From Deltaproteobacteria bacterium (GTDB lineage: Bacteria > Desulfobacterota > Desulfobaccia > Desulfobaccales > 0-14-0-80-60-11), in NCBI GenBank assembly GCA_030018495.1, contig JASEFS010000010.1, positions 1-64,000 of the forward strand: a DNA stretch of 64,000 bases, in the 5' to 3' direction. The notes below the pieces were generated by a model, which saw only the letters and a list, made by a program, of their open reading frames with translations, was not told the DNA's origin and did no database searches. Shown here in pieces: positions 1 to 64,000 of the stretch. Numbering within the stretch: the first letter of the stretch is position 1; each line of letters begins with the position of its first letter. A program made the position numbers and the translations under genes.

Positions 1-135
1 TACCATGCAGCACAGCATCTATTTATAGACCTTTGTTTCGCAGAGGTCTCAATTTTGAATTACTGTAATATTGGAAATTTACCGTCCTTCCACCCATTTT
101 TTGTGGGGCGGACCACCGCCCGCCGCAAAAAAAAT

Positions 136-309
136 CCCCTCACCCCGGCCCTCTCCCCGAACGGGGAGAAGGAGAAAATCGTCAATGTCTTCGAATAACC
201 TACTCTTAACAAACCATTATTCTGACGGCAAGCACGCCTGCCATTTCAAAGAAAAACATGGCTATCTTTACCTCCGCTCCCCCTTGGGGAAGAGGATTGA
301 GGTGAGGGG
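136..309. repeat. Split inverted repeat, dispersed-element type
   Basis: CCCCTCACC at 136-144 is matched by GGTGAGGGG at 301-309, with further purine/pyrimidine complementarity inside the arms and a small CTCCCC/GGGGAG hairpin near 152-168. This resembles the noncoding 'CCTCACCC..CCCTCTCCC' elements common in bacterial intergenic DNA. Nothing else convincing is coded in 1-360. Confidence 0.5.
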
Positions 310-365
310 GGTTTATAACAATCAGAGCCGATAAAAGCGCCAGCGAAATTATACCAAAATTTTTC

Positions 366-394
366 TTGACATAGTTTGGCGGATATTTTATGTG
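366..394 (+). promoter_or_regulatory. Candidate sigma-70 promoter of the aromatic operon
   Basis: A perfect TTGACA -35 box lies at 366-371. A weak -10 candidate, TATGTG, lies 17 nt downstream at 389-394. Transcription from here would start near 400, just ahead of the leader ORF at 427. The -10 box matches consensus at only three of six positions, so the start site is inferred. Confidence 0.45.
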
Positions 395-426
395 AAGAGG
401 TGAACAAAGTCGAGGACAACCAAACC

Positions 427-510
427 ATGCAGCTCTGGCAGGGCTCCTTTTATTTTAGCTATTATTATTTTTGGGGCCCGAGCTGCGCCTCGACTTTTAA
501 AAGACCCTAA
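427..510 (+). CDS. Aromatic leader peptide (27 aa) of an attenuator
   Basis: An ATG at 427, 11 nt after a GAGG (412-415), opens a 27-codon ORF ending in TAA at 508-510. It is extraordinarily aromatic: W4, then F8-Y9-F10, then Y12-Y13-Y14-F15-W16, plus F24. Ten of 27 residues are aromatic, and Trp, Phe and Tyr are all represented. Such composition is the hallmark of cis-acting leader peptides (trpL, pheL). The operon behind it makes the common precursor of all three amino acids. The peptide itself probably has no function. Ribosome stalling at codons 8-16 would leave 486-503 free to form an antiterminator, while reaching the stop codon would cover it and let the terminator at 530-567 fold. Confidence 0.85.
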
Positions 511-553
511 ATTCAAAAAAAATTCTTTTAAAAGCCGTGGCGCAGGCGAGGCG
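486..553 (+). promoter_or_regulatory. Antiterminator pairing of the aromatic attenuator
   Basis: Two complementary blocks in register support an antiterminator. CGCCTCG (486-492) pairs with CGAGGCG (547-553), and CTTTTAAAAG (494-503) pairs with the identical palindrome at 525-534. This would sequester the 5' arm and loop of the terminator. The upstream arms lie within the last codons of the leader ORF, where a ribosome finishing translation would mask them. This is the geometry expected for transcription attenuation. Confidence 0.75.
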
Positions 554-567
554 ACCACGGCTTTTTT
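530..567 (+). terminator. Intrinsic terminator (attenuator) before the ADH synthase gene
   Basis: AAAAGCCGTGG (530-540) pairs with CCACGGCTTTT (555-565), giving an 11-bp stem with a 14-nt loop, followed by a T-rich run (ctttttta...ttttt). It sits between the leader stop (510) and the GTG start at 632. Conditional rather than constitutive termination is therefore likely. Confidence 0.8.
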
Positions 568-631
568 ATTTTTGGGGACCGGTGGCCGCTTCTTAATCGC
601 AAGAGCCGGATTCGCCGCGGGAGGAGGAAAC

Positions 632-1429
632 GTGGTTGGGAAACTGATTCGCATGGAACGCATTATGAACCGTGAGACCGGGCGCATGGTCATCGTGCCC
701 ATGGATCACGGGGTCACCGTCGGTCCCATCGAAGGCCTCATTGACATGAAGAACACCGTCAATCAGGTGGCCAGCGGCGGGGCCAACGCCATTTTGATCC
801 ACAAAGGGCTGGTGGAGGGCGGCCATCGCCGCCGGGGCAAGGACGTCGGGCTGATTATCCACCTGTCGGCCTCCACCGCGCTGTCGCCTTTCCCCAACGC
901 CAAGACCCTGGTCTGCACCGTGGAGGAGGCCATCAAACTGGGGGCCGACGCGGTCAGCGTGCACATCAACATCGGCAACGGCTCGGAAGGGGAAATGCTC
1001 TCGGACTTGGGCCAAGTGGCCCGCACCGCCAGCGAATGGGGCATGCCGCTCCTGGCCATGATGTACCCCAGAGGCGAAAAGATCAAAGACGAGTATGACG
1101 TCAACGTCATCAAGCATGTGGCCCGGCTGGGCGCTGAACTGGGCGCGGACATCATCAAGTGCTCCTACACCGGCTCGGTGGAGTCCTTCCGGCAGGTGGT
1201 GCTGGGCTGCCCGGTGCCGGTGGTCATTGCCGGCGGTCCCAAGATGAGCTCGGACCGGGACATCCTGGAAATGGTCAAGGGCGCGGTGGAGGCCGGCGGC
1301 GCCGGCGTATCCATGGGGCGCAACATTTTCCAGCACCGCAACCCCAGCCGCATGGTGGGCGCCATCAGCCTCATCGTCCACGAAAACGCCGGAGTGGATG
1401 AAGCGTTGTCCTTTTTGCAGGCAGTGTAG
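632..1429 (+). CDS. aroA': 2-amino-3,7-dideoxy-D-threo-hept-6-ulosonate (ADH) synthase
   Basis: This is a 265-residue class I aldolase-fold protein of the FbaB/LsrF/AroA' family. In archaea and some sulfate reducers this enzyme condenses a 6-deoxy-5-ketofructose phosphate with aspartate semialdehyde, replacing DAHP synthase as the first step to dehydroquinate. The start is GTG 632, preceded by GGAGGA at 622-627; the open frame extends upstream to 572 but has no conserved sequence there. The N-terminal [13 protein letters not shown] stretch, [10 protein letters not shown], the Lys-containing DIIKCSYTG and VIAGGPK phosphate-binding signatures are visible. The next gene is the matching second-step enzyme, which favours this assignment over an ordinary fructose-bisphosphate aldolase. 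Confidence 0.9.
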
Positions 1430-1440
1430 GTGTATGGCTT

Positions 1441-1471
1441 TAGGCTGTAAGCTTTAAGCTCTAGGCTTCAG
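1441..1471. repeat. 7-bp period tandem repeat (TAGGCTG-type)
   Basis: Four successive degenerate heptamers occur: TAGGCTG, TAAGCTT, TAAGCTC, TAGGCTT. They lie in the spacer between the first two aromatic genes. This is one of about fourteen heptamer-period arrays in the window. Confidence 0.75.
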
Positions 1472-1547
1472 GGAGCGATACTTTAAAATGTAGCTGCAGG
1501 TTTTGCATTTAGATAAAAATTGCGGCTGCAATTGTTAGGATTGAATC

Positions 1548-2540
1548 ATGAAAAAACTTTGGGTCAAAGTGGACCCCTGGAATAAGAAGCTGGTGACCAC
1601 GGCCCTGGAGAGCGGCGCGGACGCGGTTTGGGTGCCGCCCGGCAAAGTCGATGAAGTCAAGGCCCTGGGCCTTATTCAAGTAATCGCGCCGGACGGCGAC
1701 CTCGTTCCCGGCCGGGATGTGCCGGAGGTTACCATCACCGGCACCGAACAGGAGACCGAAGTAGTGCGCCTGGCCCGGGACAAGCCCGTAGTGGTGCGCA
1801 CCCCCGACTGGACCATAATCCCTCTGGAAAACCTGGTGGCCCAATGCGACAATCTCTTCGTGGAGGTCAGTGACCTGGAGGCCGCCCGGACCTTTCTGGG
1901 CGTACTGGAAAAAGGCGTGGACGGCCTGGTGGTCAACACCGACAACCCCGGCGTTATCAAGGCCGTCGCCCGCCTGGTGAAGGAAGCCTCGCCGCCGGTG
2001 GAGCTGACCGCCGCCCGCATCACCGGGCTGCGTCCACTGGGCATGGGCGACCGGGTCTGCGTGGACACCTGCGCCAATATGGGTCTGGGGGAAGGGATGC
2101 TGGTGGGCAACTCCTCCAGCGGCCTGTTCCTGGTGCATGCCGAGTCCCTGGAAAATCCTTACGTGGCGCCCCGTCCTTTCCGGGTCAATGCCGGCCCGGT
2201 CCATGCCTATATCCGGGTGACCGGCGGCAAGACCAAATACCTGGGGGAGCTGGCCGCGGGGGACGAAGTCCTGGTGGTCAATCACCAGGGCCGGACAAGA
2301 CCCGCAGTGGTGGGCCGGGTCAAGGTGGAAAGCCGGCCCCTGATGCTGGTGACCGCCGAAGCCCGGGGTAAGGAAATCACCACCATCCTGCAAAACGCCG
2401 AAACCATCCGCCTGACCCGCCCTGACGGCGAGGCGGTGTCCATCGTCAGCCTTAAACCCGGCGATGAAGTGCTGGCGGCCCTGGAAGAGGCAGGCCGGCA
2501 TTTCGGCCACAAAATCCAGGAAACCATCCTGGAGAGATGA
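1548..2540 (+). CDS. aroB': 3-dehydroquinate synthase II
   Basis: A 330-residue homolog of the archaeal-type DHQ synthase. In archaea this enzyme oxidatively deaminates and cyclises ADH to 3-dehydroquinate using NAD+. The family-wide N-terminus (MKKLWVKVDPW) starts at ATG 1548. The characteristic RITGLRPLGMGDRVCVDTC and GMLVGNSSSGLFLVH stretches occur near residues 160-200. Together with the preceding ADH synthase this reconstitutes the DAHP-independent entry to the shikimate pathway. The stop overlaps the pheA start in an ATGA arrangement, implying translational coupling. Confidence 0.92.
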   Translation: MKKLWVKVDPWNKKLVTTALESGADAVWVPPGKVDEVKALGLIQVIAPDGDLVPGRDVPEVTITGTEQETEVVRLARDKPVVVRTPDWTIIPLENLVAQCDNLFVEVSDLEAARTFLGVLEKGVDGLVVNTDNPGVIKAVARLVKEASPPVELTAARITGLRPLGMGDRVCVDTCANMGLGEGMLVGNSSSGLFLVHAESLENPYVAPRPFRVNAGPVHAYIRVTGGKTKYLGELAAGDEVLVVNHQGRTRPAVVGRVKVESRPLMLVTAEARGKEITTILQNAETIRLTRPDGEAVSIVSLKPGDEVLAALEEAGRHFGHKIQETILER

Positions 2541-3628
2541 TTATGACGGCTAAAGAATCTTTGCGGCAGCAGATTGACGCCCTGGACGAGGAACTTCTGG
2601 CCCTCCTGAACCGCCGCCAAGCCCTGGCCCAGGAAATCGGCCTGATAAAAAACCGGGAAGGGGCCCGCACCCTGGACTTTCAGCGGGAGGAGGAGGTCAT
2701 CGCCCATATCCTCCATAAAAACCCCGGCCCCCTGACCCAGAAGGCCTTGCGGAATATTTTCCGGGAAATCATCTCCGCGGCCCGGGAGATTCAGGGCGCT
2801 TTGAGCGTGGCCTTCCTGGGGCCGGAGGCCACCTTCTCCCACCTGGCGGCCCTCAAAAAGTTCGGGCACGCCACCCGCTTCGGACCCATGGCCACCATCC
2901 AGGAAGTCTTTACCGAAGTGGAAAAGGGCAAATACCAGTACGGGGTGGTGCCCATCGAAAATTCCACGGAAGGGGTGGTGAACGACACCCTGGACCGGTT
3001 CGCGTCCACCGAACTCAAGATCTGCGGCGAGATCTTTCTGGAGATTTCCCACGACCTCCTGTCCAAATCCGGGCAGCGCCAGGACATCGAGGTGATCTAC
3101 AGCCACCCGCAGGCCTACGGCCAGTGCCGCCGCTGGCTGGCCACGCATCTGCCGGACATCGCGGTGATCGAAGTGGCCTCCACCGGGGTCGCAGCCCAGA
3201 AGGCCGCCAAAAACCCCAACTCCGCGGCCATTGCCAGCTCATCTGCGGCCGCGCTCTACGACTTGCGGGTGATAGAGCGACGCATCGAGGACAATCCCGG
3301 CAATGTCACCCATTTTTTCGTCATCGGCCCGGATGCCCCAGGTCCCACCGGCTCGGACAAAACCTCCATCATCTTCTCCGTGGAAGACATACCGGGCGCC
3401 CTCTATCACACCTTGCGGCCGCTGGCGGACCGGGGCCTCAATATGAGCCGCATTGTGTCCCGGCCCGTCAAGACGGAGGCCTGGCGCTACCGGTTTTTCG
3501 TCGACCTCGACGGTCATCGGGAAGACCCGCGGGTAGGCGAAGCCTTGGAAGAAATCGAACGCCTGAGCGCCTGGTTCAAGCTGTTGGGCTCCTTCCCCCG
3601 AGCCGCGGGCGTGGAACAATTGAGCTGA
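2537..3628 (+). CDS. pheA: Bifunctional chorismate mutase / prephenate dehydratase
   Basis: P-protein of 363 residues: AroQ-type chorismate mutase (about 1-90), prephenate dehydratase (about 92-270, beginning VAFLGPEATFSH) and a C-terminal ACT domain (about 278-355). It would convert chorismate to phenylpyruvate for Phe synthesis. ATG 2537 overlaps the previous stop by 4 nt; ATG 2543 is an alternative. Two conserved motifs deviate: the dehydratase catalytic TRF motif reads THF (in NVTHFFVIG), and the Phe-binding ESRP motif of the ACT domain reads VSRP. The Thr and SRP residues are kept. Activity is probable, but feedback inhibition may differ from classical enzymes. Confidence 0.92.
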   Translation: MIMTAKESLRQQIDALDEELLALLNRRQALAQEIGLIKNREGARTLDFQREEEVIAHILHKNPGPLTQKALRNIFREIISAAREIQGALSVAFLGPEATFSHLAALKKFGHATRFGPMATIQEVFTEVEKGKYQYGVVPIENSTEGVVNDTLDRFASTELKICGEIFLEISHDLLSKSGQRQDIEVIYSHPQAYGQCRRWLATHLPDIAVIEVASTGVAAQKAAKNPNSAAIASSSAAALYDLRVIERRIEDNPGNVTHFFVIGPDAPGPTGSDKTSIIFSVEDIPGALYHTLRPLADRGLNMSRIVSRPVKTEAWRYRFFVDLDGHREDPRVGEALEEIERLSAWFKLLGSFPRAAGVEQLS

Positions 3629-3642
3629 ATAAAAACCGTTTC

Positions 3643-3670
3643 CAGTTTTCAGTTTTCAGTTTTCAGTTTT
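3643..3670. repeat. Tandem repeat, four exact CAGTTTT units
   Basis: Four uninterrupted copies of the heptamer CAGTTTT follow the pheA stop. A second array with a nearly complementary unit (GGAAAAC) begins 59 nt downstream, so the pair could form an imperfect hairpin in RNA. Confidence 0.9.
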
Positions 3671-3720
3671 GTATAATCAAATTCATGAGCTGTCGCCTTG
3701 ACAATCTGCCCTCTTAAAGG

Positions 3721-4428
3721 ATGAATACGGAAAACGGAAAACGGAAAACGGAAAACGCCCTCCGCCTCTGTGTGCCGGTGGTGGAGCCCACGGTCATCAA
3801 GGCCCGGAGGCTTTATCTCAGGGCCGCCAGGCGGGGGTTCTGGACGGAAATCAGGCTGGATTATTTGGAAAAACCCGACCTGAAAAAGCTGTTCCGCACT
3901 CTGCCCGGCAGCGTCATCGCCACCAACCGGCGCCGGGATGAGGGCGGCAGGTGGCAGGGTTCGGAAAAAGCCCGCCGGCTTTTGCTGGAAGAGGCCCTGA
4001 CCCTGGGCGTACACGGCCTGGACGTGGAGTTGGCCAGCGAGGCCGGCTGGCGCCGTGAGCTTTATGCGCGCCGGGGCAAGACCCGGTTAATACTCTCCTG
4101 GCACGATTTCGCGGGAACGCCGGATAATCGCGTCTTGACGGCAACCCTGGAGAAAATGCTGACCGCTGATGCCGATATCCTGAAAATCGTCACCTGGGCC
4201 GCAGCGCCGGCAGACAACCTGCGGGTGCTGTCGCTTATTCCCCGGGCCCTGGCCGCCGGCCGGGAGATCATCGCGTTTTGCATGGGTCCCCTGGGGGCCT
4301 GGTCCAGGCTGGCCGCGCCGTTTTTGGGAAGCTTTCTGACCTTCGCGCCGTTCAGCCGTAAGAAAGGCTCAGCCCCGGGCCAGATTACGGTAAATGAAAT
4401 GCGCCGCATGTGGAAAACTTTAAAATAA
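3721..4428 (+). CDS. aroD: 3-dehydroquinate dehydratase, type I
   Basis: About 235 residues; class I dehydroquinase forming a Schiff base with its substrate. The catalytic set is recognisable: EIRLDYL (substrate Glu), SWHDF (general-base His), ILKIVTWA (Schiff-base Lys) and SAPGQ near the C-terminus. Only ATG 3721 gives an N-terminus long enough for the first beta strand (LRLCVPVV). Codons 3-12 are therefore translated from the GGAAAAC heptamer array, and the possible SD (AAAGG) directly abuts the ATG. The start is thus less certain than the gene. Confidence 0.88.
   Translation: MNTENGKRKTENALRLCVPVVEPTVIKARRLYLRAARRGFWTEIRLDYLEKPDLKKLFRTLPGSVIATNRRRDEGGRWQGSEKARRLLLEEALTLGVHGLDVELASEAGWRRELYARRGKTRLILSWHDFAGTPDNRVLTATLEKMLTADADILKIVTWAAAPADNLRVLSLIPRALAAGREIIAFCMGPLGAWSRLAAPFLGSFLTFAPFSRKKGSAPGQITVNEMRRMWKTLK
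3729..3756. repeat. Tandem repeat, four exact GGAAAAC units, inside aroD 5' end
   Basis: Four perfect copies of GGAAAAC lie directly after the proposed aroD start codon. They are apparently translated as an Asn/Gly/Lys/Arg/Thr/Glu-rich N-terminal tag that is not part of the dehydroquinase fold. Confidence 0.9.
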
Positions 4429-4442
4429 AATGCACAGCACCT

Positions 4443-4475
4443 CTGACTGCTGTCTGCTGACCGCCGACTGCTGCC
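4443..4475. repeat. 7-bp period repeat (CTGACTG-type) before aroE
   Basis: Heptamers CTGACTG, CTGTCTG, CTGACCG, CCGACTG and a partial unit fill the short aroD-aroE spacer up to the aroE start codon, leaving no obvious SD for aroE. Confidence 0.8.
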
Positions 4476-5312
4476 ATGATTGACGGCACCACCAAGATAT
4501 ACGGCATCCTGGGGCGACCGGTGGAGCATTCCCTGAGCCCGGCCATGCACAACGCCGCGTTCCGTGAATTGGGCCTGAACGCGGTGTACGTGGCCTTCCC
4601 GGTGACCGATCTGAGGCAGGCGGTGGCGGGCCTGCGGGGTCTTAGTATCCGCGGCGCAAGCGTCACTATCCCCTTCAAAGAAGAGATTATCCCCCTGCTT
4701 GATGCCATTGACCCGCAGGCGGCCCGCATGGGCGCGGTGAACACCGTGGTCAACCGTGAAGGCCTCCTTAAAGGTTACAACACCGACTCGCCGGGCGCGG
4801 TGGCGGCCCTCAAGGAAAAAACCGCCATCGCGGGCAACCATTTCCTTATCCTGGGCGCGGGCGGCGCCTCCCGGGCCATCCTCTTCGGCATCCTGGAGGA
4901 AGGCGGCAGGGTCAGCCTGACGGACATCGATGCCGGCCGGGCCCTGGCGCTGGCCGCTGAATTTGGCGTTGAGGCCCTGGCCCCCCACGACCTCTCCCGG
5001 TGTCAGGCCAATATTTTGATTAACGCCACCCCGGTAGGCATGGCCCCGCAGGTGGATGACATCCCCATCAATCCCGAGCTCTTGGGCCGCTTCACCTTGG
5101 TGATGGACATCGTTTACCGGCCCCTGAAAACCAGGCTGCTCCGGGAGGCCGCTGATAGAAACTGCCGGATTATCGACGGCCTTAAGATGCTCATTTACCA
5201 GGGCGCGGCCCAATTTGAGCTGTGGACGGGCCAAAAGCCGCCGGTAGAGGTCATGGCCCGGGCTGCTTATGATTCTTTACGAGACAATGGAACTTCAGGT
5301 TGTCAACCTTGA
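4476..5312 (+). CDS. aroE: Shikimate dehydrogenase
   Basis: A 278-residue NADP-dependent shikimate 5-dehydrogenase reducing 3-dehydroshikimate to shikimate. Signatures: HSLSPAMHN (shikimate binding, about 17-25), SVTIPFKE with the catalytic Lys (about 63-70), AVNTVV, YNTDSPG with the catalytic Asp, and the nucleotide-binding GAGGASRAI. It starts at ATG 4476 right after a heptamer array. The last codons run into the next heptamer array. Its place between aroD and aroA follows pathway order; shikimate kinase and chorismate synthase are not in this window. Confidence 0.95.
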   Translation: MIDGTTKIYGILGRPVEHSLSPAMHNAAFRELGLNAVYVAFPVTDLRQAVAGLRGLSIRGASVTIPFKEEIIPLLDAIDPQAARMGAVNTVVNREGLLKGYNTDSPGAVAALKEKTAIAGNHFLILGAGGASRAILFGILEEGGRVSLTDIDAGRALALAAEFGVEALAPHDLSRCQANILINATPVGMAPQVDDIPINPELLGRFTLVMDIVYRPLKTRLLREAADRNCRIIDGLKMLIYQGAAQFELWTGQKPPVEVMARAAYDSLRDNGTSGCQP

Positions 5313-5336
5313 ACTTTGAACCTTGAACCTTGAACT
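5302..5336. repeat. 7-bp period repeat (TTGAACC/TTGAACT)
   Basis: Units TTGAACT, TTGAACC, TTGAACC, TTGAACT occupy 5309-5336 with a degenerate unit before them. The array overlaps the aroE 3' end and precedes the aroA start. An in-frame TTG inside it could be mistaken for the aroA start. Confidence 0.85.
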
Positions 5337-5352
5337 TTTCAGGACCACACGA

Positions 5353-6630
5353 GTGACAAAGGAAATCATCCCCCTGGATCATATCGATGCCACCCTCACC
5401 CTGCCCGGGTCCAAGAGCTACACCCACCGGGCGCTGATCGCCGCGGCTCTGGCCGAGGGGACGAGCACTCTTGGCAACGCTCTGAGAGCCGAAGACACGG
5501 AGCTTACCGCCCAGGCCCTGGCCCAGATGGGCGCGGGCATTGATTGGCCGGACAGCACTCTGCGCGTCCGGGGCACCGGCGGGCGACCGGGCGCAACGGA
5601 CGACCCCATTTACCTGGGAAATTCCGGCACCTCCCTGCGCTTCCTTACCGCGGTGGCGACCCTGGGTCAGGGGAACTACCGCCTCACCGGCTCCCCCCGC
5701 CTCTGTGAACGTCCCATGGGAGAGCTCATAGCCGCGTTGAAGCAACTGGGAGGCAAGGTTGCATCGGTGCAGGGCAGAGGGTTTCCTCCGGTGACGGTCA
5801 CCGGCGGCATAACCGGCGGCCGCGCCCGCCTGTCGGGGGCGGTGAGCAGCCAGTATCTCTCGGCTCTGCTGCTCATTGCACCCTTGACGCCCCTGGGGGT
5901 GGAAATCCAAATCACCGGCGAGCTGGTGTCCCGGCCATACGTCAACCTGACTTTGGACGTGCAGGCCGCGTTCGGCATCTCCCACTTTCGCCAAGGGTAC
6001 CGTTACTTTCAGATTCCCGGCGGGCAGCAGTATCAATGCCGGGAATACGATATCGACGGCGACGCCTCCAGCGCCTCCTATTTTTGGGCTGCGGCGGCCC
6101 TGACCGGCGGACGGGTGACCGTGGCCAACTTGAATATGGAAACCTCACAGGGGGACGTGGATTTTGTCACCGTCCTGGCCCAGATGGGCTGCCGCGTCTG
6201 TTCCACCCAGGACGGCCTGACGGTCCAGGGAGCACCGCTCAAGGGCGTCAAAGTGGACATGTCCGCCATGCCCGACATGGTCCCCACCCTGGCGGTGGTG
6301 GCTGCTTTTGCCCAAGGCGAAACCATAATTTCCGGCGTCAGCCACCTGCGTTATAAGGAATCGGACCGCCTGGCCGCAGTGGCCGCAGAACTTACCAAAA
6401 TGGGAGTGAACGTCCAGGAAACCGAGGACGGGCTGCGCCTCACCGGCGGAGAACCTCACGGGGCCGAGGTCGAGACCTACGGCGACCACCGCATCGCCAT
6501 GAGCTTTGCCGTGGCGGGCTTAAAAGTGCCGGGGGTCGTCATCAAGGACCCGGATTGTGTGAAAAAATCCTTCCCGGAGTTTTGGGAATATTTGGATCAA
6601 TTGAGGCCCTCAGGTTTCGGTCTCTATTGA
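5353..6630 (+). CDS. aroA: 5-enolpyruvylshikimate-3-phosphate synthase
   Basis: A 425-residue EPSP synthase that transfers enolpyruvate from PEP to shikimate-3-phosphate. GTG 5353 is chosen because AGGA (5340-5343) precedes it at good spacing, whereas the longer frame starts in repeat sequence. Motifs: LPGSKSYTHRA (Lys and Ser of the S3P site), GNSGTSLRFL (family LGNAGTxxRxL), MPDMVPTLAV (catalytic Asp), RYKESDRL, YGDHRIAMS and the C-terminal CVKKSFPEFW. The stop overlaps the next start (TTGA), consistent with one transcript. Confidence 0.95.
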   Translation: MTKEIIPLDHIDATLTLPGSKSYTHRALIAAALAEGTSTLGNALRAEDTELTAQALAQMGAGIDWPDSTLRVRGTGGRPGATDDPIYLGNSGTSLRFLTAVATLGQGNYRLTGSPRLCERPMGELIAALKQLGGKVASVQGRGFPPVTVTGGITGGRARLSGAVSSQYLSALLLIAPLTPLGVEIQITGELVSRPYVNLTLDVQAAFGISHFRQGYRYFQIPGGQQYQCREYDIDGDASSASYFWAAAALTGGRVTVANLNMETSQGDVDFVTVLAQMGCRVCSTQDGLTVQGAPLKGVKVDMSAMPDMVPTLAVVAAFAQGETIISGVSHLRYKESDRLAAVAAELTKMGVNVQETEDGLRLTGGEPHGAEVETYGDHRIAMSFAVAGLKVPGVVIKDPDCVKKSFPEFWEYLDQLRPSGFGLY

Positions 6631-7901
6631 AAAAAACCGGCATAGCTGACCGTCCCTTGGAAACCCGCGCCCTGCTCATCCTCACCAGCCTCAACCTCCT
6701 GGACTACCTGGACCGCTATCTGATCGCCTCCTTGGGGAGCCTGGTGAAAGCGGAGATGGGCCTGTCGGACAAGGCCTTCGGCTTTCTGGGCACCGCCTTT
6801 TTTCTGGTCTATTTTCTGTCTTCCCCGGTGTTCGGCTATCTGGGGGACCGCTTCGGCCGCATCCGCCTCATGGCCGGTGGGGCGGTCCTGTGGAGTATGG
6901 CCACCAGCCTCACCTTTTGGGTGACCACCTACCCCACCCTGGTGCTGGCCCGGGGGCTGGTGGGGGTGGGGGAGGCCTCCTTCGGGACCCTGTCTCCCGC
7001 CTACTTGGCGGACATCCTCCCCCTGGGGCGGCGGTCCCGGGCCCTGGGTATCTTTTACGTGGCCATCCCCCTGGGCTCGGCCCTGGCCTATCTGGCCGGG
7101 GGCTTCATCGGCGGCCATTTCGGCTGGCGGCCCGCGTTTCTCCTGGGAGGCCTGCCGGGCTTGCTTCTGGCCGCCGCGGTCTTTCGCCTGCCCGCAACCC
7201 CTCCCCTGCCTTCCCGGCGCGCCGCTTCCGCGGCCGACATCGGCCCGCGGTTTCTCTCCTCCACCCGGACGCTGCTAAAGATTCCCACTTTGCTGCGCCT
7301 GACCCTGGGCTACGGCATGATTACCTTTGCCCTGGGGGGCCTGGCTTTCTGGATGCCCCGGTATCTGGAGGTGGCCAAAGGGCTGACGCTGACGCAGGCC
7401 AATTACCTGCTTTTCGGGTCGGTGACCGTGGCCGGGGGCCTGGGCACCCTGGCAGGAGGCTTTCTCGGCGACCGCCTCCTGCGCTATACTCCCCGCGCCC
7501 CCCTTTGGGTCAGCGGCCTGGGAGTGGCCCTGGCCGTCCCGCTGGCAGGCCTGACCATATTCTCCCGCCAGCCGGTTCTCTATGTCCCGGCCCTGGTGCT
7601 GTCCATCTTCCTGCTTTTCTTAAATCCCGGGGTGATAACCTCTGTCATCGTCAGCATCTCGGGGCCGGTCCGGCGGGCCCGCGCCGTGGCCCTGAATATC
7701 GTCGTTATCCACCTGGTGGGCGATGTCCCCTCCCCTTTTCTCATCGGCTGGGCCTCGGACCGCTTTAACCTGCAATGGGGAGTGTCCCTGACCATCATCG
7801 CGCTGGCGCTGGCGGTGGTCTTCATTATGAGCGCCCTGCGCCACCTGGTGGCCGACTTGGCTAAGGCCGGGGAGCTGGAATCCGCGGCACATATAAAATA
7901 A
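6627..7901 (+). CDS. MFS transporter, spinster-like
   Basis: About 424 residues with roughly twelve hydrophobic segments. The N-terminal signature LNLLDYLDRYLIASL and the loop 2-3 motif GYLGDRFGRIRLM are typical of Major Facilitator Superfamily members of the spinster/hexuronate-like group. Start TTG 6627 overlaps the aroA stop by 4 nt; the frame is open further back but inside aroA. Being the last gene of the aromatic operon suggests export or uptake of an aromatic intermediate, but the substrate cannot be read from sequence. Confidence 0.75.
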   Translation: MKKTGIADRPLETRALLILTSLNLLDYLDRYLIASLGSLVKAEMGLSDKAFGFLGTAFFLVYFLSSPVFGYLGDRFGRIRLMAGGAVLWSMATSLTFWVTTYPTLVLARGLVGVGEASFGTLSPAYLADILPLGRRSRALGIFYVAIPLGSALAYLAGGFIGGHFGWRPAFLLGGLPGLLLAAAVFRLPATPPLPSRRAASAADIGPRFLSSTRTLLKIPTLLRLTLGYGMITFALGGLAFWMPRYLEVAKGLTLTQANYLLFGSVTVAGGLGTLAGGFLGDRLLRYTPRAPLWVSGLGVALAVPLAGLTIFSRQPVLYVPALVLSIFLLFLNPGVITSVIVSISGPVRRARAVALNIVVIHLVGDVPSPFLIGWASDRFNLQWGVSLTIIALALAVVFIMSALRHLVADLAKAGELESAAHIK

Positions 7902-7958
7902 CCATTTAAATAGATTGATAATTTCTAACCAGAGAAAAAATTTTCCGCAAAGATGCCA

Positions 7959-7987
7959 TTGACAGGCGGAAAAGAAGTTGATATAAA
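7959..7987 (+). promoter_or_regulatory. Strong sigma-70 promoter for tRNA-fMet
   Basis: TTGACA (7959-7964), a 17-nt spacer and TATAAA (7982-7987) match 11 of 12 consensus positions. Initiation near 7994 would lie about 11 nt before the mature tRNA 5' end. Confidence 0.85.
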
Positions 7988-8004
7988 AAAGGCCTACAAT
8001 CTGA

Positions 8005-8081
8005 CGCGGGGTGGAGCAGCCTGGAAGCTCGTCGGGCTCATAACCCGAAGGTCGTTGGTTCAAATCCAACCCCCGCTACCA
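8005..8081 (+). tRNA. Initiator tRNA-Met (CAT)
   Basis: A 77-nt cloverleaf with encoded CCA: acceptor CGCGGGG (8005-8011) with CCCCGCT (8071-8077), anticodon CAT at 8039-8041, T-arm GTTGG-TTCAAAT-CCAAC. Three consecutive G:C pairs (GGG/CCC) in the anticodon stem and an unpaired 1-72 position mark it as the initiator. Here the 1-72 mismatch is C:U instead of the common C:A. Flanked by a near-consensus promoter and an intrinsic terminator. Confidence 0.97.
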
Positions 8082-8090
8082 AGGAATTTC

Positions 8091-8124
8091 AAGGGGTTAG
8101 GTCAAAATCTAACCCCTTCTTTTT
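8091..8124 (+). terminator. Intrinsic terminator of tRNA-fMet
   Basis: AAGGGGTTAG (8091-8100) pairs with CTAACCCCTT (8109-8118), 10 bp with an 8-nt loop, followed by CTTTTT. It begins 10 nt after the tRNA CCA. Confidence 0.92.
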
Positions 8125-8431
8125 CGCCTTCTGAAATCTTTCCAACCCTATTTCCAACCTACGCATGGGGTTTAGGGGAGGAGGGGACCTCATGCGGCAA
8201 GCTCGCTTTACTGTGAAAAGCAATACCCTGCCGCCATCAAGAACCATGATCCTATCTAAGGTTATTTTGAGCAATTCGCCTTCTTGTCTTTCCATATCCA
8301 TATCATCCATTTCCTGAATTGCCTCTAATGATTTTCGCAAAAAAATTGACCAACGCCTAATTCTGAGGCATAAATTTAGGAGGATGTGCTGATATAGCAG
8401 GCTATCTCGGCAACGAGTTAACCGCCGCAAC
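8125..8431. other. Spacer after tRNA-fMet; possible recombinase relic on the minus strand
   Basis: No intact gene. On the minus strand the frame covering about 8340-8200 reads a segment with the motif ELLKITLDRIMVLDGG, reminiscent of the extreme C-terminus of large serine recombinases (an LL..LIDRV.V..G pattern). It has no upstream catalytic domain. This could be a relic of an element at the tRNA gene, or chance. Confidence 0.2.
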
Positions 8432-11311
8432 ATGGCGAGGTGGTTGCCTGAAGGCCTTTCTTTAAGGGTGGACTGGAAGGTGAATCATGTTGATCAAAAA
8501 TATCTTCCCGGCACCCTCGTAAAAGCCAGGGGCCGAGATTGGATAGTGTTACCGTCCCAGGAAGCGGATGTTCTGAGACTGCGGCCTTTGACAGGGTGGG
8601 ATGGTCATGAAGTTGGGATTTATCTTCCCATTGAAGCAGAATCAGTATCCTCCACTTCCTTTTTCCCGCCCGAGCCTGAACAAGCCGGTGATGCGGCCGG
8701 AAGCCTCCTCCTTTTTGACGCCGCCCGCCTGAGTCTTCGCTCCGGCGCCACGCCTTTCCGTTCTCTGGGGCGTCTTTCAGTAACTCCGCGCCCTTATCAA
8801 TTTGTCCCCTTAATCATGGCCTTGCGGCAGGAACAGGTGCGCCTGCTGATCGCTGATGACGTGGGTGTGGGCAAAACCATCGAGGCCGCCATGATCGCCC
8901 GGGAACTCCTGGACCGCGGGTTGGCTAAACGGCTGGCAGTGATCTGCCCGGCCCATCTTTGCGACCAGTGGGAGGCGGAACTCCAGGAGAAATTCGGTCT
9001 GGACCCCGCCGTTATCCAACCCTCCAGGATCGCGCGACTGGAGCGAAACCTCCCCAGGCAAGACCTGAGCATTTATCAATATTATCCTCATCTGGTCGTA
9101 AGCATAGATTTCATCAAGGCCGGTCGGCACCGGGACCATTTTCTCCAGAATGCTCCCGATCTGATTATTGTAGATGAAGCGCACCTTGCCGCGAGACCCC
9201 GGGGCGACCTCCAGCGGGTGCAGCATCAGCGTTATGCCTTTTTGCGTGAACTGGCCCAAGACCCTAACCGCCATCTGCTGCTGGTAACCGCCACCCCTCA
9301 CAGCGGCATCGAAGAGAGCTTCCAGTCCCTCTTGGGTCTGCTCAATCCAAGATTTGATGTGGGCGGGCATATCGACCGGAAAGTTTTGCTTCCCCATGTG
9401 GTTCAGCGCCGGCGGCGGGATCTGGAGCGCTGGCTCGGGGCAGAAACCCCTTTCCCGGAACGTGACCCTCGGGAAATTACTTACAATTTGTCTGATGCCT
9501 ACCGCTCCCTTTTCACCCAGGTCCTTTCTTATTGCCGGGAGACCGTGGAAAGTGGCAAGGGGCTCAAGGTTCAGCAACAGCGGGTGCGTCATTGGGCCGC
9601 CATCGCTATTCTCCGCTGTGTCCTCTCCAGCCCCCAAGCCGCCGAAGCCGTTTTGGGGGAACGTGCCCGCAAAAAGGGTTTTGAAGAAATTTTCCAATCT
9701 GTAGAGGAGGTGGATCAAGCCTTCCGGCCTCAAGTCCTGGACCCGCCAGCAGAAGAAGATTCAGGGGATTTAACTCCCAGCGCTCCCCTGGAAGACAAAG
9801 AGGCCCGGTGGAGTGAGACAGAGAAAAGGAAACTGTCCCAATTCTTGAGAAGCGCCCGCCATTTGGCGGGGCCTGCATCAGACCGCAAACTGGCGGCTGC
9901 GGCCCAGGCCGTGTCGGAACTCCTGGCTGAGGGCTATCGCCCCATCGTGTTTTGCCGCTTTATTCCTACCGCCGAATATCTGGAAACCTGGCTCCCGCAG
10001 CTTTTGAGACCTAAGTTTCCTGATCTCCGGGTCATCGCGGTAACCGGGAAGATCGCCGATGAAGTGCGCCGCGTCCGGGTGGAGGAATTGGCAAAAGAGC
10101 AGGTCCGCGTCCTGGTGGCCACCGACTGCCTGAGCGAAGGCATTAACCTCCAGGAGCACTTTGACGCAGTGATCCATTATGATCTGCCCTGGAACCCTAA
10201 CCGCCTGGAGCAGCGGTAGGGACGGGTGGACCGTTTCGGTCAGCGCCGTGAGAAAATCAAGACCGTTTTGCTGTATGGCGCGGACAACCAGGTGGACCTC
10301 GTAGTTTTGGAAGTCTTGCTGCGCAAGGCCAAGACCATCCGCAGCCGTTTGGGCATCTCGGTTCCTGTTCCGGCCGGGGCCGAACAGGTTCTGGAAGCCG
10401 TGGTGGAGAGCGTCCTTTTGCGTCGCCAGCCCCAGGGAGTGCAACTCTCCTTGGGATTCACCGACCCCGAGGTCAGCCGCCTTCATGCCGAATGGGATGC
10501 CTTCGCCGACCAGGAAGGCAGGGAAAGAGCCTATTTCTCGCAGCACGGCATTAAGCCCCAGGAAGTGGCTCAAGAACTGGAAGCCACCGATCCAGTCCTG
10601 GGCGATCCCCAGGCCGTGCAGCAGTTTCTGGCCAATGCCGCACAACGGTTTAACGGGAGACTGGACCCCGCGGAGAAAGACGGGGTTTTCACCCTCATTC
10701 CCGGAGATTTGCAGCCAAAGCTCGCCTCTCTGGGAGGCTATCAATTTCCCCTGCGGGTGACCTTCGACCGGCTGAAAGATGAAACCGCAGTCTACCTGGG
10801 TCGCACCCATCCCTTGATAGAAGCATATTGCAGTGAGGTTTTAGGGCAAGCCTTCGCCCCCGAACCCGGGGAACTCTTTGCTCGGGCCGGGGCCATCTAT
10901 ACCGACGCGGTGCGCCTGCGGACCTGCATCCTGCTTCTCCGTTGCCGCTACTTGTTAAAGGAGCAAGTGGAGGAATTCGCCAAAGAAATCATCCTGGCGG
11001 GGTTTCAGCGTCATGAAAACAGGCTGGTCTGGCTGGAGCCCCTGGATGAGGCCCCCCGGCAACTCCTGGAAGCCGGCCGTGTCGTGGCCAACATGTCTCC
11101 GCCAGAGCGGGCCGCCCAGGTGGCCTGGGCTTTGGACATGCTTAAAGGAGGGGATTGGTTCACCCCCCTGGTCTCCTGGCGTGTCAACCGGCTGCAGGAA
11201 TCCCACCAGCGGCTGCGCAAACTGGTCAAAGCCCCGAAACTCACCATCCAGCCCCACACCCCGCCGGATATTCTCGGCTGCTATGTGCTTGTTCCGGGAG
11301 GCGGTTCCTGA
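8432..11311 (+). pseudogene. DrmD-like SNF2/DEAH helicase interrupted by an in-frame TAG
   Basis: One reading frame covers 8432-11311 but is broken by TAG at 10217-10219. The N-terminal part (595 codons) has Walker A DDVGVGKTIEA (about residue 140-150), DEAH as VDEAH, the SAT-like motif TATPHSG and most of the helicase C domain. The stop falls inside motif VI: NRLEQR-stop-GRVDRFGQ, where relatives carry Glu (GAG to TAG would be one change). The continuation (about 360 codons) matches the family's C-terminal region. Similar proteins are the SNF2-like DrmD of DISARM and related anti-phage loci. The next gene is a truncated methyltransferase, as expected for such a locus. The start ATG 8432 is uncertain; GTG 8468 or 8480 are alternatives. 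Confidence 0.75.
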
Positions 11312-11490
11312 TGGCCCTCACCGCCACCACCACAGAAGGCGCCCTATTCCCCGCTGACCTCTTGGAGCGTCTGGCCGCAGGATTTGAGCCTGCCGGCCAG
11401 CGCCCGGAGGATTTCGGCCTGAAAAGCGGCCAGCGTCTGAGTGACGAAATGCAGGCCAGGGCGAGGTCGAGAGAGGCCTCGCCCACATAA
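11311..11490 (+). pseudogene. Truncated DNA methyltransferase N-terminus
   Basis: ATG 11311 overlaps the helicase stop (TGATG). About 45 codons (LFPADLLERLAAG, GQRPEDFGL, GQRLSDE) resemble the N-terminus of the Eco57I/PglX-like adenine methyltransferases that follow DrmD-type helicases. The frame then runs into an 8-bp inverted repeat (GGGCGAGG/CCTCGCCC, 11459-11484) and ends at 11490. The catalytic domain is absent, so this is a remnant of a deleted defence gene. Family assignment rests on short similarity and context. Confidence 0.5.
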
Positions 11491-12823
<1,333 letters not shown>

Positions 12824-12839
12824 GCTGAGGAGTCGGACC

Positions 12840-12902
12840 ATGGCCATGCAATTGCTGACGCTGTCCCTGTACCTGATTTCGTCGGGCTGGCTGCTGAGAT
12901 GA
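12840..12902 (+). CDS. Tiny hydrophobic ORF (20 aa) after nifH
   Basis: ATG 12840 sits 7 nt after a strong GAGGAG (12827-12832). The 20-codon ORF encodes a hydrophobic peptide (core LLTLSLYLISSGWLL) able to span or sit in a membrane. It lies in the nifH-nifI1 spacer. No homolog is recognised; it may be a real small protein or a fortuitous ORF. Confidence 0.35.
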   Translation: MAMQLLTLSLYLISSGWLLR

Positions 12903-12964
12903 CCCGGCAGGTCGCCAGGGTCTCCGTGAGATAAGGCGAGCCCATAACGGCAGGAGAAGGAATC

Positions 12965-13090
12965 ATGAGTTTCATCAAGATGTGGACTAAAGCTAAAGGT
13001 TGGCTGGCGACGTTCCTTACGGAACAGGCGGAAATGTCGGCCAAAGCGGAGCTATTCCTGGAAGAACTCCCCTGGAGGACAAAGACATGA
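12965..13090 (+). CDS. Small ORF (41 aa) coupled to nifI1
   Basis: ATG 12965 is preceded by GGAGAAGG at ideal spacing. The 41-residue product has a Trp/Lys-rich N-terminal half (FIKMWTKAKGWLATFL) and an acidic amphipathic helix after it. Its TGA (13088-13090) overlaps the nifI1 ATG at 13087 in an ATGA junction, suggesting translational coupling. The strong SD and coupling argue that it is translated. Function unknown; a role near the NifI regulators or as a coupling leader is only inference. Confidence 0.55.
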   Translation: MSFIKMWTKAKGWLATFLTEQAEMSAKAELFLEELPWRTKT

Positions 13091-13440
13091 TCATGATCAG
13101 AAGCATAGTGCGGCCGGAGAAGGTGGACGTGGTCCTGGCCGCCCTGATGGAAGCGGGGTTTCCCGCGGTCACCAAAATGGGCGTGGTGGGTCGGGGCAAG
13201 CAGCGGGGCATCAAGATCGGGGAGATCACCTATGACGAAATCCCCAAGGAGCTGCTCCTCATGGTGGTCAACGACGGCGACAAGGACTTTGTCATCAAGA
13301 CCGTTCTCAAAGCGGCCCGCAGCGGTGATAAAGGCGCTTACGGCGACGGCAAGATCTTTGTCTCGCCGGTGGAGGAAGTCTACACCATCAGCTCCGGCAT
13401 CAAGGAAAGCGGCGGGGAGCTTGCCGAGGTGAAGCCATGA
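13087..13440 (+). CDS. nifI1: PII-family nitrogenase regulator NifI1
   Basis: A 117-residue PII-like protein (MIMIRSIVRPEKVD...). In methanogens and other anaerobes NifI1 and NifI2 form a hetero-oligomer that binds NifDK and switches nitrogenase off after ammonium addition, relieved by 2-oxoglutarate and ATP. ATG 13087 has GGAGG (about 13074-13078) and overlaps the small ORF; ATG 13093 is an alternative. The PII signature MGVVGRGKQRG and DGKIFVSPVEEVYTI are present. The stop overlaps the nifI2 start (ATGA). Confidence 0.95.
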   Translation: MIMIRSIVRPEKVDVVLAALMEAGFPAVTKMGVVGRGKQRGIKIGEITYDEIPKELLLMVVNDGDKDFVIKTVLKAARSGDKGAYGDGKIFVSPVEEVYTISSGIKESGGELAEVKP

Positions 13441-13817
13441 AAGAGATCATGGCCATCGTACGCATCAACATGATGAACAAGACCAAGAAGGCCCTGGCGG
13501 AGGCGGGCATCTCCTCCATCACGGCCAGGGACACCCTGGGCCGGGGCAAGGGTTTGGTGGACCTGAGCCTGCTGGAAGGTGCGGAAAAGGGCTATGAGGA
13601 AGCCGTAGCCCAGTTGGGCCAGAGCCAGCGGCTCATTCCCAAGCGGGTCTTTTTTGTGGTGGTGCCGGACAAACTGGTCACCAAGGCGGTGCAAACCATC
13701 ATTGCAGTGAACCAGACCGGCAAATCCGGTGACGGCAAAATCTTCGTCCTGCCGGTGCTGGACTCCATCCGAGTGCGTACCGGGGAAAACGGCGAGGCGG
13801 TGTTAGACGAAGCGTAG
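13437..13817 (+). CDS. nifI2: PII-family nitrogenase regulator NifI2
   Basis: A 126-residue PII paralog starting KEIMAIVRINMMNKTK, partner of NifI1 in post-translational control of nitrogenase. It has the usual longer region between beta strands 2 and 3 (LLEGAEKGYEEAVAQL) and ends with the GDGKIFVLPVLDSIRVRTGE signature. Four-nt overlap with nifI1 supports equimolar synthesis. The location between nifH and nifD is diagnostic of this clade of nif operons. Confidence 0.95.
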   Translation: MKEIMAIVRINMMNKTKKALAEAGISSITARDTLGRGKGLVDLSLLEGAEKGYEEAVAQLGQSQRLIPKRVFFVVVPDKLVTKAVQTIIAVNQTGKSGDGKIFVLPVLDSIRVRTGENGEAVLDEA

Positions 13818-13892
13818 GCTGCGTCTTAGGCACTAAACGGCTTCAGAAAGAATTTAAGGGTGTGCGGGTTGCACCCATACGGAGAGAGACAC

Positions 13893-15548
13893 ATGGCCAC
13901 ATTGACACCAGAAGACCTTGGCTCCCTGGTCCTGGATATCGGAGCTGATGAAGCAAAAAAGGAGCTGGTCGGTAAATATCCCACCAAGGTGGCCCGCAAG
14001 CGCGCCAAGCAGATCGTCGCCAACCAGGTGGAGCCGGACCTGACGGTGCCGGAAATCCAGTCCAACGTGCGGACGGTTCCCGGCCTTATCTCGCAGCGTG
14101 GCTGTACTTATGCGGGCTGCAAAGGCGTGGTGCTGGGCCCCACCCGGGACATTTTGAACCTCACCCACGGTCCCATCGGTTGCGGCTTCTACAGTTGGCT
14201 GACCCGGCGTAATCAAACCAGGCCCAAGGGTCCGGAAGACCACAATTTTATGACCTACTGCTTCTCCACAGACATGCAGGACGAGCAGATCATCTTCGGC
14301 GGCGAGAAGAAGCTGAAGCAGGCCATCCAGGAGGCTTACGACATCTTCAAGCCCAAGGCCATCGGCATCTTTGCCACCTGCCCGGTGGGCCTAATAGGCG
14401 ACGACGTGCACGCCGTAGCCCGGGAGATGAAGGAAAAGCTGGGAATCAACGTCTTCGGCTTCAGTTGCGAGGGCTACAAAGGGGTCAGCCAGTCGGCGGG
14501 ACACCACATCGCCAACAACGGCGTCTTCACTCACATCGTGGGTCTGGACGACACCGAGCCGGCAGGCGAATTCAAGATAAATATGCTGGGGGAATACAAC
14601 ATCGGCGGCGACGCCTTCGAGATTGAGCGGCTCTTCGAGGACATCGGGGTCACCCTGGTCTCCAGCTTCAGCGGCAACTCCAGCTACGATCAATTTGCCA
14701 ATTCGCATACTGCGGACCTGAACCTGATCATGTGCCACCGCTCCATCAACTATGTGGCCGAGATGATGGAAAAAAAATTCGGCATCCCCTGGCTCAAGGT
14801 GAACTTTATCGGGGCTGGGGCTACCGCCAAGTCGCTCAGGAAGATAGCCACCTACTTTGAAAACCCGGAGCTGACGGCCAAGGTGGAGGAGGTCGTCGCC
14901 CGGGAGCTGCCGGCGGTGGAAGCGGTGCGGGAAGAGGTGAAGTCGCGGTGCGCCGGCAAGCGGGCCATGCTCTTTGTGGGCGGTTCCCGGGCTCACCATT
15001 ACCAGGAGCTTTTCCGGGAAATTGGCATGGAGATCATCGCCGCAGGCTACGAGTTCGCTCACCGGGACGACTACGAAGGCCGCCGGGTGCTGCCTAACCT
15101 CAAGGTGGACGCCGATAGCCGCAACATTGAAGAGTTGCAGGTGGAAGCGGACCCGGCGCGGTTCCGCCCCCGGCTGGATGCGGCCGGCATCGCCCGGCTG
15201 GAGCAGGAGGGCATCAAGCTCAGCGAATACCAGGGGATGATGGCCGACATGAAAAACGGCGCCCTGGTGATCGACGACATCAGCCAGTACGAAACCGAGA
15301 AGCTCATTGAAATCTACCGGCCCGACATTATCTGCGCCGGCATTAAGGAAAAATTCGCCGTCCAGAAGAGCGGCATACCCATGAAGCAGTTGCATAGTTA
15401 CGACTCCGGCGGTCCCTATGCGGGCTTTCAGGGGGCCATCAACTTCTGGCGGGAAATTGACCGCCTGGTCAACAGCAAGGTCTGGAAATACCTGCAGGCG
15501 CCCTGGCAGGAGCACCCGGAGCTGGCGGCGAAATATGTCTGGGAATGA
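13893..15548 (+). CDS. nifD: Nitrogenase molybdenum-iron protein alpha chain
   Basis: A 551-residue MoFe alpha subunit carrying FeMo-co and half of the P-cluster. Start ATG 13893 follows GGAGAGAG; the frame from 13860 lacks an SD. P-cluster and cofactor regions are visible: GCTYAGCKGVVLGP, THGPIGCGFY, FATCPVGLIGDD, SFSGNSSYDQ and the homocitrate/FeMo-co His in MKQLHSYDSGGPYAGFQG. It contains the roughly 50-residue insertion (about 390-450, around DSRNIEELQVEADPARF) seen in clostridial, Chlorobium and sulfate-reducer NifD proteins. A short hairpin-prone spacer of about 75 bp precedes it. Confidence 0.98.
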   Translation: MATLTPEDLGSLVLDIGADEAKKELVGKYPTKVARKRAKQIVANQVEPDLTVPEIQSNVRTVPGLISQRGCTYAGCKGVVLGPTRDILNLTHGPIGCGFYSWLTRRNQTRPKGPEDHNFMTYCFSTDMQDEQIIFGGEKKLKQAIQEAYDIFKPKAIGIFATCPVGLIGDDVHAVAREMKEKLGINVFGFSCEGYKGVSQSAGHHIANNGVFTHIVGLDDTEPAGEFKINMLGEYNIGGDAFEIERLFEDIGVTLVSSFSGNSSYDQFANSHTADLNLIMCHRSINYVAEMMEKKFGIPWLKVNFIGAGATAKSLRKIATYFENPELTAKVEEVVARELPAVEAVREEVKSRCAGKRAMLFVGGSRAHHYQELFREIGMEIIAAGYEFAHRDDYEGRRVLPNLKVDADSRNIEELQVEADPARFRPRLDAAGIARLEQEGIKLSEYQGMMADMKNGALVIDDISQYETEKLIEIYRPDIICAGIKEKFAVQKSGIPMKQLHSYDSGGPYAGFQGAINFWREIDRLVNSKVWKYLQAPWQEHPELAAKYVWE

Positions 15549-15568
15549 GATCGTGTCACGCAAGCGGT

Positions 15569-15629
15569 CTTGGCAACTTGACGTCTTGGCGAGAGAAATT
15601 TTCATGCAAAGCCGCAAAGATGCAAAGAG
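15569..15629. repeat. Intergenic dyad with GCAAAGNN 8-bp repeats
   Basis: The nifD-nifK spacer carries CTTGGC...CTTGGCGAG followed by three GCAAAGNN units (15606-15629). The two halves are partly complementary. It looks like a dispersed noncoding element rather than a gene; it ends next to the nifK SD. Confidence 0.45.
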
Positions 15630-15638
15630 GAAAAGAAC

Positions 15639-17015
15639 ATGTTACTGAGACATACACCCAAGGAAGTCCATGAACGCACGGCCCTGACTGTCAACCCGGC
15701 CAAGACCTGCCAGCCCATCGGTGCCATGTACGCCGCCCTGGGGATACATCGCTGCCTGCCTCACAGCCACGGCTCCCAGGGGTGCTACGCCTACCACCGC
15801 AGCACCTTGACCCGGCACTACAAGGAGCCGGTGATGGCGGCCACCAGCGCCTTCACCGAAGGGGCCTCGGTCTTCGGAGGGCAGGCCAACCTGTTGCAGG
15901 CCATCAGCAACATATTCACGGTTTATGAGCCGGAGGTGATCGCGGTGCATACCACCTGCTTGTCGGAGACCATCGGGGATGACATTCCCCAGATCGTCGC
16001 CAAGGCCAGGGATGAGGGCAAGATTCCGTCGGGCCGCTACGTCATCCACGCCAACACCCCGAGCTATGTGGGTTCTCATGTCACCGGCTTCGCCAGCATG
16101 GTCAAGGGCATGGTGGATTACCTGGCGGCCAGCAATGGTCATAAGGAAAACCGGATCAATCTCATCCCCGGCTACGTAGAGCCCTGCGACATGGAGGAGA
16201 TCAAGCGCCTGGCCGGAGAGCTGGGAGTGCCGGTCATCATGTTCCCGGACACCTCCAACGTCCTCAATGGCCCCCAGACCGGTAAGTTCCATATTTATCC
16301 CGACGGGGGCACGAAGGTGGAGGAGTTGATCGCCGCTGGCAGCAGCATCGGCACAGTGGCCCTTGGCCCCCTGGCCTCCGGACCGGCGGCTCGGGCCTTG
16401 GATACCAAGTGCAAGGTGCCCTGCGAAATCCTCAACCTGCCCATCGGTCTCAGATCTACGGACACCTTCATCGACACTCTGCGTAGAATCGCCGGAGTGA
16501 CGGTGCCCGAGTCCATCAATATCGAGCGCGGCCGGCTGGTGGACGTGATCACCGACATGCACCAATACTTCTACCACCGCAAGGTGGCCCTGGCCGGAGA
16601 CCCGGATCAGCTCGTGGCCCTCACCGAGTTCCTGGTGGACCTGGACATGTGGCCCATCCATATCGTCACCGGCACCCCGGGAAAGAAGTTTGAAAAGCGG
16701 ATCAAAGAAATCACCAGGGAGGTGCCGCACCCGGTGAACGTCCGGGCCACCGGTGATCTGTTCCTGCTGCATCAATGGCTAAAAAGCGAGCCGGTGGACC
16801 TCCTTTTAGGAAACACCTACATGAAGTACATCGCCCGGGACGAAGACATCCCCCTGGTGCGCTTCGGCTTCCCCATCCTGGACCGCATCGGGCACAGCTA
16901 TTTCCCCACCGTGGGCTACCGCGGCGGCCTGCGTCTCCTGGAAAAGATCCTGGACACCCTGTTGGACCGCCAAGACCGGGACGCCCCGGAGGAGAGCTTC
17001 GAACTGGTGATGTAA
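15639..17015 (+). CDS. nifK: Nitrogenase molybdenum-iron protein beta chain
   Basis: A 458-residue MoFe beta subunit, short at the N-terminus like clostridial and sulfate-reducer NifK. ATG 15639 follows AGAGGA. P-cluster cysteine regions: NPAKTCQPIGAMYA, HGSQGCYAYHRS and HTTCLSETIGDD, with the P-cluster Ser region FTEGASVFGGQ. It partners NifD to form the alpha2-beta2 dinitrogenase. A ferredoxin gene, rather than nifE, follows directly. Confidence 0.98.
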   Translation: MLLRHTPKEVHERTALTVNPAKTCQPIGAMYAALGIHRCLPHSHGSQGCYAYHRSTLTRHYKEPVMAATSAFTEGASVFGGQANLLQAISNIFTVYEPEVIAVHTTCLSETIGDDIPQIVAKARDEGKIPSGRYVIHANTPSYVGSHVTGFASMVKGMVDYLAASNGHKENRINLIPGYVEPCDMEEIKRLAGELGVPVIMFPDTSNVLNGPQTGKFHIYPDGGTKVEELIAAGSSIGTVALGPLASGPAARALDTKCKVPCEILNLPIGLRSTDTFIDTLRRIAGVTVPESINIERGRLVDVITDMHQYFYHRKVALAGDPDQLVALTEFLVDLDMWPIHIVTGTPGKKFEKRIKEITREVPHPVNVRATGDLFLLHQWLKSEPVDLLLGNTYMKYIARDEDIPLVRFGFPILDRIGHSYFPTVGYRGGLRLLEKILDTLLDRQDRDAPEESFELVM

Positions 17016-17024
17016 CAACAATTT

Positions 17025-17046
17025 GGTGGCACAGGCGTCCGGCCTG
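17025..17046. repeat. Dispersed element copy (GGTGGCACAGGC...GCCTG)
   Basis: GGTGGCACAGGCGTCCGGCCTG contains the CAGGC/GCCTG dyad. Very similar sequences occur at 32855-32876 and, on the other strand, at 59625-59646; longer relatives lie near 50749-50795 and 58441-58492. Confidence 0.7.
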
Positions 17047-17073
17047 TTTGCTCCACAAAAAAGGAAAAGAATC

Positions 17074-17379
17074 ATGGAAAAACCTGAGCATCATATCTTC
17101 GTGTGCATGAGTTTCCGGGGCCTGGAGCCCAAGGGCAAGTGCCTCAAGAAAAACGCTCCGGACCTCCTGGGTTATCTGGAGTCGGAATTGGCCGACCGGG
17201 GCTTGGAAAACGTCATGGTCTCCACCACGGGCTGCCTGAAGCTCTGCGACCAGGGACCGGTTTTGCTGGTCTACCCGGAAGGTTACTGGTACGCCGGGGT
17301 GGAGGGCGAAGACGCCATCGACGCCATCCTGGATAGCCTGGAAAATGGCGGCCCGGCGAAGGACTATCTGGTGGATTAA
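17074..17379 (+). CDS. Thioredoxin-like 2Fe-2S ferredoxin of the nif operon
   Basis: A 101-residue thioredoxin-fold 2Fe-2S ferredoxin. The four ligand cysteines are C11, C23, C54 and C58 (FVCMSF, GKCLK, TTGCLKLC). Homologs such as the Clostridium pasteurianum 2Fe-2S ferredoxin and Azotobacter FdI-linked proteins occur in nif clusters and have been linked to electron transfer to, or interaction with, nitrogenase. ATG 17074 has AAGGA upstream. Its place between nifK and nifE supports a nitrogenase-specific electron transfer or protective role. Confidence 0.88.
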   Translation: MEKPEHHIFVCMSFRGLEPKGKCLKKNAPDLLGYLESELADRGLENVMVSTTGCLKLCDQGPVLLVYPEGYWYAGVEGEDAIDAILDSLENGGPAKDYLVD

Positions 17380-17443
17380 CCATAGGGGCGACCGCCGGGT
17401 CACCCTTGTAATGCGCCCAACGCGCCCCATCTCAGAGGCTGAC

Positions 17444-18805
17444 ATGGAACCGGCAATTTTTGTAGAGCGCAAAAATCAGATCCACCGCAAGGGCGAAGCC
17501 CCCTTTGACCTGGAGTGCGACAAGGAGTCCCTGGCCGGGGCGGTAAGCCAACGGGCTTGTGTCTTCTGCGGCTCCCGGGTGGTGCTCTATCCCATCGCCG
17601 ATGCCCTGCACCTGGTGCATGGCCCCATCGGCTGCGCCGCCTATACCTGGGATATCCGGGGCGCCTTATCCTCAGGGCCGGAACTGCATCGCCTGAGTTT
17701 CTGCACCGATTTGCAGGAGATGGATATCATCTTCGGCGGGGAGGACAAGCTGTATAAGGCCCTGACGGAACTCATCGTCCGACATCAGCCCAAGGCGGCC
17801 TTTGTCTACTCCACCTGCATCGTCGGGATCATCGGCGATGATCTGTACTCAGTTTGTAAAAGAGTCGGCCAGGAAAGAGGCATCCCGGTTCTGCCGGTCC
17901 AGTCCGAAGGATTTAAAGGTAATAAGCGGGCCGGCTATCATGCCGCCTGCCAGGCCATGTTCCAACTGATGGGCACCGGCGACGTCAGCGGCATCAGCTC
18001 GCACAGCGTCAACATCCTGGGAGACTTCAATCTGGCCGGGGAGATCTGGGTCATCCGCAAGTATCTCTCCCGTATGGGTGTTACGGTGGTGGCCAACATC
18101 ACCGGCGACGGCCGGGTGGACGACCTCCGTAGGGCCCACGGGGCGGCCCTGAACCTGGTGCAATGCTCCGGCTCCACCATGGACCTGGCGAAGATGATGG
18201 AGGAAGCCTACGGCACCCCCCATATCCGGGTGTCATACTTCGGAGTGGAGGACATGGCCGAATCCCTTTATGCCGTGGCCCGCTTTTTCAAGGACCCGGA
18301 GATAATGGAGCGCACCCAGGCGCTGGTAAGAGAGGAGATAGCCGCTCTCACGCCTCAACTCCAGAAATTCCGCGCGGCCCTGTCAGGCAAAAAAGCCGCC
18401 ATCTATGTGGGCGGCGCCTTCAAGGCCTTCTCGCTGGTCAGGGCCTTCCGGCTGTTGGGGATGCAGGTGGTCCTAGTGGGCTCCCAAACCGGTACGAAAG
18501 AAGACTATCAGGAGCTGCACGACATCACCGACGAGGGGACCATTATCGTGGACGACTCCAACCCCCTGGAGCTGTCGAGCTTTCTGAAGGAAAAGGACGT
18601 GGACATTTTTGTGGGGGGGGTCAAGGAACGGCCCATTGCTTACAAGCTGGGCGTGGGCTTCTGCGACCACAACCACGAACGCAAGGAATGCCTGGAAGGC
18701 TTTGTGGGCATGCTCAATTTCGCCCGGGAGGTCTATAACACAGTGATGAGTCCGGTTTGGAGATTCGTCCCCCGGAAAGCAGCAGTTGATATGCATAACC
18801 CTTAA
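17444..18805 (+). CDS. nifE: FeMo-cofactor scaffold protein NifE
   Basis: A 453-residue NifD paralog that with NifN forms the scaffold on which NifB-co matures to FeMo-co. ATG 17444 has AGAGG upstream; the earlier ATG 17411 lacks an SD. Conserved cysteine contexts: RACVFCGSRVVLYP, HGPIGCAAYTWDIRG and VYSTCIVGIIGDD. KAAIYVGGAFKAFSLV and DHNHERK near the C-terminus are NifE-like. It overlaps nothing upstream but runs to within 60 nt of the nifN start. Confidence 0.95.
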   Translation: MEPAIFVERKNQIHRKGEAPFDLECDKESLAGAVSQRACVFCGSRVVLYPIADALHLVHGPIGCAAYTWDIRGALSSGPELHRLSFCTDLQEMDIIFGGEDKLYKALTELIVRHQPKAAFVYSTCIVGIIGDDLYSVCKRVGQERGIPVLPVQSEGFKGNKRAGYHAACQAMFQLMGTGDVSGISSHSVNILGDFNLAGEIWVIRKYLSRMGVTVVANITGDGRVDDLRRAHGAALNLVQCSGSTMDLAKMMEEAYGTPHIRVSYFGVEDMAESLYAVARFFKDPEIMERTQALVREEIAALTPQLQKFRAALSGKKAAIYVGGAFKAFSLVRAFRLLGMQVVLVGSQTGTKEDYQELHDITDEGTIIVDDSNPLELSSFLKEKDVDIFVGGVKERPIAYKLGVGFCDHNHERKECLEGFVGMLNFAREVYNTVMSPVWRFVPRKAAVDMHNP

Positions 18806-18863
18806 GAACATGCCTGGGTTTCACCAAGGGGGGACGAAAACGGGGCACTCCGAGGAAAAAGCC

Positions 18864-20237
18864 ATGGATAGCGAGGAAAACCACGACACGGCATATATCT
18901 CCACCACCAACGCTTGCAAGCTCTGCAAGCCCCTGGGGGCGTGCCTGGCCTTCCGGGGCGTGGAGGGGGCGGTACCCTTTCTCCACGGTTCCCAGGGCTG
19001 CGCCACGTATATGCGCCGCTACATCATCAGCCATTTCAGGGAACCCATGGACATCGCTTCCTCCTCCCTGGGAGAGAAGCAGGCGGTTTACGGCGGTGGG
19101 CCGAACCTCAAGCAGGGCCTCAGCAATGTCATGAAAAAATATGGTGCCCGGCTCATCGGGGTGGCCACCACCTGTTTGACCGAAACTATCGGTGACGACG
19201 TGCCCGGCATCGTCCGGGAATTTCGCCAGGAGGCTCAAGGCGAAGAGCCGGCGCCGGCAGAGATCGTCACGGTTTCCACTCCTAGCTACTCCGGGACCCA
19301 CATGGAAGGTTTCCACGCCGCGGCCAAGGCCCTGGTGAAGCAGTTGGCCGAACCTGGGGAACCCACGGATGCCATCAACCTGCTACCCGGCTTAGTGTCA
19401 CCGGCGGACATCCGCTACCTGAAGGAGATTCTGGAGGATTTCGGTCTGCCCGGCATTATCCTGCCGGATATTTCCGAGACCCTGGACGGCCCGGCGCAAC
19501 TGGACTATGAGAAGATTCCCGCGGGGGGCACGCCGCTGGCTTCTATTAAGGCCATGGGCCGCTCCCGGGCCACCTTGGAATGCGGCCGGAGCCTGCTCGG
19601 CCAGGAAACTGCAGGGCGCTGGCTGGAAACCCGCTTCGGAGTTCCCCGGTATGCTTTGGGAATGCCCATCGGCCTGCAGGAAACTGATCGGTTTTTCAAA
19701 GTTCTGGAAGAAACCTCCGGCCGCGCCATCCCGTCCCTGCATGCCCTGGAGCGGGGCCGCCTTCTCGATGCCTACGTGGATGGCCATAAGTATCTTTTTA
19801 ATCAGCGGGCGGTGGTTTACGGAGAAGAAGACCTGGTAGTGGGGCTGACTTCGTTCCTGGCCGAGATCGGCGTCCAGCCGGTCCTCTGCGCCTCGGGTGG
19901 CAAGAGCGGGCACTTCCAGGAGGCCATAGCCGAAGTCACCGGTGAGATCGCGCCGGAGCCGCCGCTCGTGATGGAAGGAGCGGATTTCTATGAAATAGCC
20001 GCGGCGGCTGAAGGGCTGGCCCCGGACCTGATCATCGGCCATAGCAAGGGTTATAAAATGGCCCAAACCCTGCAAACGCCGTTAATTCGGGTGGGCTTCC
20101 CCATTCATGACCGCTTTGGCGGCCAGCGGCTTCTCCACCTGGGCTATCGCGGCGCCCAACAATTGTTTGACCGCCTGGTCAACGCGGTCCTGGAAAAGAA
20201 ACAGCAGGACTCAGCGGTGGGCTACGGCTATCTATGA
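18864..20237 (+). CDS. nifN: FeMo-cofactor scaffold protein NifN
   Basis: A 457-residue NifK paralog, partner of NifE. ATG 18864 with GAGG upstream is preferred; the open frame extends back to 18786 inside nifE and ATG 18810 is a weaker option. Features: NACKLCKPLGACLAFRG, HGSQGCATYMRR and TTCLTETIGDDVPG, then GFPIHDRFGGQRLLHLGYRG near the C-terminus. It is followed immediately by a tiny membrane-protein ORF and nifB, completing a minimal FeMo-co synthesis set (B, E, N); nifV, nifS and nifU are not in the window. Confidence 0.95.
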   Translation: MDSEENHDTAYISTTNACKLCKPLGACLAFRGVEGAVPFLHGSQGCATYMRRYIISHFREPMDIASSSLGEKQAVYGGGPNLKQGLSNVMKKYGARLIGVATTCLTETIGDDVPGIVREFRQEAQGEEPAPAEIVTVSTPSYSGTHMEGFHAAAKALVKQLAEPGEPTDAINLLPGLVSPADIRYLKEILEDFGLPGIILPDISETLDGPAQLDYEKIPAGGTPLASIKAMGRSRATLECGRSLLGQETAGRWLETRFGVPRYALGMPIGLQETDRFFKVLEETSGRAIPSLHALERGRLLDAYVDGHKYLFNQRAVVYGEEDLVVGLTSFLAEIGVQPVLCASGGKSGHFQEAIAEVTGEIAPEPPLVMEGADFYEIAAAAEGLAPDLIIGHSKGYKMAQTLQTPLIRVGFPIHDRFGGQRLLHLGYRGAQQLFDRLVNAVLEKKQQDSAVGYGYL

Positions 20238-20247
20238 GGGTGGCAAG

Positions 20248-20364
20248 ATGCAGAACCTGATCCTCTGTTTGGCTGCCCATGCTCCCTATATTATTGGGTT
20301 CGTGTTGATTTTCTTGCTGATTATCTCCAGCGGCGGGTGCAAGCGGAACACCCCTAGCTTTTAA
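20248..20364 (+). CDS. Small single-pass membrane ORF (38 aa) between nifN and nifB
   Basis: ATG 20248 is preceded by GAGGG (20236-20240) that overlaps the nifN stop. The 38-residue product has one strong hydrophobic segment (YIIGFVLIFLLIISS) followed by a GGCKR turn and a short polar tail. It fills the spacer exactly and ends 20 nt before nifB. It is probably translated. No family is recognised; similar tiny ORFs may be missed in other nif operons because of length cut-offs. Confidence 0.55.
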   Translation: MQNLILCLAAHAPYIIGFVLIFLLIISSGGCKRNTPSF

Positions 20365-20383
20365 ATACTAAGGAATTTGAGCC

Positions 20384-21658
20384 ATGAGAACCATGCGGGA
20401 GTTGAATCGGCATCCCTGCTTCAATATGGGGGCAAAGAGCGAGTGTGGCCGGGTGCACCTTCCGGTGGCCCCGAAGTGCAACATTCTCTGCAACTACTGC
20501 AATCGGAAGTTTGACTGCGTCAACGAATCCCGGCCCGGGGTTACCAGTGCGGTGCTGCCGCCGGCCCAGGCTATTGCTTACTTGGAGCGGGTGCTGGAGG
20601 CCGAGCCCCGCATCGCCGTGGCCGGTATTGCCGGCCCGGGGGATCCTTTTGCCAACCCACGGGAGACCATGGAGATCTTGCGGCTGATCCGTCGCCGGTT
20701 CCCGGAGCTCTTGCTCTGCCTGGCCAGCAACGGCCTGGGGCTGCCCCCGTATCTGGATGAGCTGGCTGAGCACCAAGTGTCTCATGTGACGGTCACCGTC
20801 AACGCCGTGGACCCGGATATCGGGACCAAGATTTACAGCTGGGTCCGGGACGGCAAGCAGGTCCATCGAGGTCGGAAGGCCGCCGAAGTCCTGCTGAGTC
20901 GTCAGTTGAAGGCCATTGCCGGACTGAAGGATAGGGGGATGGTGGTCAAAGTCAATACAATCGTTATCCCTGGCATTAACGATCGGCACGTGGAAGCGGT
21001 GGCCAGGAAGATGAAAGAGTTGCGCGTGGACTTGCTCAACTGCATGCCGGTCTATCCCAACGCGGATACGCCTTTCGGGCACCTGCACGAGCCCGGACCC
21101 GAGCAGATGGCTGAGATTCGGGCGGAGGCCGAGGAGTTTGTGCCACAGATGCGCCACTGCACCCGATGCCGGGCCGATGCCGTGGGCCTGCTGAACGAAG
21201 ACCGTACTGAGGAATTGCGCGATTGTCTCTCGGCTTGCAGTCAGTTGCCTCCCCCCATGGACGAAACCCGGCCTTATGTGGCCGTGGCTACCCGGGAAGG
21301 CGCCCTGGTCAATCTCCACCTGGGAGAAGCCGGTTCCTTTCAGATTTGGGGTCCCAATGGCCGGGACTTCCGGCTCCTGGAAGAACGCCCGGCCCCGCCC
21401 GCCGGCGGCGGCGACCATCGCTGGTGGGCGTTGGCGGAAATCCTCAAGGACTGCCGGGCGGTGCTGGTGAGCGCCATTGGCGAAACTCCAAAAGCGATTC
21501 TCACCGAAGCCGGTACCCTGCCGCTGGAAATGTCCGGCCTCATCGAGATGGGCCTGCAGGCCGTTTATGAGGGCAATACCGTCTCTTTTCTCAAGGCCCG
21601 CCGTGGCGGCCTGGCCAAAGGCTGCCAGGCTAAAGGACTGGGAAGCGGCTGCGGGTAA
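20384..21658 (+). CDS. nifB: Nitrogenase cofactor biosynthesis protein NifB
   Basis: 424 residues. An N-terminal radical-SAM domain with the CxxxCxxC motif (CNILCNYC, about residues 28-35) makes the 8Fe-9S-C NifB-co core by carbide insertion. HPCFN at the start and the additional NifB cysteines (MRHCTRCRADAVG, about 260) are present. Residues about 300-410 form a NifX/NafY-like domain (YVAVATREGALVNLHLGEA), so this is the fused architecture. ATG 20384 follows AGGA-type sequence. It is the last intact nif gene. Confidence 0.97.
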   Translation: MRTMRELNRHPCFNMGAKSECGRVHLPVAPKCNILCNYCNRKFDCVNESRPGVTSAVLPPAQAIAYLERVLEAEPRIAVAGIAGPGDPFANPRETMEILRLIRRRFPELLLCLASNGLGLPPYLDELAEHQVSHVTVTVNAVDPDIGTKIYSWVRDGKQVHRGRKAAEVLLSRQLKAIAGLKDRGMVVKVNTIVIPGINDRHVEAVARKMKELRVDLLNCMPVYPNADTPFGHLHEPGPEQMAEIRAEAEEFVPQMRHCTRCRADAVGLLNEDRTEELRDCLSACSQLPPPMDETRPYVAVATREGALVNLHLGEAGSFQIWGPNGRDFRLLEERPAPPAGGGDHRWWALAEILKDCRAVLVSAIGETPKAILTEAGTLPLEMSGLIEMGLQAVYEGNTVSFLKARRGGLAKGCQAKGLGSGCG

Positions 21659-21712
21659 CTCTGGTTCCTTCGAGGGGCAATGATAGCTTCTTGGTCCTAA
21701 GGGAATCGAATC

Positions 21713-22030
21713 ATGATTGTGTCATCGATCTTAGGCCCCTTTGGCTAACCTTATGCGTCGCCGGCTTGGCTACATTTCTGGCCTTTCTGGTGGGGGTGGC
21801 TTTGGCCTTCTTGATTGCCCGCCGGCCTTTTTGGGGACGGGACTGGCTGGAGGCCCTGTCCACCTTGCCCCTGGTGTTGCCACCCACAGTGCCAGCACCG
21901 CTCCATGCCAAGTAAAGATCAAAGAGATGCCGAACGTATCCTGCAACCACCCGCCGATCCATCCCTGGCAGCCATCGTCTCGGTGCCCTTGGTCCTCAAA
22001 TCCTCAATGCTTAGAGCATACCCCTGGTAG
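21713..22030 (+). pseudogene. modB: Degenerate molybdate ABC permease (modB)
   Basis: The start region ATG 21713 (MIVSSILGP) is out of frame by one base with the body. The body reads LWLTLCVAGLATFLAFLVG...FLIARRPFWGR, then LEALSTLPLVLPPTV, a ModB signature; a base is missing in the C/T run near 21737-21741. After LPPTV (about 21895) sequence similarity stops. A further ModB-like piece (AAIVSVPLVLKSS) reappears in another frame near 21968-22006. So the gene has a frameshift, an internal replacement and a missing C-terminal half. It once supplied molybdate to the adjacent nitrogenase. Confidence 0.7.
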
Positions 22031-22054
22031 GTCTTTTAGAGGTAGGAAATTGTT

Positions 22055-22204
22055 ATGGCAAGAAAGATGTGGCTGGGCTTCTTTGCGGCTTTAGCCCTGA
22101 TCATTGTGACCGGACCGGCCGGTGGGTCGTCCCGAGAGCTAGCGGTCTCGGCCGCCGCCAGCCTCGCAAACGCCTTTCCCGAAATGGGGAAGTAGTTTGA
22201 GAGG
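22055..22204 (+). pseudogene. modA: Truncated molybdate-binding protein (modA)
   Basis: ATG 22055 encodes a signal peptide (KMWLGFFAALALIIVTG) and the ModA N-terminus ELAVSAAASLANAF. It stops at TAG 22193-22195; the next in-frame codons (FE) continue the family motif GKQFE, so the TAG probably replaces a CAG. Immediately afterwards the sequence switches to a recombinase tail. Only about 50 codons of modA survive. Confidence 0.75.
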
Positions 22205-22385
22205 GGCTTCGACTCTCGACCGAAACCGGGTACCCATTGGCACGATCCAAAAAATCCTGGGCCATGAGGACCGTCAGACTACGGAATTATACCTCCATAG
22301 CATGGGGGAAGATACACGAGTGGCCATGGCAATTTTTGAGCAGGTCAGCCAAAAGTCTCACACAGACTCTCACACAGAAAGGTGA
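22197..22385 (+). pseudogene. C-terminal fragment of a tyrosine recombinase (integrase)
   Basis: The frame reads GASTLDRNRVPIGTIQKILGH followed by TTELYLHSMGE. It carries the second catalytic His region (LGHEDRQTTE) and the nucleophile Tyr (ELYLHS) of phage-type integrases. The RHT box region and everything upstream are gone, replaced by the modA fragment. It ends 38 bp from tRNA-Pro, the usual position of an integrase whose attachment site is a tRNA 3' end. Probably the scar of an integrative element. Confidence 0.8.
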
Positions 22386-22422
22386 GGGAAGTTGAGTTGA
22401 TCGGCTAACCTATTGAAATCGT

Positions 22423-22500
22423 TGGTCGGGACGGGCGGATTTGAACCGCCGACCTCCTGCTCCCAAGGCAGGCGCGCTGACCAGGCTGCGCTACGTCCCG
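22423..22500 (-). tRNA. tRNA-Pro (TGG)
   Basis: The complement gives acceptor CGGGACG/CGTCCCG, an anticodon arm CCTGC-CTTGGGA-GCAGG with TGG anticodon reading CCA, a T-arm with GTTCAAATC and an encoded CCA (complement of TGG at 22423-22425). The 3' end faces the recombinase fragment, making it the likely attachment site of the vanished element. Confidence 0.95.
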
Positions 22501-22551
22501 TCTGCAGTTGCCGATTTGCTAATAAAGGTTTAGTCGCCAAAAAATCGTTTT

Positions 22552-23190
22552 TCAGTTTCCTGCGGCGGCCGCTTCCCTTGCCAATTTGTGAAGAATTTTC
22601 TTCAGCTCGTTGAGCGCCCGGGCCCGGTGGCTGATGGCGTTTTTTACTTCCAGGCCCACGGAGGCCATGGTGGCCCCGTATTCCGGCAGCCAGAAGACGG
22701 GATCATAGCCGAAACCCTGCTCCCCTTCCGGCTGCAAAGCGATATAGCCGGGGCACTCGCCTTTGGCCCGGAACACGCGGCCGTCGGGCAGGGCCAGAGC
22801 GATTTCGCAGACGAACCGGGCCCGGCGCTCTCCCCAAGGCACGTTTTGCATTTCATCCAGGAGTTTTCGCCAGTTGTCCTCATCGGTCGGGGGGCGCGGC
22901 GCGGTGCGGTCCTGGGCGTAGCGGGCCGAGAAGACCCCGGGGCGGCCTCCCAGAGCCGCGACCTCCAAGCCCGAGTCATCGGCCAAAGCCGGCAGGCCTG
23001 TCAACCGGGCCGTCTCTTTGGCCTTGAAGCGGGCGTTTTCCGCGAAGGTGGCCCCCTCTTCGGGGATGTCCGGCAGCTCCGGGAAGTCCGCCAGACTCAG
23101 GAGCCTGACGTCCATATCCGCCAACAGGGCCGCCAGTTCCCGCACCTTGCCGGGATTTTTGGTGGCCGTCACCAGGGTAAGGGAAGCCAT
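22552..23190 (-). CDS. rdgB: dITP/XTP pyrophosphatase
   Basis: A 212-residue Ham1/RdgB-family nucleoside-triphosphatase that hydrolyses non-canonical dITP, ITP and XTP to monophosphates, keeping them out of DNA and RNA. Signatures: TLVTATKNPGKVREL at the N-terminus, EEGATFAENARFKA, LADDSGLEVAALGGRPGVFSARYA and GFGYDPVFW. Start ATG at 23190 overlaps the rph end by 22 nt, a very common rph-rdgB arrangement. The open frame upstream lies wholly inside rph. Confidence 0.95.
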   Translation of the reverse strand: MASLTLVTATKNPGKVRELAALLADMDVRLLSLADFPELPDIPEEGATFAENARFKAKETARLTGLPALADDSGLEVAALGGRPGVFSARYAQDRTAPRPPTDEDNWRKLLDEMQNVPWGERRARFVCEIALALPDGRVFRAKGECPGYIALQPEGEQGFGYDPVFWLPEYGATMASVGLEVKNAISHRARALNELKKILHKLAREAAAAGN

Positions 23191-23906
23191 GGCTGCAAGG
23201 TCTCCTTCTGGAGGCGGATCAAATCCTGAACGCCTTTTAAGGCCAGGGCCAGCATGTCGTCGAGGAAAGCTGCCGGAAAAGGACGGTCTTCGCCGGTCAC
23301 CTGAACTTCCACCAGCTCGCCTTTGCCGGTAATCACGAAATTGGCGTCCGCCTCTGCCTGGGAGTCCTCCTGATAATCCGGGTCCAGCAGCAGGCGGCCG
23401 TCCACCAGGGCGACGCTCACCGCGGCCACAGGGTCGGTGACCGGGATAAAGGCCAGGCTCTGCCGGCGCCGCAAGGACTCCAGGGCCAGACACAGGGCCA
23501 CGAATGCCCCGGTTATAGCCGCGGTGCGAGTGCCGCCGTCGGCTTGCAGGACATCACAATCCATGACGATCAGGCGTTCGCCCAGGCTTTTCAGGTCCAC
23601 CACGGCCCTAAGCGACCGGCCGATGAGCCGCTGGATTTCCTGGGAGCGCCCCCGTACCCGGCCGCCAAGTCCCTCCCGGAGCTGACGGGTGGGGGTGGAG
23701 CGAGGCAGCATGGCATATTCCGCGGTGATCCAGCCCTCGCCGGTGTGTTTCTTGAACGGCGGCACCTCTTCCATAACCGAGGCGGCGCAGAGCACCCGGG
23801 TTTTTCCCCAGGTGATGAGGGCCGAGCCTTCGGCGAAATCCAGATAATTGGGGGCGATGCCCACCGGTCGCAAAGCATCAAATTCCCGGCCGCGGCTGCG
23901 GCGCAT
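23169..23906 (-). CDS. rph: Ribonuclease PH
   Basis: A 245-residue phosphorolytic 3'-5' exoribonuclease trimming tRNA 3' ends. Motifs: MRRSRGREFDALRPV, GKTRVLCAASVMEEVPPF, the tRNA-binding RGRSQEIQRLIGRSLR, and the phosphate/metal region DCDVLQADGGTRTAAITGA. Full length, with ATG at 23906. Forms an operon with rdgB; tRNA-Pro lies downstream on the same strand. Confidence 0.96.
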   Translation of the reverse strand: MRRSRGREFDALRPVGIAPNYLDFAEGSALITWGKTRVLCAASVMEEVPPFKKHTGEGWITAEYAMLPRSTPTRQLREGLGGRVRGRSQEIQRLIGRSLRAVVDLKSLGERLIVMDCDVLQADGGTRTAAITGAFVALCLALESLRRRQSLAFIPVTDPVAAVSVALVDGRLLLDPDYQEDSQAEADANFVITGKGELVEVQVTGEDRPFPAAFLDDMLALALKGVQDLIRLQKETLQPWLPLPW

Positions 23907-23930
23907 CGGACCTCCTTGACAAAGATGCCG

Positions 23931-23953
23931 GGTGTCGGGTGTCAGGTGTCAGG
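23931..23953. repeat. 7-bp period repeat (GGTGTCG/GGTGTCA)
   Basis: Three units, GGTGTCG, GGTGTCA, GGTGTCA, plus GG lie just upstream of rph in the spacer to the small ORF at 24021-24194. Confidence 0.8.
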
Positions 23954-24020
23954 AAAACCTGGTCTCCAAAAAAAATCGCCGGCAGCCGATGGTAAAGTTG
24001 GCGAACAAGGCCTCTGACAC

Positions 24021-24194
24021 CTACTCCTCAAGAGAATGGCGCACCGTGTCGATGACCATTTTAAAAGTCTCGGGGAAAGAGGCCGGCGACAGGCGCCCCA
24101 CCTCGATGAACTTGACCACGATTTCCTTGGCCACCTTGAGGGTGAGCTCCTCCCTGGCGGACAGGGCAGGGTTCGAATCTTTGCTGTGGGCCAC
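24021..24194 (-). CDS. Small conserved-looking protein (57 aa)
   Basis: A GTG start at 24194, 8 nt after a very strong AGGGAGG (complement of 24203-24209), opens a 57-codon ORF ending TAG at 24021-24023. The product is helical and charged, with a core ELTLKVAKEIVVKFIEVGR followed by LSPASFPETFKMVI, ending SLEE. The regular amphipathic pattern and good SD support a real gene. I recall similar anonymous 50-60 residue proteins in deltaproteobacteria but cannot name a family. Divergent from mutL, upstream of rph. Confidence 0.65.
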   Translation of the reverse strand: MAHSKDSNPALSAREELTLKVAKEIVVKFIEVGRLSPASFPETFKMVIDTVRHSLEE

Positions 24195-24306
24195 GGTATC
24201 GGCCTCCCTGAGCCGTCGATTTTCTGATATAGTTGAAAGCGGTTAGGGAGCGGCGGTCGTCAATGGAAAAAAACCTGTATTAATTGCCAGAAGGCTATAT
24301 AAACCG

Positions 24307-24334
24307 GCCACTGACCACTAACCACTGGCCACTC
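24307..24334. repeat. 7-bp period repeat (CCACTGA/CCACTGG)
   Basis: Units CCACTGA, CCACTAA, CCACTGG, CCACTCA occupy the spacer upstream of mutL. The same unit family recurs at 56372-56406. Confidence 0.85.
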
Positions 24335-24463
24335 AACATAAGCCCCGCCGGCCAGAAGAAGGCCAATTCCATGACCGGCGGGGTGGGTTTAAGAAGAACC
24401 GGAGCACAGCCCTCCTTGGGAAAAAATCATAAACCAAGGTCCGCCGCAAGGCAAGGGGTAAGC

Positions 24464-26191
24464 GTGGGACGCATTCAGGTCCTGGAGCCCAGGATAGCCT
24501 CGCAGATCGCCGCGGGGGAGGTCATCACCCGGCCCGCGGCCGTGGTCAAGGAGCTTATCGAAAACGCTTTGGACGCCGGGGCGCGCCGCATCAGCGTGGA
24601 GATCGAGGAGGGGGGCCGAAGGCGCCTCCGGGTGGTGGACGACGGCTGCGGCATGAGCGCGGCCGAGGCCCCGCTCAGCCTTGAGCGCCACGCCACCAGC
24701 AAAATCCGGGCCGAAGCGGATTTGCTGGCCATCACCACTTTGGGATTCAGGGGAGAGGCCCTCCCCAGCATTGCCGCGGTGTCGCGCCTGGAGCTCATCA
24801 CCCGCACCGGGGAGGAGGATGGGGGCTGCCGGCTCACTGTGGTGGGCGGGGACCTCCAGGAACTGTCCCCTTGGGCCGCGCCCGTAGGCACCCAGGTCAC
24901 CGTGGAGGACCTCTTTTTCAACACCCCGGCCCGCCGGAAATTTTTGAAGTCCAAAGACACGGAGCAGGGCTACATCGTGGAAGCGGTGCGGGGGCTCGCC
25001 CTGGGGCATCCCGAAGTCCAGTTCCACCTGGGGACGCCGCGCCGCGCCTTGGTGACCGCGCCCGCCCCCCAAACGCTCCTGGAGCGGGTGGCGTCCCTTT
25101 ATGGCACGGAATTGGCGGCCCGGCTCCTGCCCTTTCAGGAGAACGGCCCCCTGGCCGCGGTGGGCCTGATCTCCGACCCGGAATTTTCCCTGGCCAGCAG
25201 CCGCTTTCAGATTTTTTTGGTGAACCGCCGGGTGGTGCAGGACCGGATTTTGGGCGCGGTTCTCAAAGAAGTCTACCAGGGGCGGCTCCCCAAAGGCAGG
25301 CACCCGGCGGCCTTCGTGTCCCTCAGCGTGCCTCCCGACCAGGTGGATGTCAACGTCCACCCGGCCAAGGCGGAGGTGCGCTTCGCGGACCCGGGCCGGG
25401 TTTATGCCCTGCTCTTGACGGCCTTGCGCCAGGGGCTGGGGCCTTTGGCCGGCGCGCCCCAGGTCTATGCGGTGCGCTGGCAGCCCGAGCCGCCCCCCGC
25501 GGCTCAAGAAACCGGGGCCAGGTTATTTCCTGACGCTTCGCCGCCGCCGCCTCCGGCCGCGGCCCCTGCTGTTTCTCAGGCGGCGCACCCTTCGGCCGGC
25601 CGCGCCTTTCGCTTCCAGGACCTGGCGGTTATCGGCCAGCTTCATCGCACCTATATCCTGGCTCAAAGCCCCGAAGGCCTGGTGATCATTGATCAGCATG
25701 CCGCGCACGAACGGGTGCTCTATGAGGCGTTGGGGGATAAAACGGCAAATGTCTGCCGGCAGCCCCTGCTTTTGCGCCGTCTGGTGGAAGTGCCGCTGCA
25801 GCAGGCCGATTGGGTCAGAAACAACCTGGAGCTTCTGGCTCGGGCGGGCCTGGTGCTGGAGCCCTTCGGCGGCCCCTCTTTTTTAATCACCGCCACTCCG
25901 GCTTGGCTGAAAGACGCGGACCTGGAGGCGATGGTGCTGGAAATGGTGGAGAAGCTTGCTCCCTTGAAGAATTCCCAGGAAGCGCCGGCGGTGGCGGAGC
26001 AGGCCCGCCTGATCATGGCCTGCCACGGAGCCATCCGGGCCGGCCAGCAATTGGCCCCGGAAGAAATCCGCGCTCTTCTCGCCCGGCTTGACGAAGTCGA
26101 AATTCCCAGCCATTGTCCGCATGGCCGACCGGTGTGGCGCCTGATTTCCGCTGCCGAGCTTAATTTGAGCTTCCGGCGGCCCCGAGGGTGA
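24464..26191 (+). CDS. mutL: DNA mismatch repair protein MutL
   Basis: 575 residues. The N-terminal GHKL ATPase carries KELIENALDAGA (Mg/ATP site), DDGCGM, TSKI and GFRGEAL; residues about 385-575 form the dimerisation/endonuclease domain. The DQHAAHERVLYE motif (family DQHA-x2-E-x4-E) and CPHGRP show it is the latent-endonuclease type found in bacteria lacking MutH. Start GTG 24464, after AAGGGG, matches the family N-terminus (GRIQVLEPRIASQIAAGEV); the frame open from 24284 passes through repeats. An Ala/Pro-rich linker separates the domains. miaA follows 1 nt later. Confidence 0.95.
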   Translation: MGRIQVLEPRIASQIAAGEVITRPAAVVKELIENALDAGARRISVEIEEGGRRRLRVVDDGCGMSAAEAPLSLERHATSKIRAEADLLAITTLGFRGEALPSIAAVSRLELITRTGEEDGGCRLTVVGGDLQELSPWAAPVGTQVTVEDLFFNTPARRKFLKSKDTEQGYIVEAVRGLALGHPEVQFHLGTPRRALVTAPAPQTLLERVASLYGTELAARLLPFQENGPLAAVGLISDPEFSLASSRFQIFLVNRRVVQDRILGAVLKEVYQGRLPKGRHPAAFVSLSVPPDQVDVNVHPAKAEVRFADPGRVYALLLTALRQGLGPLAGAPQVYAVRWQPEPPPAAQETGARLFPDASPPPPPAAAPAVSQAAHPSAGRAFRFQDLAVIGQLHRTYILAQSPEGLVIIDQHAAHERVLYEALGDKTANVCRQPLLLRRLVEVPLQQADWVRNNLELLARAGLVLEPFGGPSFLITATPAWLKDADLEAMVLEMVEKLAPLKNSQEAPAVAEQARLIMACHGAIRAGQQLAPEEIRALLARLDEVEIPSHCPHGRPVWRLISAAELNLSFRRPRG

Positions 26192-26192
26192 T

Positions 26193-27113
26193 ATGAGTCG
26201 CCCCAAGGTGGCGGTCCTGGTGGGGCCCACCGCGGCGGGCAAAACTGCCGTGGCCGTCGGCCTTGCCTTGAACCTGGGAGCCGAAATCGTCAATGCCGAC
26301 TCCCTTCAGGTCTACCGGGAACTGGACATCGGCACCGCCAAACCCACCCTTGAAGAGCGGGCCCTGGTCCGCCATCACCTGGTGGACATCGTCAACCCCG
26401 ACGAACCTTACGATGCCGCCCGTTACAGCCGGGACGCCCGCCGGGCGGTGGCCGACCTGGTCGGGCGGGGCGTTCCTCCTCTGGTGGCGGGCGGCACGGG
26501 CCTTTACATCAAGGCGCTTCTCCATGGCCTTTTTTCTGAGGGGGACGTATCCCCGGACACTCGGGCGCGGCTGCGGCAGGAGCTGTCCACCGAGGGGTTG
26601 GCCGGCCTGTACGAACGGCTGGGCCGGGTGGACCCGGAGACCGCCCGGCGTCTGCCGCCGGGAGACACCTACCGCATTTTGCGGGCCCTGGAAGTCGCGG
26701 CATCAGCCGGCCGGCCGATGTCCGCGCTCCTTAAGGAACACCGCTTCCGGGACAGTCCCTACTCAGTCTTGAAAATCGGCCTGAACCTGCCCCGACAGGA
26801 GCTTTACGCCCGCATCGAGCGGCGGGTTGACGAGATGCTGGCCGCGGGGTGGCTCGCCGAAGTGGAGCAACTCCTCAGGCGCTACGGCGCCCACATCAAG
26901 CCCCTAAAATCCTTGGGCTACCGGCATTTGATCGCTTATCTACAGGGCGACATGGGCTGGGATAAGGCCTTGGCGCAGATCAAGCAGGACACCCGCCGCT
27001 ACGCCAAACGGCAGCTTACCTGGTTTAGGGGCGACCCCGAGGTGAGTTGGTTTCACCCGGAGCAGAGCCGGGAGATGCTCGCCCTGCTTGAGGATTTTTT
27101 CGGCAGGCGCTAA
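26193..27113 (+). CDS. miaA: tRNA dimethylallyltransferase
   Basis: A 306-residue enzyme adding a dimethylallyl group to A37 of tRNAs reading UNN codons. Motifs: P-loop GPTAAGKTAVAVGLA, NADSLQVYRELDIGTAKP, HHLVDIVNPDEPYDAARY, GGTGLYIKALL and the C-terminal KQDTRRYAKRQLTWFRGD. ATG 26193 directly follows the mutL stop; mutL-miaA adjacency is conserved in many bacteria. Confidence 0.96.
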   Translation: MSRPKVAVLVGPTAAGKTAVAVGLALNLGAEIVNADSLQVYRELDIGTAKPTLEERALVRHHLVDIVNPDEPYDAARYSRDARRAVADLVGRGVPPLVAGGTGLYIKALLHGLFSEGDVSPDTRARLRQELSTEGLAGLYERLGRVDPETARRLPPGDTYRILRALEVAASAGRPMSALLKEHRFRDSPYSVLKIGLNLPRQELYARIERRVDEMLAAGWLAEVEQLLRRYGAHIKPLKSLGYRHLIAYLQGDMGWDKALAQIKQDTRRYAKRQLTWFRGDPEVSWFHPEQSREMLALLEDFFGRR

Positions 27114-27237
27114 ACCGCGAGCTTCAGAAAGCAGCCGCGAATCCGCCTCAAAGCTTTTGGTATTCCACCCGATTTCTGATAAATTAAAATTTTATTTTCT
27201 AATTGTTGCCTTGACAACGCGCTAACATCAACCGAAA

Positions 27238-27265
27238 CCAAAAACCAAAAACCAAAAACCAAAAA
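27238..27265. repeat. Tandem repeat, four exact CCAAAAA units
   Basis: Four perfect copies of CCAAAAA precede pgsA by 8 bp, preceded by a related degenerate stretch (ACCGAAA). No SD remains between the array and the ATG. Confidence 0.9.
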
Positions 27266-27273
27266 CGCCTTAA

Positions 27274-27837
27274 ATGAACGTCTCATCCAGAAACAGCCTC
27301 ACTCTTCCCAATATCATCACCATCATCCGCATTCTGCTCACGCCGCTCTTCATCATCCTTTTGATTCAGGGGCGCTACGGCCAGGCTCTGCTGGTATTTC
27401 TGCTGGCCGGCTTGTCGGACCTGGTCGACGGCCTCATCGCCCGCACCTGGCAGCAGAAAACCCCCTTGGGGACCTTTCTCGACCCGCTGGCGGACAAGCT
27501 CCTTTTGTCCTCCAGCTTTGTGGCTTTAAGCGTCTTCCGGCTGATGCCCGCCTGGCTGACGGTGGTGGTGATCAGCCGGGATATGACGCTGGTATTGGGG
27601 ATCATTCTCCTCAAGCTGACGGACATGCCGGTAATCATCAAACCTTCCAGAGCAGGCAAATGGACCGCGGCCTTGCAGGTGATGACGGTATTGCTGGTGC
27701 TGGTTGGGACGTTGTGGCCCCTCAACGCCAATTTCCTGACCGCCTGGTTCTGGCTGGTCGGCGGGGTGACCGCCTTGTCTGGCATCCAGTATGTTTATCG
27801 GGAACTGAAACGGGTGGGGCGCACCCCGGCGGATTAG
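27274..27837 (+). CDS. pgsA: CDP-diacylglycerol-glycerol-3-phosphate 3-phosphatidyltransferase
   Basis: A 187-residue integral membrane CDP-alcohol phosphotransferase committing CDP-DAG to phosphatidylglycerol. The family motif D-x2-D-G-x2-A-R-x(n)-G-x3-D-x3-D is read in SDLVDGLIARTWQ and TPLGTFLDPLADKLL (about residues 48-77). Around six hydrophobic segments. The N-terminus (LPNIITIIRILLTPLFI) is typical of PgsA. ATG 27274. Confidence 0.9.
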   Translation: MNVSSRNSLTLPNIITIIRILLTPLFIILLIQGRYGQALLVFLLAGLSDLVDGLIARTWQQKTPLGTFLDPLADKLLLSSSFVALSVFRLMPAWLTVVVISRDMTLVLGIILLKLTDMPVIIKPSRAGKWTAALQVMTVLLVLVGTLWPLNANFLTAWFWLVGGVTALSGIQYVYRELKRVGRTPAD

Positions 27838-27848
27838 AAGGTGAAAGC

Positions 27849-28400
27849 ATGGCCGAGCTGATTGATCTGGAAAAATTTCGCCGCAAGCTCATGGCCGACA
27901 AGGGGTTTCACACTTGGCTGACCCGCTTCCAGGAGCAGTTCGGGCCGGACACCCGCCTGAAAGATCTGACCGACGCAACGCTTCTTTACCTGGCCACTCC
28001 CGGCGACGAGCACCTCTATGTTTTTTTTGATTTGATCATGGGGGCCGGCGGTCTGGGGGGCTCAGCCCGGTTTCGCCTGGATGATATCGCCCCCCCCACC
28101 AAACTAAAAATAATGGACACCGCGTTCGCCCTGATGGACCGGGTGCGCTTCGAAGTTATGCGGCGCCTGGGCTGGGTGATAAACGCGCCGGACGAGGACA
28201 CCCCGCTCATCGCGCTGGTCAAGAAGGCCTGGTCCCAGGAGGAGAATTTTGCCGCGGCGGTGCCGGATCTGGATCCCGGCCGGCCGGAGTATGCCGCCTA
28301 TGAAAAACTCCCTCCCATAGACCGGCGGGTCTTCGTCCGCCGGCTTATCCCCCAGGCGGTGACGGAATTCCGGGCTCTGGTTGAAGGAGCCAGAACCTGA
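27849..28400 (+). CDS. Hypothetical protein (183 aa)
   Basis: ATG 27849 has GAAGGTG upstream, 11 nt after pgsA, so it is probably co-transcribed. The soluble, mixed alpha/beta product (MAELIDLEKFRRKLMADKG start; FFDLIMGAGGLGGSARF centrally; YAAYEKLPPIDRRVFVRRL near the end) has no signal peptide or transmembrane segment. I do not recognise the family. Confidence 0.75.
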   Translation: MAELIDLEKFRRKLMADKGFHTWLTRFQEQFGPDTRLKDLTDATLLYLATPGDEHLYVFFDLIMGAGGLGGSARFRLDDIAPPTKLKIMDTAFALMDRVRFEVMRRLGWVINAPDEDTPLIALVKKAWSQEENFAAAVPDLDPGRPEYAAYEKLPPIDRRVFVRRLIPQAVTEFRALVEGART

Positions 28401-28567
28401 TGGTCAATTTCTTGAGGCAGATTCTGGCCCTTATTAGGCAGGCTCAGGCAGTTGGAAGGGATGCGCCGGGACACGGGGGCCATTATTTTCTTGCATCAGG
28501 ATTTCACTTTGTCGAAAATCAGTCTTTATATAATGCTGACCGGATGAACTTTGACTGTGGCAGGTGA
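28400..28567 (+). CDS. Possible small ORF (55 aa) overlapping previous stop
   Basis: ATG 28400 overlaps the upstream TGA (TGATG), a typical coupling arrangement. The 55 codons start VNFLRQILALIRQAQAVGR; the remainder is His/Gly-rich and ends DCGR. No independent SD, no known family. The rest of the spacer to 28650 shows no gene. Confidence 0.25.
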   Translation: MVNFLRQILALIRQAQAVGRDAPGHGGHYFLASGFHFVENQSLYNADRMNFDCGR

Positions 28568-28650
28568 ATTTCTTTTAATCTTGAAATGCTCGGCCCGATT
28601 ACCCCAAAAATCCCAAGCTAAGCGGATATAAAAACTTTAAGGATAATTGA

Positions 28651-29022
28651 GTGAATTATCTAGTTCTTATTTTGATTCTCTTTGACGTCCTCCTCAATGT
28701 AGCGGGGCAACTCTCGCTGAAATTCGGCATGTCGAAGATCGGCAATTTTGCCCTTTCCGCCGGCAATATTCTGCCGGTCTTTCTCAAGGCCGCGTTCAAC
28801 CCCTTTGTGATCCTGGGCCTTTTCTGCTACGGCATGGGCTTTTTGGTCTGGCTCATCGTGCTGGCCAAAGCCGAAGTGAGCTACGCCTATCCCATGATTT
28901 CCCTGGGCTATGTGCTCACGGCCTTTCTGGCCTGGCACTTATTTGGAGAAAACGTCACTCCCATCCGCCTGGCCGGCATTTTCGTCACCTGCCTCGGCGT
29001 CTTTATCATCGCCCGAAGCTGA
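28651..29022 (+). CDS. Small EamA/SMR-like membrane transporter (4 TM)
   Basis: 123 residues and four predicted transmembrane helices. DVLLNVAGQLSLKFGMSKIG in helix 1 and YAYPMISLGYVLTAFLAW in helix 3, followed by GENVTPIRLAGIFVTCLGVFI, resemble the half-size EamA/SMR-type carriers such as ArnE/ArnF-like flippase subunits. The start is GTG 28651 after AAGGATAATTGA. It stands alone between unrelated genes, so the substrate (possibly an undecaprenyl-linked sugar) is unknown. Confidence 0.7.
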   Translation: MNYLVLILILFDVLLNVAGQLSLKFGMSKIGNFALSAGNILPVFLKAAFNPFVILGLFCYGMGFLVWLIVLAKAEVSYAYPMISLGYVLTAFLAWHLFGENVTPIRLAGIFVTCLGVFIIARS

Positions 29023-29026
29023 TGAG

Positions 29027-29098
29027 CAGTAGTCAGTAGTCAGTAGTCAGTGGCCAGTAATCACTCACTGGTAACTGGTTAACTGATCACTGGTCACC
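29027..29098. repeat. 7-bp period repeat (CAGTAGT then ACTGGTA-type)
   Basis: Units CAGTAGT x3, CAGTGGC and CAGTAAT are followed by degenerate ACTGGTA/ACTGATC/ACTGGTC units. It separates convergent genes and overlaps the stop of the amidohydrolase gene at 29094. Confidence 0.85.
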
Positions 29099-30422
29099 GC
29101 TCTTTCACCCGCCGGGCCAGTTCCCGGGCCTTGGCCAGGGTTTCCTCCAAATCGAAGGCCAGAAGCTTCCTGTCCTGAACCAGAAGCCGCCCGTGCACCA
29201 GCACGGTTTGCACGTCCCCGCCGCCGACCGCGTAGACCAGATGCGAGTAGGGGTCGTACATGGGGGTCAGATGCGGCTGATTCAGGTCGATAATCACCAA
29301 ATCCGCTTTCAATCCCGGCGCCAGACTGCCCACCTCCTGCTCCAGACCCAGGACGGCCGCGCCCCGTCGGGTGGCCAGAGCCAGTGCCTGGGCGGCCGGC
29401 AGCGCGGTGGGGTCAAGATGGTGCACTTTCTGGAGCTTGGCCGCGGTGTCCATCTCCTGAAACATGTCCAGATTGTTGTTGGAGGCGCAGCCGTCGGTGC
29501 CCAGTCCCACGGGCACGCCGCGGGCCAAAAGTTCCGTCACCGGCGCGATGCCGGAGGCCAGCTTCATGTTGGATTCCGGGCAGTGAACCACTTTGGCCCC
29601 GGAATCGGCCAAAAGCGCCATGTCCTCTTCGGTGAGCACCACCGCGTGGTCGGCCACCAGATGCCGGGTAAGGAGCCCCTGGTTATAAAGATGCTTCACC
29701 GGCGTGGCGCCGTAGGACGTCCGGCAGTAGGCCACTTCTTTCGCGGTTTCAGAAAGATGCATGATCAGCGGCACCCTGAGCTTGGCCGCCAATTCGCCGC
29801 TTTGCTGCAAGAGGTCGGGCGAACAGGTGTAAACCGCGTGAGGCTGAACCGCCACCCGGACCCGGGGGTGGCCCTGGTAAGTGCGCACCAGTTCCTCGCT
29901 GAAGCGCAGTCCCTCAGCCGGAGGGCCGTAGTTGGGCGAGGGAAAATCATACAGGACTTCGCCGACAACCGCCCTGATGCCGGTTTCGGCCGCGGCCCGG
30001 GCCACGGCGTCGGCGAACAGGTACATATCGCAGAAAGTGGTGGTGCCGGAGAGCAGCATCTCGGCTATGGCAAGTTTAGTCCCCCAATACACGAAGTCCC
30101 GGTTCAGATGACGCTCTGCGGGAAAGATGTGGGAATTGAGCCAGTCCTCCAAAGGCAGGTCGTCGGCCAAACCCCGGAACAGGGCCATGGCCGCGTGGGT
30201 GTGGGCGTTGATCAGACCGGGGAGAATGAGTCCGTCCGGGTAGCTGAGCACTTGGTCGCTGCGATGGCTGCGGCTGATGTCGGCAAGAGGGCCGACCGCG
30301 GCGATTTCTTCCCCCCGTATCGCCACCGCCCCGGGAGAGAAGACCTCCCGGTCATCATTCAGAGTGACCACCCAGCCCGCGGTGATTATTCGGGAAACGG
30401 ACTCCTGCTCAGGTTCAGGCAT
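29094..30422 (-). CDS. mtaD: Amidohydrolase: MTA/SAH or 5'-deoxyadenosine deaminase
   Basis: A 442-residue metal-dependent amidohydrolase of the MtaD/DadD/TrzA group, deaminating 5'-methylthioadenosine, S-adenosylhomocysteine or 5'-deoxyadenosine. Metal ligands: GLINAHTHAAM (HxH), HAVYTCSPDL, MHLSETAKEV and GLGTDGCASNNNLDMF. Start ATG at 30422 lies 6 nt after GAGGAG. Radical-SAM-rich anaerobes such as this nitrogen fixer (NifB) need to salvage 5'-deoxyadenosine, which fits, but the exact substrate is not resolved by sequence. Confidence 0.87.
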   Translation of the reverse strand: MPEPEQESVSRIITAGWVVTLNDDREVFSPGAVAIRGEEIAAVGPLADISRSHRSDQVLSYPDGLILPGLINAHTHAAMALFRGLADDLPLEDWLNSHIFPAERHLNRDFVYWGTKLAIAEMLLSGTTTFCDMYLFADAVARAAAETGIRAVVGEVLYDFPSPNYGPPAEGLRFSEELVRTYQGHPRVRVAVQPHAVYTCSPDLLQQSGELAAKLRVPLIMHLSETAKEVAYCRTSYGATPVKHLYNQGLLTRHLVADHAVVLTEEDMALLADSGAKVVHCPESNMKLASGIAPVTELLARGVPVGLGTDGCASNNNLDMFQEMDTAAKLQKVHHLDPTALPAAQALALATRRGAAVLGLEQEVGSLAPGLKADLVIIDLNQPHLTPMYDPYSHLVYAVGGGDVQTVLVHGRLLVQDRKLLAFDLEETLAKARELARRVKER

Positions 30423-30457
30423 GCCATACTCCTCATCGTACCAACCAGGGGCACGTT

Positions 30458-31414
30458 TTATTTCAGCTCCCCTGCTGCACTGATCAGACCTTTGAGCATT
30501 TCCTTGAGACGCGGGGAAGCGCCTTGAGGGACCCTGAGGCGGTAGGTTCCCGGCGGCAGGCTCCTTGCCTTTATCCAGGGGTTGAGCTCTTTGATGGTCT
30601 TATAGTAAGTGCCGCAGGCAGCCGCCACATCCCGGACAGCCACTTCTTTAACCGCCACCAACTCCACCACCTCATACTCAAGCGGCTGATAATGCTCCTG
30701 GTCGGGCAGTTCGTAGCCGTAAACGGCAGGGTTTTCCAGGATGACTTTGGCGGCCAGAATGCGGTGAATATAGCGTTCCGTCTCTTCCGGCAAATCCAGG
30801 TGGTAGAAGTCGTTCACCCCCTGGGCCTCGATCTCCTTGCGCAGCCGACCCTCGCCGCAGTTATAGGCCGCCAGCGCCAACGGCCAGCTGTTGAATTGCC
30901 GGTATAAGGTTTGGAGATACCTGAGGGCCGCTTCGGTGGCCGTGGCCAGGTCCAGGCGCTCGTCGATGCTTTCCGTGGTTTTAAGCTCAAAGCGCTGAGC
31001 AGTGGGCTCCATGAACTGCCACGGCCCCAAGGCCCCGGCCGAAGAGCGGGCATAAGGGCGCAGGTCGCTTTCCACCAGGACCACGTATTTCAAATCCAGG
31101 GGCAGCCGCTTTTCCCGGAGGCGCTGGACAATATCCGGAAAAAAACGGTGGGCCCGCTTCACCCAGAGCGTGGTCTGAGCCCTGCTCCACACGATCACGG
31201 TGAATTCCCGGTCCAGGGCTTCTTTGACCGAGGGTTCGTGAAGCGGCACCGGCTCCCCGCACAGCGTTATGTTCTCCGGAAATTGGAAATAAGGCAAGCG
31301 CACTTCCGGCAAAGGCGGCGGGGTTGCGGCGGGGCGCCCAGGGGGTGGTTGGGCCAGCGGGCCACCGGGCACAAAGGCCAAGCCGAGCACCAAAAATATG
31401 AACAACAGAATCAT
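30458..31414 (-). CDS. MltD-like lytic transglycosylase with LysM
   Basis: A 318-residue exported murein hydrolase. N-terminal signal sequence (MILLFIFLVLGLAFVPGGPLA). The SLT domain (about 95-240) has the catalytic Glu in LVESDLRP, then SAGALGPWQFM and LALAAYNCGEGRLRKEI. The C-terminus has a LysM-like segment (VAVRDVAAACGTYYKTIKELNP). ATG 31414 is preferred to an upstream TTG at 31441 because it begins the signal peptide. It cleaves peptidoglycan with 1,6-anhydromuramyl formation. Confidence 0.87.
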   Translation of the reverse strand: MILLFIFLVLGLAFVPGGPLAQPPPGRPAATPPPLPEVRLPYFQFPENITLCGEPVPLHEPSVKEALDREFTVIVWSRAQTTLWVKRAHRFFPDIVQRLREKRLPLDLKYVVLVESDLRPYARSSAGALGPWQFMEPTAQRFELKTTESIDERLDLATATEAALRYLQTLYRQFNSWPLALAAYNCGEGRLRKEIEAQGVNDFYHLDLPEETERYIHRILAAKVILENPAVYGYELPDQEHYQPLEYEVVELVAVKEVAVRDVAAACGTYYKTIKELNPWIKARSLPPGTYRLRVPQGASPRLKEMLKGLISAAGELK

Positions 31415-31441
31415 GCGAATAACCCCACTTCTTTGAAGCAA

Positions 31442-31932
31442 AAAATTGCTATCATTTACCGCGGCCTGACCCGTCTGTCAACTGCACCACGCAAAGCTTA
31501 AGATGCGAGGCTTGGCTGTCGGTCAAAATGATGGAAAGCACGGCCCGCAAGTTGATTCTGTCGAATTAATGCTTTATATTGCAAGAAATTGTTTATAAAG
31601 AGGAGATTTCAGGTGCGCTCCACCGCGTTCATGGCTCGCAGGAAATCCTGAAGCCCGGGTGTCAAGAGGGCCTTGGCAAGGCTCTCCCCCCGAAGCCGGC
31701 GGCTGAGGCAGGGGCGGCTCACCTGGGATCAAAAGAAAGCGGGCTAAACTTCCCTCCTGCCCTTCCCGGATAGCCCCCCCCTTTAGAGGCCTTAACCAGT
31801 GATTTCGGGCCGTTCACCCTGGCGGCGTGGTTTTGACGGTTCCGGTTGAGTTTTGTAAGCCTGGGCCGTTTCCCCGCGGCGCTCCATTGACGGAAGCTTC
31901 TATAAACAAAAAATCCAAAGGAGAGAAATCAG
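31442..31932. other. Intergenic region with no supported gene
   Basis: About 490 bp. Short frames exist (for example 31579-31773) but lack an SD and gene-like composition. No tRNA, selC or 4.5S RNA signature could be read. It holds a GAGGAGA at about 31600 not followed by a sensible ORF, and the promoter/leader of yedF probably lies in its right part. Confidence 0.5.
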
Positions 31933-32535
31933 ATGGCTGAGAAGTACCTTGACTGCCGGGGTCTGGCCTGTCCCAACCCGGTGCTGAAAACCAAGGAACT
32001 GATTGATCAAGGCGACGTGGCGAAGCTCACGGTCCTGGTGGACAACCCCGCGGCCAAGGAAAATGTGGGCCGCTTTCTCAATCGCGCCGGGTTTGAGGTT
32101 CAGGTGGCCGAGGAGGCGGGGGGCTTTGCCGTCACCGGCCGGCGCGGCGTTATTCTGTCGGGCGCCGAAAAAGCGGAGACGCGGGAGCAGGCCGCCCAAA
32201 AAATTCTGGTCCTCATCGGCACCGACCGTGTAGGCACGGGGGACGACGTTTTGGGGCGCAGGCTCATGGCCAGTTTTGTTTCGACCCTCAAGGAGATGGG
32301 CCGGGAACTGTGGTGCGTGGTGCTTCTAAACGCCGGGGTGAAGCTCGCCGCGGCCGGTTCCGAAATTTTGGGCGGGCTGAAAGAACTGGAAAAGGAAGGG
32401 GTCATGATCTTAGTATGCGGCACCTGCCTCAATCATTTCCAGCTTTTGGAGCAAAAGCAGGTGGGCGAAACCACCAATATGCTGGACATCGTCACCCACA
32501 TGCAACTGGCCGACAAGGTCATCTCTCTGACCTGA
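31933..32535 (+). CDS. yedF: YedF: TusA-DsrE fusion, sulfurtransferase-like selenium metabolism protein
   Basis: 200 residues. The N-terminal TusA-like domain has the redox/sulfur-carrying Cys in LDCRGLACPNPV; the C-terminal DsrE-like domain has ILVCGTCLNHF. This fusion is annotated as a selenium-metabolism-linked protein in Sec-utilising anaerobes. That agrees with the selenocysteine-containing MvhD at 42618-43070. ATG 31933 with AAAGGAGAG upstream. Confidence 0.88.
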   Translation: MAEKYLDCRGLACPNPVLKTKELIDQGDVAKLTVLVDNPAAKENVGRFLNRAGFEVQVAEEAGGFAVTGRRGVILSGAEKAETREQAAQKILVLIGTDRVGTGDDVLGRRLMASFVSTLKEMGRELWCVVLLNAGVKLAAAGSEILGGLKELEKEGVMILVCGTCLNHFQLLEQKQVGETTNMLDIVTHMQLADKVISLT

Positions 32536-32553
32536 GAGCGGCAGTTTAGGAGA

Positions 32554-32778
32554 ATGTTGAAACCCGTCCCGCTCATTGAACCAGGTATGACTTTGCTGGA
32601 GATCGTATCTCAACACCGCGGCACCGAAGATGTCTTCCGGGGCTACGATAAGCAGGCGGGAGTGTGTCTTCTCTGCGAGGCCTTGTTTGACACCCTGGAA
32701 GAAGCTGCGGCCAAATACCGCCTGGATCTGAAAAAATTGCTGGCGGACCTGGAGACCGCCGCCGCGGTTCGGTCCTGA
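32554..32778 (+). CDS. DUF1858-like small protein with CxxC
   Basis: 74 residues, 18 bp after yedF with AGGAGA close to ATG 32554. The pattern MTLLEIVSQHRGTEDVFRGYD, a CLLCEALFDTLEEAA segment with a CxxC pair and a final LDLKKLLADLE helix follows the DUF1858 fold (four-helix, metal- or sulfur-associated) found in anaerobes next to hybrid-cluster and sulfur-relay proteins. Function unknown; the pairing with yedF suggests a sulfur or selenium role. Confidence 0.65.
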   Translation: MLKPVPLIEPGMTLLEIVSQHRGTEDVFRGYDKQAGVCLLCEALFDTLEEAAAKYRLDLKKLLADLETAAAVRS

Positions 32779-32854
32779 CGGTCACATTTAGCTTTGCCGC
32801 TACCGGCAAATGGTGCACCGGAGAACTCCGGCCGCCCAAAACTCCTAAATGGTC

Positions 32855-32876
32855 GGTGGTACAGGCGTCCCGCCTG
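32855..32876. repeat. Dispersed element copy (GGTGGTACAGGC...GCCTG)
   Basis: GGTGGTACAGGCGTCCCGCCTG is nearly identical to 17025-17046. The remainder of the 215-bp spacer (32779-32993) shows no ORF; AAAGGA before 32994 serves the next gene. Confidence 0.7.
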
Positions 32877-32993
32877 CCAAGGCCCAATTTATCCCTTGAA
32901 GGAGAAAAATTCAGGATATATCCTGGACATGAAGAGTTTTCAGAAAATAACTCCCTCCTTATCTAAAATTTTATACTTCAAAGGACCTTAACG

Positions 32994-33782
32994 ATGTCCT
33001 ACAACTTTCTTGTTTTTGAGGTCAAGGATGGGGTTGGGTTGATTCGTCTCAACCGCCCCGATGAAGGCAACGCCGTCACCTTGGAAATGGCCGGCGAGAT
33101 GCTGGAGGTGGCCCTGCGCTGCGATGAAGACCCTGAAATCCGCGCGGTGGTGCTGACCGGCAGCGGCAAGATGTTTTGCGTCGGCGGGGACCTGAAGGCC
33201 TTTGCCGCCCAAGGGGAAAGGCTCCCCGCTTATCTTAAGAAAGTCACCCAGGTCTTTCACGCAGTGATATCCCGGTTCAACTGGATGGACGCACCGGTGA
33301 TTGGAGCCATTAACGGCACGGCCGCGGGGGGAGGCTTCAGCCTGGCGCTGACCACTGATATCGCCATTGCGGCGGAGTCAGCAAAATTCACCATGGCCTA
33401 TACCAAAATCGGCCTGACCCCGGATGGAGGCGCAAGCTACTTTTTGGCGCGCCTGGTGGGGTTGCGCCGCGCTAAAGAGATGGCGCTATTAAACCCGGTT
33501 TTGTCGGCCAGACAAGCCCTGGAGTGGGGACTCGTAAATCAAGTGGTGCCCGATGACCAGGTCCTGCCGGCCGCGCTCGCTCTGGCGTCTCAGTTGGCCC
33601 AAGGACCGACTTTGGCTCTGGGTGAAGCCAAGCGCCTGATCCTTGCCGGCGTGAGTGAGAGCCTTGAATCCCAGATGGAGAAAGAATCACGCGCCATTGC
33701 GGAAATGGCAGGCAAAGCGGATGGTCAGGAAGGGGTGGCTGCCTTCCTGGACAAGCGAACCCCCAGATTCATTGGGCAGTGA
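32994..33782 (+). CDS. Enoyl-CoA hydratase/isomerase family protein
   Basis: A 262-residue crotonase-fold protein. The oxyanion-hole segments are FCVGGDLKAFAAQG (about 61-74) and NGTAAGGGFSLALTTDIAIAAE (about 103-124), with KIGLTPDGGASYFLARLVG after it. In place of the dual Glu of classical hydratases only Asp/Gly-type residues are evident at the second site (TPDGG), so isomerase or other crotonase activity is equally possible. ATG 32994 follows AAAGGA. Confidence 0.87.
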   Translation: MSYNFLVFEVKDGVGLIRLNRPDEGNAVTLEMAGEMLEVALRCDEDPEIRAVVLTGSGKMFCVGGDLKAFAAQGERLPAYLKKVTQVFHAVISRFNWMDAPVIGAINGTAAGGGFSLALTTDIAIAAESAKFTMAYTKIGLTPDGGASYFLARLVGLRRAKEMALLNPVLSARQALEWGLVNQVVPDDQVLPAALALASQLAQGPTLALGEAKRLILAGVSESLESQMEKESRAIAEMAGKADGQEGVAAFLDKRTPRFIGQ

Positions 33783-33946
33783 ATGTCCGCTTATAGCCAG
33801 GTGTGAAGCTAGGGCGCAAATGACCCGCCAAGCCGTTAAAACAGCCTTGACTCGGGGGGTGTGGCCGCAGAGGTGATAACCCAGGTTTGGGGGCATGCAG
33901 GCCTTGCCTTGGATAAAACCGAATAACAAAAACAGAAAACAGCTTT

Positions 33947-35323
33947 TTACGATTTCCAGTCTACCCGCAGGCTGTATTTCTCAATCTTGTGCGCCAGGGT
34001 CTTGCGGTTGATGCCCAGGATTCTGGCGGCGTCCTGGCGCTTGCCTTTGGTGCGGCGCAGGATGAACTGGATGTAGCGCTTTTCCACTTCCTCCAGGCTG
34101 GCCTCGCCGTCGGAGAAAACCTGAAACTCCGCCTGCCGCTGGGAAATGAAGCTGGGCAGGTGCTCCGGCTGGATGATCTCGCCGTCTTCCAAGATGAGAA
34201 TGCGCTCGATGGTGTGCTCCAGCTCCCGGACGTTGCCGGGCCAGGAGTAATCGGAGAGCATCTTCATGGCCCGGGGGGAGATTCCCTTGACCTCCCGGTG
34301 GCTTTTTTGGGCGTGCTTGCGCAGGAAATGCTCGGCCAGAAGCGGAATGTCGCCTTGGCGTTCCCGGAGCGGCGGCAGGTGGATGGGCACCACGCTGAGG
34401 CGGTAATACAGATCTTCCCTAAAAGTTCCGGCTTTGATGGCTTCTTTTAGATCCTGGTTGCAGGAGGCGATAATGCGGATATCCAGTTTGATGCGCCGCT
34501 GACTGCCCACCTGCATGAATTCCCTTTCCTGGATTACCCTTAGAAGCTTGGCCTGGATGTTGGGGCTCAAGTTGGCGATTTCGTCGAAGAAAAAGGTGCC
34601 GTGGTTGGCCAGTTCAAACAGGCCGTGTTTGGTCTGGTGGGCCCCGGTGAAGGAGCCCTTGACGTGTCCGAAGAGCTCGCTTTCCAGGAGGCTCTCCACC
34701 AAGGCGGAGCAATCCACCGCCACGAATTCCCTCTCGGCCCGGTCGCTCAACTTGTGGATGGCCCGGGCCACCAGTTCCTTGCCGGTGCCGGATTCGCCGG
34801 TGATGAGCACGGTGCTGTCGCTGGGCGCAGCCCGCCTGATCTTGGCGAATACCTGCTGCATGGCGGGGCTGGCCCCGATGATGCTGTCTATCCCCGGTTC
34901 CAGGAGTTTTTCCGGCCTGAGGGGTTTCACCTCCTGCCTTTCCGCCAGCGCGTCCAGGGCCTTTTCCACCGCGGCTTCCAGATCATCGATGCGGAAAGGC
35001 TTGACCACATAATCCAGGGCCCCCAGTTTCATGCATTCCACCGCGCCCTCGATATTAGGGTAAGCGGTGATCATGATCACCCCGGTGTCGGGGTGCTCCC
35101 GGCGGATGAACTTGAGCAGTTCAATGCCGTCCACTCCCGGCAGACGGACGTCCAGCAAAACAAGCTGAGGCGCAACCTCGGCGATAAGGCTCAGGGCTTC
35201 CCGGCCGTCAGCCGCGGTGCGCACCGCATGTCCCTGATCGCTCAGGACCCGGGCGATGCCTTTGCGCACCCCGGGTTCGTCGTCCACTACCAGGACAGTC
35301 TGAGGGACCTCAGACTCGGGCAT
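33947..35323 (-). CDS. NtrC-family sigma-54 response regulator
   Basis: 458 residues: receiver (about 8-120, phospho-Asp in LLDVRLPG), AAA+ sigma-54 activation domain (about 145-375: [23 protein letters not shown]-finger region), and a Fis-type HTH ([30 protein letters not shown]). The RpoN-contacting GAFTGA loop reads GSFTGA. Its start overlaps the downstream-coded kinase gene by 14 nt, so the two form a cognate pair. Targets unknown; a sigma-54 promoter in this window precedes nifH, but no link is shown. Confidence 0.93.
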
Positions 35324-36815
35324 CCGACATACTCCTCACCTCGGCGGCCGCAGGCAGCAGCACCTTAAAGGTTGTGCCTTTCCCGAGCTGGCTTTCCACC
35401 TTGATGGAGCCCCGATGGGCTTCGATGATGTTCTTGACGATGGCCAATCCCAAGCCGGTTCCCAGAACCTGACGGGTCTTGGGATGCTTCACTCTATAAA
35501 ATTTATCAAAAATTTTAGGAATTTCATCCTCTTCGATGCCGATGCCCTGGTCGCTTACCGCAGCTTCCACATAGTCAACGTGGGACACCGCGGCTATCCG
35601 GACGGCGCCGCCGTCAGGGGAATACTTAATGGCGTTGGTGAGGAGGTTGGTGAACACTTCCTCTATGCCCCGCCGGTCCGCCAGAATCCGCGGCAGCTCC
35701 GGCGGCAGCGACACCTCGAGGGAAATGTTCTGCTCCTCGGCTTTGACCCGTAAAAATTCCGCCACCTCGTTTATCACCTCTCCGAGGTCCAGGGGGACTT
35801 GCTCCAAATGGCGATGGCCCGACTCGATTTTGGCCAGATCCAGAAGGTCATTGATCAGGTCCAGAAGTCCCTGCATCTTGTCGTGGGCCCGCGTGAGCAT
35901 CTCCCGCTGCTTGTCGGTCAAATCCCCGGCCAGGCCCTCCAGAATTACCTTATGCTGCATGATAATGGACGACAGCGGGGAGCGCAATTCATGCGACACC
36001 AGATTAACGAAGTCGCTCTTTAGCCGGTCCAGTTCCTTAAAGCCGGTGATATCGTGGAGGACCGTCACTGTACCCAAAGTCTCCCGGTCCGGTCCATAAA
36101 ACGGGGCGGTCATGACTCTCAAGTGCAGGCGGTCTCTGGTGATTTCCTGGGTCAGGCACAGGTTCGGGCCGGTTTCTCCGCCGGCCAGCAAGGTTTGAAT
36201 GGCCTCCTTGAGAGCGGCGTCATCGAAATAGGCCGACAGCGGCCCGGGCAGCGGCGGGGGCGTATTGAGGCCCAAGAGCTGGGTGAAGGTGTGGTTGCAG
36301 AGCACCACCTCCATCTCCCTGTTGGTCACCAGGACCCCGTCGGCCATGCAGTTTACGATGGTGTGCAGGCGGCTTTGCTCCAGGGCCAGGTTATAGAGAT
36401 TCCGGGCCTGTTCCTCCTGGAGCTGGCGGGCCTGCCGCTCCAAAAGCTGCTTTTCCAGAGCCCGCCTGACACACAGGGTCAGGTGGTCGATGCGGAAGGG
36501 TTTGGTGACGAAGTCGTAGGCCCCTTTTTTCATGCAGGCCACCGCGTCATCCACAGTGCCGTGGCCGGTGATGATGATGATGGGCACCTCGGCAAACCGC
36601 TCCCGGGCTTCCTCCAGTACTTCGATCGCGCCCATGACCGGCATTTTCAGGTCGCAGAGCACCACATTCACCGGCTCTGTTTCCAAAATTTCAATGGCTT
36701 CACGGCCGTTGGCCGCGGTCCTCACCAGGTATCCTTCCGGCTGCAGAATCAGAGTGCAGCCGTCCCGGATCACCTTTTCGTCGTCCACCACCAACACGGT
36801 GTACCGATCGGACAT
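35310..36815 (-). CDS. Hybrid receiver-PAS-histidine kinase
   Basis: 501 residues, no transmembrane segment: receiver (1-120, Asp in VLCDLKMPV), a short coiled coil, PAS domain (about 140-260), HisKA (about 275-340; phospho-acceptor in LVSHELRSPLSS) and HATPase (about 385-495; NLLTNAIKYSPDGG, DQGIGI, GTGLGLAIVKNI). A cytosolic kinase whose own receiver probably lets another kinase control it. It overlaps the NtrC-type gene, its presumed phosphotransfer partner. Confidence 0.92.
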   Translation of the reverse strand: MSDRYTVLVVDDEKVIRDGCTLILQPEGYLVRTAANGREAIEILETEPVNVVLCDLKMPVMGAIEVLEEARERFAEVPIIIITGHGTVDDAVACMKKGAYDFVTKPFRIDHLTLCVRRALEKQLLERQARQLQEEQARNLYNLALEQSRLHTIVNCMADGVLVTNREMEVVLCNHTFTQLLGLNTPPPLPGPLSAYFDDAALKEAIQTLLAGGETGPNLCLTQEITRDRLHLRVMTAPFYGPDRETLGTVTVLHDITGFKELDRLKSDFVNLVSHELRSPLSSIIMQHKVILEGLAGDLTDKQREMLTRAHDKMQGLLDLINDLLDLAKIESGHRHLEQVPLDLGEVINEVAEFLRVKAEEQNISLEVSLPPELPRILADRRGIEEVFTNLLTNAIKYSPDGGAVRIAAVSHVDYVEAAVSDQGIGIEEDEIPKIFDKFYRVKHPKTRQVLGTGLGLAIVKNIIEAHRGSIKVESQLGKGTTFKVLLPAAAEVRSMSDARV

Positions 36816-36838
36816 TATTCACCTTCACGGGCGTCCAA

Positions 36839-37047
36839 GGTTCAAAGTTCAAGGTTTGGTCCGGGCCAACGGCTGCGTGAGCATTTATGACAATAATATG
36901 GCCATGGAACGTGGACCTTGGCAAACTCCCTTTAGAGTAAAGTCAAATGAGTCATCACGGGTCTACAAACCCTTTCCAACAAAGAATGTGGGTTTAAAAG
37001 TCTATATGTGCCTTAACTTTGAACTTTGAACCTTGAATTTTGAACCA
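36839..37047. repeat. Two heptamer-period arrays flanking the kinase-gene spacer
   Basis: At 36839-36859: GGTTCAA, AGTTCAA, GGTTTGG. At 37013-37047: TTAACTT, TGAACTT, TGAACCT, TGAATTT, TGAACCA. The two arrays are partly complementary and lie at either end of a 233-bp spacer with no gene. Confidence 0.75.
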
Positions 37048-37048
37048 C

Positions 37049-39358
37049 TTATACAAAGTCAAATTGGGCCATTTCCGGAGGCGCCTCCAGAGGCAGCCTG
37101 ATGGTGAAGGTGGTGCCGCCGCCGGGCGCGCTGTCAACCTCGATGGTGCCGCCGTGCCGCTGAATGACGCTGTAAACAATGGACAGCCCCAGACCGGTCC
37201 CTTTTCCCGGGGCTTTGGTGGTAAAAAAAGGTTCGAAGATCTTGTCCCGAACCTCCGGGGGCATGCCGCAGCCGGTGTCCGTAAAGGTCAGGATGATGCC
37301 GTCCCGGGCAGGGGTGGGCCGGCTGACTACCGTGATTTTGCCCTGCCCCTGCATGGCGTCGGCGGCATTGAGCAAAAGATTGGTAAATACTTGCTGGAGC
37401 TGCCCCGGGTCGCCCAGGATCCGGGGAAGGTCGGGAGCCGCCTCGGTTTTGATCTCGATATTGTGAAAAATAGCCTGATGGCTGATGAGGTCAATACAGC
37501 GGAAAATGGTATCGTTAACATCGAAATAGGTCTTCTGCCCCAGGGACTGGCGGCTGAATTCCAACAGCCGCGTGACGATCTGCTGGCAGCGGAGAGTCTG
37601 GTTGATGATTTCGGTAAGGTACTCCCGGTCAAAAGAACCGTTTTGCAGTTGCCGCTCCAGCAATTCCGCGTAGATCAGAATGCCGGCCAGAGGATTGTTG
37701 ATTTCATGGGCCACGCCCGCGGACAGGCGCCCTAAAGACGCGATCTTCTCCGCCTGCATTAATTGAACCTGGGTATCTTCCAATTCCCGGCGCATCCTGA
37801 GTTGTTCGCGCAGGTCCGAGAAGATGCCGACGCTGGCGATTTCCCGGCCCCCCTCCCGCACTATGGCCGCAGAGAAATTGACCGGCACCTCCTTCCCCTG
37901 CTTATCGTAAAAGGTGATTTGGGTGGAGTTGAGCTTGTCCCGGGGTCCATAGTCGTCGCTGCGCATGCGGCGCATCATCTCTTTGGCCGTTTCCTCGGGA
38001 TAGAAGCGGAACAGCACCTCCGGATGGCCGATCACTTCCTCGGCCTTGAAGCCCAGAATGCGCTCGGCTCCTTCATTGAAAATCAAGGGAATCCCTTTGG
38101 CGTCCACCACCACGATGCCGTCCACCGAGCGGTTGATGATGTTTTCCAGAAAATTTTTGGCCTTGTGCAGTTCCCGCCCCATTTTAATGCGGTTGGTGAG
38201 ATCGCGCATGAAGATATAGTTGTAAGTGTTTTTGCCGATGCAGGACACCGCCATCCAGGTTTCGAAAACGCGGCGCTCCCCCTTCGAATCAGGGGTGGGC
38301 TCCAGGGTGTTGATAAAATGCCGTTCCAGCCAATAACCATATTGGGCCTGCTGAAACAGACTCACGGATAACCGGCGATGCTGAGGGGTCAGCACTTCGC
38401 GTAGGTCTTTGCCGATCATTTCTTCCTTGGAGAGATTGGTGATCTTGGCCATCATGGAGTTGGCGAACTGGACGCGCTGCTTGGCATCCACCATCATAAT
38501 GCCTTCGTGGGTCAACTCCGAAAACATTTCAATCTTTTGCTCGGCTTCCACTATGCTGGTAATGTCCCGCACGGCCTCGAACCCGCCGATCACGTGCCCC
38601 TGGTGGTCGGTGATCACCGAGGCATTAACCATCACGTGGATTTCCCGACCCTGACGATCCACCATGGTTCGGCGCAACCCAAAGATGGGCTCCTTGGTCT
38701 TCATCACCCGCCACAGGACGCACTCCTCCGTCCGGCATTGTTTGGTATTCAGGACGTCACCGCAGGTCAATTTGCCGATCACTTCCTGGCGTCGATAGCC
38801 GGTGAGGGCTTCCATGGATTCATTCATGTAGGTGACCCTCAGCGTCGGGTCCACCGTGAAAAGGGGCATGGGGAAGTTCTCCAGGATGCTGGCCAGGGTG
38901 GCCATCTGGAGCTCAAGCTTCGGGTGGGTCTGAAGATCCTCCCTGATGTCCCTGAAGACCGTGAAGCACCCCGCGGGCCGGCCGCTGCCTGCCCTTATGG
39001 GGGTGGAAGTGACCATAAGGGATCGGTGCCTGGCCTGGCTATCTCTGAAAACTATGGGCGCCCGGTGCACCGCCTGGCCCTTCAGGGCGGCGCAACGCAG
39101 CGCGCCTTTCACTTCCTCCTTGAGCATGAGCCCTGAATCCGGGGAGCAGACGGGACAGGGGTCGCCTTCCTTGATTGCGCCGCCGAACAAGGTCTCCGCG
39201 GCCCGGTTGAGGAACGCCACTTTCTGCTGACGGTCGGTAAGGATGGCGGGATCAGGAAAATCAGCCAGCAAGGGAATATAGGTTTCCAGCGGCGTCAGCG
39301 CGGCCTGCATCTCGGGCGGCCTTTTTTCCTCGACGGTTTTGGTTGATCTGCGCGCCAT
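37049..39358 (-). CDS. Multi-PAS cytosolic histidine kinase (769 aa)
   Basis: 769 residues with successive PAS domains (beginning about residues 35, 160, 280 and 405) and PAC-like tails ([18 protein letters not shown]). They are followed by HisKA (phospho-His in [18 protein letters not shown], about 555) and HATPase ([37 protein letters not shown]). No membrane helices. CPVC and ECVLW cysteines in the PAS region might hold a cofactor. It lies upstream of the hybrid kinase and sigma-54 regulator on the same strand and may belong to one cascade. Signal unknown. Confidence 0.9.
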
Positions 39359-39450
39359 AACGAAATGCCTTCCGCAACAGGTGCCGAAGAACCGTCATCG
39401 CGCCGAACCGGCGGGATGACAGCAACAATCAAGTAATTCCAGACAGCCGT

Positions 39451-40494
39451 TCAGCTTTGTGCGGCTGCTTGCGACTGGTCTTCAAAAGTCTCCGTTAAAA
39501 TCCGGACCGCAGCCGGCAGGTCGTCCTGTCGGATGACCAGCGAGATGGACGACACCGTGCAACTCAGCGCCACCAGGGAGACGTTCACCCCCTCCAAGGC
39601 CTGCACCAGCGTATCTGCAATGCCGTAGCGGTCTCCGAAATGTGGCCCATGAAAAAACAGCGCCGCCACCGGCGAGAGGCGCTCCGGCGGAATGACCGGA
39701 ATGTGCTCTTCCAAGAGGCTTACTACTTCCCCGGTTCTGGCGGCGGCGGTGCAAAATGAGCAGACGAACCGGTCCTCCGGTCCCGGCAGGGCCACCAGGA
39801 AGGGAATTTTCACGTCCCGGGCCCCCAAGGCCATCAGCGCGGCGCCCAAACTCTCCAGCAGGGCCGCGGAGGGAATGCTGAAGCTCCACAAATCCAGATC
39901 AGCAAGTTGAATCAGGTGGTAGATTTTAATGACTTTTTCCTGATACGCGGCCACCACCTCCCGCACCAGGGCTTCAGGGGGGCGCTGCATGGCATAAAAT
40001 TCCGCCGGCGTTGCATACCCGGGAAATTGAAAGATGGTAAACAATCTCTCCACGGCCCGGTCCTTGTTCCGGCTTGAGAGCACCGCGGAAATGGCTGAAG
40101 GAGAACTGGCCAGACTCAGGACCATAACCCGGGCCCGGCCCAGGGCGCGGATAAAGCCGCCTTTGATGTCAGAGCGCTTGTCATGGGGATAAAGAGAGAT
40201 AATGCAGGTGGGCGCATGCAGACTGACATGCCCTGAGGCGCCGGCGTAGGCCTTAACCTGGGTGAAGCCGTCCATGCCGGCTGCCAGGGCGGTGCAGAAG
40301 ACCGTATAGTCTTCTGAGCCGAAGGCGCCCGCGACGTGGCTCAGAAAAGTAAGATTGATCCTGCTTCGGGCCAAGGGAGAACAAATACCGTTCATTAAAT
40401 GCCGGGCTCCGCCCGGAAAGGAGGACGCCACCCCGGCGCCCTCCTCCAGGATTTTCAGGCCCCCGACTTTGAGCTTGCTTATGTCTGGTCGCAA
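39451..40494 (-). CDS. ACT-domain protein resembling aspartokinase regulatory half
   Basis: 347 residues with no kinase, dehydratase or other catalytic motif. An N-terminal ACT-like stretch (LKVGGLKILEEGAG to INLTFLSHVAG) and a C-terminal one (EGVNVSLVALSCTVSSISLVIRQ) resemble the tandem aspartate-kinase ACT repeats. The middle part contains CTAAARTG and HGPHFGDRYGIADTL. TTG 40494 with GAGG upstream is the likely start. Probably an amino-acid-binding regulator; no experimental family name is known to me. Confidence 0.65.
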   Translation of the reverse strand: MRPDISKLKVGGLKILEEGAGVASSFPGGARHLMNGICSPLARSRINLTFLSHVAGAFGSEDYTVFCTALAAGMDGFTQVKAYAGASGHVSLHAPTCIISLYPHDKRSDIKGGFIRALGRARVMVLSLASSPSAISAVLSSRNKDRAVERLFTIFQFPGYATPAEFYAMQRPPEALVREVVAAYQEKVIKIYHLIQLADLDLWSFSIPSAALLESLGAALMALGARDVKIPFLVALPGPEDRFVCSFCTAAARTGEVVSLLEEHIPVIPPERLSPVAALFFHGPHFGDRYGIADTLVQALEGVNVSLVALSCTVSSISLVIRQDDLPAAVRILTETFEDQSQAAAQS

Positions 40495-40524
40495 TGGTCC
40501 TCAGGCTCATGCCTTCCAGTTTGC

Positions 40525-40905
40525 TTATAACAGTCTTTCCACGGCCTGGACCAGGGTGTTGGCGTCCACCGGCTTCGGGATAAAATCCTCCGCCTCAATG
40601 GTCATACCCTCATAATGCGTATAAGTGGTGGTGGGAACGGCTTCGCCCACCGCGGTCAGCAGGATGACGGGTATGTCCTTAGTCCATTTATTGTCTTTCA
40701 GTTCCTTGCAAAGCTGGTAGCCGTTTTTTCTGGGCATCATGACGTCCAGGATCACCACGTCCGGCCGGCGCTTCTTGATGGCCTCCTCCCCTTCGATGCC
40801 GTCGTACGCCTTGCCCACTTCAAAGCCCTTGTTCTCCAGGAGCATGCCTACGGTTTCCACCAGGTCCGGATCGTCGTCGACGACCAATACGTACTTTTTG
40901 GACAT
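40525..40905 (-). CDS. Single-domain response regulator (CheY-like)
   Basis: A 126-residue receiver only. Acidic pair VVDDDPD, phospho-acceptor Asp in VVILDVMMPRKNG, Thr in VILLTAVG and Lys in DFIPKPVDANTL are all present, so it should be phosphorylatable. It lacks an output domain and probably acts by protein interaction or as a phosphate relay. ATG at 40905 with GGAGAGAA upstream. Confidence 0.92.
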   Translation of the reverse strand: MSKKYVLVVDDDPDLVETVGMLLENKGFEVGKAYDGIEGEEAIKKRRPDVVILDVMMPRKNGYQLCKELKDNKWTKDIPVILLTAVGEAVPTTTYTHYEGMTIEAEDFIPKPVDANTLVQAVERLL

Positions 40906-41005
40906 GAGTTCTCTCCTTATCTCCTTCCAGTTCAGCTTCAGAGTTTGCTATGACCTGAAAATACCTAATTCATATCGCCATTCGGGGTCTCTTGTCAATT
41001 AAGGA

Positions 41006-41956
41006 TTAGCCGCCGTTCACTTTCGGACGGGGGTATAAGCCGGCGCGCTCGACGATCTCAGGAACCTTTTCTTCCCACTCAATGGCCATGATATGGAAGC
41101 CGCGGATGCCTTCTACTTCCTTGAGTTCCTCGATCTGTTCGATTGCAATGTTGATGCCTTCGTCGGCTTGCTTTTCCTTGGGGACGCCTTTGAGCCGGTC
41201 CACAATGGCATCCGGGACGTCGATGCCCGGCACCCGCTTCTGCATATACCTGGCCATGCCGACATTTTTCATGGGCGTGATGCCGGCCAGAACGGCCACC
41301 TTTTCATGCAGGCCCCGGTCCACCATCAGCTTCATGAAAGTTTTCATGGTGTCCATATTGTAGATGCATTGCGTCTGGATGAATTGCACCCCCGCGGCGG
41401 CCTTCTTGGCGAGGCGGGCGACGCGCAGCTCCACGTTGGGGCCCGCGAAGGGATTGGCCGCCGCGCCGATGAAAATCTGGGGCTTGACGTCAAATTCATG
41501 GCCGCCGATGAGTCTGCCCTCGTCCCGCATCATCTTCACCGTCTGAATAAGCTGGATGGAGTCCAGGTCAAAAACGTTGACCGCGTTGGCGTGGTCGCCG
41601 AAGTGCTGATGGTCGCCGGTGAGACACAGCATGTTGTTGATCCCGAAGGACGCCGCGCCCAGGATGTCGCTCTGGAGCGCAATGCGGTTCCGGTCCCGGG
41701 TTACCATCTGCAACACCGGTTCCAGGCCCATGAGCTTCAGACGGATGCACGAAGCCAGCGAGCACAGGCGGCAAACCGACGTCTGGTTGTCGGTGACGTT
41801 GATGGCATCCACATAATCCTTGATCAGGTTGCCTTTTTCTTCGATCACCTTGCCGTCGGCGCTGCGGGGCGGCCCCACTTCGGAGGTGACCGCCAAGTGG
41901 CCGGCCTTGATGATCTTTTGCAACTTGCTGGGAGTATCGATGTCCATGAAGCTCAT
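41006..41956 (-). CDS. metF: Methylenetetrahydrofolate reductase, MetF
   Basis: A 316-residue flavin-binding TIM-barrel reductase of the methyl branch of the Wood-Ljungdahl pathway. Motifs: HLAVTSEVGPPRSADG (active-site Glu), DAINVTDNQ, QMVTRDRNRIALQSDILGAASFGI, LTGDHQ and GVQFIQTQCIYN. ATG 41956 follows GGGAGGA and overlaps the metV stop (ATGA). With MetV, MvhD and HdrA next to it, this is the acetogen-type MetFV reductase. Confidence 0.92.
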   Translation of the reverse strand: MSFMDIDTPSKLQKIIKAGHLAVTSEVGPPRSADGKVIEEKGNLIKDYVDAINVTDNQTSVCRLCSLASCIRLKLMGLEPVLQMVTRDRNRIALQSDILGAASFGINNMLCLTGDHQHFGDHANAVNVFDLDSIQLIQTVKMMRDEGRLIGGHEFDVKPQIFIGAAANPFAGPNVELRVARLAKKAAAGVQFIQTQCIYNMDTMKTFMKLMVDRGLHEKVAVLAGITPMKNVGMARYMQKRVPGIDVPDAIVDRLKGVPKEKQADEGINIAIEQIEELKEVEGIRGFHIMAIEWEEKVPEIVERAGLYPRPKVNGG

Positions 41957-42621
41957 ATCCGTAAATCCTCCCTCATGATCTTGCGGATGCCGCCGTCCCG
42001 GCTGGAGGTCCAATCCTTCGGATCCACGGGTTTCTCAAAGCGGTCCAGTTGCCCCAAAGTCTTCAGCCGATCGTAAATCAACTGCCAGCCGCAGGGCATT
42101 TCGGGGCTGACCTCGCATTTGCCGCCCTCAGAGCCCCCGCAAGGGCCGTTCAACATGCGCTTGGAGCAACGGGCTATGGGGCAGATGCCGCCGGTGTCCG
42201 CCAGGATGCAGCGGCCGCAGGCCTGGCAGCGCTCAGTGTACCAGCCTCGTTCTTCCGTAACCCCGATGAAGCAGGTGTCCACCCCCGGGAAGACCACCTT
42301 GTGCTTGTACATATCCACCATGAACTGGGCCCCCGCGCCGCAGGCCAGGGACACCACCGCATCGTAGTTGTCGATCCTGTCTCCCAATTGGGCCAGGTAT
42401 TCCTTGTCACATTGGCGGGTCAGGGTGGTCTCGTCCACCACCTTGTTTTGTCCCGCCTGGGTGAAGTAAAGTCGCAAGGCCGAACCCAGCACTTTCGTTT
42501 CCTTCAACCCGCCGGCCTCACATACGGTCACGCAGCCGTCGCAGCCCGCCAGCAGGATCCGGTCGAAGTTTTGCACCATGCCGATGATTTCTTCCAATGG
42601 TTTTCCCACCGCCCTGATCAT
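41953..42621 (-). CDS. metV: MetV, zinc/Fe-S subunit of methylene-THF reductase
   Basis: A 222-residue homolog of the MetV/MTHFR_C protein that pairs with MetF in acetogens. Cys-rich segments: LAGCDGCVTVCEAGG near the N-terminus, then CQACGRCIL, GGICPIARCSKRMLNGPCGG and GGKCEV. In Moorella and related organisms MetV links MetF to electron-transfer subunits. Overlaps the mvhD stop and metF start by 4 nt each, indicating tight coupling. Confidence 0.92.
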   Translation of the reverse strand: MIRAVGKPLEEIIGMVQNFDRILLAGCDGCVTVCEAGGLKETKVLGSALRLYFTQAGQNKVVDETTLTRQCDKEYLAQLGDRIDNYDAVVSLACGAGAQFMVDMYKHKVVFPGVDTCFIGVTEERGWYTERCQACGRCILADTGGICPIARCSKRMLNGPCGGSEGGKCEVSPEMPCGWQLIYDRLKTLGQLDRFEKPVDPKDWTSSRDGGIRKIMREDLRI

Positions 42622-43070
42622 GCGGCAACCTCCTCATGTAGTCCCGACCCTTTCATATGGGCGACCCTGATCGGGCTGGGACCCAATTCCCGAATTTTCT
42701 GATCCATGTCGCGCACAATTTCTGCAAACCTGCCGCCTTGGCCGGCGGAAAGATTAAACATCTCCACCCGCTCACCGCCGATGCCCACCCGGTCCAGGAT
42801 TTCCTTCACCCGTTTGACCCGCCGCTTGGCATGAAGGTTGCCCTCCATAAAATGGCAGTCGCCCTCCAGACAGCCGGCCACAAAGACGCCGTCCGCCCCC
42901 TCTTCAAAAGCTGTCAGCAGGTGCAGGATGTCCACTTTGCCGGTGCAGGGCACCTGAATGATGCGCACGTCCGGGGGATATTGCAGTCTCATCGAACCTG
43001 CCAGGTCCGCCGCGGAGTACGCTCAGTACATGCAGCAGAACGCCAGAATCTTGGGATGAAAATCCGCCAT
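42618..43070 (-). CDS. mvhD: MvhD-family electron-transfer subunit, selenoprotein
   Basis: 150 residues if the in-frame TGA at 43023-43025 (codon 16) is read as selenocysteine. The frame starts at ATG 43070, five nt after GGAGAGG, and reads FHPKILAFCCMY-Sec-AYSAADLAGS, which then continues MRLQYPPDVRIIQVPCTGKVD. Homologs have Cys at this place (CCNWCSYAGADLAG). The rest carries the MvhD 2Fe-2S region (VAGCLEGDCHF). MvhD passes electrons between HdrA and a partner enzyme. A conventional gene call would start at the internal ATG 42992 and lose the Fe-S cysteines. A SECIS-like hairpin follows the UGA. Confidence 0.9.
42984..43022 (-). promoter_or_regulatory. Candidate bacterial SECIS element in mvhD
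   Basis: Twenty nt after the UGA the mRNA can form CGGACCT-GGC-AGGTTCG, a 7-bp stem (one G-U pair) with a G-containing apical triloop. A stem-loop with the apex about 16-37 nt downstream of UGA is the bacterial SECIS requirement for SelB. Fold inferred by eye. Confidence 0.6.
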
Positions 43071-43081
43071 CGCGCCTCTCC

Positions 43082-46000
43082 TTAGAACATGGCTTTAATC
43101 TTGGCCATAAGCTGGTCGTCTTCGTAATGGGACAGTTGAATTATCTTGGCCGGGCACTCCGAGGCGCAGATGCCGCACCCCTGGCACAGGGCCCGGTTGA
43201 TTTCGCTGACGTTGTCTTTGTTGATGGCCGGCACGTGGTAGGGGCAAACCCTGACGCAGATCAGGCAGGCGGCGCAGCGCTCCGGTATGGCGACCCCGGC
43301 GGTGACGCCGCTGATGGTCTGAGCGGTGTCGGCCAGGAAGGCCGCCGCCCGGGAGGCTGCGGCCAGGGACTGGGCGATGCTTTCGGTGATCAACTTGGGA
43401 CCGTGGGCCGTGCCGCACAGGAAAATCCCTTCGGAGGAGAAATCCACGGGCCGCAGCTTGGCATGAGCCTCGATGAAGAAGCCGTTGGCCGTGCGGGGCA
43501 GCTTGAGCATGGAAGCCAATTCCTCGTGCTCCCCGGCCACGGTGGCGGCGCTCAAAATTACGGCATCCACCGGCATGGTGAGAGGCCGGTTGAGCACGTG
43601 GTCGATGAAGCTCACCTGCAATTGCCCGTCTTTGTCCTCCACCTGAGGGGGGTGGTCCGGATCGAAGCGGCTGAACAGCACGCCTTGGTTCCGGGCCTCC
43701 CGGTAATAGTCCTCCAGCATGCCGTAGGTCCGCATATCCCGGTAAAGGATGATGACGTCCATTTCGGGATTGAGGCCCTTGAGCTCCAGGGCGTGCTTCA
43801 CTGCGCCCTGGCAGCAGATGCGGCTGCAGTCGGGGTTCTCCTGGTTCCTCGAACCCACGCACTGGATCATCACCACCCGCTTCCACCCGGCCGCGTCCTC
43901 CTTGCGGTCATGCAGGAATTTGCCCAGGTCCAACTGGGTCATAATCTGGTCATGCGCACCATAGAGGAACTCCTGGGGCCGATATTCTCGGGCCCCGGTG
44001 GCCACGATGGTGGCGCCGTGGTCGATCTTGCGCTCATACATGCCGGGGCCGACCAGAACTTCCGTGGTGAAGTTGCCCTTATAGCCCGAGAAGCTCACCA
44101 CCAGCGCCTGGGTCAGGACCTGAATCTTCTCATGGTTCTGCACCCGCTCGATGAGGCCATCCAGGTAGGCCTGCACGTCCAATCCCTCGATGGTGTGCTG
44201 CACCCGGCGGGCCAAGCCGCCCAGTTGCGGCTCCTTTTCCACGATGATGGTTTCAAAGCCTTGGTCGGCCAGATTCAGCGCGGCGTTCATGCCGGCCACG
44301 CCGCCGCCCAGCACCAGGGCCCGCTGGTTGATCTCCAGGGGAATTTCCACCAGGGGCTTGAGCAGGGAGGCGCGGGCCACAGCCATGCGCACCAAGTCTT
44401 TGGCCTTTTCTGTGGCTTCCTCCCGCTCCTGCATATGCACCCAGGAGTCCTGGTTGCGGATGTTGGCCATTTCAAAGAGATACTTGTTCAGGCCTGCATC
44501 CATCATGGTCTCGCGGAAGAGCGCTTCGTGAGTCAACGGCGTGCAGGCCGCCACCACGACCCGGTTGATGTCATGCTCCTCGATGGCCTTGAGCATGTTG
44601 ACCTGGGTGTCCTGGGAGCAGGTGAAGAGATTGTCCTCGACGTAAACCACGCCCGGCAGCTCTTTGGCGTAATCGCGGATAGCCGGCACGTCCACAATGC
44701 CGCCGATATTGATGCCGCAGTTGCAGACGAACACCCCGATGCGGGGCAGGTCCTCCGGCGATACCTTTTTCTCCGGCGGCAGCTCCTTGGTGCGGGTCCG
44801 GGTCCAACGGACGTCGCCCAGGGAGGAGGCGCAGGCCCCGGCCGCGGCGGACGATTGCATGACCGATTCGGGGATGTCTTTGGGTCCCTGCATGGCGCCG
44901 CACACGTAAATGCCGGGCCGGGAGGTGGACACCGGGGTGAACGGGTGGGTCTCGGCAAATTTGTGCTCGGAGATATCGATTCCGAGACTCTCGGCCAGCC
45001 GTTGGGCGTCCTCGCTCACCTCCATGGCCACGGACAGGACCACCAGGTCAAACACTTCGCTGTGGCGCTCGCCGCTCTCATCCACATAGGTGATGAGCAG
45101 GTTGTCGTTTTCGGCCGGGTCGATGCTGTGGATGCGGGAGCGGATGAAGCGCACCCCCTGCTCCTGGGCCCGGTTGTAGTATTGTTCGAACTGCTTCCCA
45201 TAGGTGCGCATGTCCATGAAGAAAATGGCCGTGTCCAGCTCGTAGGGGGCATGCTCCTTGGCGATGACCGCCTCCTTGATGGCGTACATGCAGCACACGG
45301 ATGAGCAGTAGGAGTTGTATTTCACGTCCCGGGAGCCCACGCACTGCAGCCAGGCGATCTTTTGGGGCTCCTTGTGGTCCGAGGGCCGGACCAGGTGGCC
45401 TTCAAAGGGGCCGCTGGCCGAGAGTATCCGCTCGAACTCAAGGCTGGTGACCACATTGGGGAATTTCAGGTAATGATAGGTCTGGATGCGGGTGGGGTCG
45501 AAGGTCTTGAAACCCGGCGCCAGGATAACCGCACCTACCTCCACCTCTACGGTTTCGGGCTGCTGGTTGTGGTCCACGGCCCCGGCCTGGCAGGCCGCCA
45601 CGCACTCCATGCACTCGGAGCACACCCCGCAGTTGATGCAGCGGGCCGCCTCCGCCTGGGCCTGGGCCTCGGTGAAGCCCAGGGCGATTTCGTCGAAACA
45701 GGCGCAGGTATGCTCCGGCGGCAGGGTGGCCATGACCTCCCGGGGCCGGCCTTCTTCGTCTTTGGGAATCTCCCGCCAGCGCTGGTGGGCCTCCTGGCCC
45801 AGCACCCGGCCTTCTTTTAAGTCCAGGCCTCTGAGATACCGGTCCATGGACTCCGCGGCCTCGATGCCGCCGCCCACCGCCTCGATGGCGATCCAGGGGC
45901 CGGTGTGCACGTCGCCCGCGGCAAACACACCTTCCCGGGAAGTCTGGTAGGTGGTCTCGTCCACCTCGATGGTGCCCCATTTGCTGACTTTGACGCCCCA

Positions 46001-47521
46001 ATCCGCCAGCGCGCCCAGGGCTGCCTCCTGGCCGATGGCCGGAACCACCATGTCCACCGGCAACTCGAACTCCGCGCCCGGAATGGGCTTGGGGCTGCGC
46101 CGCCCGGACGCGTCGGGCTCGCCCAGCTCCATTTTTTGACAGATGAGTCCTATGACCTGGCCGTTGCCGCCGGTGACCACTTTGACGGGCGCGGCCAAAT
46201 AAACGATCTCCACGCCTTCGCACAATGCCTGCTCGATTTCATGGTGAAACGCGGGCATCTCCTCCCGGGAGCGCCGGTACACGATGGTCACTTCCGAGCC
46301 CAGGCGCCGGGCGGTGCAGGCCACGTCGATGGCCACGTTGCCGCCGCCGATGACCGCCAACCTCTTGCCCACGGTCAGGGGCTGACCCAGATTGGTCTTT
46401 CTTAAAAACTCCACCCCCTGGATGACGCCTTCTGCGTCCTCGTTGGGAATCCCCAAGGGCTTGCCCACATGGCAGCCCAGACCCAGAAACACGGCCTGAT
46501 AGCCGTCCTCGAACAGCTCGTCCAGGGTGAAATCCTTGCCGAACGCGGTGTTGGTCTTGAGGGTGACGCCCAGGCGCAGGATATTGTCGATCTCCCGGTC
46601 CAGCACCTCCTTGGGCAGGCGGTAGTCCGGGATGCCCACCCGGAGCATGCCGCCGGGCTTGTCCAGGGCCTCGAAGATGGTTGGGCGGTAGCCCTTCAGG
46701 GCCAGGTGGTAGGCGCAGGCCAGCCCCGCGGGGCCCGAGCCGATGATGGCGATTTTTTCGGGCCGGGCGGCCACGGGCGGCGGGGTGAATTTTCCCAAGT
46801 CCACCTGGTCCGCGGCAAAGCGCTTTAAACTGCAAATGGCCACGGCCTCGTCCAACTCCTGGCGGCGGCACTTGTCCTCGCAGGGATGGGGACAGACCCG
46901 CCCCAGCACCCCGGGCAGGGGCAGGCGCTCCATGATCAGGCGCAGCGCCTCTTCGTACTTGCCCAGCTTGATGAGCTGGACATAGCCCTGGACGTTGATC
47001 TTGGCGGGACAGGTCAGGGTGCAGGGGGCCCGGTCCAGCTTCTTGATGGCAAACGCCGCCGGGATGGCCTGGGGATAGAGGCGGTAGGCGGCTTTCCAAT
47101 CGGCCAGGCCGGCGTTGAATTCATCAGGCACAAGCACCGGGCAGACCTTGGTGCAATCCCCGCAGCCGGTGCATTTGCCCGGGTCGATATAGCGGGGCTG
47201 CTTGGCCAGGGTCACCTTGAAGTTGCCCGGTTCGCCGCTGATAGCGGTCACTTCGGTCAAGGTGTGTATCTGGATGTTCAAATGCCGGCCGCACTCCACC
47301 AGCTTGGGCGAGAGAATGCACATGGAGCAATCGTTGGTGGGGAAAGTCTTGTCCAGTTGGGCCATGACCCCGCCGATGGCCGGCTTTTTTTCCGCCAGGT
47401 GTACGAAAAACCCGGATTTGGCTAAATCCAGAGAGGCCTGCACGCCGGCGATGCCGGCGCCCACGACCAAAACCGAACCCACTTTGCCGTTGCCGCCTTG
47501 ATGTTCGTTGCTTTGTGCCAT
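43082..47521 (-). CDS. hdrA: Giant HdrA: two HdrA modules plus an embedded NfnB/GltD-like module
   Basis: 1479 residues. The first HdrA module has FAD site VVGAGIAG (18-25) and 4Fe-4S motif CTGCGDCTKVCP (117-128). It is interrupted by a glutamate-synthase-small-subunit/NfnB-like module at about 163-600 (CTLTCPAKINVQGY, PHPCEDKCRR, FAD GSGPAGLACA at 261, NAD(P)H GGGNVAIDV at 392). HdrA then resumes with a Fe-S block (CINCGVCSECMECVAAC, 628-644) and QCVGSRD/CSSVCCMYA. A second HdrA module follows (CNCGINIGG at 933; FAD GGGVAGMNAA at 1072; CVGSR/CSRICC) with two 4Fe-4S clusters (1416-1456). Three flavin sites suggest electron bifurcation between NAD(P)H, ferredoxin and MetFV. ATG 47521 with AGAGGAA. 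Confidence 0.9.
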   Translation of the reverse strand: MAQSNEHQGGNGKVGSVLVVGAGIAGVQASLDLAKSGFFVHLAEKKPAIGGVMAQLDKTFPTNDCSMCILSPKLVECGRHLNIQIHTLTEVTAISGEPGNFKVTLAKQPRYIDPGKCTGCGDCTKVCPVLVPDEFNAGLADWKAAYRLYPQAIPAAFAIKKLDRAPCTLTCPAKINVQGYVQLIKLGKYEEALRLIMERLPLPGVLGRVCPHPCEDKCRRQELDEAVAICSLKRFAADQVDLGKFTPPPVAARPEKIAIIGSGPAGLACAYHLALKGYRPTIFEALDKPGGMLRVGIPDYRLPKEVLDREIDNILRLGVTLKTNTAFGKDFTLDELFEDGYQAVFLGLGCHVGKPLGIPNEDAEGVIQGVEFLRKTNLGQPLTVGKRLAVIGGGNVAIDVACTARRLGSEVTIVYRRSREEMPAFHHEIEQALCEGVEIVYLAAPVKVVTGGNGQVIGLICQKMELGEPDASGRRSPKPIPGAEFELPVDMVVPAIGQEAALGALADWGVKVSKWGTIEVDETTYQTSREGVFAAGDVHTGPWIAIEAVGGGIEAAESMDRYLRGLDLKEGRVLGQEAHQRWREIPKDEEGRPREVMATLPPEHTCACFDEIALGFTEAQAQAEAARCINCGVCSECMECVAACQAGAVDHNQQPETVEVEVGAVILAPGFKTFDPTRIQTYHYLKFPNVVTSLEFERILSASGPFEGHLVRPSDHKEPQKIAWLQCVGSRDVKYNSYCSSVCCMYAIKEAVIAKEHAPYELDTAIFFMDMRTYGKQFEQYYNRAQEQGVRFIRSRIHSIDPAENDNLLITYVDESGERHSEVFDLVVLSVAMEVSEDAQRLAESLGIDISEHKFAETHPFTPVSTSRPGIYVCGAMQGPKDIPESVMQSSAAAGACASSLGDVRWTRTRTKELPPEKKVSPEDLPRIGVFVCNCGINIGGIVDVPAIRDYAKELPGVVYVEDNLFTCSQDTQVNMLKAIEEHDINRVVVAACTPLTHEALFRETMMDAGLNKYLFEMANIRNQDSWVHMQEREEATEKAKDLVRMAVARASLLKPLVEIPLEINQRALVLGGGVAGMNAALNLADQGFETIIVEKEPQLGGLARRVQHTIEGLDVQAYLDGLIERVQNHEKIQVLTQALVVSFSGYKGNFTTEVLVGPGMYERKIDHGATIVATGAREYRPQEFLYGAHDQIMTQLDLGKFLHDRKEDAAGWKRVVMIQCVGSRNQENPDCSRICCQGAVKHALELKGLNPEMDVIILYRDMRTYGMLEDYYREARNQGVLFSRFDPDHPPQVEDKDGQLQVSFIDHVLNRPLTMPVDAVILSAATVAGEHEELASMLKLPRTANGFFIEAHAKLRPVDFSSEGIFLCGTAHGPKLITESIAQSLAAASRAAAFLADTAQTISGVTAGVAIPERCAACLICVRVCPYHVPAINKDNVSEINRALCQGCGICASECPAKIIQLSHYEDDQLMAKIKAMF

Positions 47522-47570
47522 AGCTTATTCCTCTAAAGCTTTTCAGCTTCCAGCCATCAATTAATTTTTG

Positions 47571-47590
47571 CTGACTGCTGACTGCTGTCT
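47571..47590. repeat. 7-bp period repeat (CTGACTG)
   Basis: CTGACTG, CTGACTG, CTGTCT units in the short spacer between the hdrA start and the upstream metF-like gene; same unit family as 4443-4475. Confidence 0.75.
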
Positions 47591-48460
47591 TTAAATTCCG
47601 GCTGTGGCCAGGATGGCGGGCAGCTTGTCCTCCCAGCCGATGGTGGCAAGGTGCACGCCGCTGGCGCCGCGGGCCTTCAAGGCGGCCACCAGCTCGCCGG
47701 CGATCTGCACGCATTCCCGCACCCGCTCCGGGGCTTTTTGGATCCTGGTGATAAATTCCTCCGGCAGGTGCACCTGCTCGAAATGGCGCTGGAGATAGCG
47801 GGCCATGCCCACGGATTTCAGCAGCAGCACCGTGGGAATGATAAAAACCTGGCGGCCCTCCAGGCGCTTTTGGAACTTCTCCAGCACCGCAATGTCGAAG
47901 ATGGGAGGCGTAATAAAAAACCGGGCACCCGCGGCGATTTTCCGGTCCAGTTCCTGAATCTCCAATTCCAGAGCGCTGGTACTTGGATTGACCGTGGAAC
48001 CCACAAAAAAATCGGGAGCGCCTTTGAGTTCAATGCCGGCCATATCCTTGCCGGACATGAGGGTCTTGATGGCGCCGAGCAGTTCCAGGAGATCGATATC
48101 ATTCACGGCCCGGGCTTTGTGGTGGTCGCCGAAGCTGATATCCTCCCCGGCCACGGCCATAACGTTCTTGATGCCCAGGGCATGAGCCGCCAGGAGGTCT
48201 CCCTGCAGGGCCAGGCGGTTGCGGTCCCGGCAGCACACCTGGATGACCGTTTCCAGGCCCTTGTTGGCCAGGACCATGGCTCCTCCCAGGGAGCTCATGC
48301 GCATCACGGCGTTGCTCATTTCCGGCACCACAAAGGCGTCTACGGCATTCTTGACGCTCATCGCGCTGGATACCGCGGCTGAAATATCAACTCCCTTGGG
48401 CGGCTCCATTTCCGCTAAAACGACGAATTCCTTGGCTTCGAGCTTTTCCTGTAATCGCAT
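47591..48460 (-). CDS. Second methylenetetrahydrofolate-reductase-like protein
   Basis: A 289-residue MTHFR-fold protein, first gene of the MetFV-Hdr cluster. It keeps FVVLAEMEPPKGVD (active-site Glu region), CCRDRNRLALQGDLLAAHALGI, AVAGEDISFGDH and GARFFITPPIFD, but is shorter and diverged from the MetF at 41006-41956. It may be a paralogous subunit, a reductase for another C1 carrier, or a structural partner. ATG 48460 is preceded by GAAGGGA; a GTG one codon earlier is possible. Confidence 0.82.
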   Translation of the reverse strand: MRLQEKLEAKEFVVLAEMEPPKGVDISAAVSSAMSVKNAVDAFVVPEMSNAVMRMSSLGGAMVLANKGLETVIQVCCRDRNRLALQGDLLAAHALGIKNVMAVAGEDISFGDHHKARAVNDIDLLELLGAIKTLMSGKDMAGIELKGAPDFFVGSTVNPSTSALELEIQELDRKIAAGARFFITPPIFDIAVLEKFQKRLEGRQVFIIPTVLLLKSVGMARYLQRHFEQVHLPEEFITRIQKAPERVRECVQIAGELVAALKARGASGVHLATIGWEDKLPAILATAGI

Positions 48461-48475
48461 CACAGTCCCTTCGCA

Positions 48476-48883
48476 TCAAAATGATGAGCGCGTCATCGCA
48501 TTACTGATGGCCAGCATCAGTTCGTCCACGCCGAACGACTTCACATGGTAATAAAAAATGCCTTTCTGCCGCACCCGGCTCTCCAGATCCGGGTTGTTTT
48601 CCTCTGCTGTGACGATGATAGGGAGCTTTTGACAAATGCCTTTGATGATGGGGATAGCTTCCGCACCCATGGCGTCCGGCAGGCAGATATCCATGACCAG
48701 GACGTTAATCTTCTGCTTTTGCAGCGTTATGATCAGATCTTTGAGATTGTCGACGCTAAGGAGGCGGTGGCCGTTTTCCCGGGCCCAGGTAGAGAGCTCA
48801 GTTGCCAAACCGTAGCCCCGTTCGGCCACCAGCAGTGTCCCGCATTTTTCCATTACGGGGTCCATCCCCTTTATACGCCGCAT
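48476..48883 (-). CDS. Atypical receiver-domain protein
   Basis: A 135-residue CheY-like fold: Asp in VLVMDICLPDAMGAEA and Lys in YYHVKSFGVDELM are kept, but the N-terminal acidic pair is replaced (LLVAERGYG), so Mg-dependent phosphorylation is doubtful. It ends 16 bp before the metF-like gene and is probably co-transcribed with the Hdr cluster. ATG 48883 is assumed; internal ATGs at 48865 and 48853 are alternatives. Confidence 0.7.
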   Translation of the reverse strand: MRRIKGMDPVMEKCGTLLVAERGYGLATELSTWARENGHRLLSVDNLKDLIITLQKQKINVLVMDICLPDAMGAEAIPIIKGICQKLPIIVTAEENNPDLESRVRQKGIFYYHVKSFGVDELMLAISNAMTRSSF

Positions 48884-49248
48884 TTTTCTGATTAAAATTT
48901 AAGCAAGGCTTGTGCCGAATGGCGCATTAAGCAGAAATTCCTTTAAATATAATTACTTATGCACGGGGAGAATTTTCTGCTGGCAGGTCCAGAGCTGGGA
49001 CAACCTTGGCGAGGATTGGCTTATAGATAAATTAACTAGTAGAATTCAGGCGTAATTTTGACAATGGGTAAAAATGCCGCATTGATACCTTTTTACCCCA
49101 AGCAGGAAAGGTTATACACAAACTATAAAAAAATCTAGCACCCAAAGCAGAAAATTTTTATCGGATCGGCCCATGCCAAAGAGGCTGGATCATGCAAAAG
49201 TTTTTTATCAGGGTTTTCTTGGCCGCAAGTTGGGGGGGGCAGGCAAAC
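48884..49248. other. Intergenic region with no supported gene
   Basis: About 365 bp, locally A+T-rich (for example near 49020-49135). No ORF with SD or recognised motif. It should contain the promoter of the minus-strand Hdr/MetFV cluster in its left part. Confidence 0.5.
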
Positions 49249-49283
49249 AAAAAGGAGGTTCCCAAGCCCGGGGCTTGGGAACC
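49249..49283 (-). terminator. Intrinsic terminator downstream of the HtrA-like gene
   Basis: Near-perfect dyad GGTTCCCAAGCCC/GGGCTTGGGAACC at 49257-49283. On the minus strand it is followed by TCCTTTTTG, so it terminates transcription coming from 50153-49362. Confidence 0.8.
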
Positions 49284-49361
49284 GGATATAAAAGTTCGTG
49301 AGGTTTCTTTCTGACCGGCTTTCCAAAGAGCCGAAGATCAATAGACCTTGAGTTTGACGGC

Positions 49362-50153
49362 TTACTGCCTCCTGAACCAGGGGGAGATGATGCGTTTGGC
49401 CAGATTGATGGGAATGGCGAAGCCGATGCCCTGGGCGCTGGAGACGATCATGGAGTTGATGCCGATGACCCGGCCGTCCAAATCGCACAGGGGCCCGCCG
49501 CTGTTGCCGGGGTTGATGGAGGCGTCCGTTTGGATGAAGTCGCCCACGGTGCCCTTGCCCACGCCCCGGCGGCCGGTGGCGCTGATCACCCCCACGGTGA
49601 CGGTCTGCTCCAGTCCGAAGGGGCTGCCGATGGCAATGGCCCACTGCCCCACCCGGATGCGGGAGGAGTCGCCCAAAACCGCGGGCCGCAAATTCGGCGC
49701 GGGGGCGTGGATCAGGGCGATGTCAAACCGCTCGCTGCTGCCCACAACTTGGCCGGTCACCTGCCGGCCGTCGTCAAAGCTCACCTGGATTTGCTGGGCC
49801 CCGGCCACCACATGGGAGTTGGTGAGGATGTGGCCGTAAGGGTCGATGATTATACCGGAGCCCTGGCCTACCTGGCGCTGACGGATGGTAGGCGCACCAC
49901 CGAAATCCCGAAAGACCCCTTCAAAGGGCGTGCCCTCAAAAAAGTCATTCGGCAATCCGGGCAGCCGGCGGGTCACCACCCGAACGGCTTTTAAGCTCAC
50001 CACCGAGGGTTTGACCCGCTCCACCACCCGGATGAAGTCCTCCTGAAGCCCCATGGCGGTGACGCCTTGGGCCTGTTTGGCAGGCCATACCGCCATCAGG
50101 CCGGCAGACAGCAATATCACAAGAAGACAAACAAACCAAAAGCGTGATTTCAT
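49362..50153 (-). CDS. Periplasmic trypsin-like serine protease (HtrA/Deg without PDZ)
   Basis: 263 residues. Signal peptide (SRFWFVCLLVILLSAGLMAVW) and a single chymotrypsin-fold domain with the full triad: His in LTNSHVVAG, Asp in RFDIALIHA, Ser in GNSGGPLCD. It stops right after the protease domain (NLAKRIISPWF), so the one or two PDZ domains of DegP/DegS are absent. ATG 50153 is chosen since AGGAGG stands 6 nt before it; the ATG two codons upstream abuts the SD. Likely envelope quality control. Confidence 0.88.
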   Translation of the reverse strand: MKSRFWFVCLLVILLSAGLMAVWPAKQAQGVTAMGLQEDFIRVVERVKPSVVSLKAVRVVTRRLPGLPNDFFEGTPFEGVFRDFGGAPTIRQRQVGQGSGIIIDPYGHILTNSHVVAGAQQIQVSFDDGRQVTGQVVGSSERFDIALIHAPAPNLRPAVLGDSSRIRVGQWAIAIGSPFGLEQTVTVGVISATGRRGVGKGTVGDFIQTDASINPGNSGGPLCDLDGRVIGINSMIVSSAQGIGFAIPINLAKRIISPWFRRQ

Positions 50154-50226
50154 CAGCATCCTCCTGTGTCTTTCCTTTCATTCAAGTCTGTTCACAAAAT
50201 GTGCGGAATCTGATATTCGGCAATAG

Positions 50227-50622
50227 TCAGATAAGAAGCAGCATTTCCTCCGCGGGCGGCGGCCCGATAACCTCCAGAACCTCAGCCGGGACCATACTTG
50301 ACGCCAGGGCCAGAAAGGGCTTCCCCTGAGGGAATTCCTCTCCGCCGGGCTGACCCAGGTCCCTGACCCCGGCATCGCCGCCTATGGCCAGACAGACCGC
50401 TGGTGCGCCGGGCTCATGGCGGGTCCAGAATACCCGGAGTTCAGCCGGCCGGCCGCCACCGGAACTGCTCCAGCCCACGAGCGTCCGCAACTCCCCGTCG
50501 GGATATTCCAGTTCCAGGGAAAGGCCCCGCCACATGGGGGATATTACTATCAACTGCTGACGCGCCATGCCCTCAGGCACATTCTCGCTGGGGATGACTT
50601 CATATTCGATAATATACTGCAT
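50227..50622 (-). CDS. Hypothetical protein (131 aa)
   Basis: From ATG 50622 the product begins MQYIIEYEVIPSENVPEGM and ends GPPPAEEMLLLI. It is soluble, beta-rich and contains EFPQGKPFLALASSMVPAEVLEV. The frame is open to 50754 but the extra part comes from repeat-rich DNA. No family recognised and no clear SD. Confidence 0.55.
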   Translation of the reverse strand: MQYIIEYEVIPSENVPEGMARQQLIVISPMWRGLSLELEYPDGELRTLVGWSSSGGGRPAELRVFWTRHEPGAPAVCLAIGGDAGVRDLGQPGGEEFPQGKPFLALASSMVPAEVLEVIGPPPAEEMLLLI

Positions 50623-50748
50623 GGTGAATTTTGCCGGTAAACTCTTAAAGATGTTTAACAGCAGAGGACCGAATTTGTTTTTGGGAGGGCGCCGATGGGC
50701 ATAAATCCCTGCTCCTCCCCAACTTCCCAAACCCTTACAGGTAATCGG

Positions 50749-50868
50749 GATCACAGGCTTCCAGCCTGTGCACAGGCAAGATGCCTGTGCTCCCGTATCG
50801 CCGGGTTGGACGAATGGGTGGGAGCTTGGGGGCCTGCGGTCCTCGGCTCTCCCTTCGAGTTAAACTAC
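50749..50868. repeat. Dispersed repeats in the 347-bp spacer upstream of the hypothetical gene
   Basis: At 50749-50795 two linked dyads occur (CACAGGC-TTCCA-GCCTGTG, then CACAGGC-AAGAT-GCCTGTG), related to the element at 58441-58492. At 50828-50868 a 41-bp stretch beginning GGGGGCCTGCGGTCCTC is a near copy of 56651-56690. No other gene is seen in 50623-50970. Confidence 0.7.
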
Positions 50869-50970
50869 TTTCAATCTACGAGAAAAATATCATGGGGCAC
50901 ACTGCGCCCTTGGATGCTAAATATTTTAACAAAATTTTTGGCGAATGCCTTTCTACCCGTCGAACCATTA

Positions 50971-51921
50971 TCACTGGCAATCCAGAAGCACTCGCAACAC
51001 CCCCGGTTGTCGGGCGAATTCTATGGCCTCGACCCCTTGCGCCAGGGGAAAACTTCGGGCGATCAAGGGGCGGGGGTCAACCCAGCCCCGGGCCAGGAGG
51101 CGCAGCGCCGCAGGAAACGGCCCGCAGCGGCTGCCCATCAGGCGTACTTCCGGGACTACCAGGGCGGCGGTATCGAGAGCAACCTGGCCTTTGTAGGTGC
51201 TCTTCAAGACTACCGTCCCCTGTGGCCGCACCCGTTCCAGAGCCAGGGTTAAACCGCTCGGAGAGCCGCTGGCTTCAACGATGACGTCGTAATCCCCTCC
51301 CGGCAGCTCCCTTTCCAAAAAGCCGCTTGCCCCATAGGCTTCGGCCAGGCGCAAGTGCTCCGGGTAGTGACCGGCGAGGTGCACCTCGGACCCTTGAAGA
51401 GCCAATACGGAGCAGCACAACAGGCCCAGGACGCCGTCGCCCACCACCAGAATCCGACTTTGGGTCAGATGGGGAACCGCGTCCGTTACCGCCAGGGCCG
51501 CGGCCAGGGGCTCGGTGAATACCGCGGCCTCAGCCGCAATATTATCGGGCACTTGATGCAGGTTGGCCGCCGGCAGCGTCAGGTATTCGGCAAAGGTGCC
51601 GTTCCGGTCCCTGAGCCCCGGTACCCGGCGACCCCGGCAATAACGGGACAATCCCCTAAGGCACAGGTCGCAGGCGCCGCAGGCGATGTTGATCTCTCCC
51701 ACCACGCGGCGGCCCAGCCAGGGGGAGTCCTCTGGGCCTGCCACCAGGCCCACAAATTCATGGCCGGGAATGCCCCGGAATGCCCGGTAGCCCCGTATGA
51801 CCTCCAGGTCGGTGCGGCACACCCCGGCCAGCAGCACCCGGATGAGCACCTCGTCGGACTTGAGCTCCGGGAGCGGCAAATCCCTTAACCGGAGGTCGCC
51901 GTCGTAATAAAGGGCCTGCAT
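50971..51921 (-). CDS. Zinc-type medium-chain alcohol dehydrogenase
   Basis: A 316-residue MDR protein. Catalytic zinc region: AGVCRTDLEVIRG and GIPGHEFVGLV. Structural-zinc cysteines: CGACDLCLRGLSRYC. The Rossmann motif VVGDGVLGLLCC and the C-terminal FPLAQGVEAIEFA are present. It would oxidise an alcohol or polyol with NAD(P)+. Substrate unknown; it is the last gene of the LPS-type operon before the repeats. Confidence 0.85.
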   Translation of the reverse strand: MQALYYDGDLRLRDLPLPELKSDEVLIRVLLAGVCRTDLEVIRGYRAFRGIPGHEFVGLVAGPEDSPWLGRRVVGEINIACGACDLCLRGLSRYCRGRRVPGLRDRNGTFAEYLTLPAANLHQVPDNIAAEAAVFTEPLAAALAVTDAVPHLTQSRILVVGDGVLGLLCCSVLALQGSEVHLAGHYPEHLRLAEAYGASGFLERELPGGDYDVIVEASGSPSGLTLALERVRPQGTVVLKSTYKGQVALDTAALVVPEVRLMGSRCGPFPAALRLLARGWVDPRPLIARSFPLAQGVEAIEFARQPGVLRVLLDCQ

Positions 51922-51985
51922 AGAAAAGAGATTTTAAAAGCGAGGAATGCTAAAGTCATTCTGATTGACTGCAAAAATTCGATAT

Positions 51986-53134
51986 TCAGGTCTGCACCAG
52001 CAGCGCGGCTTCTTCCAGGGCCGCCACGGTCCGGGAAGTTGTCGTTTCCCAGCTCAGGTGCGCCACGGCTTCGCTGGCCGCCTGCCGCACCTTACGATCA
52101 CCGTCCTGCTCCAGAAAGAACTTAAGAGCCGCTGCCAAACCCTGAATATCATCCGGCCTGGACAACACCGCGCCATTCTGCTCCGGCCGAATAAATTCCG
52201 AGGCCCCGTTGGCGCTGGTAGTCACCACCGGCAGGCCCGAGGCCAGGGCCTCCAGCACCGCGTTGCTGCAAGGGTCGTACAGGGTGGGCAGGGCCAGCAC
52301 GCCGGCCGCCTGGTAAAAAGGCGCCACTTCTTCTTTCGGACCCCAAAACGTAATCTGGTCCGCCACGCCGAGCCTGGCCGCGAGCTTCAGGTACGGGCCG
52401 CTCCTGCCCTTGCCCACCACCCAGAGGCGCACGGTGTCATCCTTTAGACTGCCCAGGGCCTCAATAAGATAAGCCAGACCTTTGCGCGCGAAGCCGGAGC
52501 CCACAAACAAAATGATTTTGCCGCCTTCGGGCCCTCCCAGGCGCCGGGCTGTGTTGCGCCGCTCGCTTTCCGAAAGAGGCTTGAATCTTTCCCGGTCCAG
52601 GCCGTTGTAAATCAGGCGGATTCGGTTCGTGTCAAAGCCGTAATGGCGCACGACTTCCTCCCTGACCTGGCGGGAATTGGCGATTACCAGCTTAAGATCC
52701 GGCTCGGCGAACAGCCGCCCCTCCAGCCGCAGCATGGTCTGATGAAAGGGGCTGAGCTGCTGGGCCAAGCGCGCCGGGCCGGATATATGGGGAGAGCGGC
52801 GGGCCAGCCATTCCCGGTGGCAGCCGTCCCCGCAGCGGTACACATGCTGGAAAAAAGTGCGCTCCAGACTGAAGACCAACTGTACATCGAGTTCTTGCAG
52901 CAGGCGACGGGCATTGATGGCAAACGACAGGAGCCGGGCGGTTTTTTTGCCCCACACCGGCACTCGCGCCTGCCGCACTCCGGGGCCTGAAATTCCACTG
53001 ACTTCCAGGGGGTCGTCCGTGGAGCACAACACCACGTCGTGCCCGGCCGCGGCCAAGCCTCGGACCAGATGTCTCAGCGTGGTTTCTGCTCCGCCGAAGC
53101 CGCTCACCCGCTGCCTCAAGATGGCGATTTTCAT
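51986..53134 (-). CDS. Glycosyltransferase family 4 (WaaG-like)
   Basis: A 382-residue GT-B enzyme. GFGGAETTLRHLVRGL at the N-terminus, LFVGSGFARKGLAYLIEALG in the nucleotide domain, and the family EX7E region LPTLYDPCSNAVLEALASGLPVVTT. RCGDGCHREWLAR (about residue 110) resembles the LPS-core glucosyltransferase WaaG group. Likely adds a hexose to the LPS inner core. ATG 53134. Confidence 0.88.
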   Translation of the reverse strand: MKIAILRQRVSGFGGAETTLRHLVRGLAAAGHDVVLCSTDDPLEVSGISGPGVRQARVPVWGKKTARLLSFAINARRLLQELDVQLVFSLERTFFQHVYRCGDGCHREWLARRSPHISGPARLAQQLSPFHQTMLRLEGRLFAEPDLKLVIANSRQVREEVVRHYGFDTNRIRLIYNGLDRERFKPLSESERRNTARRLGGPEGGKIILFVGSGFARKGLAYLIEALGSLKDDTVRLWVVGKGRSGPYLKLAARLGVADQITFWGPKEEVAPFYQAAGVLALPTLYDPCSNAVLEALASGLPVVTTSANGASEFIRPEQNGAVLSRPDDIQGLAAALKFFLEQDGDRKVRQAASEAVAHLSWETTTSRTVAALEEAALLVQT

Positions 53135-53161
53135 GAAATTAGGAATACTGCGGGAGCCGCC

Positions 53162-53659
53162 TCACCGGGATGCGGCCATTAATTCCGCAAAACCCGCTTT
53201 TTCGAAGGCCTCCGCCTTGTCGTTCCGGGGAACTGAAGCCGGCCCCTGGGTGACCCTTTGCGCCGGGGAAGTATCCTGCTTCACCCGCTCCACCTGCATT
53301 TCCCAAAGCGCCATGGCCTCGCTGAAATCCATGGGGTCCTTGATGAGGCGCATCGTCCCCTGGATGCCGACCACCACATCGTTGGCCTGGATGACCTCCA
53401 GGCTCACCCGGCCGTCCCTTTTCAGGTTGGCGCTGGTGGCGCTGTTTCTGAGCAGCGCGGCCAGAAGAGTCTTTTCGTCTTTGGCATAGATAAGGGAGAT
53501 GGGGCAGGTGTTGGGCGCCCCGGCCTCGCCCACGGTCGCGGCCACCGCGATGATCCGGTTGGGATTGTCATTAAAAAGGCGCACCAGGTCCAGGATTTGC
53601 TCCTCACCGGGTTTGCGGGCCACGTTCACTACGAGTCTGTCTCCTAAAGTTCGAGCCAT
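53162..53659 (-). CDS. Pyridoxamine 5'-phosphate oxidase-family (FMN-binding split barrel) protein
   Basis: 165 residues with the split-barrel pattern: NDNPNRIIAVAATVGEAGAPN, CPISLIYAKDEKTLLAALLR, NSATSANLKRDGRVSLEV. Such proteins bind FMN or F420/heme. It lies between two LPS glycosyltransferases and may just be co-transcribed. The specific substrate cannot be assigned. Confidence 0.8.
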   Translation of the reverse strand: MARTLGDRLVVNVARKPGEEQILDLVRLFNDNPNRIIAVAATVGEAGAPNTCPISLIYAKDEKTLLAALLRNSATSANLKRDGRVSLEVIQANDVVVGIQGTMRLIKDPMDFSEAMALWEMQVERVKQDTSPAQRVTQGPASVPRNDKAEAFEKAGFAELMAASR

Positions 53660-53669
53660 GTTTCGCTCC

Positions 53670-54719
53670 TCACTTTAACTGATTGGCCGCCGCCCACTCC
53701 GACAGGCGCTGGAGCACTTCCTCGGGGCTGAGCTCCACCAAGCAGCGGCTCACTTTGCTGCCTTGACAACCGTCTCTGCCGCAGGGGACGCATTCCCAAT
53801 CTTTAGTGATCACCAGGTGTCCCGTCCCCCAGGGCCCCCAATTAAAGACCCCGCTGGGTCCGAATAAAACCGCCGCCGGGGTGTCCACCGCGGCAGCCAG
53901 GTGCATGGGGGCGCTGTCCATGCCGAAAAAGAAGCGGGCTTTGGCGATCAGAGCGCCGAGTTCCTTGAGGGTCAGCTCTCCGGCCAGGTTCAAGGGCTGA
54001 GTGCGGCATTCCGCCAGGATTTCCCGCAGGAGCTCGCCCTCATGCTCCGCCCGGGAGCCGGTGAGCACCACCGGCAGATGCCAGTCACTCATAAGGGATT
54101 CAACTACCCGGGCATAGCCTTGAGGAGTCCAGCATTTGAAGCGCCAGCCGGCCCCGGGGTGCATGACTGCATAGTTCTGCGGGCTCAATCTCCGGTCCGC
54201 CAGCCAAGCCTGGATTTTGGCCTCGGCCTCGCGGTTCCAGAAAAACTGCAGCCTGGGGCTGCGGGGCGAAACGCCCAAGGCCCGCACGGCTTCCAGGTCA
54301 TGTTCCACCATGTGCAGCCTGGCCGGCGGCCGGGGCAAAAGTCGGGTAAACAGGCCGCAGCGCTGCCAGAAGGGTTGACGGGCGCGGGCGAAGCCGATCC
54401 GCTCCCCGGCGCCGCTTGCCCAGGCGAAAAACGCCCCCCGGTCGCCGCCGGACAGTTCCAGGGCCAAGTCGAAGCGCTGCCGCCGGAGTTCCCGGATCAA
54501 CCGCCAGGACTCGCGCCAGGAACCCCGGCCACGCTCCGCTGCGTAAAGGCCGTCCAGCAAGGGATGGTCGGCCAGCATCTCTTCGGTGCCGCGCCGGACC
54601 AGATAGCTGACCCTCGCTTCGGGCCAGGCTTCCTTCAGGGCCGCCAGCACCGGGGTGCTTACCAGGACGTCGCCCGGCTGTTTGAGCTTGATGACCAGGA
54701 TGCGGCTATATTCCGCCAT
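53670..54719 (-). CDS. Glycosyltransferase family 9 (heptosyltransferase-like)
   Basis: 349 residues: ILVIKLKQPGDVLVSTPVLAAL (family N-terminus), VMHPGAGWRFKCW (nucleotide-binding), FFGMDSAPMHLAAAV and LFGPSGVFNWGPWG, all typical of ADP-heptose:LPS heptosyltransferases; the CVPCGRDGC motif is near the end. One of three GT9 domains in this operon, most like WaaQ-type (heptosyltransferase III). It overlaps the lpxA stop by 14 nt. Confidence 0.85.
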   Translation of the reverse strand: MAEYSRILVIKLKQPGDVLVSTPVLAALKEAWPEARVSYLVRRGTEEMLADHPLLDGLYAAERGRGSWRESWRLIRELRRQRFDLALELSGGDRGAFFAWASGAGERIGFARARQPFWQRCGLFTRLLPRPPARLHMVEHDLEAVRALGVSPRSPRLQFFWNREAEAKIQAWLADRRLSPQNYAVMHPGAGWRFKCWTPQGYARVVESLMSDWHLPVVLTGSRAEHEGELLREILAECRTQPLNLAGELTLKELGALIAKARFFFGMDSAPMHLAAAVDTPAAVLFGPSGVFNWGPWGTGHLVITKDWECVPCGRDGCQGSKVSRCLVELSPEEVLQRLSEWAAANQLK

Positions 54720-55503
54720 CGCCTTCCTGCCGGGGACCTAAGGCCACGCCCCGCTGCGAGGCTTCGATGAACTCCAAAAGATGGACGACTTCAGGGGTTC
54801 GGGGCACTTTGGCCTCCACTTTGGCAAGGCCTTTGGTGAGGTTGCTGCGCTTGAAGAAGAGCAGGCGGAAGGCTTCCTGCAGCGGCCGGATTTGTTCGGC
54901 GGTAAACCCGGCCCGTTTCAGCCCCACCAGGTTGAGGCCCCGCACCGTATGATCGCCATCCATAATACAATAGGGAGGCACATCCCGGGAGGTGCGGGAG
55001 CCGCCCCGCATGAGCGCCAGGGTGCCGATGCGGCAGAACTGATGGATCACGCAGTTGCCGGAGATGTAGGCCCGGTCCGCCACCTCCACGTAGCCGCCCA
55101 CCAGGGCGTTGTTCACCACGATGACGTGATCCCCCAACTGCGCGTTGTGGGCCAGGTGGCTCAGCGCCATAAGGAAGTTATGATTTCCCACCCTGGTGGC
55201 GCTTCCAGGCTTGGTGCCCCGGTGAATGGTGGCATACTCCCGGATGATGTTGTAATCACCGATAATGGTGTAGCTTTCCTCCCCCTTGAAGGCGTAATCC
55301 TGGGGTTCATGCCCGATGATGGCCCCGAAGCTGATGACGTTGCCCTCGCCGATGGTGGTGAAGGGACCGATATAGGCGTGGGCCAGGATGCGGGTGCCGG
55401 CCCCTATTTTGCTCGGGCCGTCGATGATGACTCCCGGCCCCACCTCAACGTCTTCAGCCAGCTCAACCTCAGGGGCTATCCGGGCGCTGGGATCGATGCG
55501 CAT
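54706..55503 (-). CDS. lpxA: UDP-N-acetylglucosamine O-acyltransferase
   Basis: A 265-residue left-handed parallel beta-helix acyltransferase; first step of lipid A synthesis. Hexapeptide repeats run from ARIAPEVELAEDVEVGPGVIID on. The catalytic His lies in LSHLAHNAQLGDHV, and the product-binding region is GLNLVGLKRAGF. The C-terminal helical domain (about 195-265) is present. Its start overlaps the GT2 gene end by 35 nt. Confidence 0.94.
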   Translation of the reverse strand: MRIDPSARIAPEVELAEDVEVGPGVIIDGPSKIGAGTRILAHAYIGPFTTIGEGNVISFGAIIGHEPQDYAFKGEESYTIIGDYNIIREYATIHRGTKPGSATRVGNHNFLMALSHLAHNAQLGDHVIVVNNALVGGYVEVADRAYISGNCVIHQFCRIGTLALMRGGSRTSRDVPPYCIMDGDHTVRGLNLVGLKRAGFTAEQIRPLQEAFRLLFFKRSNLTKGLAKVEAKVPRTPEVVHLLEFIEASQRGVALGPRQEGDGGI

Positions 55504-56251
55504 GAGATTCCTCGTGCAGCAGTTGCCGCAGGTAATAATATTTTAAAAACGTGTACATGGCAAAAAGCACGGCCAGGGTGTAGCCGGTCAGCCCTTCCAG
55601 TATGCCGAGCTTGATAATATAGCGATTGACAAACGCGGCCGCGGGCCGCCACAGGAGTTCGCCGGCAAAAGGCCGCCGGCCGGCCTTGGCCAGCTCCCGG
55701 GCGGCCAGCCGGGCGTAACGGTCCATGCGGGTGACGTATTCGCTGACGCTGTTATAGGAGTAATGTTCAAGGGGGGTGTGCAATACCCCCACCGCGCCGT
55801 CCACCAGTACTTCTTCGTGCACTTCCCGCTCCCGGAAGCGGCCCCGGTCCCGCCGGAACAGCCGCAGGGTCAGGTCGGGATACCATCCTCCCCGGCGCAC
55901 CCAGCGTCCCGCGAAGTAGTTCTTGCGGGGCACCCGGTAGCCCGCCAGGGGGCCGTTGCGGCGCACCACCTGCATGATTTCTTCTTGCAGGCCTGCCGGT
56001 ATGCGTTCGTCCGTGTCCAGGCTGAAGACCCAGTCGCCGGCGGCCTGGTCCAAAGCATGGTTCTTGGTGGCGCCGAAGCCCCGCCAGTCAGTGATGAAAA
56101 TGCGGTCCGTGAAGCCCCGGGCCAACTCCACCGTGCGGTCGGTGCTGCCCGTGTCCACCAGCACGATTTCGTCGGCGAACCTGGCGGACTCCAGGCAGGG
56201 GACGATATTGGCTTCCTGATTCAAAGCAATGACGGTGATGGATAGTTTCAT
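55469..56251 (-). CDS. Glycosyltransferase family 2 (LPS core, WaaE/KdtX-like)
   Basis: A 260-residue inverting GT-A enzyme: SITVIALNQEANIVPCLESARF, DEIVLVDTGSTDRTVELA, FSLDTDERIP (metal-binding DxD-type) and GGWYPDLTLRLFRRDRGRFREREVHEEV, a signature of beta-glucosyltransferases acting on the LPS inner core. The hydrophobic C-terminus (GYTLAVLFAMYTFLKYYY) may associate with the membrane. ATG 56251. Confidence 0.88.
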   Translation of the reverse strand: MKLSITVIALNQEANIVPCLESARFADEIVLVDTGSTDRTVELARGFTDRIFITDWRGFGATKNHALDQAAGDWVFSLDTDERIPAGLQEEIMQVVRRNGPLAGYRVPRKNYFAGRWVRRGGWYPDLTLRLFRRDRGRFREREVHEEVLVDGAVGVLHTPLEHYSYNSVSEYVTRMDRYARLAARELAKAGRRPFAGELLWRPAAAFVNRYIIKLGILEGLTGYTLAVLFAMYTFLKYYYLRQLLHEESHAHRSQRPDSP

Positions 56252-56371
56252 CAGGCAAATTTAAGGGCGTGGGCTGTTATGCCCTTTTTTTGGCGGGCGC
56301 GGCGGCCCGCCCCCACCGGCTTCTTTCAGTTTGCTGATAGTAGCAGATAAAAAGAATTCAGGTTTTTCTGG

Positions 56372-56406
56372 CCACTGGCCACTGGCCACTGACCACTGGC
56401 CACTAT
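56372..56406. repeat. 7-bp period repeat (CCACTGG) overlapping the Trm112 stop
   Basis: CCACTGG, CCACTGG, CCACTGA, CCACTGG, CCACTAT. The stop codon of the minus-strand Trm112-like gene (complement of CTA, 56403-56405) lies within the last unit. Confidence 0.88.
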
Positions 56407-56573
56407 TTCAAAGGCTTGGCCTCCTCAATGAGCATCACCGGGATATCGTCTCTGATCTCATAGAGAAGTTTGCAGTTGTCGCAAATCAAGCCGTCGCCCG
56501 CCTCGTTCAGGCGGACATCCCCCTTGCACTTGGGACAGGCCAGAATTTCCAGAAGCTCTTTACTTATTGCCAT
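56403..56573 (-). CDS. Trm112-family zinc-ribbon protein (56 aa)
   Basis: ATG at 56573. The 56-residue product reads KELLEILACPKCKGDVRL...LICDNCKLLYEIRDDIPVML, the complete Trm112/YcaR fold with two CxxC pairs. Such small proteins are often embedded in lipid A/LPS operons (next to lpxK in enterobacteria) and in other systems activate methyltransferases. Its role here is unknown. Confidence 0.92.
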   Translation of the reverse strand: MAISKELLEILACPKCKGDVRLNEAGDGLICDNCKLLYEIRDDIPVMLIEEAKPLK

Positions 56574-56610
56574 AATACCCTCGCTTACTGGTTGTATTCA
56601 TAACCCAGGG

Positions 56611-56690
56611 CGGGATGCGCTTTGCTTTCCCGCCCTGCGGGGTTTAGGGCGGGGGCCTGTGGTCTTCCGCCCTCCCCTCGATTTAAGAAG
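56611..56690. repeat. Hairpin plus dispersed-repeat copy
   Basis: GGGCGGG (56611-56617 region) pairs with CCCGCCC near 56630, followed at 56651-56690 by a copy of the 41-bp sequence found at 50828-50868. It lies between the Trm112 and heptosyltransferase genes. Confidence 0.65.
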
Positions 56691-56722
56691 TTTGATGCTC
56701 CACAAAGCTCCTTCCCCTTTCC

Positions 56723-57787
56723 TTACCTACCGGGAAGTATCTGTATATTAACAGGAGTATCGCGGCAAGACAGCAGCATTTTCTCGCAGGCTGCCATCAC
56801 CATCTCCACCGGCAGTTCCGTCAGGCACCGGGGGTTTGGGCAATGCCGCCGGAAGCAGGGGCTGCAATCAAGCCCCAGCCGCACGGTCTCGTGGCCCTCG
56901 CCGAAAGGTCCGGTGCGCCAGGGCGCGGTGGGACCGAACAGCGCGGCCACTGGCGTACCCAGGGCCGCGGCCAGGTGCATGGGGCCGGTGTCCGTGGTGA
57001 CGGCTAATGCGGCTCCTCTGAGCACCGCGGCCAATTCCGACAGGGTAGTGCGTCCCGCCAAGTCGATGACAGAGGCCTGGCTTGCCCCTGCCACGGCCGC
57101 GGCCAGGGGCCGGTCCGCCAAGCTGCCGGTGAGCACCACGGCCAGGTCTTGCTTGGCCAGCCATTCGGCCAGACGCGCCCAGGAAGTTGCGGGCCAGAGC
57201 TTGGTGGCCCAGCGAGCCCCGGGGTGCAGGACGACATAAGGTCTGGCCGGTTTCTCGCCCAGGGGGTTGCCCCGTCCGGTCAAGAGATGCTCCAGCCGAA
57301 AACGCGGCGCGGCCTCAGGGGCTCCCAGGTAGCGGGCCGCGTCCAGATAGCGCAGCACCGCATGCCGGTCCGGATCATAGCGCGGCAGCTTCTCCGTCAA
57401 TACCAGGTAACTTCCCTCCCTGGTGCCGTCAAAGCCGATCCTGCGGGGGCTTCTGGCCAGGGCCACCCAGATGGCGCTTTTGAGCAATCCCTGGAGGTCG
57501 ACGACCACATCGAAGGGCCGGGAGCGCAGGCGGCGCGCCGTGCCGGCCAGGGCCGCAGCCTCCCTGCCCAGCATCTGTCTGCTGAAGCGCAGGCGGGGAA
57601 TGGGCCACACTTCATCCAGGGCCGGGTGCCCGGCCAATAAGGCTGCGAAGGAATCCTCCACCAGCCAGGTGATGTGCCCCTGGGGATAAAGGGCGCGCAG
57701 GGCCTCCAGGGTGGGGAGGGCATGGATGACATCCCCGAAGGAACTGAGTTTGACCAGCAGAATGCGGGTTTTAAAATCCCGGCTCAT
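56723..57787 (-). CDS. waaC: Lipopolysaccharide heptosyltransferase I-like (GT9)
   Basis: 354 residues: RILLVKLSSFGDVIHALPTLEAL (N-terminal signature shared with WaaC), DLQGLLKSAIWVALARSPRRIGF, VLHPGARWATKLWP, TTDTGPMHLAAALGTPVAALFGPT and the CSPCFRRHCPNPRC cysteines. The SSFGDVIHALP and RRIGF motifs favour heptosyltransferase I, which adds the first heptose to Kdo. gmhB lies directly upstream and provides the heptose precursor. Confidence 0.87.
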   Translation of the reverse strand: MSRDFKTRILLVKLSSFGDVIHALPTLEALRALYPQGHITWLVEDSFAALLAGHPALDEVWPIPRLRFSRQMLGREAAALAGTARRLRSRPFDVVVDLQGLLKSAIWVALARSPRRIGFDGTREGSYLVLTEKLPRYDPDRHAVLRYLDAARYLGAPEAAPRFRLEHLLTGRGNPLGEKPARPYVVLHPGARWATKLWPATSWARLAEWLAKQDLAVVLTGSLADRPLAAAVAGASQASVIDLAGRTTLSELAAVLRGAALAVTTDTGPMHLAAALGTPVAALFGPTAPWRTGPFGEGHETVRLGLDCSPCFRRHCPNPRCLTELPVEMVMAACEKMLLSCRDTPVNIQILPGR

Positions 57788-57859
57788 TGCTTTGATAAAA
57801 ATTCCTTTGGGGACAGGCTTTTGCCACCAAAGTCTCTCTTCAAAAAAAGCGTTTTTTCC

Positions 57860-58429
57860 TTACATTTGCGCTTGGCCGGTGAATTCATTAATAATCCACT
57901 CCGCCGCGTCCAGGAGGTCTTCGGCCACGTGAGCCGGCGGCGCCGGCCAAGTGTGGGATTGGTGCTCATACTCGCCCCGGCCGTAGCCGGTGAACACCAG
58001 AACGCCTTTGGCTCCCGCGTTTCGGGCGGTTTCCATGTCATTGTAGCGGTCACCCACCACATAGGAGCGGGCCGGATCAAGATCGAGGTCCCGGGCGGCC
58101 TGCTCGATCAAACCTGGCTTGGGCTTGCGGCAGGCGCAGCCCTCATCCGGGCCGTGAAGACAGGTGTAAATGGCGTCCACATGAGCCCCTTCGGCGGCCA
58201 GCAACTGCACGAGTTTGCGGTGCACCTCATCCACCAGGGCAGGTTCAAAGTAGCCCCTGGCCGCGCCGGACTGGTTGGTAACCACCACCACCTTTACACC
58301 GGCCTGATTTAAAAGCCGGATGGCGGCGGCGGTACGGGGCAGGAGGACAAGCCGGTCCACGTGGTTGACATACCCCATCTCTTCGTTGATGGTGCCGTCC
58401 CGGTCCAGAAATACGGCAATTTGGCTCAT
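57860..58429 (-). CDS. gmhB: D-glycero-beta-D-manno-heptose 1,7-bisphosphate 7-phosphatase
   Basis: A 189-residue HAD phosphatase. Nucleophile motif FLDRDGTINEE, TNQSGAARGYF (motif II), the zinc-ribbon cysteines CLHGPDEGCACRKPKPG, and VGDRYNDMETARNAGA (motif IV). It dephosphorylates heptose bisphosphate for ADP-heptose synthesis, the donor used by the neighbouring WaaC/WaaF enzymes. ATG 58429. Confidence 0.94.
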   Translation of the reverse strand: MSQIAVFLDRDGTINEEMGYVNHVDRLVLLPRTAAAIRLLNQAGVKVVVVTNQSGAARGYFEPALVDEVHRKLVQLLAAEGAHVDAIYTCLHGPDEGCACRKPKPGLIEQAARDLDLDPARSYVVGDRYNDMETARNAGAKGVLVFTGYGRGEYEHQSHTWPAPPAHVAEDLLDAAEWIINEFTGQAQM

Positions 58430-58440
58430 ATCACCTTATA

Positions 58441-58492
58441 TTCGGGAGCACAGGCATCTTGCCTGCGCCGCACGGAAGTCCATGCTCCCGGC
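58441..58492. repeat. Dispersed dyad element between gmhB and lpxK-waaF
   Basis: TTCGGGAGCACAGGC-ATCTT-GCCTGCGC, followed by a second GGAAGTCCATGCTCCCG arm: CGGGAGCA pairs with TGCTCCCG. Related to 50749-50795. It fills the 88-bp spacer. Confidence 0.7.
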
Positions 58493-58517
58493 GAATTTAA
58501 AATTCGGGAGAGCTTTT

Positions 58518-60995
58518 CTATGCCCCGATCCATGATATCTCGTCCAGCCAGCCGCGGGCCGCCTCAAAAACTTCATCTGCGCTGACTTCGGTCAGGCAGG
58601 GATAGCCGATCTCGCAGGTCCGCTTGAGGCATGGGCTGCAGGAGAGGCCGTGATAGATTACCGCGGCCTGGTCGGTGAACGGCCGCGTGGCGCTGGGGTC
58701 GGTCGAACCGAAAACTGCCACCACGGGCACGCCCAAAGCTGCGGCCACATGCATCAGGCCGGAATCATTGGTGACAAGAAGCTGCATCCGGGCAAGCACG
58801 GCCATGGCCTGACGCAGGTCCGTCCTCCCCACCAGATCGAGACAGCCTTCGCTTGAATATGCCTTCACTGCCTCGGCAGCCGCCCGGTCTTCGGGGCCGC
58901 CCAGGAGCGCCAGTCCGGCTCCCAGTTCTTTTTTCAACCTGTCCCCCACTTGGGCGAAGCGCTCCGGGGGCCAGCGCTTGGCCGGGCCGTAGGCCGCGCC
59001 GGGGCTCAGGGCCACCCAGGGGCCGCGGTGCGCCCCGAGCAGTCGGCGGGCCCCGGCAACTTCGGCTTCAGTAAGGTAGAGCTGCGGCGGCGTGAAATCA
59101 TTAACATCTCCGAAAGCCTGCAAAATTGCCAGCAAATAAAAAACTGTATGCACGCCATGAAGATTTTCCGGCCCATCCAGGGACGTAGTCAGGAGAAAGC
59201 CGCGGCCGTCGGTGTTGTAGCCCACCCGCGCCCTGGCCCCGGCAAGCCACAGGCCCAGGGCCGACTCCAGGGAGTTGGGGAGGGCCAGCCCCAGATCGAA
59301 CCGCCCCCGCAGGCCATACAGGAGCCTGAATTTTTCGAGTCCATCGGGATATGGGATGATTTCCGCCACTTGGGGGTGGGCTTCGAAAAGAGGCGCCACC
59401 CGCCGCCCGGCCAATAGCGAGAGACCGGCCTGGGGAAAAAGCCGGGTCAGACCAGGGAGCACCGGCAGGGCCATGACCGCGTCCCCCACCCAGTTGGGCA
59501 CTCGTACGATGATGTTATTTACTTCCGCCCGTTTAAGGTTGAATTTTCCTTGAATTTTGATCCCTTGGAACCGCCGCTGCACCTCGGGCGGCAAGGGCAG
59601 GGTGGCGGCAGAGGTCCAGCCATAGTTGAGGACGCCTGTACCACCGGCTCCGGCGATATCCTTGTCGCCTTCTCCGCAAATTCCGGATTTGGCAGCAGAG
59701 ACAAGGGTGGATTGAGGATTGGTCACAGGTGTAACAAGCGTCCCGCCCGGGCTCTTGGGGAAATGCTCAAGAACCTGGTTTATGCGGTCCAGGAGAAGGT
59801 CAGATTGAGCCAAATCAACCTCCACCTCCAAGACCCACAGGGGCAAGGCGCCTTCCCACTTCTCCCCCATCCTGGCCCAGTCCTTGGAGGTGGTGATGAG
59901 CGCTCTGGCTTCGGCGGCTGAGGCTTCCGCCACAACGGCCTCCAGGTCCGCCGCGGTGAAGGCGTGATGATCTGAAAAATTCAGGCCGCCTTTTACCTTT
60001 ACCCCCAAACCGGCCAGGGTCTCCAGAAAGACCCGGGGCCGGGCGATGCCGGCAAACGCGTAAAGGGGAAGGCCCTTTAGGGCCTCCAGGGGAAATTCTT
60101 CACCCGCGGGCCATCGCCGCACTGCGGTGGGGCCGATAGCCGCAGTGAGCACGGTTTTGTCGGGATAGGCCGCCTGCAATTCCTGAAGCTGCACCTCATG
60201 CCGCCGGGGGTCAAAGCGCGTGAGAATAAGGATATCGGCTGCCGCCAAAGCGGAAACCGGCTCCCGGAGCGGGCCCGCGGGCAGGAGGCGGCCGTTGCCG
60301 AAGGGGCTTTGGGCGTCCAGGAGCACGATATCAAGGTCCCGGTGCAATTGGAAATGTTGAAAGCCGTCGTCCAGCAGGAACAAGTCGGGGCGCTGGTCCC
60401 GCCACGCCGCCGTACCCGCTTCATAGCGGGAGGGGCAGGTATAGACGATGACTCCCGGCAGGGTTCGGGCCAGCCAGTAGGCCTCTTCTCCGACTTCGGG
60501 GGGCTTGAAAAAAATATGCTCCCCGTCTGATAAGCGGGTAAGCTCCCGGCGCCGGCCGCCGTAGCCCCGGCTCAGGATGGCCACTTTGCGACCCTGCTTT
60601 TGCAATTCCCGGGCGAGAAAAGCCGTCATCGGGGTCTTGCCGGTCCCCCCCACGGTCAGGTTGCCGACGCTGAGCACCGGGGCGGGCAGGCGTCCGGCTT
60701 GGCGCCGCGCCTGCCGGTAAAGTTCCCGCCTGGCTCTGACCGCAACACCATAGAGCGACGCCAGACCCGCGGCCAGAAAATTAACGGGAAAAGGAAATTC
60801 CGGTGTATTTATCTGAAGACCGCGCCGGAAATGTTTTTGCCAGGCGGTCCTGCTCCTTTCCCAAAACCCGAAGTTTGGCCGGCCGCCGGCAATGGCGTTA
60901 ATTTGGCAGGCAATAAGATTATCTTTAGACAGCTTCGCTGATTCAGGTTGCCCGGACGAGGCGCCCGGGCCGCCGGGTTTTTTGCCGCCTTGCAC
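58518..60995 (-). CDS. lpxK-waaF: Fused tetraacyldisaccharide 4'-kinase (LpxK) - heptosyltransferase II (WaaF)
   Basis: 825 residues in one uninterrupted frame. LpxK part, about 66-413: [22 protein letters not shown]-loop [12 protein letters not shown] (111-122), [43 protein letters not shown]. WaaF part, 491-825: [74 protein letters not shown]. Residues 414-490 look like translated intergenic DNA: they include half of a dispersed element (59625-59646) and heptamer-like repeats (59535-59560). GTG 60995 has a poor SD and the first 60 residues are not LpxK-like, so the true start may be internal. An authentic fusion, or a stop codon lost in assembly, are both possible. Confidence 0.85.
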
Positions 60996-61009
60996 CTTCG
61001 CAGCCTCGA

Positions 61010-62785
61010 TTATCTCACCGCCTGGACGACCGGCTCGGTAAGGGGAGCTTCCTTTTCCTGGGCGAACTGCATCTCGTATAGTCGCCGGTAAATGCCGCCT
61101 TTTTTCAGGAGTTCCCCATGACTGCCCACCTCGACGATGCGGGCCTGGTCCATGACCACGATGCGGTCGGCGTTCCGGACGGTGGAGAGCCGGTGGGCGA
61201 TGACCAGGGTGGTGCGGCCTCTGATAAGCCGGTCCAAGGCCTGCTGCACCATGCGCTCGGCTTCGGAATCCAGAGAAGATGTGGCTTCATCCAGAATGAG
61301 AATGGGAGGGTCCTTCAATATGGCCCGGGCGATGGCCAGGCGCTGCTGTTCGCCGCCGGAAAGGCGCACCCCTTTTTCCCCCACCACGGTTTCCAGCCCC
61401 TGGGGCAGGGCCATAACGTAATCATAGGCATTGGCGGCCTTCAGGGCCGCGATGATCTCCTCTTCGCCGGCTTCCGGCTTCCCATAAGCAACATTGAAGC
61501 GCACCGTATTGTTGAAGAGGATGGTCTGCTGGGTGACTACGCCGATTTGGGCGCGCAGCGAAGCCAAAGTGACGTCCCGGATGTCAACCCCGTCGATCAG
61601 GATGGCGCCCCGGGTGACGTCATAAAACCTGGGCAGGAGATTGAGCAGGGTGGTCTTGCCGGCGCCGCTGGGGCCCACCAGAGCCACCATTTCGCCCTTG
61701 CTGATCCGGAGATTGATGTCCTCCAAGACAGGCCGGTCTTCGTAGGCGAAGCTTACGTTGTCGAAGAGGATTTCCTGTTGCAGCTTCGGCAATTCCGGGG
61801 CGCCGGGGCGATCCTGAATGACCGGTTCCATATCCAGCATGCCGAAAATCCGGTGGGCCGCAGCCAGCCCTTCCTGGATGGTATTATGGACGCCGCTCAG
61901 GTTCTTCAGGGGAGAGTACAGCATCAGCAGCGCGGCCAAAAAGGAAAAGAAGGTGCCGGGGGTGGACGTCCCCTGGATGACATTATAGCCCCCGTAAAAA
62001 ATGATGGCCGCCATGGCCACGGACCCCAGCAGATCCATTAACGGGCCGGAGACGCCGCGTGCTATCGCCTGCTTAAGCCGCAGGCGCAAAAATTTGTGGT
62101 TGACCCTGACAAACCGCTCGTACTCGAAATCCTCCCGGACAAAGGCCTTGACGATGCGGTGGCCGGTGAGAGTCTCCTGCTGCAGGGTGTTGAGTTCGGC
62201 TGACGACAGCAGGGTGGCCGTAGATAAACGGCGGATGCGCCGGCCGATGCGGACGATGATGAAAGCGGTCAGCGGCAGCACCGCGGTGGCCAGGAGCGCC
62301 AGACGCCATTCCCGGTAGAAAATCACCCCCAGCAGGCCGATCACCGTAAAGGAGTCCCTGAAAAAGCTGGTCACTACATTGGCAACGGTGCTCTGGAGCT
62401 GATTGACATCATAGTTCATGCGGCTCATCAGAGCCCCGGTGGCCTGTTGGTCGAAGAAGGCATGGGGCTGCCGCTGCAAGTGGCGGTAGAGTTCATTCCT
62501 GAGGCGGTTGGTGGTGCTGAAGCCGATATAGCTCATCTGATAGTTATGCAGAAAGCTTAGACCACCCTTCGCCGCATAGACCAGCACTACCAGCGGGGGT
62601 AGAATGTAAAGCATGGAGATTTTCTTGGCCAGGAAGACGTCGTCCAATACGGGCTTGACCAGGTAGGCCAGGAGCGCGGTAAGGCCAGACACTCCCAGCA
62701 TGGCCAGAATGGCGACCAGGAACCGGAGCCAGAAGCGCCGGACATAGGTCATCATGCGCAGATAAAGCTTGAAGTCTTCTTTCAT
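61010..62785 (-). CDS. msbA: Lipid A export ABC transporter, permease-ATPase
   Basis: 591 residues: six-helix exporter-type membrane domain (about 1-320) fused to an ATPase. Walker A GPSGAGKTTLLNLLPRFYD, signature LSGGEQQRLAIARAI, Walker B ILILDEATSSLD and H-loop AHRLSTV. YRHLQRQPHAFFDQQATGALMSR is characteristic of MsbA-like flippases. First gene of the LPS operon; the lpxK-waaF frame starts 14 nt downstream. Confidence 0.93.
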   Translation of the reverse strand: MKEDFKLYLRMMTYVRRFWLRFLVAILAMLGVSGLTALLAYLVKPVLDDVFLAKKISMLYILPPLVVLVYAAKGGLSFLHNYQMSYIGFSTTNRLRNELYRHLQRQPHAFFDQQATGALMSRMNYDVNQLQSTVANVVTSFFRDSFTVIGLLGVIFYREWRLALLATAVLPLTAFIIVRIGRRIRRLSTATLLSSAELNTLQQETLTGHRIVKAFVREDFEYERFVRVNHKFLRLRLKQAIARGVSGPLMDLLGSVAMAAIIFYGGYNVIQGTSTPGTFFSFLAALLMLYSPLKNLSGVHNTIQEGLAAAHRIFGMLDMEPVIQDRPGAPELPKLQQEILFDNVSFAYEDRPVLEDINLRISKGEMVALVGPSGAGKTTLLNLLPRFYDVTRGAILIDGVDIRDVTLASLRAQIGVVTQQTILFNNTVRFNVAYGKPEAGEEEIIAALKAANAYDYVMALPQGLETVVGEKGVRLSGGEQQRLAIARAILKDPPILILDEATSSLDSEAERMVQQALDRLIRGRTTLVIAHRLSTVRNADRIVVMDQARIVEVGSHGELLKKGGIYRRLYEMQFAQEKEAPLTEPVVQAVR

Positions 62786-62896
62786 AGCAAACGCATTTCC
62801 TGCAAATTAAATTTAAATCATATCCCAAACAGCAGGATTTTTCCAGGTTTTCCCGGAAGCCTGCAAATGGTGAGGCGGCGCCCGGTAAAAATTACC

Positions 62897-63034
62897 TTGA
62901 CAGACGCAAGGGCAGAGGATAAACAAAAAACATCGCGGAGATGAACTCCGCCTTTGCAAGCTCATTACGTTCGAATCAAACGGAGCCACGAAGGCCAGGA
63001 CGCCGGCAGGCGGACGGTATCGTGGTTTTTTTTT
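62897..63034 (+). promoter_or_regulatory. Leader with promoter, switching hairpins and terminator upstream of cbiM
   Basis: TTGACA (62897-62902) is spaced 17 nt from TAAACA (62920-62925). Beyond it GCGGAG-ATGAA-CTCCGC (62935-62951) forms a hairpin whose 3' arm CTCCG can alternatively pair with CGGAG (62981-62985). Next, CCACGA (62986-62991) pairs with TCGTGG (63020-63025) before nine Ts (63026-63034): an intrinsic terminator 25 nt before the cbiM start. This is the layout of a metal- or cobalamin-sensing riboswitch or attenuator. GCCAGGACGCC (62994-63004) resembles part of a B12 box, but other cobalamin riboswitch landmarks are missing. Confidence 0.5.
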
Positions 63035-63058
63035 ATTAAGAGCAGAGGAGGGGCTGGA

Positions 63059-63691
63059 ATGCATATTGCCGACGGCGTCCTGCCGCTCGCCAGCATCGCG
63101 GCCGGCTGGGTCGGCACCGGCGTGGTGGCCGGGCTTACTCTGCGAAAAGCGCCGTTTGAAGCCCTGCCCAAAGCCGCAGTGATGACTTCCGGTTTTTTCG
63201 TGGCCTCCCTGGTGCATGTTCCCCTGGGACCCACCAGCATCCACCTGACTTTGAACGGGCTGGTGGGCATCGTCCTGGGCCCCCTGGCCTTTCCGGCCAT
63301 CCTGGTGGGGCTGATCCTCCAGTCCCTGCTGTTTCAACACGGCGGCTTATTGACCATCGGGGCCAACACCTTGATGCTGGGCCTGCCGGCGTTGGCGGCT
63401 TATAAAATATATGCCTTGGTCAGCAGGCGCAATTTCAGTCATCGGGAGGCCGTGGCCGGCTTTCTGGCCGGGTCCCTGGCCATTTTTTTCTCGGGCCTCC
63501 TGCTGGCCCTGTGGCTCATGACCGCGGGGCGGGAATTCCTTACCATAGCGCGGTTGGCGCTGGCCTCCTGTCTGCCTCTGATGGTGGTGGAGGGACTGGT
63601 GTGCGCCGCCGCGGCGGCCTTCCTCGCCAAGGTCAAGCCGGAAATTTTGTGGAGAAAGACGCATGCGGTTGACGAGAGCGTTTTACCTTAG
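63059..63691 (+). CDS. cbiM: CbiM-type cobalt/nickel ECF transporter S-component
   Basis: 210 residues. N-terminal metal-binding MHIADGVLP (the free N-terminal Met-His-x-His/Ala signature of CbiM/NikM) followed by about six transmembrane segments; VMTSGFFVASLVHVPLGPTSIHLTLNGLVGI and LMLGLPALAAYKIY are family-typical. ATG 63059 follows GGAGGGG; the frame upstream crosses the terminator. It imports Co2+ (for cobalamin, needed by corrinoid methyl transfer) or Ni2+ with CbiQ/CbiO partners that presumably lie beyond the window. Confidence 0.9.
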   Translation: MHIADGVLPLASIAAGWVGTGVVAGLTLRKAPFEALPKAAVMTSGFFVASLVHVPLGPTSIHLTLNGLVGIVLGPLAFPAILVGLILQSLLFQHGGLLTIGANTLMLGLPALAAYKIYALVSRRNFSHREAVAGFLAGSLAIFFSGLLLALWLMTAGREFLTIARLALASCLPLMVVEGLVCAAAAAFLAKVKPEILWRKTHAVDESVLP

Positions 63692-64000
63692 CCTTTGGGC
63701 GTTGCTGATCTCCGGTCTGTTGACCAGCGGCGCGATGGCGCACAAACTCCTGGTGGCCGCGGTGGTGGAAGGGAAAAATGACCTGAAGGTTCAGGCTTTT
63801 TTCCCGGACGGCAGTCCGGCCCAGGAAATTCCCGTGACCGTTGCCCCTGCGGACGGTTCGCCGCCCCTCAACGCGCAAACGGACACCCAGGGCAATTGCC
63901 GCTTCTCCGGCCTCAAGCCGGGGGCCTATCGGGTGGAAGCCGGCGATCCCCTGGGTCATCGGGGGGAAACGAAAATCGTCGTTCAAGGAGCTGCCGCGGC
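63663..64000 (+). CDS. Periplasmic CbiL/NikL-like protein, 3' end cut by window
   Basis: ATG 63663 overlaps the cbiM end by 29 nt. At least 112 codons: signal peptide (FYLSLWALLISGLLTSGAMA) and then an Ig-like/carboxypeptidase-regulatory-like domain (HKLLVAAVVEGKNDLKVQAFF, FSGLKPGAYRVEAG). The mature His-Lys N-terminus resembles CbiL/NikL-type accessory proteins found beside cbiM. Incomplete at the right edge. Confidence 0.8.
   Translation, partial: MRLTRAFYLSLWALLISGLLTSGAMAHKLLVAAVVEGKNDLKVQAFFPDGSPAQEIPVTVAPADGSPPLNAQTDTQGNCRFSGLKPGAYRVEAGDPLGHRGETKIVVQGAAA

Follow-up and report, generated by a model that had tools for sequence, protein, structure and literature searches.

A probable small gene of a catalogued, uncharacterised family overlaps nifI1 in the nifH-nifI1 spacer of a deltaproteobacterial nif operon

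As described in the accessible part of the source, the NifI1,2 complex blocks the NifH site on NifDK, and 2-oxoglutarate and ATP reverse this block (PMC9765008). The control by NifI1 and NifI2 is presented there as a switch made of two proteins, and for the methanogen operon nifHI1I2DKXEN no gene is named between nifH and nifI1 in the same part of the source (PMC9765008). The nif operon examined here shares with this switch-off system the PII-family members nifI1 and nifI2 in their usual order. In contrast to the methanogen operon, however, it contains two small open reading frames, ORF1 and ORF2, between nifH and nifI1.

The operon is part of a stretch of 64,000 nucleotides, called the window in the following. 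Its genes are arranged in the order nifH, nifI1, nifI2, nifD, nifK, an ORF of ferredoxin size, nifE, nifN and nifB. Family matches underlie the naming of nifH, of the PII genes and of members of the nitrogenase-component family; the other names are presumed by us from gene order. The features relevant to the spacer are as follows:

11947..11961, + strand: match to a sigma-54-type promoter (TGGCAC-N5-TTGC) ahead of nifH, from which the operon is probably transcribed
11999..12823, + strand: nifH (PF00142, 2.9e-126), stop codon at 12821-12823
12824..13086, + strand: nifH-nifI1 spacer of 263 nt, which contains the whole of ORF1 and, except for its last codons, ORF2
12840..12902, + strand: ORF1, 20 aa, hydrophobic, preceded by the SD sequence GAGGAG, by its position the counterpart of a microprotein of the order
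12965..13090, + strand: ORF2, 41 aa, NCBIfam NF052407 (NOVOEXAE family)
13070..13078, + strand: P-W-R codons of ORF2 (CCC TGG AGG), which also carry the GGAGG SD of nifI1
13087..13440, + strand: nifI1 (PII family; PF00543, 5e-20), ATGA overlap with ORF2
13437..13817, + strand: nifI2 (PII family), ATGA overlap with nifI1
13893..15548, + strand: nifD, first gene past the putatively coupled cassette

Direct reading and translation of the sequence confirmed the two small frames of the preliminary description, each of which begins with ATG and is led by an SD. The product of ORF1 is MAMQLLTLSLYLISSGWLLR (20 aa) and that of ORF2 is MSFIKMWTKAKGWLATFLTEQAEMSAKAELFLEELPWRTKT (41 aa); the SD upstream of ORF2 is AGGAGAAGG. 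The stop codon of ORF2 (13088-13090) and the start of nifI1 at 13087 together form the ATGA overlap. The motif TGGCAC-N5-TTGC, which corresponds to the sigma-54-type consensus, has two matches on the forward strand of the 64-kb window (11947 and 42827) and none on the reverse strand. Judged from the sequence, the match at 11947 is likely the driver of the nif operon.

Two further genes of the operon deserve mention. An ORF of about 101 aa at 17074-17379, between nifK and nifE, resembles a small ferredoxin by eye and has no Pfam match at E 0.001; its place is kept in eight of nine relatives compared, and the contig of the ninth stops short of the site. The nifB-like gene at 20384-21658 is of the radical SAM type and carries a Nitro_FeMo-Co domain (PF02579) at its C-terminal end.

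Frames of this kind do arise by chance. The 263-nt spacer was shuffled 5000 times with its dinucleotides preserved, and frames that start with ATG and have an SD were counted. One or more such frames of 20 or more aa were present in 20.9% of the shuffles and two in 1.6%; a frame of 41 or more aa was present in 5.5%, and one of this length that also forms the ATGA overlap in 1.3%. These percentages make the sequence statistics alone suggestive, and it is conservation that decides. A structured RNA, riboswitch or leader attenuator in the spacer was considered and rejected, since no Rfam family reached its gathering score and the spacer RNA folds more poorly than its shuffles (z +1.63). A simple scan detected no promoter or terminator inside the spacer; its three matches were all located outside.

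ORF2 is a member of an already catalogued but uncharacterised family. It matches the NCBIfam model NF052407, the 'NOVOEXAE family nitrogen cycling protein', with 88.1 bits (E 2.3e-25; cut-off 70 bits) and covers this model of 40 positions in full length (1-40/40), and its relative in another genome, G007, scores 90.2 bits. The neighbourhood of ORF2, with nifH upstream and nifI1 overlapping, fits the nitrogen-cycle setting given in the name of the family. A Pfam match is absent, nothing better than E 0.098 was obtained among the PHROGs, and there was no match to solved structures, either by sequence or by PDB fold. The NF052407 match and the equal-length relative bear out the earlier proposal of a small gene coupled to nifI1 via ATGA, and we consider it highly probable that ORF2 is a real, expressed protein gene.

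Judged by the look of the name, NOVOEXAE is probably a code of the FESNov catalogue, which comprises gene families from uncultivated taxa (PMC10849945). According to the accessible part of this source, all FESNov families reportedly passed dN/dS as well as coding or expression filters, and uncharacterised families of 52, 144, 48, 80 and 165 aa are shown in its Fig. 2b beside nifH-nifI1-nifI2-nifDK (PMC10849945). ORF2, as a member of NF052407, shares this setting with at least one Fig. 2b family (PMC10849945), and we infer that NOVOEXAE is among the five; the family of 52 aa might just as well correspond to ORF1, whose G021 version has this length. The word NOVOEXAE itself had no text match in the searched literature, which lacks most subscription journals. 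For small ORFs in nif operons, the matches listed, as far as their text is accessible, contained nothing on the nifH-nifI1 junction.

Conservation at the amino acid level, proposed as a check in the preliminary description, was indeed found for ORF2. The relative in G007 has 41 aa with 49% identity, the same start, the same ATGA overlap and no indels, and G007 also has the nifI1 SD inside the P-W-R codons. Of the 126 nt, 38 are different between the two copies. Comparison of the two spacers by blastn aligned 59 nt in the 3' half of ORF2 and 23 nt around its SD and start; the matches elsewhere are short pieces next to nifH. Between these two sequences the dN/dS of ORF2 is 0.36, which is the lowest among the six frames, with a reverse frame near to it at 0.40. 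By part, the value is 0.13 for the first 19 codons and 0.53 for the remainder, where synonymous change is low. The P-W-R end may be conserved partly because the nifI1 SD sits within its codons and contributes to the constraint. Conservative exchanges are more frequent than when these 38 changes are scattered at random (P 0.010-0.016 if stops are included, P 0.034-0.043 for simulations free of stops), and the middle of the protein retains the motifs E-x-A-E-M-S-A and E-L-F-L-E. The coding evidence from two sequences is moderate, and the curated family adds weight to it. For ORF2 the prediction is a single helix, about 30 residues long and followed by a short tail, P-W-R (mean pLDDT 77.4, from two sequences only); the amphipathicity of this helix is no greater than that of shuffles (P 0.34 and 0.41).

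The distribution of ORF2 is narrow. In its own genome there is one copy, at the nifH-nifI1 spacer (search up to E 10). Within the phylum, NF052407 was detected in two of 395 genomes, i.e. the window genome and G007, which are also the two carriers among the 22 genomes of the window's family, while nifI1 was found (E 1e-20) in 78 of 395, the same number of genomes as in the NF052407 search. A closer set of 148 genomes includes 28 with nifI1, of which ten belong to the window's order (eight to the window's family and two to a second family), and two of these ten nif-bearing genomes possess ORF2. This implies that most NifI control runs without ORF2. When named genomes were scanned with an alignment of the two ORF2 copies, for which two narrow patterns were used, one locus was returned, JAGVAH010000085.1 of Syntrophobacterales bacterium DeMMO6_13, which is identical with G007. 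In the tree of Nif proteins, G007 is placed beside G012, a genome devoid of both ORFs, whereas the window branches in another place, with a support of 0.363 at the node joining the window; the tree was calculated by FastTree only, contains some partial rows and does not strictly follow the families. From this placement, the distribution of ORF2 is patchy. By eye, the two carriers have no distinguishing residues in common in NifI1 or NifI2. In G001, the sole other member of the genus returned (84% complete), nifI1 was not found, and nitrogen fixation may vary within the genus.

A second small frame is more widespread in the order. Eight of the ten nif-bearing genomes have an SD-led hydrophobic frame that begins 12-18 nt past nifH (computed for seven genomes and determined by eye for G018, the nifH of which is broken). 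A clear family of hydrophobic microproteins of 39-65 aa is present in six of the ten (G011, G016, G017, G018, G021 and G022). For its 27-codon core, aligned on a common W, the similarity seen over the 15 pairs is attained in 0-2.8% of simulations (in at most 4.2% of those that are stop-free). The profile of the six members, A4, finds them with E 1e-19 to 2e-25, all in the nifH-nifI1 spacer. Over the 148 genomes only these six score below E 1e-18, the next match being at 0.0039; at a lax E of 1 there is some match in 75 of the 148 genomes, mostly at chance level. AlphaFold predicts one helix for the G016 microprotein (residues 3-33, mean pLDDT 69.7); the microprotein of the order is a probable one-span membrane protein. 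The family has no match in Pfam or NCBIfam (two members searched) or in PHROGs (one member), and the four matches to solved structures look like chance, the best (0.0087) being a natterin-like protein. The locus in G018 is irregular in itself: its nifH matches residues 1-201 only before it runs off frame, its last nifH residues are read in a different frame, and its nifK is split over two frames, which points to assembly errors or a broken nif cluster.

It had been argued that the spacer is otherwise hard to explain, and this argument turned out to be weak, since other junctions of the nif operon in the order reach 298 nt and 12 of 34 nifH-nifI1 spacers from outside the order measure 73-411 nt and contain no hydrophobic frame. 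These 34 spacers stem from 33 genomes and represent the best-matching loci, not all 78 genomes with nifI1 (L029 and L078 were dropped, as they have no nifH). The other 22 are 15-51 nt long. Counting frames of 18 or more aa with ATG, GTG or TTG as start, an SD-led frame occurs in one of the 34 (L068, hydrophilic) and a hydrophobic one (KD19 ≥ 1.4) in none. The four spacers of f41, a different family within the phylum (L030, L075, L076 and L077), 308-411 nt in length, are without SD-led frames of 18 or more aa. In N. vulgaris, where the nif operon is carried on a plasmid, the spacer measures 128 nt, and the incomplete PLSDB table lists no gene for it.

Elsewhere between the genes of the operon, frames of 20 or more aa show no conservation other than short matches (the operons of G017 and G018 being partial). 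Matches between genomes at these other junctions extend over 14-17 aa, and in one case both partners come from the nifK-ferredoxin junction (G007 and G021); one match of 30 aa connects ORF1 of G011 with a nifD-nifK frame of G016. Repeat-like pieces, for instance those with NPPFPKGG frames, lengthen intergenic regions of the operon in the order. They are found in the nifH-nifI1 spacers L004 and L009 and in the nifD-nifK and nifK-ferredoxin spacers of G007 and G016.

ORF1 and ORF2 probably belong to the nitrogenase control unit. In the proposed mechanism, ORF2 would be transcribed from the sigma-54-type promoter ahead of nifH. Because ORF2, nifI1 and nifI2 overlap by ATGA successively, they might be translated as a coupled row, so that the peptide would be made along with NifI1 and NifI2. 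Most likely it would then assist, as an accessory, the complex of NifI1 and NifI2 that blocks the NifH docking site on NifDK when nitrogen is plentiful. This accessory role in switch-off is proposed solely because of the coupling and the position, and we rate it slightly below an even chance; the broader statement, that ORF2 acts on NifI1/NifI2 or on nitrogenase, may be given the same somewhat reserved rating. The link to the nitrogenase regulators made in the preliminary description thus holds for position and overlap only.

The peptide might also be inert and ORF2 a translation-control device that sets the output of nifI1 and nifI2 relative to nifH, as had likewise been suggested. The ATGA overlap and the nifI1 SD inside the ORF2 codons are consistent with this, a tandem of coupled frames would make the output of nifI depend on translation further upstream, and the low synonymous change in the second half of ORF2 fits as well. 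However, such a device is not needed in homologous operons, where the nifH-nifI1 spacer measures 14-51 nt and where the five short spacers of G012 and L012-L015 provide nifI1 with an ordinary SD. In addition, the spacer RNA is without excess structure, and the conserved E-x-A-E-M-S-A and E-L-F-L-E would be left without a role, which makes this explanation unlikely. Alternatively, ORF2, together with ORF1 in other genomes, could function elsewhere than on NifI, e.g. on NifH or on a partner in electron transfer or in the membrane. In eight genomes ORF1 comes 12-18 nt after nifH and is led by an SD of its own; it is hydrophobic and has one predicted helix in G016, and ORF2 is located downstream of nifH, too; but it is nifI1 and not nifH that ORF2 overlaps, and neither Pfam and NCBIfam nor the solved structures contain a homologue of ORF1 or ORF2 with a known partner. 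We regard this possibility as rather doubtful. It is very improbable that the small genes form a selfish or horizontally moved cassette without a role in nitrogen fixation. The patchy presence of ORF2 would agree with such a cassette, but its dS between the two carriers amounts to 0.86, no lower than for the neighbouring genes (nifI1 0.44, nifH 0.63), which argues against a recent transfer between the two genomes, and neither the plasmid nor the viral collection contained a match. By eye, there is no repeat or mobile gene in the spacer of the window either, although that of G007 has repeat-like sequence.

ORF1 of the window is a separate question: it may be no more than a frame that arose by chance or by decay, the microprotein proper having been lost here, and we give this about even chances. 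Against the profile A4 it reaches 0.6 bits (0.8 bits for the G007 copy), both like shuffles, of which 421 of the 965 listed scored 0 or more. It has 20 aa only, in comparison with 39-65 aa in the family, and its hydrophobicity is attained by 6.4% of the 613 ATG ORFs of the window; Pfam and NCBIfam contain no match. As to a hydrophobic span with a basic tail, ORF1 has a KD19 of 1.45 but 20 aa and one basic residue, which speaks neither for nor against membership. Moreover, the order includes G024, with a spacer of 138 nt but without an SD-led hydrophobic frame, and G012, with a spacer of 14 nt. On the other hand, ORF1 begins 16 nt after nifH and therefore within the 12-18 nt of the family, it possesses a strong SD, it is hydrophobic, and its G-W can be aligned by eye with the G-W of the family. 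It may be an eroded copy of the microprotein of the order, and that it is a functional peptide we consider a tentative reading, appreciably short of even chances. Thus, the notion of a hydrophobic small protein stands for six of the ten genomes of the order (eight by position and hydrophobicity), whereas the copy in the window, with its 20 aa, is unrecognisable to the profile and has no alignable homologue.

It is conceivable, but quite improbable, that the nifH-nifI1 junction serves in this order as a dedicated slot for microproteins of nitrogenase control, in which ORF1, as a one-span membrane peptide, tethers and the coupled ORF2 tunes NifI1/NifI2, resulting in a membrane-linked switch-off. 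If true, this would differ from the NifI system as known to date, which consists of two proteins. Should a third peptide be coupled to it in translation, nitrogenase switch-off would gain a new handle. ORF2 gives a family catalogued without a function a concrete place, overlapping nifI1, and the hydrophobic microprotein of the order could be added to the annotation.

Small proteins that cooperate with PII-like partners have been described in other organisms. In Methanosarcina mazei, sP36 (61 aa) works with the PII-like GlnK1 at the membrane (AmtB1), as stated in the accessible part of the source (PMC10714827). It resembles the role proposed for ORF2 in that it is a small nitrogen-control protein with a PII-like partner, but it differs in having another partner, in being longer and in being archaeal, and the likeness is one of description (PMC10714827). 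PirA of cyanobacteria (51 aa) is reported, likewise in the part of the source that is accessible, to be a small PII-binding protein (PMC7760959). Its likeness to ORF2, again by description only, is that of a very small partner of a PII-family protein, with the difference that PII binding is reported for PirA and guessed for ORF2 (PMC7760959). Both sP36 and PirA may therefore be seen as analogies for ORF2 rather than as relatives.
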